A stretch of DNA of 32,494 bases from a virus. The DNA is taken from IMG/VR virus record IMGVR_UViG_3300032308_002421, positions 1-32,494 of that record, one strand, 5' to 3'. How positions within the stretch are numbered: the stretch's first letter is position 1; the number at the start of each line of letters is the position of its first letter. The notes beneath the pieces were generated by a model. The model saw only the letters and a list, made by a program, of their open reading frames with translations, was not told the DNA's origin and did no database searches. The position numbers and the translations under genes are program-made. Of this stretch, positions 1 through 32,494 are shown piece after piece.

Positions 1-209
1 CATTCTGCCCAAGGCAAAGAATTTCTCAAACGATTCAGCATTTCCTCGGTTATTTTTTTAGATTTGTCTATTGTATTATTATTCCAACCTTCGTATAAAG
101 TATTTGTTATTGAAGGAACCCAAACTTGTGCCCTGTTTCTTCCTTCCGGATCAAGCGCAGGGTTGCTTATAACAATTCCTATATAATTTCCGTAATACTT
201 TTCGCTCAT
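1..209 (-). CDS. Baseplate hub OB-fold protein, gp5-like, N-terminal part only
   Basis: The gene starts at ATG 209 and runs off the left edge, so only about 69 residues are visible. They begin MSEKYYGNYIGIVI, followed by NPALDPEGRNRAQVWVPSI. A short Y-G-x-x-x-G-x-V strand followed by D-P-E-G-R-x-R-x-x-V-W-V-P is typical of the N-terminal OB-fold of phage gp5/VgrG-type hub-spike proteins, which sit at the tip of the tail tube and carry the puncturing device. Whether a lysozyme domain or beta-helix spike follows cannot be seen. It lies 6 nt downstream of an unknown structural gene at the end of the baseplate module, which fits. The family call is by pattern recognition. Confidence 0.62.
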   Translation of the reverse strand, partial: MSEKYYGNYIGIVISNPALDPEGRNRAQVWVPSITNTLYEGWNNNTIDKSKKITEEMLNRLRNSLPWAE

Positions 210-215
210 TTTATT

Positions 216-1589
216 TTAAAAAACTTGATCCACAGCTTCTGCTAGTTTTTGCGGTATTTTTTTGACGTAATTTCCTTCGTCTTTAATGCTATCTCCCAAA
301 TTGCTTATAGCTGTTCCCAAATCACCAACAGAAGAAGAAATATTTTTTCCTGTTTGTTTGACAATTTTGTACATACCATCTAATGGATTTTTATTCATAT
401 CTACAACAGGATCTGTATCAGAACCATCTGTCCACGAAGGACTGATACTTTCTGGAGTAGCAGATAAATCAAGACCGGACATATTAATTAAAGTAGAAAT
501 AGGACCAATAGCTCGAAATTGTGGACCAAATTTATCCACCAAAGCAGCAACAATATTTCCTTGTAATGCTTCTGCTGCCCAATAATATCCATAATTTGTC
601 AATTGATCAGTTATAAATCCATTTGGATCAGTTCCAATTTGTTCTACTAAATTTATAATGTTCAAAACATCTGCAGGTATAAAAGATTCCAACGTTGACA
701 AAGGATTGGATAAAAAGTTTGATGCTATATTGATATAATTTTGAAATTGATTTAAAAATGAAAAAATAGATCCAGATTGGGAGAATAATGAAGTAAAAAA
801 GTTTATATCATCCAATAAAACTTGTGTAGCTTCTAAAATTAAACACAATATATCAATAGGAATAATTTGTTCAATCAAAAACATAATCCATCTTTTAATT
901 TCATTTATTTTTCCGTTTATATATGTATAGAAAGCTTTAATAACACGCATCGCTCCTTGATAAATTTCTCCTATAATTTTTTGAAATGCCACAACCACAC
1001 CATTAATTCGGGCAACGATTCTTTGCAAAGATCCAAAAGCCATTGCCGGTAAAGCTAGATATGCTCTTTGTCGAATAAGATTACAAAAGTTTTCTATATT
1101 TTGAGTAAAGTCTGGATGAATTTTATTTAAAAGTTGTTCGCATAAAGGAGGAACGTTTTGATCTGGCCCACTGGCTGGATTGTTTGGCATAAGAGGCAAT
1201 TGAAATCCCCACATACCAACCTTTGTATCATGTACCGGTTCATCATAGTTTAAATCATCGGTCATTTGTCGCCAACCGGGCGTTTTTTGCAAATATCCCA
1301 ACAAAACTTCTTCATATCGCACACCATCTTTTTCGTAACCAATTTTTCCAACTGCAACTACATTTACAAGATAATCGTAAAGTTCTTTTGTTACAGTATA
1401 TTTTGGTTTTCCATCGTAAGAAAATGTAGTATTTAAAGCAGCATTTCCTTTATAAAGAATATATAAAACTCCAGCATATTTATTTAATAAAGCAGGACCT
1501 ATTAAGTCATTTTTCATATAATTTAAAACTCTGGCGGGTAATTTTGTCGATTTTTCCAACTGTTTTAAAGTCATTGTTTCTGTTGCCAT
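216..1589 (-). CDS. Putative virion structural protein, baseplate region, unknown family
   Basis: A 457-residue protein whose family I do not recognise. The N-terminal third (about 1-130) is mixed alpha/beta with many Tyr and Lys. From about residue 155 to 320 it is strongly helical and hydrophobic, with phrases such as IKRWIMFLIEQIIPIDILCLIL, but also with polar residues that argue against a plain membrane protein. The C-terminal 60 residues are polar and Gly/Ser-rich and could be a flexible or coiled tail. It lies between the gp5-like hub gene and the zinc-ribbon/hub genes on the same strand, so a baseplate or tail-tip role is inferred from position only. The start ATG at 1589 is preceded by an A/T-rich leader without a Shine-Dalgarno sequence. 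Confidence 0.6.
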   Translation of the reverse strand: MATETMTLKQLEKSTKLPARVLNYMKNDLIGPALLNKYAGVLYILYKGNAALNTTFSYDGKPKYTVTKELYDYLVNVVAVGKIGYEKDGVRYEEVLLGYLQKTPGWRQMTDDLNYDEPVHDTKVGMWGFQLPLMPNNPASGPDQNVPPLCEQLLNKIHPDFTQNIENFCNLIRQRAYLALPAMAFGSLQRIVARINGVVVAFQKIIGEIYQGAMRVIKAFYTYINGKINEIKRWIMFLIEQIIPIDILCLILEATQVLLDDINFFTSLFSQSGSIFSFLNQFQNYINIASNFLSNPLSTLESFIPADVLNIINLVEQIGTDPNGFITDQLTNYGYYWAAEALQGNIVAALVDKFGPQFRAIGPISTLINMSGLDLSATPESISPSWTDGSDTDPVVDMNKNPLDGMYKIVKQTGKNISSSVGDLGTAISNLGDSIKDEGNYVKKIPQKLAEAVDQVF

Positions 1590-1598
1590 AATATATTG

Positions 1599-1626
1599 TT
1601 TACTTTTTTTAAAAAGATGCTATGCT
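1599..1626 (+). promoter_or_regulatory. Weak sigma-70-like promoter for the dNMP kinase gene
   Basis: TTTACT (1599-1604), a 16-bp spacer and TATGCT (1621-1626), or alternatively TATATA at 1626-1631, lie just before ATG 1639. The predicted RNA would have a leader of only a few bases. The match is partial, so this is a candidate only. It would allow the plus-strand gene to be expressed separately from the minus-strand late module around it. Confidence 0.3.
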
Positions 1627-1638
1627 ATATAAAAACTT

Positions 1639-2232
1639 ATGCTTAAAGTATCAAAAATCCATCAAATTATAGGCATTTCTGGTGCTGCTCGATCCGGCAA
1701 AGATACTTTATGTAGAGGTTTGATAAGAGTTTTTTCTAAAAATTTTGGAATTAAAGCTATTCGAAGATCAATAGCAGGAGATCAAGTTAAAAAAGATTTA
1801 AAAGATTTATTACAAAATAATTTGGCAATTGATTCTTTTACAGAAAATTTTACTTTAAAAGAAGAAATTCGTCCTCTTTTGATCGAATATGGAAAATTAA
1901 TGAGAAATAAAACAAATGGTCGATATTTTATTGAAAGATTTATCAAAGAGGAAGAGACAATAAATATTATACCAGATATAAGATATGTAGAGTATCCCAA
2001 AGATGAAGGACACTGGATAAAAAATGAAATGAATGGATTTTTAGTTTTTATTGAAAGAGGTGGGATAATTGATGCAAATGATACGGAAAAAATTAACAAT
2101 AAAATAATAAAAGAAATGTCCGACTATCACATAACTTGGAATGCGTTGGATGAAAACAAAGAATCAGATCGAAATATTATCGATCAATATGCTTTGGAAA
2201 TAATTGAAAAAATGTTTACCACTTACCAATAG
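1639..2232 (+). CDS. Deoxynucleoside monophosphate kinase (T4 gp1-like)
   Basis: A 197-residue P-loop kinase expected to phosphorylate dNMPs to dNDPs for phage DNA synthesis. The Walker A loop GAARSGKDT is at residues 15-23, after a short beta strand (IIGIS), in the form typical of phage dNMP kinases of the T4 gp1 type. Later parts (the LIEYGKLMR segment near 88-96 and IPDIRY near 116-121) fit the nucleotide-binding and LID regions of such kinases. It is the only enzyme gene inside the minus-strand tail module and points against its neighbours. Its last 17 nt overlap the 3' end of the convergent zinc-ribbon gene. The other nucleotide-metabolism genes are 22 kb or more away, so this looks like an independently acquired gene. 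Confidence 0.8.
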   Translation: MLKVSKIHQIIGISGAARSGKDTLCRGLIRVFSKNFGIKAIRRSIAGDQVKKDLKDLLQNNLAIDSFTENFTLKEEIRPLLIEYGKLMRNKTNGRYFIERFIKEEETINIIPDIRYVEYPKDEGHWIKNEMNGFLVFIERGGIIDANDTEKINNKIIKEMSDYHITWNALDENKESDRNIIDQYALEIIEKMFTTYQ

Positions 2233-2530
2233 GACATTTTTCCGCCTTCAAATAAGTTTTAACTGCCATAAAACATCCACATTTTCTGCATCTTTTTTGT
2301 ATTTGATCAAAAAATTCACAATTGCTGCAGATATTTAAACGACGACTGGCTTCTTCGTCAGAAATTCTTAAACCGTTTCCAGTAGCAACACTTTGCATAT
2401 TTCTTACAATCGATGTACCTAAATTTTTTGCCATTTGCAATTGAGATGGATATGCGTTTTTGTTTGAGCTTTCCAAGCTTTTAATTTTTGCAGAATCTAA
2501 TCTTGCTTTTAATTGTTCTTTGCTTATCAT
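2216..2530 (-). CDS. Small zinc-ribbon-like protein in the baseplate cluster
   Basis: A 104-residue protein with a helical, basic N-terminal half and a Cys-rich C-terminal half. Cys68 and Cys71 form one CxxC knuckle. Cys81, Cys84, Cys86 and Cys99 form the other part, and the protein ends K-C-P-I-G-K-W. This CxxC...CxxCxC...CPxGKW layout recurs in small phage proteins encoded next to baseplate genes; I do not know its function. A zinc-binding fold is inferred from the cysteines. Its ATG overlaps the stop of the upstream hub-like gene by 4 nt (ATGA), so the two are probably translationally coupled. Its 3' end overlaps the convergent dNMP kinase gene by 17 nt. Confidence 0.7.
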   Translation of the reverse strand: MISKEQLKARLDSAKIKSLESSNKNAYPSQLQMAKNLGTSIVRNMQSVATGNGLRISDEEASRRLNICSNCEFFDQIQKRCRKCGCFMAVKTYLKAEKCPIGKW

Positions 2531-4260
2531 AAAGTTTCTGGTCTATCTTCTATATTCCAAATTTTACTAAATGTGTCGATTTTATTCGCCACAACTTCTG
2601 TTATATAATTAGTCTTGCTGAAGACATGTACAACTTTTGTAATCATCCATTGACCTAAAAATCTATCATCAAAAGGATTGTTTTCGTTTGAATTAACACT
2701 GTCGATAAATAAAAATCTACCCGGACTCCGTATCGTCAAACCATTTGCGGTAAAAGACAATGCTTCATTTAAAAATAAAGCATCTTTCATCATTATCAAT
2801 TTAGGAAGCATGGACGGCACAAATTTTCTATAAGAATTTAAATTTTGTAACATTATTCCATCTTTTTTTGTATTATTAATATTCATCAATACATGAGATC
2901 CAGCCTGATTCAAACCAAACAATCCCGTTTTACCCGTTTCTGTTAATTTATTTGCGACTTCTGTAACAGTATTTTGTTCTGAAAAAATATCATATCTTGC
3001 AGTTGAAAAATTAAAATGATGCAATTTCATATTGAGCAATTTGTTATCATCAATAGAAACCATGGGAGAAAATTTGTATTCCTTTATTCGAGAAGCTAAT
3101 CCTGACATAAAATTTTGAATATCGTTGCTAAAATCATCATACGCACGAGGAATATATGGTTTTTGCGGAGGTATTCCGTCTTCTATCATTAAATGTTCTA
3201 CTTGATTTTCTTTTGAATTTTTAAATATTTCTTCCAAGCCAAACAAATTCCAATCTTTTTCTACCGAAGATCTTCCATATCTTAAAAAAACAGGATTGCC
3301 TTCTTTAGATACGGCATTTTGCAAAAGATAATTTAAATCATCCAACACACAAGAATTTGCAGGAGATGTGTAAAAAACCAAATCTTCTCTGTCTTTTGTT
3401 ATTTTATTATTAATTTCATCATAACCATAATCCCAATCTAAATTAAAAACATTTAAAGGTATATCTGGTTTATCTATAGTACTCCCTTCATTATATCCTA
3501 TTTTTGTAGTATTTCCCTTATTAGGATTAGCAGCAGTTTCTATTAAAGATCGTATTGCAAAAGAAGCAGGTACTGCTCTTTCAATATCTGTAAGTTGATA
3601 AACGTCTCTTTGATCATTTGGGTCAGTTTGTAAAATCCCTTCACGTTTTAAGTATTCACGACCCTGAATGCTCGTTGACCATTCAATATTTCTTTCCAAA
3701 AAGTATTGATATCTCTCATCCCAAAAATAAAATTTTCTCATTTTTATTTGTGCGCTATTTGTCGGTAAATCTTCCACATCATAAATCACACAATCAAAAC
3801 ACATTTCCCATTTTTCTTTTGGAAGCTTTTCTTCAGCGGGTCCAACATCAAGCAATTTAGAAGTATTTGGTATCGGATAAATTTTAATTGAAATTTTATT
3901 TCTACCATCTGTTCTGAATATAAACGGAGCCTTTATTTTTGTTTCACCATCAGTTGCACCCCTTTCAAGTATTTCTGCATTTGTATTGAAAACAATCCAT
4001 CCTTTAACATTAAAATCAAACAAAGTTTCTTCTATAGCCAATCCTTCAATAAATGAAAAAGGAACAGCAAAAGGTTTTTCTCCATCCAACTGATTATACA
4101 TCCAAATTTCAATGTAATATAACTGATCTCTAATTTGATGTAAAAATCCGGATTTTTTACGAGAACTTTCTATTTCAGAAGAAATCGAAGGAGGCGCACT
4201 CGAAGATTGCGAATCCGGAAGTTGTGGCTGTTGAGCAAAAAGATCAAAAACGTTAGACAT
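2527..4260 (-). CDS. Probable baseplate hub protein (gp27-like position)
   Basis: A 577-residue structural protein. I chose ATG 4260 (MSNVFDLFAQQ) because the longer frame begins with TTG at 4272 and would overlap the upstream gene, whereas this start lies 5 nt after that gene's stop. The first 40 residues are Pro/Ser/Gln-rich and flexible. The body is beta-rich, and the C-terminal part has the phrase FLGQWMITKVVHVFS followed by Y-I-T-E-V-V-A-N, similar to the end of hub proteins of the gp27 / late-control-D type, which form the ring between tail tube and spike. Position near a gp5-like gene supports the hub call. It is coupled to the zinc-ribbon gene by an ATGA overlap. The family assignment is moderate; there is no catalytic motif. 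Confidence 0.5.
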   Translation of the reverse strand: MSNVFDLFAQQPQLPDSQSSSAPPSISSEIESSRKKSGFLHQIRDQLYYIEIWMYNQLDGEKPFAVPFSFIEGLAIEETLFDFNVKGWIVFNTNAEILERGATDGETKIKAPFIFRTDGRNKISIKIYPIPNTSKLLDVGPAEEKLPKEKWEMCFDCVIYDVEDLPTNSAQIKMRKFYFWDERYQYFLERNIEWSTSIQGREYLKREGILQTDPNDQRDVYQLTDIERAVPASFAIRSLIETAANPNKGNTTKIGYNEGSTIDKPDIPLNVFNLDWDYGYDEINNKITKDREDLVFYTSPANSCVLDDLNYLLQNAVSKEGNPVFLRYGRSSVEKDWNLFGLEEIFKNSKENQVEHLMIEDGIPPQKPYIPRAYDDFSNDIQNFMSGLASRIKEYKFSPMVSIDDNKLLNMKLHHFNFSTARYDIFSEQNTVTEVANKLTETGKTGLFGLNQAGSHVLMNINNTKKDGIMLQNLNSYRKFVPSMLPKLIMMKDALFLNEALSFTANGLTIRSPGRFLFIDSVNSNENNPFDDRFLGQWMITKVVHVFSKTNYITEVVANKIDTFSKIWNIEDRPETL

Positions 4261-4265
4261 AATTT

Positions 4266-4871
4266 TTAACAAGTTGCTTCATTGACATTTTTTAGCAAGT
4301 TTACTTGCAATTGATTAAATGCAAAATTAACATTACAAGAAATCTCTGAAGAATCTTGATGAGAAAAATTTAATTCTCCCAAAGAAACAGGAAAAGCATC
4401 TGTATAATCAAAAGAAATTATTTTATTATTATATTCATCCAAAGCAAATATGCTGAATCTCGAAATTAAATCTTTCATAGATACATTCATTCTTAAATCA
4501 CTATTTCCGCCAATATGACGAGATTGGATAGAAATATCTGATGTACTGGTTTTAGCGTCATTAAAAAAATTCAACCATTGCCATATCATCCAATAATTTT
4601 TATAACCATTATCGACAAAAAATTTAATAGACAAAGGATCATACGCAGGACGAGACATAGAAGATGCCTTGTATATTTGACCATCAAATGCAAGATCTAT
4701 CGAGGGAACTGAAATAGAGGGAACCGGAGATCCGTATATCGTAAATTGCAGACTATCTGCTTTGAAAGTAGAATCTAAAACGTTGTCATATTTCTTTTTT
4801 AGCATTAGAGGAATATCTAATACCATCAAAAATTTATCACTTCTAGATTTATTTAAAATTGCTTGATTCAT
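4266..4871 (-). CDS. Tail-tube-fold baseplate protein (third tube-like paralogue)
   Basis: A 201-residue protein. Residues 20-110 carry alternating strands (FTIYGSPVPSISVPSIDLAF) and a central N-Y-W-M-I-W-Q-W-L helix. The C-terminal part has D-A-F-P-V-S-L-G-E-L-N-F-S followed by a beta strand ending in NFAFN. The FP-x-S-x-G-x-L/I-x-x-S block before the last strand is characteristic of the gp19-like tube fold, which is also used by baseplate tube initiators and terminators. It starts 2 nt after the terminase stop codon and is followed by the hub-like gene. I infer a tube-initiation or tube-cap role rather than the major tube protein, because the main tube gene sits next to the sheath. Confidence 0.5.
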   Translation of the reverse strand: MNQAILNKSRSDKFLMVLDIPLMLKKKYDNVLDSTFKADSLQFTIYGSPVPSISVPSIDLAFDGQIYKASSMSRPAYDPLSIKFFVDNGYKNYWMIWQWLNFFNDAKTSTSDISIQSRHIGGNSDLRMNVSMKDLISRFSIFALDEYNNKIISFDYTDAFPVSLGELNFSHQDSSEISCNVNFAFNQLQVNLLKNVNEATC

Positions 4872-4873
4872 AA

Positions 4874-6742
4874 CTAAAATAATACAACTGGTTTGTATTC
4901 GTCACCTAATAACTTATCTTTTTCTTTATTATCTTGTGGTTTGATTATTTCTTTGGGGGCAACTCCCCAGTTTAAAAGCCAAGACTGCAATTCTGATGCA
5001 TCTTGTTGAGTTGTTAATGGTTCATTTTGATCAAATTTACCAACAAAGGAAAATCCAGCATTTGATATATTATTTTTTTTAAAACTGGAAACTTGTCCAT
5101 AAAATAAAGGACTTTTTTTAATTAAATCAGAATTATCAACTAATGGATTTATTTTTAAGGGTCTTCCTTGATCGTCTGTGTCTGCTATTTGATAATATTT
5201 CACAGCAATTGATGGATCTAATATAAACAAAGCCCAAATCAAAGATAAAACTCTGTCATCTAAATCTTCATCTTTTCTTTTGCTGAATGTATAGTTCGGT
5301 AAACGTACAAAATTTTCTAATTCTAATAAGGTATCTATATCATATAACTGAACAGCTTTTAAACTGTTCGTCCAATATCTGAAGTTTGTAACTCCTTTAT
5401 ATCTTGTATTTGTATGATTATGTATACCAAATCTATTTTCTCTATTGTAGTGCTTGCTTACTCCTTCAAAATGATAAGAAACAACTGATTCATAGTTATG
5501 AGTGTGACATAAAACATCCAGTATTTGTTGACCGTTATTATTGTTTTCAACTAAGATGGGAGGTCTTCCCCAATCGTCTAAAATTCCCATTAAACGTGTT
5601 CCAAAATGAAAAGGACTCATTTGATTTGTTGCATAAACTGCAACTTGTTTAATGGCAGTTAAATCTGATACATCTAATATTTGAGCAACAGTATTTGATC
5701 GACCAATTCCTTCTCCTACGTCAACTCCAATAACATAAAATGCATTTGGATTTGGTTCAAAAAAAACTTTATATGCTCCATTATCCATCACCAATATAGG
5801 ATCTTTGCATTGGTTTTTTAAATTTGCCAGTAATTCTGGATCAATAGCAGTTTTACCCGGCTGGTGGAAAACGTTTCCAAATTCTTGGTCAAAATCTTCT
5901 TTTGAACCCATAGCAGCAATTGTTTCTCTTTTCCAGTCTTCGTCCCGACCGGGCACGTCAAACCAATTGACCACCTCTAATTTCCATTCCCCATTTTCTT
6001 TTTGAGATTCTTGATACAACTCATAAAATTTATTATCAGTCCCATTTGGAGTACTAATAACAACAATTTGGGACTTTTTTGAGGACGAAATAATCGGAAT
6101 AGCAGATTTCCACAATTCTTTCATTAATTCGTTTGGACAGTGAGCCATTTCGTCAATAATCAAAAGATTACTGGTAGTGCCGCGAGGACCCGCAGATGAT
6201 GTTGTGCTGATTGTTATAGCAGAATCATTAGCCAAATTAAATCCGTCTTTTCTCCAAGATTTTACACTCGGTTTCATCCAAATTGGCAACTGCTCAAATG
6301 CCATTTTGATTCGTGCAAATATTTCTTTTGCTGTTGATTCTTTGTTAGCAACGATTGTAATTCTTTTATCGCTTTGGAAACACACAATCCACAACGCATA
6401 AATTGTAATGGTAGTGGTTTTACCGCTTTGACGGCTAGATAAAACAACATTAAATCTGTTATTTTTAAATGCTTTTAAAAGTCTTTTTTGATATTTGTAT
6501 AATTCTATTTTTTTCTTTCCTTCATCTAATGTTGTTATATAGAAATAATTTTCTGCAAAATGTAATATACTTTTGTTACAAAGTTTTAACTCATCAATCA
6601 TTTTATCAGTCCATTTGAACTGAGAATTTCCTCTTAAAAGATTTTCATTTCCTTTATAGAATGAAGCATCTACTGTAACATCTTCTAAGTCGATTTGTTC
6701 TAAATCATCAACATTAGAAATTTCTTTTTTCTTTCTACCCAT
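4874..6742 (-). CDS. Terminase large subunit (T4 gp17-like ATPase-nuclease)
   Basis: A 622-residue DNA-packaging motor. ATPase domain: Walker A SRQSGKT at 103-109, Walker B LLIIDE at 193-198, and a coupling motif STPNGT at 230-235. The RNase H-like nuclease domain starts with GVDVGEG (Asp341), continues with an acidic residue in ILVENNNNG (Glu399) and ends with the DEDLDDR cluster (Asp495/496), so all the expected metal-binding acids are present. Length is close to gp17 (about 610 residues). It docks on the portal and cuts and pumps DNA into proheads. Unusually, it lies among baseplate genes, between a gp53-like and a tube-fold gene, rather than beside a small terminase or the sheath. No intein or intron is seen. 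ATG 6742 has a late-promoter-like motif 8 nt upstream. Confidence 0.95.
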   Translation of the reverse strand: MGRKKKEISNVDDLEQIDLEDVTVDASFYKGNENLLRGNSQFKWTDKMIDELKLCNKSILHFAENYFYITTLDEGKKKIELYKYQKRLLKAFKNNRFNVVLSSRQSGKTTTITIYALWIVCFQSDKRITIVANKESTAKEIFARIKMAFEQLPIWMKPSVKSWRKDGFNLANDSAITISTTSSAGPRGTTSNLLIIDEMAHCPNELMKELWKSAIPIISSSKKSQIVVISTPNGTDNKFYELYQESQKENGEWKLEVVNWFDVPGRDEDWKRETIAAMGSKEDFDQEFGNVFHQPGKTAIDPELLANLKNQCKDPILVMDNGAYKVFFEPNPNAFYVIGVDVGEGIGRSNTVAQILDVSDLTAIKQVAVYATNQMSPFHFGTRLMGILDDWGRPPILVENNNNGQQILDVLCHTHNYESVVSYHFEGVSKHYNRENRFGIHNHTNTRYKGVTNFRYWTNSLKAVQLYDIDTLLELENFVRLPNYTFSKRKDEDLDDRVLSLIWALFILDPSIAVKYYQIADTDDQGRPLKINPLVDNSDLIKKSPLFYGQVSSFKKNNISNAGFSFVGKFDQNEPLTTQQDASELQSWLLNWGVAPKEIIKPQDNKEKDKLLGDEYKPVVLF

Positions 6743-6750
6743 GATTAATA

Positions 6751-6765
6751 AATACTTATAAGTAT
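6751..6765. promoter_or_regulatory. Bidirectional late-promoter-like palindrome between terminase and the 126-aa gene
   Basis: ATACTTATAAGTAT at 6752-6765 is a perfect 14-bp palindrome. On each strand it presents TATAAGTAT, close to the T4 late element TATAAATA. On the plus strand the palindrome abuts ATG 6766. On the minus strand the ATG of terminase (6742) follows after 8 nt. One element could therefore drive both divergent genes, with the plus-strand mRNA nearly or fully leaderless. The palindrome is directly visible; promoter function is inferred. Confidence 0.5.
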
Positions 6766-7146
6766 ATGAAAGTTTTTCCCTTTAGTTGGTCGAAAAGAAG
6801 ATCTACTAAAGATATGATATATCTCTATCAAAGCAAATGGCCTTTATATAATTTGTCAACATTAACTAAAAAAGGACTTTGGCAAAAATTTGAAGAAAAA
6901 ATATTAGAATTGCATAGCAAAAATTTAATAGATGATTTATCAGAAAATGATATGAATAATTTTTTGGATAAAAATCCTGATATTGAATTCGAATTGATGG
7001 TTTTTAAAAAAAGTTTAACTGATGTTTTTTTTATAAAAATAGATAAAGATTTTTATTGTTATTCAACTAGTGCATTAAAAATAAAAATGCCTTCTAAAAT
7101 AGATGTTCGTTTTTATTTTGATATTGAAAAATTTTTAAGTTTTTAA
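6766..7146 (+). CDS. Hypothetical protein on the opposite strand in the tail module
   Basis: A 126-residue protein with no family I recognise. It is Lys- and Phe-rich and lacks a signal peptide or membrane helix. The N-terminus has an FSWSKRRSTK stretch. The middle (about 40-80) is likely helical, and the end contains several short beta strands (VFFIKIDKDFYCY). It is the second single plus-strand gene inside the minus-strand late module. Its ATG touches the palindromic promoter shared with terminase, and its last 12 nt overlap the 3' end of the convergent gp53-like gene. The layout suggests an inserted accessory gene. Coding is supported by the uninterrupted frame, the start context and its exact fit between neighbours. 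Confidence 0.6.
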   Translation: MKVFPFSWSKRRSTKDMIYLYQSKWPLYNLSTLTKKGLWQKFEEKILELHSKNLIDDLSENDMNNFLDKNPDIEFELMVFKKSLTDVFFIKIDKDFYCYSTSALKIKMPSKIDVRFYFDIEKFLSF

Positions 7147-7497
7147 TTGTTTGTTTAATTCTTTTAAAACTAAATTAACATATTCTGACTTTAAAATTTT
7201 AATTTTAGTTCCTGCTTGTGGCATTTTTATTGGATTTTGAACTTGATTATAAGAGCAAACTAACCACCAAAGTTCTATTGTGTTATATGCTTTGTATGAT
7301 ATATACGTCCAACTGTCATCATATTGAATAAAATATTCATCTTCCAATACGCTATTATCCGCAGGAAATACGTTTATATTTCTCAATAAATTATAAAAAC
7401 GCATATTACTTTCATTATCTGTATAAATGTTAAAAAAGTTTTCGTAACGATATACAGATAACTTTGGTAAATCTTTTATTTCATTTTGTCTTATCAT
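7135..7497 (-). CDS. Baseplate wedge protein, gp53-like (LysM-like)
   Basis: A 120-residue protein. The N-terminal half is Tyr/Phe/Asn-rich. The C-terminal half contains W-T-Y-I-S-Y-K-A-Y-N-T, then WWLVCSYNQVQNP, then P-x-A-G-T-K-I-K-I-L. This is a LysM-like layout (a slot such as Y-x-T-x-x-x-L-W-x-I-x-x-x-N-x-x-x-P, then x-x-G-x-x-I-x-I) found in T4 gp53 and related wedge proteins, where it helps join the wedges into the baseplate. Neighbours are the gp48/54-like cap gene and terminase. Its 3' end overlaps the convergent 126-aa gene by 12 nt. Confidence 0.6.
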   Translation of the reverse strand: MIRQNEIKDLPKLSVYRYENFFNIYTDNESNMRFYNLLRNINVFPADNSVLEDEYFIQYDDSWTYISYKAYNTIELWWLVCSYNQVQNPIKMPQAGTKIKILKSEYVNLVLKELNKQLKT

Positions 7498-7521
7498 ATT
7501 ATTGTAAAAATTTTGGTGAGG

Positions 7522-8583
7522 CTACAGGGTCAACTCTATCGGATTTGATAGATTTATATTGGATGCTACCCTATTCCCATTAGGTAATGTTGTAGTTGTT
7601 TGACTAAATCCTAACGAATTTCCAACAAGAGTTGCGGCGTCTGCAAACACATCTGTATCTGAAAGCACATTAACCTTTTGTCCTCCTATTGCCCCTTCAA
7701 ATATATTTGAACTGTTTGATACAAGTTGCATTATAGATAAAGATATTTTATAAGCTTCTGGTATTAGTAAAGGAGTTCCTCCAAATTCTCTCAATTCTCT
7801 TGTTGTTCCGATACTTTCCACGGCAATATTGCTAATTATTGAAACGGGCCAATACAGTCCCCCAAGACAGTTTGAAGTTTGCACAGTGTAAATTTTTGGA
7901 GGAACATAAGTTAAAAAAGAAGTTCTCGATTTTAAATTTTGAAAAGTTATTAAATTTACAAAATCAAAATTTAATTTTGCATCTTCTAAACTAATTGTAT
8001 TATATAAAGGAAAAGTGACAGTAATTGTTTCCAGCGCAGTATTTTTAAATTCATATAATTGTTCAAATCCAACGCCCGGTGATACTGCACCGATGGCAAA
8101 CCCCACTCCCTGTCCTATTGTATTTAAAAACCCTCCATCTCCATCTTTTCCGGTATCAAACATATTGTTGATACCTCCATTAAATTCACCCCATTGATTT
8201 TTAATATCTCTAATTTTTCCACCATCTCCTAAAAGATATGGTAATCGATATTTAAATCCAGTTCCTCCCGTGTCTGCTACATTATACAGTGGAATATATG
8301 GGTCAAGGGTTCTACTTTGAACTGCATTAGAAATGCCTTGAGCAACTCGTACAAGATTAGTAAACCACGTTCCATAAGCCAATTCATATTCTGTTAATGT
8401 AATAGATGGTACTTCAGTTTTATCTGAAACACTATTAGACCAACGGAATTTGTTAACAACATCGATATTTCCCCCAAAGGAACCCGGTTTTAATTCATTT
8501 ACCGGTGTCATATAGTTCGCAAAAAAGGGTAAATGATTAGTTCTTTTACCTACGTTATATAATTTAGAATTAACCATTGCCAT
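7522..8583 (-). CDS. Baseplate tail-tube cap/junction protein (gp48/gp54-like)
   Basis: A 353-residue protein when started at ATG 8583 (MAMVNSKLYN). The frame extends upstream to a TTG at 8631, but that would overlap the tape-measure gene, and a late-promoter-like motif lies just before 8583. The N-terminal half is Gly/Asn-rich. The C-terminal half has E-F-K-N-T-A-L-E-T-I-T-V-T-F-P-L-Y-N-T, then F-Q-N-L-K-S-R, then VPPKIYTV, then ISNIAVESIG, then LIPEAYKISLSIMQLV. The P-P-x-x-Y-x-V / I-x-N-I-x-V-x-x-x-G / I-P-x-A-Y-x-I-x-L order matches gp48/gp54-type proteins that cap the baseplate and start tube assembly. T4 gp48 has a similar length, and the gene follows the tape measure as in T4 (29-48-54). 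Confidence 0.6.
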   Translation of the reverse strand: MAMVNSKLYNVGKRTNHLPFFANYMTPVNELKPGSFGGNIDVVNKFRWSNSVSDKTEVPSITLTEYELAYGTWFTNLVRVAQGISNAVQSRTLDPYIPLYNVADTGGTGFKYRLPYLLGDGGKIRDIKNQWGEFNGGINNMFDTGKDGDGGFLNTIGQGVGFAIGAVSPGVGFEQLYEFKNTALETITVTFPLYNTISLEDAKLNFDFVNLITFQNLKSRTSFLTYVPPKIYTVQTSNCLGGLYWPVSIISNIAVESIGTTRELREFGGTPLLIPEAYKISLSIMQLVSNSSNIFEGAIGGQKVNVLSDTDVFADAATLVGNSLGFSQTTTTLPNGNRVASNINLSNPIELTL

Positions 8584-8586
8584 ATT

Positions 8587-8595
8587 AATATTTAG
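8587..8595 (-). promoter_or_regulatory. Late-promoter-like motif before the tube-cap gene
   Basis: The minus strand reads CTAAATATT 3 nt before ATG 8583, spanning the stop codon of the tape-measure gene. It matches the shared motif of this module and the CTAAATA late element known from cyanophages. If used as a -10-like element, the RNA would start at or inside the start codon. Confidence 0.42.
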
Positions 8596-10901
8596 ACCCC
8601 TTCTCTTAAATTGGATGTTTTTCTCCACCAAGAAGATCTTAATTCGTATATGGAATCTCTACTGCCGCTAAATATTATATCGTTTTTATTTGAACCACCC
8701 TGACTACCAACTAGTGTCATACCCCCACCTCCAGCTAAACTTAATTGTTTGGTCAACGAATTTGCTAAATCTCCTGTCATTTTAAATATTCCTTTGTTTA
8801 CAGATTCTACAATTCCAGTTAATTGTTTGATTCCTTGATCTAAATTTGCATCTGATCTTAAATTTAAAAGATCCGGTGAAGATTCAATACCTTTTAATTT
8901 GTCAAAAATTAAAGGAGATTCGTTCTCCGGAGCAGGAATTTTTATTGGTGGCTTTTTTTCTTTATATTGATCGGAAACAGCACGAATTAAACCATCAAAT
9001 TTTTCTTTAGCGCGATCATATTGTTCGAGCGATTCTTCTGGACCCATAGCAGTAAATTCTCCATTATCATCACCATCTGCTTCTTTTATTTTTTTATTAA
9101 TTTCTATCATTTCTTGTCTTTTAGCTTCTATTTTTCTCTGCATTTCAGTATTAAATAAACTCCCAACATTCGTGCCAAAAACAGACATGTTGCTCCAAGA
9201 ATTTTTATATTCTTCTTCTAATTTTAATAATTCGTTTTTTGTTTGTTTATGTGCGGTTGCTGCCATTTGTGGATTCAGGCCCTCAAATTTTTGAGAAGCT
9301 AACTTTTGCATTTCTTGTTGTGCTTGATTGACAGAGTCTACATTTATAGGAGCTTCAGTAATTTCTCCGCTTGTTGAATTATAATCTAATCCCATCCATT
9401 TTGCTAATTTTCCATGTAATCCATACCAATCTGGAATTAAACTTTTTGCAAATTTAAAAATATTTTTTCTTATTTCTTCTCTAAATTTATCAAAAGAAAA
9501 TGTTTTACTACCATCTGTTTGTTCTTCAGTAGAATTAGTTATAGCTTTTAAAAGAGCAGGAAGTGGTCCTAAAAATGGTTGTTCAACCAAATAATCTAAA
9601 CCTTTTGCAAAATTTCCAGAAGCTATTTCGTATATACCTAAACCAAATTTTAAAAGACCTCCAATAAGTGGAACGTCTTTAAGCATATCATAAACTTTAT
9701 TTGATAATCCACCTATAATATCTAATTTAGCAGATTGTTTTTGATCGTCTGGTAAATCTCCGGTTTTATAATCTATGAATGCATTTAATGCAGCTAGACC
9801 CAAAGATAACGGTGTACCAGCGCCTGGTATCAAGTTCGTTATACCTCCTGCAACATCAATAAGACCACCAATAATATCCCCTTTATTAAATCTATCATAA
9901 GCAAAATAAAAACTAATTAAACTTCCAATAAGAGGAATAGCTTTCATCGCAACTAAACCCGCACCTTTAAACAAACCACCTGCTATTTTAGGCAAAAGTG
10001 TTTTCCAAACAGCAGGAGCTGCCTGTGCGCCTTGTTTTACTACATCATCTCCAAATCCCAGTTGAAATATGGCTTTTAAACCACCCTCAATTAATTCTCC
10101 GACTGTCGTAAACGCTTTACCTACCAAAGTAAACAAAGGCCCTGCAGTAACTTTTAATCCACCTAAAGTAAAAAATTTTGAAATTCCTTCCAAAGTTCCT
10201 TCAAATTTATCTAAAAAGTCTAAATTAAAATTAAACTTTTCTTCCAACCAAGGTTTTATTTTATCCCAAAATGCTGCTATTAATACACCCGCTACACCAC
10301 CAGCAAGTAACAATTTACCTAAAGTGTCTAATAAACCAGATTTTTGTTCCTCTTTTGTTACCTCAACTTTATTTGCTAAATTTAAATTTTTAAGATTTAA
10401 ATTTAAAAGTTCTTTTAAATCTTCTATCGATTCATCAGATAATGTTATTTTTGGTACTTTTTCTGTAAAGGTTGCTTGTTCTTTTGGTGCTTTTGCTTGG
10501 TCAGGAATAACTGAACCGAGAGGGGATGATTTTAAATTGTTTTGAACTTCTGATTTGGTAGCGTTTACTGAAGTTTTTAAATCTTTTAATTTGTCTTCAA
10601 ATGCTTTTTTAACTTTTTCTTTATACTCTTTGTTTAAAGATACAATATCAAAAGGATCACCAATGAGTTTTAAATTTTCTTGTTTTTCTGATTCTGTTAA
10701 ATTTTTTCCAATCTTTTCATAAACATTTTGAGCTTTTTTAAAAGTAGGAATTACATATTTTTCTTTAAATTGTTTTTTTAAACCTGACAAATAATCAAAA
10801 CCTTTTTCGTCGGTTTGAAACAAAAGTGTTAAAAAATCTTTTGAATCTACAGGAGAAAAGGTTAATTTTGATAATACATCTTCAAACGAAGCATCAGCCA
10901 T
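8592..10901 (-). CDS. Tail tape-measure / hub protein
   Basis: A 769-residue protein, the longest in the window. Residues 1-190 are charged and helical with coiled-coil character. A hydrophobic Gly/Ala-rich helix is at about 196-212, and two or three more lie at 308-336 and 342-377 (A-I-P-L-I-G-S-L-I-S-F-Y-F, then LIPGAGTPLSLGLAALNAF). The rest is charged and helical, and the last 70 residues are Gly/Ser/Asn-rich. Long helices plus internal glycine-rich hydrophobic segments are typical of tape-measure proteins, which set tail length and may enter the host membrane. Position fits: two chaperone-like genes upstream and a gp48/54-like gene downstream. T4 gp29 is the closest analogue by position. 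It is short for a tape measure, which implies a fairly short tail. Confidence 0.62.
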   Translation of the reverse strand: MADASFEDVLSKLTFSPVDSKDFLTLLFQTDEKGFDYLSGLKKQFKEKYVIPTFKKAQNVYEKIGKNLTESEKQENLKLIGDPFDIVSLNKEYKEKVKKAFEDKLKDLKTSVNATKSEVQNNLKSSPLGSVIPDQAKAPKEQATFTEKVPKITLSDESIEDLKELLNLNLKNLNLANKVEVTKEEQKSGLLDTLGKLLLAGGVAGVLIAAFWDKIKPWLEEKFNFNLDFLDKFEGTLEGISKFFTLGGLKVTAGPLFTLVGKAFTTVGELIEGGLKAIFQLGFGDDVVKQGAQAAPAVWKTLLPKIAGGLFKGAGLVAMKAIPLIGSLISFYFAYDRFNKGDIIGGLIDVAGGITNLIPGAGTPLSLGLAALNAFIDYKTGDLPDDQKQSAKLDIIGGLSNKVYDMLKDVPLIGGLLKFGLGIYEIASGNFAKGLDYLVEQPFLGPLPALLKAITNSTEEQTDGSKTFSFDKFREEIRKNIFKFAKSLIPDWYGLHGKLAKWMGLDYNSTSGEITEAPINVDSVNQAQQEMQKLASQKFEGLNPQMAATAHKQTKNELLKLEEEYKNSWSNMSVFGTNVGSLFNTEMQRKIEAKRQEMIEINKKIKEADGDDNGEFTAMGPEESLEQYDRAKEKFDGLIRAVSDQYKEKKPPIKIPAPENESPLIFDKLKGIESSPDLLNLRSDANLDQGIKQLTGIVESVNKGIFKMTGDLANSLTKQLSLAGGGGMTLVGSQGGSNKNDIIFSGSRDSIYELRSSWWRKTSNLREGV

Positions 10902-10923
10902 ATACTAATATTTAGATTAGTAT
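10902..10923 (-). promoter_or_regulatory. Inverted repeat enclosing a late-promoter motif before the tape-measure gene
   Basis: ATACTAAT (10902-10909) and ATTAGTAT (10916-10923) are perfect 8-bp arms around a 6-nt loop. The minus strand reads CTAAATATT (10915-10907) from the loop into the arm, and the ATG of the tape-measure gene follows the repeat directly (10901-10899). Read-through RNA could fold so that the hairpin abuts the start codon. RNA starting at the internal motif would lack the upstream arm. Confidence 0.5.
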
Positions 10924-10930
10924 GTGAGTT

Positions 10931-11761
10931 TTAAGATAAAAATAACAAACTATCTACATTAATAATCTTGGTATATTTTTGGTTATTTTCTTCTGTTTCC
11001 ACAGTCAAAACAGAATCAATTTCTTTTTTCCAGTTGGAAACATTTTCAAGGATTTTTTGTACAATTGCACTGGGAAATTTTTCAACCAATATTATTTTTT
11101 TATGAAAATCATAATCTTGATAATTGATATTTTCATCATTTATCAAAACTTCTTTGATATATTTTGTTGTTTCGCTTATAAATGCATCGGCCACAATAGT
11201 TTGCACATCTTCAATGTTTTTAATATCATCTACTCTTTTTTCTTTTTTATGAATTTCTGATTCATAATCAAATTCTTTTTTAATTGTTGGCAAAGATATT
11301 TTAATTTTTATCGATACAGAATCATTTTTAAACTCGATGTTTGCATCTTGTGGAGTTTCAAAATTTTTAAATTTTTCAATAACTGGTTCTATTTTTATAT
11401 TTTTAGCAATATTATTTTTTTCATCAAAAACTACTCTGGTTTCATCGGAAATTTGTTTTTTTAATGCTAAAGCAATAGCAATTTTATCATAAATTGTAAA
11501 ATCATTTAAAACAGAAATTTCATCTCTAGAGACAAAGTTTTGTTCCAAAATTTTATAAAAGTTTTTTACAAAATTGGAATTATATATAGAGGAATTCAAC
11601 GCAGAGGAAAGCAAAGATTTTTGTTGTTTTGCATCAATTTCTTTAAATTTATAAGATTTTTTTACAGAAGGAACCCACACATCAACAACAAAACTTTCTG
11701 TAATTGCTTGTATGGCTTGTAATGCTTTATCAAAATTTAAGTTATTATTATTATCTGACAT
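10931..11761 (-). CDS. Baseplate hub assembly protein, gp26/gp51-like, possible tape-measure chaperone
   Basis: A 276-residue acidic, helical protein. Residues 22-45 read FVVDVWVPSVKKSYKF followed by E-I-D-A-K-Q-Q-K-S-L-L. Next comes a helical stretch in which an F-T-I-Y-D-K-I-A-I-A-L-A-L-K block follows. The order 'LP/VPS...y.fkeid.kqqk.ll......D.ia..l.lk' resembles the T4 baseplate gp26/gp51 family. That family, and chaperones in general, sit between tube and tape-measure genes, as here. It overlaps nothing and starts 6 nt after the stop of its 329-aa neighbour, which begins with a similar pattern, so the two may be distant paralogues. The chaperone role is inferred from position. Confidence 0.48.
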   Translation of the reverse strand: MSDNNNNLNFDKALQAIQAITESFVVDVWVPSVKKSYKFKEIDAKQQKSLLSSALNSSIYNSNFVKNFYKILEQNFVSRDEISVLNDFTIYDKIAIALALKKQISDETRVVFDEKNNIAKNIKIEPVIEKFKNFETPQDANIEFKNDSVSIKIKISLPTIKKEFDYESEIHKKEKRVDDIKNIEDVQTIVADAFISETTKYIKEVLINDENINYQDYDFHKKIILVEKFPSAIVQKILENVSNWKKEIDSVLTVETEENNQKYTKIINVDSLLFLS

Positions 11762-11766
11762 ATTAA

Positions 11767-12756
11767 TTAATTAGGCGGAGCATCTCCAAATTCAACTGCT
11801 AAATCTTCAACAGATCGATTATTTCCTGCGGACGTAGGAACATTTATTGATTGGTTTTCTGGTGGTGTTTGACTCTTTCTTTGGGCTTCTATAAAAGATA
11901 AATATATTTTTCTTTCTGATGGTGACATATTTAAAATATAATCAGAATTTAAGTGATAATTGGAAAGTAAAAAGATTTCTTCGTATATTCTTTTTAAATT
12001 TTGCGTAAAAATTAATTTTATAATTTCAATATATATAAGATTAAAAAAGTTGAATTTTTGATTTTTAAAATAAGAAATTTCAAACAAATCAGAAGAAGAA
12101 AATTGTTTTATATTTTTTAAAATTGCTTCTTGTATTTGATTTTTAATAGATGCGGGAAAAAGGTATAATATTTTTTCTTTTTCATTTTCATCTAATGTAT
12201 TAAAATTTATTATATTGTTTTTTATTTGAACTTCCTTAATAAATTCTGGAATAGTTTCTAAAATTTTTTCCTCAAAAGCAATATCAGAAAAATATAAATT
12301 ATAAAATTTTTGTATACTTTTGATATTTGGCCAGCCAAAAGTTACTTTTAAATTTTTATCTTCCCAAAATAATTCTTTTTCTGTTAAAGATTGCTCACTA
12401 GAAATCAACAAATTTTGAATAAAAATCTGCAAATCTATTTTTAATTTGATATATTTGTTTTTTTCTGTTTCTGATTTGACTTGTAATTCTAAATCATTAC
12501 CGATGCTTATTATTCGAAGTTTTAAACAAAATAGCAAATAGTCTATTATATCAATATGATATAATTCTTCTATGTTTTCAACACAGCTTTCAACAATTTT
12601 TAAAAAATTATTATGATATTCTAAATAATAATCAACTTTTTGTGGATAGAAAATATTTAATTTTTCAATATCCAATTGATTTTTTGTAGAAAGTTCTTTA
12701 AAACTTAAAGAAACTCCAGAAAAAGGTAATTGTACTTTATATAAAAATCTTTCCAC
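11767..12756 (-). CDS. Second gp26/gp51-like baseplate or chaperone protein
   Basis: A 329-residue protein that starts with GTG at 12756; no ATG is available in the N-terminal two thirds. The start reads MERFLYKVQLPFSGVSLSFK, then E-L-S-T-K-N-Q-L, then a block ending in I-D-Y-L-L-F-C-L-K-L-R-I-I-S-I-G. The pattern 'y.v.LPfsg....fkels.k.ql.i...........ID.l.fllklR..siG' is like T4-type baseplate gp26/gp51 proteins. The middle is Lys/Ile/Phe-rich and helical. The last 40 residues are Pro/Asn/Ser-rich and probably disordered. It lies in the slot that usually holds tail-assembly chaperones, between tube-like genes and the tape measure. I see no slippery sequence joining it to the next gene. Confidence 0.48.
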   Translation of the reverse strand: MERFLYKVQLPFSGVSLSFKELSTKNQLDIEKLNIFYPQKVDYYLEYHNNFLKIVESCVENIEELYHIDIIDYLLFCLKLRIISIGNDLELQVKSETEKNKYIKLKIDLQIFIQNLLISSEQSLTEKELFWEDKNLKVTFGWPNIKSIQKFYNLYFSDIAFEEKILETIPEFIKEVQIKNNIINFNTLDENEKEKILYLFPASIKNQIQEAILKNIKQFSSSDLFEISYFKNQKFNFFNLIYIEIIKLIFTQNLKRIYEEIFLLSNYHLNSDYILNMSPSERKIYLSFIEAQRKSQTPPENQSINVPTSAGNNRSVEDLAVEFGDAPPN

Positions 12757-12788
12757 TTTAAAACTTATATTTTTTAATAAAAAGTCAA

Positions 12789-13559
12789 TTATACGTCATT
12801 AAAATTCTCAGTAAACAAATTATTATAAATTGCTAAAGGATCGGGCGGAGGAGAGATAAGCTGTGAAGAATTTCCATCTTGTACAAAATAACCATCATAA
12901 ACAAAAGAAACATTACTATATTTCATACCTTCTGACATGTATGAATATTCTTCTCCATCGATAGATACGGGTGCCAAATTGTAAAATCTATATATTTTTC
13001 TAATTCCCATCGGTTTATCAGCACCGGTTTTTGCCAACATAACAACATCAGCAAATCTGCATTTTACTTTTTTTGGAGAATTTGAATTTCGAGCTACCAA
13101 ACCATTATAACCAACCAATATAGTCCAAGGTCTTAAAACAAGATCTAAAAAAGATGCATTTGTTTCTAAAAAGGTTACTGTTAATTTTTTATACTTATCT
13201 CTATTTGAAGCAGTCGCAGGAGGCATATATCCCCCATAACTTAATCCCTCGTTACCTGCCGATACTCCGTCAGATGGTAAGCTGACTTGTCTTGCAAACA
13301 CACAACCCGTTAAGTTTTGCACTGCCCATTGCAATCTTCCATCAGTCAGTTTTTTAGTAACACTATTGTTTAATCTCCATCCCAAGTTTCCAAACGCACT
13401 TTCTTTTGATAAAAGTTGTTTTTCCATTGTACCCTGTAAAGCATTTACAGAGTTTAAATCAAAAAATATAAACCACTGACTAGCTAACGCCAAACCAGTT
13501 GGCCATTCTCCCAATAACTGATTATAGTACTCGTAAGGACTTGTTATAAAATCTGACAT
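12789..13559 (-). CDS. Tail-tube-fold protein, second copy (tail terminator or tube-like)
   Basis: A 256-residue protein. N-terminal Trp/Tyr-rich region, then RLQWAVQNLTGCVFARQVSL, a KKLTVTFLETNASFLDLVLRPW block, and near the end I-Y-R-F-Y-N-L-A-P-V-S-I-D-G-E-E-Y-S-Y followed by V-S-F-V-Y-D-G-Y-F-V. The pattern 'vtFlEtn.sf.dl...pW' and 'fyn.aPvsi.....y......v.F.ydgy.v' fits the gp19 tube superfamily. It is larger than the adjacent 185-aa tube protein, so a tube terminator, tube-baseplate adaptor or variant tube subunit is possible. Its start codon lies inside a 10-bp inverted repeat together with a late-promoter-like motif. Confidence 0.52.
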   Translation of the reverse strand: MSDFITSPYEYYNQLLGEWPTGLALASQWFIFFDLNSVNALQGTMEKQLLSKESAFGNLGWRLNNSVTKKLTDGRLQWAVQNLTGCVFARQVSLPSDGVSAGNEGLSYGGYMPPATASNRDKYKKLTVTFLETNASFLDLVLRPWTILVGYNGLVARNSNSPKKVKCRFADVVMLAKTGADKPMGIRKIYRFYNLAPVSIDGEEYSYMSEGMKYSNVSFVYDGYFVQDGNSSQLISPPPDPLAIYNNLFTENFNDV

Positions 13560-13579
13560 ATATAATACTTATGTCAGAT
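13551..13579 (-). promoter_or_regulatory. Inverted repeat masking the start codon, with a late-promoter motif inside
   Basis: ATCTGACATA (13551-13560) and TATGTCAGAT (13570-13579) are perfect 10-bp arms with a 9-nt loop. The first arm on the plus strand contains the complement of the start codon at 13559-13557. The loop and adjoining arm carry ATAAGTATT on the minus strand (13572-13564). In RNA read through from the tube gene, the start codon would be paired. RNA starting from the internal motif would lack the pairing arm. The repeat is exact; the switch is inferred. Confidence 0.6.
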
Positions 13580-13588
13580 ATTATATTT

Positions 13589-14146
13589 TTATACTCTCCA
13601 ATACTGGTATGCAAGAGTTGCTTGTTGAACCATAACTTCTCCCGAAGTTGTAACATCCATACTAACTTCTCCAACTGCTTGACAGTATGCACCATAAAGA
13701 GTATAAGTTCTGATTGCACTACCAGCTTTATCAATTAATGTTAAAATAACTTGATTTTCTGATGCATTGCTAGGAATACTATATGCTCCCGTGCTGGTTT
13801 CATCGTTAAAAACTTGATCGGTCCATTGTTCAAATTTTCTACGAATAGAAAGATTTTGAGGAATTCTAAAATTAACAGTCCATCCACCACTGTTTGGATA
13901 ACTTGCGGTGCCGGGTACGTTAAACCTGAGTCCCATAAATGGAACCTCAATGTTTGTAATTGCGCGTCCGGGTAATGTTGTGGAAGTTAAATAAAGAAGT
14001 TCATTTGCAGTGAATCTTTCTCCGCCTAAAGAAACGATACGAAACAAATTTGTTCGCATAAAATCATTACCGGCTGCTGCGTTGTAAAAATTCTCAATTC
14101 CTTGTTGAGCTAACAGAGATGTGCTTTGTATTAGAGGTGTTGCCAT
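13589..14146 (-). CDS. Major tail tube protein (gp19-like)
   Basis: A 185-residue protein of the length expected for the T4 gp19 family (163 residues in T4). It forms hexameric rings inside the sheath. Visible family features are N-L-F-R-I-V-S-L-G-G-E near residue 33, L-P-G-R-A-I-T-N-I-E-V-P-F-M-G (about 57-71), a Gly-Gly-W-T-V-N-F-R-I strand, F-E-Q-W-T-D-Q-V-F-N, and the C-terminal Y-G-A-Y-C-Q-A-V-G-E-V-S-M-D followed by A-T-L-A-Y-Q-Y-W-R-V. It sits 18 nt downstream of the sheath gene, the usual 18-19 order, and has its own late-promoter-like motif. Confidence 0.88.
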   Translation of the reverse strand: MATPLIQSTSLLAQQGIENFYNAAAGNDFMRTNLFRIVSLGGERFTANELLYLTSTTLPGRAITNIEVPFMGLRFNVPGTASYPNSGGWTVNFRIPQNLSIRRKFEQWTDQVFNDETSTGAYSIPSNASENQVILTLIDKAGSAIRTYTLYGAYCQAVGEVSMDVTTSGEVMVQQATLAYQYWRV

Positions 14147-14154
14147 ATATTTTA

Positions 14155-14164
14155 AATATTTATC
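14155..14164 (-). promoter_or_regulatory. Late-promoter-like motif before the tail tube gene
   Basis: The minus strand reads GATAAATATT, ending 8 nt before ATG 14146, between the sheath stop and the tube start. It differs from the T4 late consensus TATAAATA in its first base only. A promoter here would let the tube be made in excess of the sheath. Confidence 0.55.
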
Positions 14165-16360
14165 TTATGAGATTAATTCTTCGAAACTTACTCCAGTTCT
14201 TGTTGCTATAAAATCCGCAAGGATAAATTCTACAGTACGAACTGGTTGAATATAAAGAGATACTCTCAATTCATTGTTATCAATCGTGCTTGGTGTGTTG
14301 TTTCTTTCATCACATACAATTGCATAATCATATAAACCTTCATTTAACTTAGCTTGTTCGAAGATAGGAGTTAAAGCTCCCACAACCCTAGCTCTTGTAG
14401 TAAATGTGTTTGGTTCAAATACATAGTATTTTAATACATTTTGTGCGGATTTTTCCAAACTTAAAAACAATCTGCGAACATTAATTCTATCAAATGCTGA
14501 TGGTTTACGATAAAGAGTTTTTTGACCATAAATTACATAACCATCATTTGAAAAGAATGCAATAGGATTAATGTTGATTTTGTAAAGCAAATCTCTTTGT
14601 TTTTGGGTTGGATTGATTCCAACATCAGATACATTTAATAAAGATCCACGGTTAAATCCAGCAGGTGCGGACCATGGATATGCTATTTGTGCAGATGACG
14701 CAAAGATAGCGGCAGCATAACCAGACGCAGGAACCCAACAAAAGTTATCAGATGCCATGTCTGTAGTTCTGAGCCAGTTTCCATAAGTTACAACATAACT
14801 GGATTGAACATTATCAAATAAATTTCTCAAAGGCCAATATATATCATTAGAGAAAATAAAATTTTTATTTTTCGATGATTTTACATTGGATCCTTTTACA
14901 AAAATTTGTCTTAAAGGATCTGCAATAAATACATGATCTTTTCTTGTTTTATCAGCAAATGCTACAAATTGATTTAAAATTTGAGCATAATCTTGAACTA
15001 TTCCTCCAACTGGACTTCCGGTAGTACTTTTCAAGGCTGTTATATCTAAAGGATACGTATCATCAAATATTTGTGGCTGATTAGTAAAGTTAGCATCCGC
15101 TTTTCTTGCTTTAGCAGTAGTCCAAATTGTTCCTAATCCTGCTTCTATTATTACATCCAAGTCGATTGTATCATTATTTTCCAAGGATCTTAATATTCTT
15201 TCAAGTTTTTGCGGAACAGCACCAACATCTTTTACACGCTTATCCGTATTTGATGTATAAACACCAACAGAATAAAGATTTTTTGAAGTTGGATTGACTC
15301 TTACTGTTTTTCTCGAAGTTCCGTCATTATTAAGCCAATTTCCTTCGGTAGATATAAAAGGATTTGTAATAACTCGGATATTTCCAGAATTTTGATTAAC
15401 TAAATTATCTAAAAATGAATTATTAAAGTTACCGCCATTTGGATTTTGTTGAGTTCTTAAAGAATAAAGTGAACCAGTATAACCTTCGGACGTAATGTAA
15501 TCTAAAGTTACGGTATCTTGTTGATATACGGTATTTCTAAGTTTAAAAACCATTAAAGTAAGATAATCATTAAATTTAGAAGTAGCAAAATCATAATTGG
15601 TTGGAAAATTTTCAACAAGTTCAGATAAACTGTTTGTTCCATATGAAGAGGCATTTGCTGTCAAACTAAATCCAAGTCTCGAAGAAGGAAGTGCTACAAA
15701 AGTTTGATATAAATTATTTGTTGAAATTACATTTGCTGCTTTAATACCTGTAATTGCTTCAAAAGCTGTAGATGGATTACTGTTTGAATTGTCTGCTAAC
15801 GCAATATAATATCCTTCAAAAAGATTATTTACAGTAGTTTTTGCAGAGTTTAAAACTACCAATCCAGCACTACCAATTTGTGAAAAATCCCCAACACTTC
15901 GATTAATAAATCCATTATTCCATGCAACATTATTTTCTATTAAATCGAGGTATTCATCTTCTGTTAAAAGAATTGATTCTGGTTCTAAAACTTGATACGA
16001 TGTTGCTGCATCATAAGTATCGGCGTTTGCGGAAATTCTATAAACCAATGCACTATATGTGTTGGTAAATCCTTCGCCCATACCAGAACCATATGGCATT
16101 CTTGTAAAAAGAAGATTCGCAGGAGATGTTGTTAAAAGTTGTTTTGCAGAATGGTATGTGTATCTTTCTGCTGCATTTTGAGGAGAACCGAATATTTGTT
16201 CATATTCTGTCAAGCTTGTAATATTGATAATTTCATCTGTTGGACCTTGATCAGCAAACCCTGTAAAAAATACATTTGTTTCTCCTGTTGGTCTAGAAAT
16301 TAAACTCAAATCAATTTCATTAATTTGAACGCCTGGTGATGCTATTGTTCTTGCTGCCAT
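14165..16360 (-). CDS. Tail sheath protein (gp18-like)
   Basis: A 731-residue protein of the contractile sheath. N-terminal MAARTIASPGVQINEIDLS is the standard sheath start (P-G-V-x-x-x-E-x-D-L), followed by F-F-T-G-F-A-D-Q-G-P and I-T-S-L-T-E-Y-E-Q-I-F-G. The C-terminal domain is also typical: INVRRLFLSLEKSAQNVLKY, FEPNTFTTRARVVGALTPIF and Y-I-Q-P-V-R-T-V-E-F-I. The C-terminal arm interlocks neighbouring subunits. Length is a little above T4 gp18 (659). It is the first gene of the leftward late module and carries the clearest late-promoter-like motif upstream. Confidence 0.95.
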   Translation of the reverse strand: MAARTIASPGVQINEIDLSLISRPTGETNVFFTGFADQGPTDEIINITSLTEYEQIFGSPQNAAERYTYHSAKQLLTTSPANLLFTRMPYGSGMGEGFTNTYSALVYRISANADTYDAATSYQVLEPESILLTEDEYLDLIENNVAWNNGFINRSVGDFSQIGSAGLVVLNSAKTTVNNLFEGYYIALADNSNSNPSTAFEAITGIKAANVISTNNLYQTFVALPSSRLGFSLTANASSYGTNSLSELVENFPTNYDFATSKFNDYLTLMVFKLRNTVYQQDTVTLDYITSEGYTGSLYSLRTQQNPNGGNFNNSFLDNLVNQNSGNIRVITNPFISTEGNWLNNDGTSRKTVRVNPTSKNLYSVGVYTSNTDKRVKDVGAVPQKLERILRSLENNDTIDLDVIIEAGLGTIWTTAKARKADANFTNQPQIFDDTYPLDITALKSTTGSPVGGIVQDYAQILNQFVAFADKTRKDHVFIADPLRQIFVKGSNVKSSKNKNFIFSNDIYWPLRNLFDNVQSSYVVTYGNWLRTTDMASDNFCWVPASGYAAAIFASSAQIAYPWSAPAGFNRGSLLNVSDVGINPTQKQRDLLYKININPIAFFSNDGYVIYGQKTLYRKPSAFDRINVRRLFLSLEKSAQNVLKYYVFEPNTFTTRARVVGALTPIFEQAKLNEGLYDYAIVCDERNNTPSTIDNNELRVSLYIQPVRTVEFILADFIATRTGVSFEELIS

Positions 16361-16370
16361 AATTTATATT

Positions 16371-16380
16371 AATATTTATC
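16371..16380 (-). promoter_or_regulatory. Late-promoter-like motif before the tail sheath gene
   Basis: The minus strand reads GATAAATATT, ending 10 nt before ATG 16360, the first gene of the leftward tail module. It lies in an intergenic stretch that also carries CTAAGTAT on the plus strand (16427-16434) for the rightward operon. The divergent intergenic region of 85 bp therefore probably launches both late units. Confidence 0.58.
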
Positions 16381-16426
16381 TTTAGTTTTACCCATTTTTT
16401 ATAATTTGTTTTAGAATGTTTTTAGA

Positions 16427-16434
16427 CTAAGTAT
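16427..16434 (+). promoter_or_regulatory. Late-promoter-like motif of the rightward operon
   Basis: CTAAGTAT ends 11 nt before ATG 16446. It resembles the motif upstream of the minus-strand structural genes, with the A-to-G change also seen at 6751, 13564 and 20279. A sigma-70 -10-like TATATT overlaps (16432-16437), so the class is uncertain. Confidence 0.4.
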
Positions 16435-16445
16435 ATTTACATTAC

Positions 16446-16727
16446 ATGAATAATAAATTTGATTTATATGTTTCTTCTCTTTTAGAAGAAGCTGCAAGAT
16501 GTACAAAAGTAACAGGAAAAACTTCATCGGATCGTAAAGGAAAAAAGTGGATGAAATGCGTTAAAAATCCTAAAGGTGGATATAAAAGAATACATTGGGG
16601 ACAAAAAGGAGTTCGCGTAACAGGAAAATCGGGAAATACGAAACGTAAAAAATCATTTAGAGCTAGACATAAGTGCTCAAGCGCAAAACCCGGCACACCA
16701 AGATATCAAGCTTGTAAAGATTGGTAA
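16446..16727 (+). CDS. Small basic Cys-containing phage protein with capsid-targeting-like N-terminus
   Basis: A 93-residue, strongly basic protein. The first 15 residues (MNNKFDLYVSSLLEE) form an amphipathic helix ending in L-E-E, like the T4 capsid-targeting signal cut by the gp21 protease after (L/I)-x-E. The remainder has Cys19, Cys38, Cys77 and Cys90 and the conserved ending KSFRARHKC...GTPRYQACKDW, which I know from many phage and large-virus small proteins of unknown function. Four spaced cysteines suggest zinc binding. The very basic body suits DNA binding inside the head. It is first in the rightward operon, 18 nt ahead of a second gene with the same kind of leader. Confidence 0.68.
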   Translation: MNNKFDLYVSSLLEEAARCTKVTGKTSSDRKGKKWMKCVKNPKGGYKRIHWGQKGVRVTGKSGNTKRKKSFRARHKCSSAKPGTPRYQACKDW

Positions 16728-16730
16728 AAA

Positions 16731-16739
16731 GAATAAATA
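16731..16739 (+). promoter_or_regulatory. Late-promoter-like motif before the 121-aa gene
   Basis: GAATAAATA lies between the TAA of the preceding gene and ATG 16746, leaving 6 nt. It keeps the ATAAATA core. It could equally be an AT-rich ribosome-entry leader. Confidence 0.35.
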
Positions 16740-16745
16740 AAACAC

Positions 16746-17111
16746 ATGAACAAATTTCAAACAATATTAAACGGAGTAATTGAAGAGCTATCTACAAGCA
16801 TATCTATGAATCCTCAACAAATTGAAAAAGATTTAGAAAGACTTCCAGCACAAACAAAGGATGTTCTTCAAAAAATTGCAAAACCTTTAGAATCTGGAAC
16901 TGAAAAAAATCCAAATGAAGATTTAATGAAAAATTTAGAAGAATTAGATTTTGAAAAATTACCAACAAATCAACAAGAAAAATTAATTAAAATTTTAACA
17001 AACAAAGGTTTTTTAAAACCAAATTCAACAAGTACAGAAAAATCTGAAGAAGATCAGAAAAATACACTTACACAACAAAACAATTCCAACCCCGCTTCCT
17101 ACGGTGTTTAA
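16746..17111 (+). CDS. Hypothetical acidic, helical protein with capsid-targeting-like N-terminus
   Basis: A 121-residue protein with no recognised family. The N-terminal MNKFQTILNGVIEE is an amphipathic helix ending I-E-E, again matching an (I/L)-x-E prohead-protease site. The body has repeated helical phrases (D-L-E-R-L-P, L-E-E-L-D-F-E-K-L-P, Q-Q-E-K-L-I-K-I-L), and the last 30 residues are Ser/Thr/Asn/Gln-rich and probably disordered. It is followed 2 nt later by PhoH. I infer an internal head or assembly protein from the leader and its neighbours. Confidence 0.6.
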   Translation: MNKFQTILNGVIEELSTSISMNPQQIEKDLERLPAQTKDVLQKIAKPLESGTEKNPNEDLMKNLEELDFEKLPTNQQEKLIKILTNKGFLKPNSTSTEKSEEDQKNTLTQQNNSNPASYGV

Positions 17112-17113
17112 TT

Positions 17114-17899
17114 ATGAAAAAAAATAAGCCTCGTCGTAATAAAGAGGCATCTGCAGAAAAATTATCAAAAGATAATTCTCCATATGTCTATCAAAGAGAT
17201 AAAGTAGCATTTGATTTTACAATCAAAGAATTGCCTTGGACGGATAAGCAAAAACAATTGATTGAAATTCTTTTGGATAAAGATACTCGCTGCGTATTCG
17301 TAGAAGGTCCTGCGGGAGTTTCCAAAACAATTACTGCAGTTTATGCCGGTCTTCATTTATTAAGAAATAAAAAAATTTCCGATATTGTTTTTGTCAGAAG
17401 TGCTGTAGAAAGTGCAGATAGTAAAATCGGGTATTTGCCCGGCACGATTGATGAAAAATTTGAAGCATACATGGTTCCTTTTATGGAAAAATTAGAAGAA
17501 CTTTTAGATAAAGCATCTATTAACAGATTGAGAAATGATGAAAGATTCAACGCCACGCCCGTAAATTATATTCGTGGTTTACACTGGGCAACTAAATGTG
17601 TAATTGTAGACGAATGTCAAAATATAAGTTTTCGAGAATTGATCACAACAATTACTCGAATGGGTGAATTTTCTAAAATTATTTTTTGCGGAGATCCTAT
17701 GCAATCCGATTTGCCGGAAAATAAAGCTGGAGGATTTTCCAGAATATGCGATATCTTTGCAGATGAAGAATCAAAAAAATTTGGAATTCATCATTTTGAA
17801 TTCACCAAAGATGATATTGTCCGTTCCGAATTTGTAAAATTTGTTGTAAACAAATTAGAAAACGAAAAAAATACTTGGAAACCAGCAAATAACAAGTAA
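17114..17899 (+). CDS. phoH: PhoH-like P-loop ATPase
   Basis: A 261-residue PhoH-family ATPase. The Walker A loop is GPAGVSKT at residues 65-72; the usual form is GPAGTGKT, so a Ser replaces the last Gly before Lys. Walker B is VIVDEC at 163-168, followed by Q-N, and then F-C-G-D-P-M-Q (about 196-202), the typical PhoH third motif, is present. Phage PhoH proteins are common, but their role is not settled; RNA-related ATPase activity has been proposed. It sits in an operon of small head-type genes and is preceded by a 2-nt gap. A late-type motif overlaps its stop codon and precedes the next gene. Confidence 0.9.
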   Translation: MKKNKPRRNKEASAEKLSKDNSPYVYQRDKVAFDFTIKELPWTDKQKQLIEILLDKDTRCVFVEGPAGVSKTITAVYAGLHLLRNKKISDIVFVRSAVESADSKIGYLPGTIDEKFEAYMVPFMEKLEELLDKASINRLRNDERFNATPVNYIRGLHWATKCVIVDECQNISFRELITTITRMGEFSKIIFCGDPMQSDLPENKAGGFSRICDIFADEESKKFGIHHFEFTKDDIVRSEFVKFVVNKLENEKNTWKPANNK

Positions 17900-17904
17900 A
17901 TATT
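17896..17904 (+). promoter_or_regulatory. Late-promoter-like motif before the zinc-ribbon gene
   Basis: GTAAATATT overlaps the TAA stop of phoH and ends 6 nt before ATG 17911. The core TAAATATT is identical to that before the sheath and tube genes. Confidence 0.42.
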
Positions 17905-17910
17905 TAAATA

Positions 17911-18093
17911 ATGCAACAACCACAATACATGACAGTAGAAAATCGACCAATCCCATGTTCATTTTGCAGTGCTACGGTGAACGGTAGAATCATGGAAAAA
18001 ATAGATCCAACATCAAAAGAAACAGTAAAAGAATGTCGTTGGGTATGTTCTCGTTGTGGCAATTTGGTTAAAGTTGGAACAGTCGCTAAATGA
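17911..18093 (+). CDS. Small zinc-ribbon protein
   Basis: A 60-residue protein with two CxxC knuckles, Cys16/Cys19 and Cys46/Cys49, plus Cys42, separated by a beta-rich loop: the layout of a zinc ribbon. The end (WVCSRCGNLVKVG) is classic for such folds. It could bind nucleic acid or a protein partner; nothing more specific can be read. Its TGA stop overlaps the ATG of the next gene (ATGA), indicating translational coupling with a likely head protein. Confidence 0.72.
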   Translation: MQQPQYMTVENRPIPCSFCSATVNGRIMEKIDPTSKETVKECRWVCSRCGNLVKVGTVAK

Positions 18094-18557
18094 AATTAAA
18101 GGATTTAATAGAAGAAGTATATGACCAAGGACCAAAATCCTATCCGGCATATAGCTCATCTCCTCGCAAAGATTTTGTTCCATATTCCACAAAAGATGGA
18201 TATAATTTTCCATATCAAAAAAATACACCTCCGATTTTTCCGCCTGAACCTCCACAACCAGCAAACCCAGTAGCTTTACCTTGGCCATTACAAACGATTA
18301 ATGATGATTTATCGGATGCTTACATATATCTTTTAGGAGCAGCTAAAAAAATAAGTGACGTAGTTGCAAACAATCCTACAATCAATTCTGAACAAAAAAC
18401 GCAATTTACAGAGTTGTATAAAGATTTAAAAATTTCTCTTGATCATATTAAAAAAGTAGGCTTAAAAGTTTCAGATGTAGCTAACATGGCTTCTCCAGTA
18501 ACAGTACAAGTTACATTAACTCCAGAACCAATTAAACCGGAACATCCATTCCTGTAA
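18090..18557 (+). CDS. Putative virion protein with capsid-targeting-like N-terminus
   Basis: A 155-residue protein. It opens MKLKDLIEE followed by V-Y-D-Q, a short amphipathic leader ending I-E-E, close in shape to the T4 capsid-targeting decapeptide. Residues 14-65 are Tyr/Ser/Pro-rich with a proline tract (P-P-I-F-P-P-E-P-P-Q-P). Residues 70-130 are helical (DAYIYLLGAAKKISDVV, then E-L-Y-K-D-L-K-I-S-L-D-H-I-K-K-V). The C-terminus is Pro-rich. It is coupled to the zinc-ribbon gene by an ATGA overlap. The leader and proline-rich linker suggest a structural or scaffold-associated protein; no enzyme motif is visible. Confidence 0.62.
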   Translation: MKLKDLIEEVYDQGPKSYPAYSSSPRKDFVPYSTKDGYNFPYQKNTPPIFPPEPPQPANPVALPWPLQTINDDLSDAYIYLLGAAKKISDVVANNPTINSEQKTQFTELYKDLKISLDHIKKVGLKVSDVANMASPVTVQVTLTPEPIKPEHPFL

Positions 18558-18564
18558 TATTTTA

Positions 18565-18593
18565 TTGACATACACTAAAAAATAGTGTATTAT
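18565..18593 (+). promoter_or_regulatory. Strong sigma-70-type promoter with operator-like inverted repeat
   Basis: TTGACA (18565-18570), exactly 17 bp, TATTAT (18588-18593). The spacer is itself an inverted repeat: TACACTA (18571-18577), five A, TAGTGTA (18583-18589), reaching into the -10. Start of transcription would be near 18600, 5 nt before ATG 18605, so the leader is nearly absent. The promoter match is excellent. The repeat could be an operator for a repressor or phage regulator. Confidence 0.72.
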
Positions 18594-18604
18594 TCTTCAA
18601 TAAA

Positions 18605-19027
18605 ATGAAAATTAATTTAAAACTCCAAAAGTTTATAACTTCTACTTTTATTGTATTTGTTATATCTTTATTAGGAGGAATAACTGGATATCTTTTAGTT
18701 TCAAATTTTTGGGCATTTTTTATATTATTTTTTATAGTTCAGTATATTATATTTTTTGCAACTTCCACGATTATCCAATCGTTTTTTATAGAAAAAACAA
18801 AACAAAAAGAATTAGATAAGTTAGAAAATCTTTCTACAATTTTAAATTGTGCATATTGTAATCAAGCAAATATAATGACATTTTTACCTGAAAACAACAA
18901 TAGAGTAGAATTTACTTGTGAAAATTGCAAAAAGAAAAATTTAGTCACGATGCAATTTGTTGTAGCGCGTATAACAGAACCTGTATCATTACCAAAAGTA
19001 ACCGGAATTCCTTTAGAAACTGCATAA
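18605..19027 (+). CDS. Two-helix membrane protein with a C-terminal zinc ribbon
   Basis: A 140-residue protein. Two hydrophobic segments at about 12-32 and 36-60, separated by a short turn, give a hairpin in the inner membrane. The soluble C-terminal part has Cys82/Cys85 and Cys105/Cys108, a zinc-ribbon pair. The connecting loop is short, so both ends are on the same side, likely the cytoplasm. I do not recognise the family. It has its own strong host-type promoter, unlike the head genes to its left, so it is probably an early gene with a host-takeover or membrane role; that is inference. Confidence 0.72.
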   Translation: MKINLKLQKFITSTFIVFVISLLGGITGYLLVSNFWAFFILFFIVQYIIFFATSTIIQSFFIEKTKQKELDKLENLSTILNCAYCNQANIMTFLPENNNRVEFTCENCKKKNLVTMQFVVARITEPVSLPKVTGIPLETA

Positions 19028-19030
19028 AGT

Positions 19031-19333
19031 ATGAAAAATAAAAAAATCTTTAATTTAAAAAACAATAAAAAATCATTGAAAAATTGGGATAAAATTTACA
19101 ACGAAGCAGCAGAATTAGCGCGATGGATTTGTGTGTACGAAGCAGTTAATATGATAGCAGACAAAGCAGAAGAAAAAAAATTATCTTTTGATAAGATAGA
19201 CATTAAGCCTTTAGCTATATACAAATATATGGAATCCATGGAAGATATTTTTTTAAAAAAAGCATTAGATCAACTATATAATATTAAAATATGTTATAGC
19301 GAAAATTCTGAAAATTTAGAATTTTCTTATTAA
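19031..19333 (+). CDS. Hypothetical helical protein, end of the rightward operon
   Basis: A 100-residue Lys-rich, helical protein with no recognised family. Phrases such as Y-N-E-A-A-E-L-A-R-W-I-C-V-Y-E-A-V-N-M-I-A-D-K suggest two amphipathic helices. It starts 3 nt after the membrane-protein gene and is probably co-transcribed from the 18565 promoter. Its stop shares a TTAA with the stop of the convergent neck gene, so the two frames end on the same four bases. An AT-rich inverted repeat lies within its last codons. Confidence 0.6.
   Translation: MKNKKIFNLKNNKKSLKNWDKIYNEAAELARWICVYEAVNMIADKAEEKKLSFDKIDIKPLAIYKYMESMEDIFLKKALDQLYNIKICYSENSENLEFSY
19301..19326. terminator. Possible bidirectional AT-rich terminator hairpin
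   Basis: GAAAATTCT (19301-19309) and AGAATTTTC (19318-19326) are perfect 9-bp arms with an 8-nt loop, located where two convergent operons meet. It has few G/C pairs and no clean U-run, so it is a weak candidate inside coding sequence. Confidence 0.28.
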
Positions 19334-19959
19334 TATTCTCCATAAACGGAAGTATTACTACAAGCATTATCTTCCAGATAATCAAAATTTTTATTTGATG
19401 CTTGTTCGATTTTATCATTATCATCCGGAGGATTGTTACCCATGCCGCCTCCTGGACTATTGTTTTCGAAACTATAATCATATCTTTTAGCTTTGAAAAA
19501 CCATACATAATGTCCTCCAATGGCATTTAATTGAAATTCATCAATAACTTCGGTTAATTCATAAACTGTTGGTCCTCGTTTTGGATAATTTAAACGATCT
19601 ATACCAAATTCAGTCAACTTCATCAAGTCTCCTGCTTTAGGTTCAGAAGATAATCCATAAATTTGTGTAAAATGTAAAGGATGAATAACACCTGTCATAT
19701 CACTATCCGCAACAATTCCAAATTTTGATAAAAGATATGAATCATTGTTTAAATTTAATAAAACAACCAACGGTTGACCATTACCATATGCTACATCCGG
19801 TTCTTCGCCGTATAAAGGATTCATGGCAGTAAGATTAGCATTTATCGAATAATAGTCAGTCATTTGACCGAATAAATCAATTTGTTCTTTCCACCAAAAA
19901 TAAAAATTTCTTCTTTCGTTTTGGTTGTATCTTTTATCTAAAAATCTTACTTTTTCCAT
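19330..19959 (-). CDS. Neck / head-closure protein candidate (gp14-like)
   Basis: A 209-residue protein. It begins R-Y-N-Q-N-E-R-R-N-F-Y, then F-G-Q-M-T-D-Y-Y, N-P-L-Y-G-E-E-P-D-V-A-Y, L-L-S-K-F-G-I-V-A-D, G-D-L-M-K-L-T-E-F-G and V-Y-E-L-T-E-V-I-D-E-F, and reaches H-Y-V-W-F-F-K-A-K-R-Y-D-Y-S. This order (N-x-E/Q near the start, 'LFGEDP'-like loop, 'SKFG', 'GDLI', 'FEVTEVIDE', 'yvWkf..kr.eyS') is what I know from T4 gp14-type neck proteins that join head and tail. The last 45 residues are Gly/Asn/Asp-rich. The first 13 nt overlap the end of the upstream 108-aa gene. Confidence 0.5.
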   Translation of the reverse strand: MEKVRFLDKRYNQNERRNFYFWWKEQIDLFGQMTDYYSINANLTAMNPLYGEEPDVAYGNGQPLVVLLNLNNDSYLLSKFGIVADSDMTGVIHPLHFTQIYGLSSEPKAGDLMKLTEFGIDRLNYPKRGPTVYELTEVIDEFQLNAIGGHYVWFFKAKRYDYSFENNSPGGGMGNNPPDDNDKIEQASNKNFDYLEDNACSNTSVYGEY

Positions 19960-20273
19960 TTTGTTTTTTTGTAATATCCTTTATTTGGAATATAAATTAA
20001 AAATTGTCCAGAATCTCTTAATGCCTTTTCAAAATATTTTGATTTATCTTCCTTATCAATATTTAATCCATAATCACTAGCAATTTTTTGTGCTTCTGTG
20101 TCGGTAATTTTTTTATCTGCACCATCAACTAAAGGATTTTTATACTGATATGGACTTTGTGATTTTGCCACAATATTTTGATGTTTACGTTCGGCATTAA
20201 CGTCAACTATTCTTTTAACACTTTGATGATGTGGTTTACTGTCAGTTAATTTAAAGTAATCTTTAAAGTTCAT
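19947..20273 (-). CDS. Hypothetical small basic protein
   Basis: A 108-residue protein, Lys/His-rich, with no recognised family. N-terminus MNFKDYFKLTDSKP recalls the short 'MxFKxx' leaders of nearby genes but has no (I/L)-x-E cleavage site. The C-terminal half has D-T-E-A-Q-K-I-A-S-D-Y-G-L-N-I, then SGQFLIYIPNKGYY. It is the first gene after the strong terminator, has its own late-type motif, and overlaps the neck gene by 13 nt, so it is probably an accessory structural gene of that unit. Confidence 0.6.
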   Translation of the reverse strand: MNFKDYFKLTDSKPHHQSVKRIVDVNAERKHQNIVAKSQSPYQYKNPLVDGADKKITDTEAQKIASDYGLNIDKEDKSKYFEKALRDSGQFLIYIPNKGYYKKTKWKK

Positions 20274-20278
20274 TTTAT

Positions 20279-20286
20279 ATACTTAC
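20279..20286 (-). promoter_or_regulatory. Late-promoter-like motif directly after the terminator
   Basis: The minus strand reads GTAAGTAT, ending 5 nt before ATG 20273 and lying just past the U-run of the 20293-20316 terminator. Terminator followed at once by a new promoter-like motif separates the acidic-protein unit from the neck unit. Confidence 0.45.
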
Positions 20287-20290
20287 TAAT

Positions 20291-20316
20291 AAAAAACCCC
20301 GCCAAGGCGGGGTTTT
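20291..20316 (-). terminator. Rho-independent terminator
   Basis: Arms AAAACCCCGCC (20293-20303) and GGCGGGGTTTT (20306-20316) form an 11-bp stem with a GC core (7 G/C pairs). On the minus strand the stem is followed by six T (20296-20291), giving a strong terminator 22 nt after the stop of the acidic-protein gene. On the plus strand the T-run is four, so it could work weakly in both directions. It is the clearest terminator in the window. Confidence 0.9.
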
Positions 20317-20337
20317 CTAATTTTATTTTAATATTTT

Positions 20338-21168
20338 TTATTGATCAAATAAGAATTTTCCTACTTTAACACCATTTGCATCAATTTTTGATTTGCTTGT
20401 AAGTTCTTCTGGATTATCTGTGCATTTTTCAGGTTTTCCATTAACTTTTTTACCCTTTACAACTTCTGCTTTTTTCTTGGAAACAGGAACAGCACCTTTG
20501 ACTTCATAGTTTGAATGTTTTGTCATTCCTTTTTCTAATTTTTCTTGATCAACCAATGCATGACCATGATATTCAGCTTCTACAGCTTCTTGTTTCATTT
20601 CATCAGTTTCATTTTCTCCTTCAAGATCAAAATCTTCTAATCCTTCTTCACTTTCTTCTTCTTCTTCTTCTTCTCCTTCTTCTTCCTCATTTCCAAGAAC
20701 AGACATTAAAACATCATGAAGTTTTTGGGCTGTTTCACGATCTAAAGTAAATGTAACTTCTTCACTTTCTTCTTCTTCTTCTGATTCGTCGTCAAATTCT
20801 TCTAATGAATTGTCAGTTTCTGTTTCATCTGAAGGTTCTAAAGAATTATCTTCTGTAGAAAAATCAAACATTTCTTCGTTTATAACTTTATTATAAAGAG
20901 CATCGAATGGATTATTTGATTCGGATTTTACTTTTTCTAATTCACCAGTAGCACCATCGCTTGTTAACTCATCGGGAGCTTCTTCAACATCTTCTAATTC
21001 GCTTTCTACGTTTTCTGCAGAATTTTTAGGAAATGTTTCATGTGCTTTTTTATCCGATTCTTTATTCCCAAAAGTTTTACCAACTTGAGATTTTGTTGAA
21101 TCTACAATACCGGAAGAAGTTGCTTCTTCGATAACTTTTAAGTATGCTTTTGCTATTGGATCTTTCAT
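20338..21168 (-). CDS. Very acidic probable prohead core / internal head protein
   Basis: A 276-residue protein. The leader MKDPIAKAYLKVIEE ends I-E-E before A-T-S-S-G, matching the (I/L)-x-E prohead-protease rule. The middle is extremely acidic, with runs of Glu/Asp and Ser around residues 110-195; the DNA there has TTC/CTT micro-repeats. The C-terminal 80 residues are basic (Lys-rich, K-G-K-K-V-N-G-K-P). An acidic body cut by a head protease is typical of T4-type core proteins (gp22, gp67). I do not see a specific family signature. A strong terminator follows its stop, and a GATAAATA motif precedes its ATG. Confidence 0.65.
   Translation of the reverse strand: MKDPIAKAYLKVIEEATSSGIVDSTKSQVGKTFGNKESDKKAHETFPKNSAENVESELEDVEEAPDELTSDGATGELEKVKSESNNPFDALYNKVINEEMFDFSTEDNSLEPSDETETDNSLEEFDDESEEEEESEEVTFTLDRETAQKLHDVLMSVLGNEEEEGEEEEEEESEEGLEDFDLEGENETDEMKQEAVEAEYHGHALVDQEKLEKGMTKHSNYEVKGAVPVSKKKAEVVKGKKVNGKPEKCTDNPEELTSKSKIDANGVKVGKFLFDQ
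20652..20687. repeat. TTC microsatellite coding a poly-Glu tract
   Basis: Runs of TTC/CTT on the plus strand (GAA/GAG codons on the coding strand) occur at 20652-20687, with a shorter second run at 20761-20785. They encode the acidic tract of the putative core protein. Such repeats are prone to length change by slippage in steps of 3 nt without breaking the frame. Confidence 0.7.
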
Positions 21169-21179
21169 ATGTATAATAT

Positions 21180-21187
21180 TATTTATC
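21180..21187 (-). promoter_or_regulatory. Late-promoter-like motif before the acidic core gene
   Basis: The minus strand reads GATAAATA, 11 nt before ATG 21168, in the short gap between two likely head-core genes. It is the same octamer as before the sheath and tube genes. Confidence 0.52.
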
Positions 21188-21212
21188 TTAGTATTTTCCC
21201 TTTTTATAAAAA

Positions 21213-21704
21213 TTATTTATTTTTAACTTGTTTGGATGTTATTTTTTTTCCGTATTTTTTGGCACCCTTTTTAACACCTTTAACGCAGCGTTCTTTTTTT
21301 CCTTTGTTTTTTATTTTACCACAAACTGCCCAAGGATTAACATCTTTCGACTCATATTTTAAAGAATCAATTTCATCTATATCAAAAGTATCATCCATTT
21401 TATTTTGCGATTCGTATTCTGCCACTTGAGAAACACTTTGAATATTATCAGTAATAACTGCAATTTTTTCCAATTGCCATGGTTCTAAATGTGCTCCTGC
21501 TTCTAATGAATCTAAAAGACCTTTAGCATGTTTACAGATAGCATAAAGATTAGATTTCGCCATCGATTCTTCTTCTCTTTCTTCTAAATGATCACAGGAA
21601 AATGGCGCATCTGGTGATTTAATATCATCCATATCATCGAGATTTTCCCGATTTAAAATTTTTACATATGCATTTTCCAATAAAATTTGATCTTTAAACT
21701 TCAT
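21213..21704 (-). CDS. Putative head-core protein with capsid-targeting-like N-terminus
   Basis: A 163-residue protein. Leader MKFKDQILLE ends L-L-E at residue 10, the same length as the T4 capsid-targeting peptide. The middle, S-N-L-Y-A-I-C-K-H-A-K-G-L-L followed by L-E-P-W-Q-L-E-K-I-A-V-I-T-D-N-I, resembles a helical module I know from cyanophage and other phage structural proteins ('L..I...A..L...l.....le.W...KI..A...I..V..y'). The C-terminus has N-P-W-A-V-C-G-K and E-R-C-V-K-G-V-K-K, another recurring phage block, and ends very basic. I infer a DNA-associated internal head or core role. Confidence 0.65.
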   Translation of the reverse strand: MKFKDQILLENAYVKILNRENLDDMDDIKSPDAPFSCDHLEEREEESMAKSNLYAICKHAKGLLDSLEAGAHLEPWQLEKIAVITDNIQSVSQVAEYESQNKMDDTFDIDEIDSLKYESKDVNPWAVCGKIKNKGKKERCVKGVKKGAKKYGKKITSKQVKNK

Positions 21705-21714
21705 AACTTTAATA

Positions 21715-21722
21715 TATTTATC
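21715..21722 (-). promoter_or_regulatory. Late-promoter-like motif before the 163-aa core gene
   Basis: The minus strand reads GATAAATA, 10 nt before ATG 21704, touching the stop codon of the upstream nuclease gene. It separates late head genes from the probably early ATPase/nuclease pair. Confidence 0.52.
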
Positions 21723-22555
21723 TAAATTAAAAGCATTTCTGCTTCTTTTTTTAAATTTAAAGTTTCCATCAATTCAAAATTTTCTTTATTTGCCACCCAA
21801 ACAATATAAGAAGATGGTACTTTATATGGTGTATTATTTTCAATAATTGTTTGATACAACCACATTTGAAGACTATATTTTATATATTCACAATGCGACA
21901 GATATTCAAAAGGTGCTAAAAATGTTTCATCTCTAGGATTTTGTTTTTTGATTTCTTTATTTGTCTTATAATCAAAAATAACAAATTTTTTTGTTTTTTT
22001 ATTGAATGATAAATTATCGACAGTTCCACAAATTCCAGATTTTTTATCACCTATAACAAATTCAGATTTTACCAAGATGTGATCTTTTCTCCACCATTCA
22101 TAAAAATTTAAAAAATTTTTAATCAGATGTGCCATTTCTTCATAATATTTTTTAATTGAATTTTCCTTATAAAAGGAATTAAATGTTTTAAAAAAATTAA
22201 TTAAAGATTCTTTATCAATAGTCGTTTGTTTTCTGGTTAAAAAATTTTCAACAAATTTATGAAACTCTGAACCTTTGTGGCACGAGTATTCTTTTAAAAA
22301 ATTCCATTCGGCTAAAATTTGTTCTACAGATTTTTCATTTTTTCTTGCTACAAATCCTGCTATTTTTTCTTGTTCAAATGGTTTTTCATATTTTTTAATC
22401 AATCCGGAAACGGACATTTTTGCCGGATTGTTATCAATTGTATACGTATGATTTTTGTCAAAAAATTTAATTCTGGAAAAACAATCTTCTAACTTTATCA
22501 ATGTATCAAAATTTAAATCCGATTCGTTTTTGCTCTTCTTTTTTTGTTTCTCCAT
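21722..22555 (-). CDS. PD-(D/E)XK nuclease, RecB/Cas4-like
   Basis: A 277-residue protein from ATG 22555 (MEKQKKKSK). The frame can be extended to a GTG at 22591, but the ATG is the better start. The nuclease core is visible: H99 in GSEFHKFVE, acidic E165, D180 in GTVDNL, D195-Y-K197 in FDYKTNK, and Q230 in YSLQMWLY, the His...Asp...D-x-K...Q-x-x-x-Y order of RecB/AddB/Cas4-type exonucleases. No Cys cluster for an iron-sulphur centre is seen. It should cut DNA, in recombination, host-DNA degradation or end processing. The N-terminus overlaps the AAA+ gene by 50 nt, suggesting coupled production. Confidence 0.75.
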   Translation of the reverse strand: MEKQKKKSKNESDLNFDTLIKLEDCFSRIKFFDKNHTYTIDNNPAKMSVSGLIKKYEKPFEQEKIAGFVARKNEKSVEQILAEWNFLKEYSCHKGSEFHKFVENFLTRKQTTIDKESLINFFKTFNSFYKENSIKKYYEEMAHLIKNFLNFYEWWRKDHILVKSEFVIGDKKSGICGTVDNLSFNKKTKKFVIFDYKTNKEIKKQNPRDETFLAPFEYLSHCEYIKYSLQMWLYQTIIENNTPYKVPSSYIVWVANKENFELMETLNLKKEAEMLLI

Positions 22556-23705
22556 AAAATTCAATATCTTTTTCCAAATTATAAATTTCACTTAATGACA
22601 TTGGTTTGTTAATTTTTTCCTCTATTAATTTTTTTGGATATTTTAAACTTTTTGCCAATTTTATTGAATCTTCTGTTTTTAATGCAGTAAATTCATAATC
22701 CATCTGAAGTCTTCCTTTTCTTTTTAAAGCATCGTCAACATCTTGTTTGGGACAGTTATAAGTCACAATTACTGATGTTTTTAAAATATCGCTCAAAATA
22801 CCATCCGAAAGATTTAATAATGAAGATACAGCAGAAGAGTCCATACCATCACCCAATCTTTTTAAAATTGCTTTTTCCGCATCTTCCAAAATAATAACTG
22901 AATTTGGTTTTTGTATTAAAGTATGCAAACAGTTTGGATCGGAAGTAAAGTGTTCAATCATTGTAGTCGGAATATAAATGAAATCTCTTTTTACTTTTCC
23001 TGCAAGATATTTGATATAAGTTGTTTTACCCGTGCCTGGTAATCCATGAAACATAAACAAACCGTTTGATTTTTCCAACAATCTTTGTTGAATTTTTTCA
23101 TCAATTTCCAAAAAAGTTTTTCCGTAATTCAATTCAAGATTCAAAGTTTCCGGAAGATTTACAGCAATAGGCTCAAACGTGTATTCCCCGTATTGATTTT
23201 TAATAAAAAGATGCACCTTAACATCTTCTTTATTGTCACAAACAAATGGTAAAAAATCTTCAATCGGATATTCGGTAACACTTGACGGAGCACATATACT
23301 AATAAAAAATATTTTTTTATTTTTCTTATCTGAGTTATTACTTTTTTCTATAAAAATTTCACCCTCATCATCAAACGCAGCATCTGATCCAAAAGCTTTT
23401 AATGTTAATTTTATAAAAGTATTTTTATATTTGAATAAAAAATATCCCCCATTAAAACTTTCTATGCCACTATTCAACAAATTTTCAATTTTACCATTAC
23501 TGTAATAGTTTATAATTTCTCCATTTTTTATTAAAAAGTTTAAAATTTCAGAGTTAAAAGAATTCTCAATAGTTAAAAAACATGGAGCATGTCCGTATGT
23601 TTTAGTTATATAATTTTTTAAAGGAAACTCACTTCCCATTTCTGGCTTATAAAAGGTTTCATTCTTAGGAAGCGATAAAGACTTAGTAAATTGATTAAAA
23701 ATCAT
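22506..23705 (-). CDS. AAA+ ATPase, Bcs1-like
   Basis: A 399-residue protein. The first 200 residues are an unrecognised beta-rich domain. The AAA+ module has Walker A GLPGTGKTT (221-229), Walker B SVIILEDAE (269-277), a sensor-1 Asn in VIVTYN (317), and an arginine-finger-like KRKGR near 329-333. The C-terminal part is the small helical lid with S-L-S-E-I-Y-N-L. Similar single-module ATPases are frequent in phages without a fixed role; the helix-strand order resembles Bcs1-type members. It is followed, with a 50-nt overlap, by a RecB-like nuclease, so a joint DNA-processing machine is plausible. A short intergenic region precedes it. Confidence 0.8.
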   Translation of the reverse strand: MIFNQFTKSLSLPKNETFYKPEMGSEFPLKNYITKTYGHAPCFLTIENSFNSEILNFLIKNGEIINYYSNGKIENLLNSGIESFNGGYFLFKYKNTFIKLTLKAFGSDAAFDDEGEIFIEKSNNSDKKNKKIFFISICAPSSVTEYPIEDFLPFVCDNKEDVKVHLFIKNQYGEYTFEPIAVNLPETLNLELNYGKTFLEIDEKIQQRLLEKSNGLFMFHGLPGTGKTTYIKYLAGKVKRDFIYIPTTMIEHFTSDPNCLHTLIQKPNSVIILEDAEKAILKRLGDGMDSSAVSSLLNLSDGILSDILKTSVIVTYNCPKQDVDDALKRKGRLQMDYEFTALKTEDSIKLAKSLKYPKKLIEEKINKPMSLSEIYNLEKDIEFYGETKKEEQKRIGFKF

Positions 23706-23745
23706 AACTTAGTTTATCCCATTATAAAATAAAAGCAATCAAAAA

Positions 23746-23779
23746 TTGACATGATTTAAAAACATGAGAAAATTATCAT
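23746..23779 (+). promoter_or_regulatory. Possible promoter before the small membrane-protein gene
   Basis: A perfect TTGACA is at 23746-23751, but no good -10 stands 17 bp away; TATCAT (23774-23779) is 22 bp downstream. The 75-bp gap 23706-23780 holds nothing else. A weak or activator-dependent promoter is possible. Confidence 0.28.
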
Positions 23780-23780
23780 T

Positions 23781-24020
23781 ATGAAAATATTGTTCGGTCT
23801 CTTTTTACTTTTAATTTATATTATTTTTGGTCCAATTTTAGTTATATGGAGTTTAAATAATCTTTTTATTTTAAATATAGAATATACATTTAATAATTGG
23901 TTATCATGTTATATTTTAATGAGTATTTTAAGCATAATTTTTCATAATCATGGAGTTTCTGTAAAGATACAAGACGATAAATATTATAATGAAACGTCTA
24001 GGAAAAAAACAACTGATTAA
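23781..24020 (+). CDS. Small membrane protein with two transmembrane segments
   Basis: A 79-residue protein with two hydrophobic stretches, about residues 3-32 (LFGLFLLLIYIIFGPILVIW) and 40-56 (LSCYILMSILSIIF), then a short hydrophilic tail. No family is recognised. It overlaps the next gene (HExxH protein) by 32 nt, and both precede the class II RNR gene. Inner-membrane location is inferred. A holin cannot be claimed, because no endolysin gene is visible nearby. Confidence 0.55.
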   Translation: MKILFGLFLLLIYIIFGPILVIWSLNNLFILNIEYTFNNWLSCYILMSILSIIFHNHGVSVKIQDDKYYNETSRKKTTD

Positions 24021-24372
24021 TATTCATAATAAATGTTTGAATTTAATCAGAAGTAAACCACAAACTTTCTTCATTTTCAAAAAAATGAAGAAATATGAAG
24101 GATCTTGCAACTGGACTGATATTGAAATAGATCCGAGAACAAATTTAATATCAACTGCTTATCATGAATGTGTTCATTATTTGTACCCAGATTGGTCAGA
24201 AACGCAGGTTTTATATGCAGAATCTCGCCTAATAAATTCTTTATCCGTTTTTGATATTACTTGCTTTTTAAAACATCTTGCCAACAAATTATATAAAGGA
24301 GAACTAAAAAAAATTACATTAAAAAAAACAAAAAAGAAAAAGAAAAAAATTTACAAAAACATCAAAAAATGA
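23989..24372 (+). CDS. HExxH metalloprotein (putative peptidase)
   Basis: A 127-residue protein with HECVH at residues 59-63, the HExxH zinc site of metallopeptidases, preceded by I-S-T-A-Y as a helix start and followed by L-Y-P-D-W-S-E-T-Q-V. Glu71 or Glu78 could serve as third zinc ligand. Small phage proteins with this layout (I-D-P-x-x-x-x-x-S-T-x-x-H-E-x-x-H-x-x-Y-P-D) recur and are generally called putative peptidases; no substrate is known to me. The C-terminal 25 residues are almost all Lys, perhaps for nucleic-acid or membrane binding. It overlaps the membrane-protein gene by 32 nt. Confidence 0.65.
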   Translation: MKRLGKKQLINIHNKCLNLIRSKPQTFFIFKKMKKYEGSCNWTDIEIDPRTNLISTAYHECVHYLYPDWSETQVLYAESRLINSLSVFDITCFLKHLANKLYKGELKKITLKKTKKKKKKIYKNIKK

Positions 24373-24376
24373 TATA

Positions 24377-24403
24377 TTGACTATTGTAAAAAATATCTAA
24401 TTA
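24377..24403 (+). promoter_or_regulatory. Weak promoter candidate before the RNR gene
   Basis: TTGACT (24377-24382), then a 15-bp spacer and TAATTA (24398-24403), 5 nt before ATG 24409. The -35 is good and the spacer short. It would again give an extremely short leader. Confidence 0.3.
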
Positions 24404-24408
24404 AAAAT

Positions 24409-26388
24409 ATGGAAAAAATTATATCAGATTCGTTTGTTAAAAAATATTCTAACAAAAAAACAAATTGGGGGTTCAATGGACTTGGTTATATTGTTTATAA
24501 AAGAACATATGCTCGTTTAAAGGACGATGGACAAAAAGAAGAATGGCATGAAACAATTCAGCGTTGTATAAATGGAGCACAAAAATTAGGAGCAGACTAT
24601 ACCCAAGAAGAAGCCGAAAGACTTTTCGATCACATTTTCAACTTGCGTTGCAACTATGCAGGAAGAATGCTTTGGCAATTAGGAACAAGCACGGTTGATC
24701 GTTTTGGTGCAAATTCCTTGCTCAATTGTTGGAACGTTTCTATGAATGAACCAAAAGCATTTTTATTTTTGTTTGAAAATTTAATGTTAGGCGGTGGTGT
24801 TGGTTTTTCTATTCGTAGAGAAGATATCCACGAACTTCCTAAAATTAAAAAAGAAGTAAAAGTTACACATGAATACACTAAGGATGCAAAGTTTATTGTT
24901 CCAGACAGTCGTGAAGGATGGATTGAATTGTTAGATCGTGTTCTTCATGCATTTTATGTTACAGGAAAATCTTTCAACTATTCTACGATTTTAATTCGTG
25001 GTGCAGGGGAAAAAATTAGTGGCTTTGGTGGTCAAGCCAGTGGTGCTGGAATTTTAATTGATGGTATTGATAAAATTGTAAAAATATTTCAAAATCGTGA
25101 AGGTAAAAAACTTCGTTCTATTGATGTATTAGATATTTGTAATATCATTGGAAGTATTGTTGTTTCTGGTAATGTTCGTCGTTCTGCCCAAATTGCTATA
25201 GGAGATCCTGATGATTATCTCTTTTTACGCGCAAAAAATTGGTCATTGGGAAATATTCCTAACTGGAGAGCAATGTCTAACAACACAATTTATGCTGATG
25301 ACTTTTCTCACATCTCAAACGAGATCTGGCAAAATGGTTATACAACAGATAAAGAAACTGGATTTGCAAAAGGCGAACCTTATGGTTTCTTTAACCTTCC
25401 TCTTTCTCAGAAATATGGAAGAATTAAAGACGGTCCAATGAAGGATTCTAGTCTTTATCCAACTGATGAAGACAATGTAGTTGGTACAAATCCTTGTGGT
25501 GAAATTAGTCTTGCTTCATATGAGTGTTGTAATCTTTCAGAACTTTATTTGAATAATGTTACAAACAAAGAAGAATTAATTGATTGTGCTAAATTGCTTT
25601 ATAAAACACAAAAAGCAATTGCTGCACTTCCATTTATTCATGATGAAACAAATAAAATTGTTCATAAGAACATGCGTCTTGGTCTTGGAGTAACTGGTGT
25701 TTGTCAATCACTTGATAAAGTTGATTGGTTAGATGATTGTTACAAAGAACTACGCAAATTTGATAAAGAATGGAGCAAACAAAAAGGTTGGCCTCGTAGT
25801 ATTAAACTTACAACAATTAAGCCTAGCGGAACATTAAGTTTACTCGGTGGTGCTACACCAGGAATCCATCCCGCTTATTCAAAATACTACATTCGTCGTG
25901 TGCGTATGGCTAGTAATGATCCATTGGTTCAATATTGCAGAGATAATGGTTATCATACTGAATATGTAATCAATTTCGATGGATCAGAAAATCACGATAC
26001 CGTTGTTATTGAGTTTCCATGCGAAACTCCAGATGGTGCAATTTTTGCAGCAGATATGGGAGTTATCAAACAACTCGAAACAGTCAAAAAACTTCAAACT
26101 ATTTGGTCAGATAATGCGGTTAGTGTTACCGCATATTACTCGGAAGAAGAACTTCCAGAGCTTAAAAAATGGTTAGAAGAAAATTATCAAAATTCAATTA
26201 AATCTGTAAGCTTTTTGTTGAGACAAAATCACGGATTTAAACAAGCACCATACGAAGAAATTAATGGTGAAACCTACGAAAAAAATAAAGCTAAAGTTAA
26301 ACCTATTCAAACAATGAAATCTTCTGATATAGGAGAAGATGCTATTCAAGGTTTGGAATGTGAGGGTGGTGCATGTCCAATCAAATAA
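24409..26388 (+). CDS. nrdJ: Class II (adenosylcobalamin-dependent) ribonucleotide reductase
   Basis: A 659-residue enzyme that converts ribonucleotides to deoxyribonucleotides using B12. The monomeric Lactobacillus-type fold is indicated: C107 in LLNCWNV, the active loop NPCGEI (361-366) with the thiyl Cys363, and Cys374 in YECCNL, the 11-residue spacing to its disulphide partner position being as in L. leichmannii RTPR (408/419). The C-terminal redox pair is CEGGAC (Cys651/Cys656), spaced as in the same enzyme. All catalytic cysteines are present, so activity is likely. It needs no oxygen and no NrdB. It is first of a two-gene unit with the epimerase (1-nt gap). Host-provided B12 would be required. 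Confidence 0.93.
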   Translation: MEKIISDSFVKKYSNKKTNWGFNGLGYIVYKRTYARLKDDGQKEEWHETIQRCINGAQKLGADYTQEEAERLFDHIFNLRCNYAGRMLWQLGTSTVDRFGANSLLNCWNVSMNEPKAFLFLFENLMLGGGVGFSIRREDIHELPKIKKEVKVTHEYTKDAKFIVPDSREGWIELLDRVLHAFYVTGKSFNYSTILIRGAGEKISGFGGQASGAGILIDGIDKIVKIFQNREGKKLRSIDVLDICNIIGSIVVSGNVRRSAQIAIGDPDDYLFLRAKNWSLGNIPNWRAMSNNTIYADDFSHISNEIWQNGYTTDKETGFAKGEPYGFFNLPLSQKYGRIKDGPMKDSSLYPTDEDNVVGTNPCGEISLASYECCNLSELYLNNVTNKEELIDCAKLLYKTQKAIAALPFIHDETNKIVHKNMRLGLGVTGVCQSLDKVDWLDDCYKELRKFDKEWSKQKGWPRSIKLTTIKPSGTLSLLGGATPGIHPAYSKYYIRRVRMASNDPLVQYCRDNGYHTEYVINFDGSENHDTVVIEFPCETPDGAIFAADMGVIKQLETVKKLQTIWSDNAVSVTAYYSEEELPELKKWLEENYQNSIKSVSFLLRQNHGFKQAPYEEINGETYEKNKAKVKPIQTMKSSDIGEDAIQGLECEGGACPIK

Positions 26389-26389
26389 T

Positions 26390-27289
26390 ATGAAAATACT
26401 AATACTCGGAAAAGGTTATATCGGAAACTATTTGGCAAAAGCTAATCAAGAGCATAACATTGTTCATATTAGTAAATCCGATATAAACTATGAAGATCCT
26501 GATACTTTTGTAAAATTCTACCATAGAGAGACAAATTATCCTAAAGCAAATTTTGATTGGATTATAAATTGTTCTGGATACACCGGCAGACCCAATGTTG
26601 AAGCATGTGAAACTGAAAAAGAAAACTGTTATCATTATAACGTAACAGTTCCTTTATATATTACCAAAGTTGCCAATCGCCTCAGAATTCCTATTATCCA
26701 TATTGGTTCTGGTTGCATTTATGACGGTTATTCACAACAATACACAGAAGACGATATTCCAAATTTTGGAGCAGATAGTAATTTTAGTTCTTTTTATTCT
26801 AAAACTAAAGATGCTTTTGAAAAGTTGAGCGAACATTTGGAAAGATATATTTTCAGAATTCGCATTCCTTTTAATGGTGTTTCTGAATCTAAAAATTATC
26901 TTTGGAAATTATTAAATTATGAAAATTTAATCAGTCAACAAAATTCTATTACAAACGTTGATGATCTTGTAAATTTTGTTTACAAGTTCATTGAAAAAAA
27001 TAGACCTTTAGGAATTTATAATGTTACCAATAAAGGTAGTATTGAAGCAAAAGAAGTTGTTGAAATTTTAAAGTCTTATGGATTGGAAAACCCAAAGTGG
27101 AATTTTGTTTCTATTCCTGATGCCAAATTTAAAGTTGGTAGAAGTAATTGTATTTTAAACACTGATAAAATTGAAAGTATGGGGTTAGGACTTCCAACTG
27201 TCAAAGAAAGTATAGAGAAAGCAGTCAAAGAATATTCTATGTCTGAACCAATCGATTACAGATTGGCAAAAGGTGCATACGAGCTTTAA
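26390..27289 (+). CDS. NAD-dependent sugar-nucleotide epimerase/reductase (RmlD-like SDR)
   Basis: A 299-residue short-chain dehydrogenase. I chose ATG 26390 because it gives the Rossmann start MKILILGKGYIG; the longer frame overlaps the RNR gene. The nucleotide-binding loop is GKGYIG (7-12). A conserved N-C-S-G-Y-T-G-R-P-N-V-E-A-C-E block (60-74) is as in dTDP-4-dehydrorhamnose reductases. Ser107 and the catalytic Tyr136-x3-Lys140 are present. It probably modifies a sugar nucleotide for a surface polysaccharide or for a host or virion glycan; the substrate is unknown. It directly follows RNR, and its stop shares a TTAA with the convergent dCMP deaminase stop. Confidence 0.8.
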   Translation: MKILILGKGYIGNYLAKANQEHNIVHISKSDINYEDPDTFVKFYHRETNYPKANFDWIINCSGYTGRPNVEACETEKENCYHYNVTVPLYITKVANRLRIPIIHIGSGCIYDGYSQQYTEDDIPNFGADSNFSSFYSKTKDAFEKLSEHLERYIFRIRIPFNGVSESKNYLWKLLNYENLISQQNSITNVDDLVNFVYKFIEKNRPLGIYNVTNKGSIEAKEVVEILKSYGLENPKWNFVSIPDAKFKVGRSNCILNTDKIESMGLGLPTVKESIEKAVKEYSMSEPIDYRLAKGAYEL

Positions 27290-27693
27290 TCAAGTTGATG
27301 GCATTTAACGCCATAAAAACTAAAAATCTCTACAGCCTTATAGTCTCTGCTGTACATTTCATTAAAGAAAACTTCTTTAATTCCATGAGCCACAATGTTA
27401 ATAGCGCAATTGGAACAAGGTAGTAAAGTACAAGCTATCAACTTCCCTTCGCCTTGACGAATTCTTGCCAAACAATTCGTTTCTGCGTGAATCATATAAG
27501 GTCTACGCTCGTCTCTATCTTTCCAAAAGCTATTGTGAACGTTTACACCGCTTGCTAAACCATTATAAGCAACAGCCAAAACTTCGTTGTTATGTCCCAG
27601 AACACAAGCACCCACTTTTTTATGCGGATCTTCTGATCTAAGCATAGCAACCTTTGCAAGCTCCATTGCATGTTGTGACCAAGAGGATCTCAT
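27286..27693 (-). CDS. dCMP deaminase family (zinc-dependent)
   Basis: A 135-residue deaminase. It converts dCMP to dUMP for thymidylate synthesis. The zinc site is His69-Ala-Glu71 and the P-C-x-x-C motif with Cys93 and Cys96; all four elements are present. N-terminal part has D-P-H-K-K-V-G-A-C-V and A-Y-N-G, usual in ComEB/dCMP deaminases. T4-type allosteric inserts are not obvious, so CMP/dCMP specificity is not certain. Its ATG overlaps the HNH gene stop by 4 nt (ATGA). Together with dUTPase and RNR it serves dTTP supply. Confidence 0.88.
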   Translation of the reverse strand: MRSSWSQHAMELAKVAMLRSEDPHKKVGACVLGHNNEVLAVAYNGLASGVNVHNSFWKDRDERRPYMIHAETNCLARIRQGEGKLIACTLLPCSNCAINIVAHGIKEVFFNEMYSRDYKAVEIFSFYGVKCHQLD

Positions 27694-28277
27694 GATTTAG
27701 AGTTTAAAAACATTTCCCATTCTTGGATGTTATATTTGTTTGTAAGATAAAAAGAAACTGGAAGTTCTTTCGGAACATATGGTTGACGAATTAATTTTAG
27801 TCCAGCTTCTTCTGGTGTTCTATCTGCTTTTTTAGCGTTTATTTTTTTATCAGCCAGAACACAATTTGTCCAATCAGTTATACCGCCTTTACTTTTCGGA
27901 ATAACGTGATCTATATTTCCATCATTCGGATGGACTTTTTTTCCAGTATATTGACAAATTCCTTGGTCTCTAATCCAAATGCCCCTGCGAGTTATTTTTG
28001 GACGTTTTTTAGGAACCTTATCATATCTACACAAAATAATAATTTTAGGAATTTTTACATTACCCTGAATCGTTTTTACAAAATGATCGTCTTCAGAACA
28101 GGATAAACTAACCCATTCCTTCCAAGTTAAAGGAACCATATCGTCCTTTCCGCGAATATCTAATCCTGTAGCAGTGTTGGCATACATCATAGACAATCCA
28201 TCAGCAGGTGTGCAAATATTAATAGCTTGCCAATGTTTATTTAAAACTAAAACGATGTCTTTATTTAAACTGTTCAT
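27690..28277 (-). CDS. HNH endonuclease, free-standing
   Basis: A 195-residue protein. The HNH core is in the C-terminal half: R-D-Q-G-I-C-Q-Y-T-G-K-K (Cys108), I-D-H-V-I-P (Asp123-His124), then G-G-I-T-D-W-T-N (Asn138), followed by A-D-R-T-P-E-E-A-G-L. Compared with the common CxxC...CxxC forms, the second Cys of each knuckle is lost (CQYT and L-A-D-K-K-I-N), so it lacks the structural zinc site. The N-terminal half has a V-L-N-K-H-W-Q-A-I-N-I motif often seen in such proteins. It is transcribed with dCMP deaminase. It may be a homing endonuclease or a host-DNA degrading enzyme; context does not decide. Confidence 0.82.
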   Translation of the reverse strand: MNSLNKDIVLVLNKHWQAINICTPADGLSMMYANTATGLDIRGKDDMVPLTWKEWVSLSCSEDDHFVKTIQGNVKIPKIIILCRYDKVPKKRPKITRRGIWIRDQGICQYTGKKVHPNDGNIDHVIPKSKGGITDWTNCVLADKKINAKKADRTPEEAGLKLIRQPYVPKELPVSFYLTNKYNIQEWEMFLNSKS

Positions 28278-28500
28278 AATTACGTTTGAAATCAGATGAT
28301 AGTTTTGTTTTTAAGAAAGTTAAAAGTTCATCAAACTCTTCATCATCCAAATGAATTTCTAACTTACAACCATCATACTTTGATCCATAATTAAAGTCAA
28401 TACCAATTTCTACAGGGGGAACTTCGTTTAACAATTTTCCATTAAAGTCAGAATAATAAATTGACTCTTCATGTTCAGATGGTTTAAGTATTTTTTTCAT
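28261..28500 (-). CDS. Hypothetical acidic protein
   Basis: A 79-residue acidic protein without recognised family. The sequence has a short beta part (V-E-I-G-I-D-F-N-Y-G) and a helix with E-F-D-E-L-L-T-F-L-K-T-K-L. Its first 17 nt overlap the end of the HExxH gene, and its last 17 nt overlap the start of the HNH gene, an unusually tight packing. An ATAAGTATT motif lies 3 nt before its ATG, inside the upstream gene. Confidence 0.55.
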   Translation of the reverse strand: MKKILKPSEHEESIYYSDFNGKLLNEVPPVEIGIDFNYGSKYDGCKLEIHLDDEEFDELLTFLKTKLSSDFKRNYEQFK

Positions 28501-29095
28501 AAGAATACTTATAAAGACTTAGTATATGGTCTGGAATATTAAAGTACTCTTCAGTTTTTAAAAACTTTTTTGGCATTTTATTAACAATAAAAGATTTTTC
28601 ATACGGGGTTTTTGGCCACACTTTTTTATGAAAAGAAACTCCATATCCATATAAATAAGCATTAGCTTTTTGTATATATAAATCAGTATTAAAATTTAGT
28701 TTATATTTTTTTATTTTTTTAACTGTTCTTTTTTCACAATCAAGTTCTAGCAAAATTGTATTGTGAAATGCTTTAATTACTTTGTTTAAAGCAAATCTTT
28801 TATGTTTTTTATTAAGCCAATTTTCAACAACATACAACCCCAATTCATCAGGAACCCACACGGAAGATTTTTCAAGAAATTGATCTAAATGACAAGACTC
28901 GTGAATTAGAACATCTAACCAATCTTGTGTGTTTTTCTTTTTAGTTGCAACAACCAAACTGGTTTCATCAAAATATCCACTACATGGAATGTGGTTAGCA
29001 TCTACTTGTTCTGCGTATTCTAAACGAAAATTAATTTTATTTTCAACACACTTTTTAGAAATGACTGCGATTAATTTAGAAATATTATTGTTCAT
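28484..29095 (-). CDS. Second HExxH metalloprotein (putative peptidase)
   Basis: A 203-residue protein. I chose ATG 29095 (MNNNISKLI), which overlaps the stop of the upstream gene as ATGA; the frame also runs up to a GTG at 29104. HESCH lies at residues 65-69 in a helix D-V-L-I-H-E-S-C-H-L-D-Q-F, the zinc site of metallopeptidases. An E-L-D-C-E-K block around 140 may hold the third ligand. The protein is basic, with a C-terminal W-P-K-T-P-Y-E-K. Phage proteins with this pattern are known as putative peptidases; no cleavage target is known to me. It is unlike the other HExxH gene in the window apart from the motif. Confidence 0.62.
   Translation of the reverse strand: MNNNISKLIAVISKKCVENKINFRLEYAEQVDANHIPCSGYFDETSLVVATKKKNTQDWLDVLIHESCHLDQFLEKSSVWVPDELGLYVVENWLNKKHKRFALNKVIKAFHNTILLELDCEKRTVKKIKKYKLNFNTDLYIQKANAYLYGYGVSFHKKVWPKTPYEKSFIVNKMPKKFLKTEEYFNIPDHILSLYKYSYEKNT
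28504..28512 (-). promoter_or_regulatory. Late-promoter-like motif inside the HExxH gene end
   Basis: The minus strand reads ATAAGTATT, ending 3 nt before ATG 28500. It is the same sequence as before the terminase and the 256-aa tube-like gene. It lies inside coding sequence, so chance is more likely here than elsewhere. Confidence 0.35.
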
Positions 29096-29589
29096 AAAAT
29101 CCACCAGCTAGGAGTATTGTTAAGTTTTGACCATTTGGCAAAAGTTTTTTTATCATTAAGGTAATAATTTCGATAAGATGTTACAGCATCATGACATTTA
29201 TGTTCATCGGGCATGGCAAGAGCAAATGGAGTTAAAGGACCATCTGGAACCATATATTGCATATTTGCTAATTGATTAATACCAGCTTCACAAGAATGAG
29301 TTTTACCATATCGCGCAGTATACTCTTGGCACAAAGCAATAGCATGGGTTGATGCCCACATATAATTAATACGAGAATCGCCACACCAGCGAGTGCATGG
29401 ATGGTTATGATAACCACCTTTTAAAGGAGTTCCTTTTGAAGTCAGAGGCATTTGTTTTGGCTTTGCTCCATGTCGGATAACAGCAGAACCAAGTTGTTGA
29501 AACAACTCTAATATCATTTTAACAACATGTTTATCGCAGTTATATTGTGCTGCAATTACAGGATGTTCATCTAAAATAAAAATATTCAT
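29092..29589 (-). CDS. Conserved phage protein of unknown function (CDKHVVKM family)
   Basis: A 165-residue protein with many fixed-looking polar and aromatic residues: Y-N-C-D-K-H-V-V-K-M (about 16-25), G-Y-H-N-H-P-C-T-R-W-C-G-D-S-R-I-N-Y-M-W, A-R-Y-G-K-T-H, A-M-P-D-E-H-K, S-Y-R-N-Y-Y and W-S-K-L-N-N-T-P-S-W-W. I recall this set from many large phages as an uncharacterised family. The His, Cys and Asp residues suggest an enzyme, maybe nucleic-acid related, but I cannot name the reaction. It sits between dUTPase and the HExxH gene and overlaps the latter as ATGA. Confidence 0.72.
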   Translation of the reverse strand: MNIFILDEHPVIAAQYNCDKHVVKMILELFQQLGSAVIRHGAKPKQMPLTSKGTPLKGGYHNHPCTRWCGDSRINYMWASTHAIALCQEYTARYGKTHSCEAGINQLANMQYMVPDGPLTPFALAMPDEHKCHDAVTSYRNYYLNDKKTFAKWSKLNNTPSWWIL

Positions 29590-29604
29590 TTTTATAAAAG
29601 TTCA

Positions 29605-30033
29605 TTAAATTCCAGTAGAACCAAAACCACCACTTCCTCTTTGTGTTTCATTTAAATCTTTAATTTGAAAAACTTCATTAAAAACAAAATCATAATGTTT
29701 TTCAAAAATGATTTGTGCTATTTTATCTCCAATATTAAAAATAAAATCATTAAAGCTATCAGAGTTATAAAGTATTACTCCAACTTCTCCCCGATAGTCT
29801 GAATCAATAACGCCAGCCATTACATCAATTCCATGTTTAAAAGCCAAGCCAGATCTTGGAGCAATTCTTCCATAATAGCCAGAAGGAATTGCTAGAGCTA
29901 TTCCAGTTGGTATTAATCGTCTCTCTTTAGGTTTTATTACGCCAGTTTCAATAGAATAAAGATCATATCCTGCTGCATTTACAGAACCTTTTTTAGGAAG
30001 TAGTGCATGAGATGATAGAGTTACTATTTTCAT
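29605..30033 (-). CDS. dut: dUTPase
   Basis: A 142-residue trimeric-type dUTPase that hydrolyses dUTP to dUMP and pyrophosphate, giving dUMP for dTTP and keeping uracil out of DNA. All five motifs are visible: AGYDLYS (21-27), PRSGLA (59-64), GVIDSDYRGEV (74-84) with the catalytic Asp, GDKIAQ (102-107), and the C-terminal RGSGGFGSTG (132-141) that closes over the base. Length is normal. A nearly perfect sigma-70 promoter lies directly upstream. Confidence 0.97.
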   Translation of the reverse strand: MKIVTLSSHALLPKKGSVNAAGYDLYSIETGVIKPKERRLIPTGIALAIPSGYYGRIAPRSGLAFKHGIDVMAGVIDSDYRGEVGVILYNSDSFNDFIFNIGDKIAQIIFEKHYDFVFNEVFQIKDLNETQRGSGGFGSTGI

Positions 30034-30039
30034 AAATTA

Positions 30040-30068
30040 ATACTATCAAAATTAATTGATGATGTCAA
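30040..30068 (-). promoter_or_regulatory. Sigma-70-type promoter for dUTPase
   Basis: On the minus strand, TTGACA (30068-30063), 17 bp, TAGTAT (30045-30040), then ATG at 30033-30031. The -35 and spacer are perfect. Start of transcription would fall at or within a few bases of the start codon. The -35 lies in the last codons of the upstream 86-aa gene. Confidence 0.68.
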
Positions 30069-30312
30069 TAAAAACAGGTGTATTTTCTCCGACATATGCT
30101 CCAACAACATTATAATCAAAGTATTCTTCAGCTTCTCCTTCTGTCATTTCTTCAGCTAAAATCTCAATACATTTATTTTTATTATAAACTGCAAAATACG
30201 TATTAAATTGTTGTCCTATACCTAAAAATGCGTTCTCAAATCCATCTGCTAATAATATTTCTAGATCAGGATATTTTTCATTAATATATTTTAATATTTG
30301 TTTTCGTTTCAT
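30052..30312 (-). CDS. Hypothetical acidic protein
   Basis: An 86-residue protein. N-terminal Lys-rich helix, Y-P-D-L-E-I-L-L-A-D-G-F-E-N-A-F-L-G-I-G, then Y-F-A-V-Y-N, then A-E-E-M-T-E-G-E-A-E-E-Y-F-D-Y-N-V-V-G-A-Y. This order of a G-x-x-x-A-x-x-G-x-G start and an acidic helix followed by a Tyr-rich end is common in small phage proteins of unknown role. It is coupled to RNA ligase by an ATGA overlap, and its 3' end contains the -35 of the dUTPase promoter. Confidence 0.68.
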   Translation of the reverse strand: MKRKQILKYINEKYPDLEILLADGFENAFLGIGQQFNTYFAVYNKNKCIEILAEEMTEGEAEEYFDYNVVGAYVGENTPVFIDIIN

Positions 30313-31397
30313 AAATTTTGATGCATTAGTTTGATTAGTTGTTCGTTAGTTAAAATTTTACCATCTAATAAATTAAAAAGCATTCCTGTCATATTATTTT
30401 GATTGTTACCATAAGAAGACATTATTTGTTGAGCTTGTTCTTTTCTTGTAGGATAATGTTTGATTGTATTGATAAACTGCTGCATCCCTTTAATATTTTT
30501 TTTAACTTTTTTTCCACAATCTACCATTTTAGAAATTTCATTTGTCATTTGTTCTGCAAGTTCCCAATCAAAATTATTTTTTATAATATCATAAAATTTT
30601 TTATATGACGGAAGACCTTCGTTTACGTAAAATTCTATTAAATTTGATTCTGAATTTAACTTAGATTTAATTTTATGAATCCAACAATACCAATCAGATT
30701 TAATTTTTATACGATTTTGATTGTTGTTATATGAAATAACAATACCTTCTTTACCCTTCCATTCTTTAACTGTTTTAACGGTTTCTTCAAGACTATCAAA
30801 AGAGTAAACTTCAGGCATTGGAATTTTTAATTCTTGAGAAATGTTTTCAACCTTTTTTAAAGGCAATGGTTTTAAAGTTGTTTTATCAATTGCACCAAGC
30901 AAGTAAAATTGAACCATTGGCGTTCTAATAACGATAACATTGTTTGGTGTAATAATTTCTAAAAGCAAAGAAAGATGATTGTTTTCTTCTAAAAATGAAA
31001 CAATGTTTGGATGATAATCTTTTAAAAGTTCAAAATCAGAAAAATTGTTTTGCTTTATATACGAAGCTGTTCCGCGAGTTCGCATATTAAATTTTCCATT
31101 AACATAATCTGCAATCAACAATGAACCATCCAGTTTTTCTTGTATGTTCCAATCATCATATTTGTTTGGATCTGGATAGCAATCGGGTTTTTCGCCACAA
31201 TTAAAAAATTTAGGCCAACCACTAGAAAGAACTTCAGAAGTCTCTTTGCTTACAATTAAAGATCTGTAGTTTAAATTATTTTTATTCCATTTTGCATCAA
31301 TAGCTGGAATAATCAAATAAGAAGGTATACCACAAAAGTTATGTTCGTATATACCAAACCCATCATCAACAGATAGTTTATCACAGATAAGAGTCAT
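30309..31397 (-). CDS. RNA ligase (T4 Rnl1-type nucleotidyltransferase)
   Basis: A 362-residue ATP-dependent RNA ligase candidate. The nucleotidyltransferase motifs are in order: Y-R-S-L-I-V ... W-P-K-F-F-N-C-G-E upstream, motif I EKLDGS (87-92) with nucleophile Lys88, motif III LLLEII (144-149), motif IV KEGIVI (216-221), and motif V RIKIKSDWY (229-237). The C-terminal 120 residues are helical, as in T4-like RNA ligases. The usual role is tRNA or RNA repair, often with a polynucleotide kinase/phosphatase; no such kinase is in this window. Promoter-like TTTACT-N18-TATAAT lies upstream. ATGA-coupled with the 86-aa gene. Confidence 0.85.
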   Translation of the reverse strand: MTLICDKLSVDDGFGIYEHNFCGIPSYLIIPAIDAKWNKNNLNYRSLIVSKETSEVLSSGWPKFFNCGEKPDCYPDPNKYDDWNIQEKLDGSLLIADYVNGKFNMRTRGTASYIKQNNFSDFELLKDYHPNIVSFLEENNHLSLLLEIITPNNVIVIRTPMVQFYLLGAIDKTTLKPLPLKKVENISQELKIPMPEVYSFDSLEETVKTVKEWKGKEGIVISYNNNQNRIKIKSDWYCWIHKIKSKLNSESNLIEFYVNEGLPSYKKFYDIIKNNFDWELAEQMTNEISKMVDCGKKVKKNIKGMQQFINTIKHYPTRKEQAQQIMSSYGNNQNNMTGMLFNLLDGKILTNEQLIKLMHQNL

Positions 31398-31605
31398 AGT
31401 GCCTTACATTATACAATGTAATATCAAAAATAGTAAAATTGAAAATAACTAAAGCACATCTTACTTGAGGGTTGTGATCTGCTCTGTATAAATCAAGATT
31501 AAAAATAAATTCAAAAAAAGTTAAACCATCTTTGAAATTTCTAACTTTATAAAAAAGTCCAAAATCTAAAGCATATTGTTCAGTTACATTAAATCCGTAA
31601 ATCAT
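31381..31605 (-). CDS. Hypothetical small protein
   Basis: A 74-residue protein rich in Phe, Tyr, Asn and Asp, no family recognised. I chose ATG 31605, which follows the stop of the macro-like gene after 1 nt; a longer start at ATG 31629 is possible but overlaps that gene by 23 nt. Its end overlaps the RNA ligase start by 17 nt, and the ligase promoter lies inside it. Confidence 0.5.
   Translation of the reverse strand: MIYGFNVTEQYALDFGLFYKVRNFKDGLTFFEFIFNLDLYRADHNPQVRCALVIFNFTIFDITLYNVRHYDSYL
31404..31437 (-). promoter_or_regulatory. Promoter with operator-like inverted repeat before RNA ligase
   Basis: On the minus strand, TTTACT (31437-31432), 18 bp and TATAAT (31413-31408), a perfect -10. 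An inverted repeat TTACATT (31404-31410) / AATGTAA (31415-31421) with a 4-nt loop overlaps the -10. ATG is at 31397, so the leader would be about 4 nt. The layout repeats that of 18565-18593 (operator over the -10). Confidence 0.48.
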
Positions 31606-31606
31606 A

Positions 31607-31996
31607 TTATTCCCATAAGAATACCACATTAGGATATTGTTGTAAATTGTTTTCTAATCCTTCTTTTATAACTTTTTCCCATATGTTATATTTGTTGGCT
31701 AATCCAGCACCCAACTGAGAAATATAAAACGTCTTAAATGGTTCATCACTTATAAGAACTCTTAATTTAATAAGTTCATCAAAAAATATTGATGAATATT
31801 CGTTTGATCTATAAAAAGAAGTATCGTGATTATCTGGATATTTTTTTGTAATAAAACCATAAGTTTGTGGATGATCTCTTAAAGCAGCAGCACCACCATA
31901 TCCTTGTCTTAATGTATTGTCTCCAAAAACAAAAATAGCTCTTTTATTTTTGTTTAAAAAATCTTTAGACATTATAAAATTTTCATATCTAGCCAT
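31607..31996 (-). CDS. Macro-domain-like conserved phage protein
   Basis: A 129-residue protein. Key blocks are A-I-F-V-F-G-D-N-T-L-R-Q-G-Y-G-G-A-A-A-L-R-D, P-Q-T-Y-G-F-I-T-K-K-Y-P, and Y-I-S-Q-L-G-A-G-L-A-N-K-Y-N-I-W-E. The F-G-D-N-x-x-x-x-G-x-G-G-A-A start resembles a nucleotide-binding loop of macro-type proteins (ADP-ribose binding), and I know this family as an unnamed phage and bacterial domain. If related, it may bind ADP-ribose or an NAD-derived ligand. No second domain is present. It starts 4 nt after the right-edge gene. Confidence 0.68.
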   Translation of the reverse strand: MARYENFIMSKDFLNKNKRAIFVFGDNTLRQGYGGAAALRDHPQTYGFITKKYPDNHDTSFYRSNEYSSIFFDELIKLRVLISDEPFKTFYISQLGAGLANKYNIWEKVIKEGLENNLQQYPNVVFLWE

Positions 31997-32000
31997 GATA

Positions 32001-32494
32001 TTATGTCCAAAAATAATCTCTTTTTTTAATGAGTTCTGTTAATATTTTTGTGTCAGTTTTATCAATAAGAGCTTCAAGTCTATTAACTTCAGCATAAACC
32101 TCTTCATATGACTTTCCATAGCGTTCTTCACAAGTTTTCATTGTGCGAGTAACAACGCCATTTTTATCAGTTTTTTCTTCTCCAAACCAATCAGAAAAAT
32201 TATCTGTTTTTGGATATGCAGCATCTTTTTGTTTTTCAAACTCTGGACGTTCCACGGTGATGTATTTGTAAGATGCTTCCAACCATTCAGCAAATTTTTT
32301 GTGGTGTTCGTCAGCGTCCCAATCAACAATTCCTTTTGAGTATTCATCTTCGTAAAAGGATTTAATGATTTCAAAATTAATCTCAACAATCAGACCAGTA
32401 AGATCCCACCATTGACGAGGAATAGCTTTACGAAGTCTAGAGTGATGTGGTTTAAAAATAGTTTTGATTTTATCGTAATAAAATCTTTGCCAAC
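32001..32494 (-). CDS. Hypothetical protein, 5' end outside the window
   Basis: The frame is open from the right edge to the TAA at 32001, giving at least 163 residues; an apparent start at 32282 is an internal TTG. Upstream residues read W-Q-R-F-Y-Y-D-K-I-K-T, P-H-H-S-R-L-R-K-A-I-P-R-Q-W-W-D-L, L-I-V-E-I-N-F-E-I-I-K-S-F-Y-E, and V-D-W-D-A-D-E-H-H-K-K-F-A-E-W. It continues with K-Y-I-T-V-E-R-P-E-F and a Glu/Arg-rich helical end. The 'P-R-x-W-x-D... N-F-x-I... F-x-E-x-E... W-D' pattern is one I have seen in phage proteins of unknown function. It is the most upstream visible gene of the leftward operon. Confidence 0.72.
   Translation of the reverse strand, partial: WQRFYYDKIKTIFKPHHSRLRKAIPRQWWDLTGLIVEINFEIIKSFYEDEYSKGIVDWDADEHHKKFAEWLEASYKYITVERPEFEKQKDAAYPKTDNFSDWFGEEKTDKNGVVTRTMKTCEERYGKSYEEVYAEVNRLEALIDKTDTKILTELIKKRDYFWT

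Follow-up and report, generated by a model that had tools for sequence, protein, structure and literature searches.

Bacteriophage T4 packages a handful of internal proteins in its head and injects them; one of these, IPI, blocks a restriction enzyme, and another, IPIII, is needed for infecting one host strain (PMC3012670, PMC9391042). The specificity of the T4 prohead protease gp21 is L/I-x-E, and within the T4 capsid-targeting sequence (CTS) residues 4 and 7 contribute to targeting and residues 8 and 10 to processing (PMC9026906). IPI, IPII, IPIII and Alt each carry a leader of this kind, a short N-terminal sequence with [I/L]-x-E at its end, on otherwise unrelated bodies; the leader of IPII and IPIII reads MKTYQEFIAE, with the spacing Y4-F7-I8-E10. 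A further described system is that of phages phiKZ and SPN3US, in which many packaged head proteins have propeptides cut by the phage prohead protease. The phiKZ cleavage motif is S/A-x-E (PMC9026906), in contrast to the [I/L/V]-x-E of the leaders described here, which are also short.

The window studied here is a complete IMG/VR record of 32,494 bases and represents a fragment of a T4-superfamily myovirus. Its nearest relatives are uncultivated contigs of up to 227 kb, and its tail sheath protein matches INPHARED entries at only about 35% identity. The original prediction described five genes on both strands that share a T4-like leader of 9-15 residues ending in (I/L)-x-E. All five open reading frames (A to E) and their leaders are present as written and lie within 5.3 kb, and the bodies have no significant similarity to one another (E>0.2 for all pairs). 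The relevant features are as follows.

4874-6742: terminase
13589-14146: tail tube
14165-16360: tail sheath
16446-16727, plus strand: gene A, 93 aa, basic, Cys-containing
16446-16490, plus strand: leader of A, MNNKFDLYVSSLLEE, predicted cut after Glu15
16746-17111, plus strand: gene B, 121 aa
16746-16787, plus strand: leader of B, MNKFQTILNGVIEE, predicted cut after Glu14 (Glu13 possible)
17114-17899: PhoH
18090-18557, plus strand: gene C, 155 aa, Pro-rich, C-terminal helical hairpin
18090-18116, plus strand: leader of C, MKLKDLIEE, predicted cut after Glu9
19330-19959: head closure protein, Hc2-like
19947-20273, minus strand: gene F, control neighbour, 108 aa, with the similar start MNFKDYFKLTDS that has no Glu
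20338-21168, minus strand: gene D, 276 aa, very acidic
21124-21168, minus strand: leader of D, MKDPIAKAYLKVIEE, predicted cut after Glu15
20872-20913, minus strand: internal candidate site of D, NPFDALYNKVINEE, residues 86-99, with Y-x-x-[IV]-[IL]-x-E spacing
21213-21704, minus strand: gene E, 163 aa, leader starting MKFKDQILLE
21645-21704, minus strand: class II leader of E, MKFKDQILLENAYVKILNRE, about 20 residues; candidate cut at Glu10 uncertain or absent

In sequence, A, B, C and D each start with a propeptide-like stretch of the expected length (about 7-20 residues) that closes with (L/I)-x-E, and E has (L/I)-x-E at Glu10 within a leader that extends to about residue 20. One explanation is chance combined with composition, that is, Glu-rich and Ile/Leu-rich short N-termini in an AT-rich phage. 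A loose count within the window would be compatible with it: of the 44 called window proteins, 9 have [ILV]xE with its Glu between residues 7 and 20, versus 5.8 in shuffles, which is not significant, and we dropped this count as evidence. We therefore examined homologues, scoring the same motif against a shuffle expectation after collapsing N-termini of more than 70% identity. The motif was present in 6/6 homologues of A (1.3 expected), 7/8 of B (2.3), 20/24 of C (5.0), 26/29 of D (7.7) and 12/12 of E (3.7), with p values for the five families from 0.0002 to 0.0012. The negative control F had it in 1/24 homologues (1.6 expected). The five leaders are thus significant through conservation and not through the window count. 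In addition, a position weight matrix trained on A, C and D scored at least 7 at 92 N-termini in the proteomes of relatives, where shuffles or internal segments give an expectation of about 20; the 92 include the training members and are inflated by orthologues, so that this excess is supportive and not independent. With each of the five families at p≤0.0012, the neighbour F negative and this proteome-wide excess, we consider chance a very improbable explanation.

Individual alignment columns point to the glutamate itself. E15 of A is invariant in 18 sequences, with E, T or N at residue 14; E9 of C is among 6 invariant columns in 30 sequences; and E15 and Y9 of D are among 6 invariant columns in 28 sequences. 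In all three alignments, the residue preceding the predicted P1 Glu varies. In B, the position of [ILV]xE shifts among homologues, and a near homologue (L080, KTSEMLG) is without the motif.

We also applied a spacing rule taken from T4 and hence independent of the present data, namely a hydrophobic or aromatic residue at P7, a hydrophobic residue at P4, I, L or V at P3 and Glu at P1. This spacing was found in 5 of the 44 called window proteins versus 0.6 expected (maximum of 4 in 300 shuffles), and B, C and D are three of these five. A fits the rule too and is absent from the 44 proteins as it was missed by the gene caller. The leader of D has exactly the spacing of T4 IPII and IPIII (Y9-V12-I13-E15), as does its internal site NPFDALYNKVINEE, and E at Glu10 does not have it. 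Relatives contain 7-20 proteins with T4 spacing per genome versus 4-7 expected, with G006 the weakest, and the T4 genome itself has 15 versus 7.5 expected. A scan with a strict class I DNA pattern returned only 2 stretches; a KF-type class I leader occurs on 21 body families, some of them by chance.

A cleavable leader predicts a protease. The window is a fragment, and neither a prohead protease nor a capsid gene was seen in its 32 kb. In the relatives larger than 128 kb that have the gene cluster, Peptidase_S77 (PF03420, the gp21 family) was found in 7/7 (G001-G007), so that no near-complete relative shows the lack of a protease gene that would count against the original prediction. In five of them, the operon reads protease, small basic protein, gp22 and gp23, although the gene caller failed to resolve the small protein in two of these five. 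Among 17 further records, mostly contigs with the class II leader described below, S77 was found in 2, including the largest record (170 kb); the others are fragments of 40-107 kb, so that its absence there says little. In the relatives, an [IL]-x-E-E site is conserved near the N-terminus of gp22, and gp23 contains ENQERWC[IL]EE with S, G or A as the next residue in 5/5 relatives examined, where T4 gp23 has ENQEKDF and later LTE|AE. As this motif lies in the part of gp23 that is cut in T4, we infer by analogy with T4 that gp23 of this clade is cut after C-[IL]-E-E. A separate leader-tagged protein of 80-94 aa present in four relatives strengthens this inference: in G002, the residues directly behind the LLE of the leader MFNKFQILVNTLLE align with the gp23 arm that comes directly after the gp23 motif (E=5e-10, 57% identity across 35 residues), so that the same arm follows [IL]xE in two different proteins.

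Homologues of the A body are also present in cultured phages of Flavobacterium, Roseobacter and Pelagibacter, where they start with MAESVKSNMKC, MAIDKARMKC and MAIDKSKMKC and are without a leader. No S77 protease was found in the three cultured-phage records with A homologues, using a search that detected the T4 positive control at E=4e-113. These observations bear on the view that ordinary amphipathic helices, serving to bind membranes or partners, make up the N-termini, and that [ILV]xE in them is incidental and no protease site. Enriched hydrophobic positions near the motif would be expected of any generic amphipathic helix, and AlphaFold2 models place helices at the leader N-termini, albeit at low confidence. 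However, this view would not account for an invariant Glu next to a variable residue, for the same motif at the presumed gp23 maturation site with the gp23 arm directly after a leader in the small tagged protein, or for the absence of the leader where the protease is absent; we regard it as improbable.

For A to D, the T4-like reading of the original prediction is well supported by the invariant Glu in A, C and D, the protease and gp23 motif of the relatives and the leaderless A homologues without protease, and these four leaders are best explained, as judged from sequence, as capsid-targeting propeptides; E belongs to a different leader class. Overall, it appears likely that the leaders are T4-type propeptides, from which packaging, cleavage and injection would follow by analogy. 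In this working model, the short amphipathic N-terminal helix would bind the assembling prohead core, whereby the protein becomes enclosed, and the gp21-type S77 protease of the phage would cut after [I/L/V]-x-E. The mature body, thereby released within the head, would stay with the DNA and might enter the host by ejection. Class I leaders would be those of A, B, C and D, with a second internal site in D as in the core proteins T4 gp22 or gp67, and E would have a class II leader of approximately 20 residues, a type that occurs in relatives on numerous unrelated bodies. The proposed mechanism is T4-like, but homology does not place the bodies among the T4 internal proteins: searches of A to E against Pfam and PHROGs revealed no homology to IPI, IPII, IPIII or Alt. 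INPHARED searches with C, D and E gave no match. The AlphaFold2 model of C has helices at residues 67-94 and 100-131, a hairpin with no significant PDB match, and that of A is poor (pLDDT 64).

Prohead-protease sites may also lie on scaffold or core proteins that are destroyed in maturation, and some of the five proteins might thus be core components and not cargo. D in particular is very acidic and has a second, internal site whose pattern is conserved in 28/28 homologues; its acidity and its two conserved sites, one N-terminal and one internal, recall the T4 core proteins gp22, gp67 and gp68, of which gp22 and gp67 are cut to fragments (PMC9026906). Moreover, D and C are kept across many relatives, as would be expected of a structural core protein. 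D differs from the T4 core proteins in that it matched nothing in Pfam or PHROGs and, in the relatives, is located apart from the gp21-22-23 operon; no second conserved site of this kind was noticed in the A alignment, and the class II bodies include enzyme domains that are better understood as cargo than as scaffold. We consider core function for some of the five a real though less probable alternative, and D may belong to the core, either rather than being cargo or in addition to it. Targeting propeptides of the T4 type remain the preferred reading for the set.

The stated leader length of 9-15 residues holds for A to D and fails for E, where conservation reaches about residue 20. Scanning IMG/VR with M-x-x-KDQILLE yielded 106 stretches encoding 95 unique proteins, whose bodies fall into 56 families without similarity to one another beyond residue 25. 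Positions 11-20 lie outside the scan pattern, and the full class II leader reads M-x-x-KDQILLE-x-x-Y-x-x-[IV], with Y13 in 53/56 and I/V16 in 44/56 body families; conservation is at background from residue 21. A second [ILV]xE with the Glu at residues 17-22 is present in 40/56 families versus 7.1 by shuffle (maximum 18), and 14/56 have the exact T4 spacing Y13-I16-L17-E19, so that the T4 IPII/IPIII spacing recurs in part of class II. From this conservation and the second motif beyond Glu10, the leader is probably about 20 residues long, with Glu10 not its end. In E of the window, the second site reads AYVKILNRE and does not fit the rule, and Glu10 is a doubtful cut site.

The same leader is thus found on non-homologous bodies, and E is a member of a large modular tag family. 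One contig (L241) has up to 8 class II copies in 14 kb. Recognisable class II bodies include a tRNA nucleotidyltransferase whose domain starts only at residue 56 (PHROG, 1.5e-59), GP88 domains (4e-35 and 1e-17) and a GNAT acetyltransferase (2e-7); an ADP-ribosyltransferase assignment for one further body was below the Pfam cut-off and serves as a lead only. INPHARED searches with class II leader peptides gave no match. Class II leaders included, near-complete relatives have about 13-23 leader candidates each, a minority of which will be chance matches. These are distributed genome-wide, and the set thus extends beyond the five clustered genes. Compared with the T4 internal proteins and Alt, the leaders are diversified, and one type alone is used on 56 body families.

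Based on these findings, we lean, if only slightly, towards the idea that in this uncultivated T4-like clade the capsid-targeting tag is a general loading address, in which one tag of about 20 residues on dozens of interchangeable proteins (tRNA nucleotidyltransferase, GNAT, GP88, possibly ADP-ribosyltransferase) would allow these to be packaged in the head and injected together with the DNA, forming a modular arsenal that changes fast. The scale of class II (95 proteins, 56 families) exceeds the few internal proteins of T4. If true, a large protein cargo, including some probable enzymes, may enter infected cells. Provided that the T4 tag logic holds, the cargo of uncultured phages would be readable from the genome alone and would yield candidate proteins for counter-defence and takeover, among which Pfam recognises little. 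The old T4 question of what defines a capsid-targeting sequence could also be approached by comparison, given numerous natural examples with a defined spacing.

Besides the S77 protease of the relatives, a late-type promoter motif is a further point of resemblance to the T4 internal protein system. The T4 late promoter TATAAATA as such was rejected, with 1 match in the window versus 6.5 expected; the clade uses the related octamers ATAAGTAT and GATAAATA, which are 25-29-fold enriched within 40 nt upstream of genes. Four of the leader genes have late-promoter-like motifs, and C has none of its own.

16428-16435, plus strand: TAAGTATA, 18 nt upstream of A
16733-16740, plus strand: ATAAATAA, 13 nt upstream of B
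21179-21187, minus strand: GATAAATAA, 19 nt upstream of D
21714-21722, minus strand: GATAAATAT, 18 nt upstream of E

The late-like motif precedes 31/75 leader genes versus 209/1227 other genes (Fisher p=1.6e-6, inflated by uncollapsed orthologues) and occurs in 6/799 intragenic controls. Since F also has it, the motif marks late genes generally and not leader genes alone. Among class II genes, it is present in 24/54, versus 3.6% of random 60-mers.

A late-promoter-like octamer, ATAAGTAT/GATAAATA, lies upstream of many genes, in the window and its relatives alike. These octamers are 25–29 times enriched at 40 nt or less from gene starts, and they differ in sequence from T4 TATAAATA.

Four relatives encode a protein of 80–94 aa, here named mini-gp23, which combines a leader and a Lys-rich tail with a copy of an arm of gp23; the copied arm is the part after gp23's presumed maturation site.

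G002 108656-108916, mini-gp23
G003 69823-70065, mini-gp23
G005 133077-133361, mini-gp23
G006 88075-88320, mini-gp23

Two leader-bearing proteins of the window, A (16446-16727) and E (21213-21704), have in common a small basic stretch, the KGKK..CVK region, which is possibly a shared DNA-binding or metal-binding patch. E homologues contain NPWAVC...CVK.

On the IMG/VR contig L241 (IMGVR_UViG_3300027805_000022), 14 kb hold eight matches to E's leader type (class II), all on the same strand, and the bodies of these proteins split among many separate families. This stretch may be a fast-changing cargo island.

Window 14165-16360, tail sheath, 731 aa

Cultured T4-like sheaths align with this protein only over residues ~410–730, and the relatives' sheaths reach 898 aa, compared with its 731 aa.
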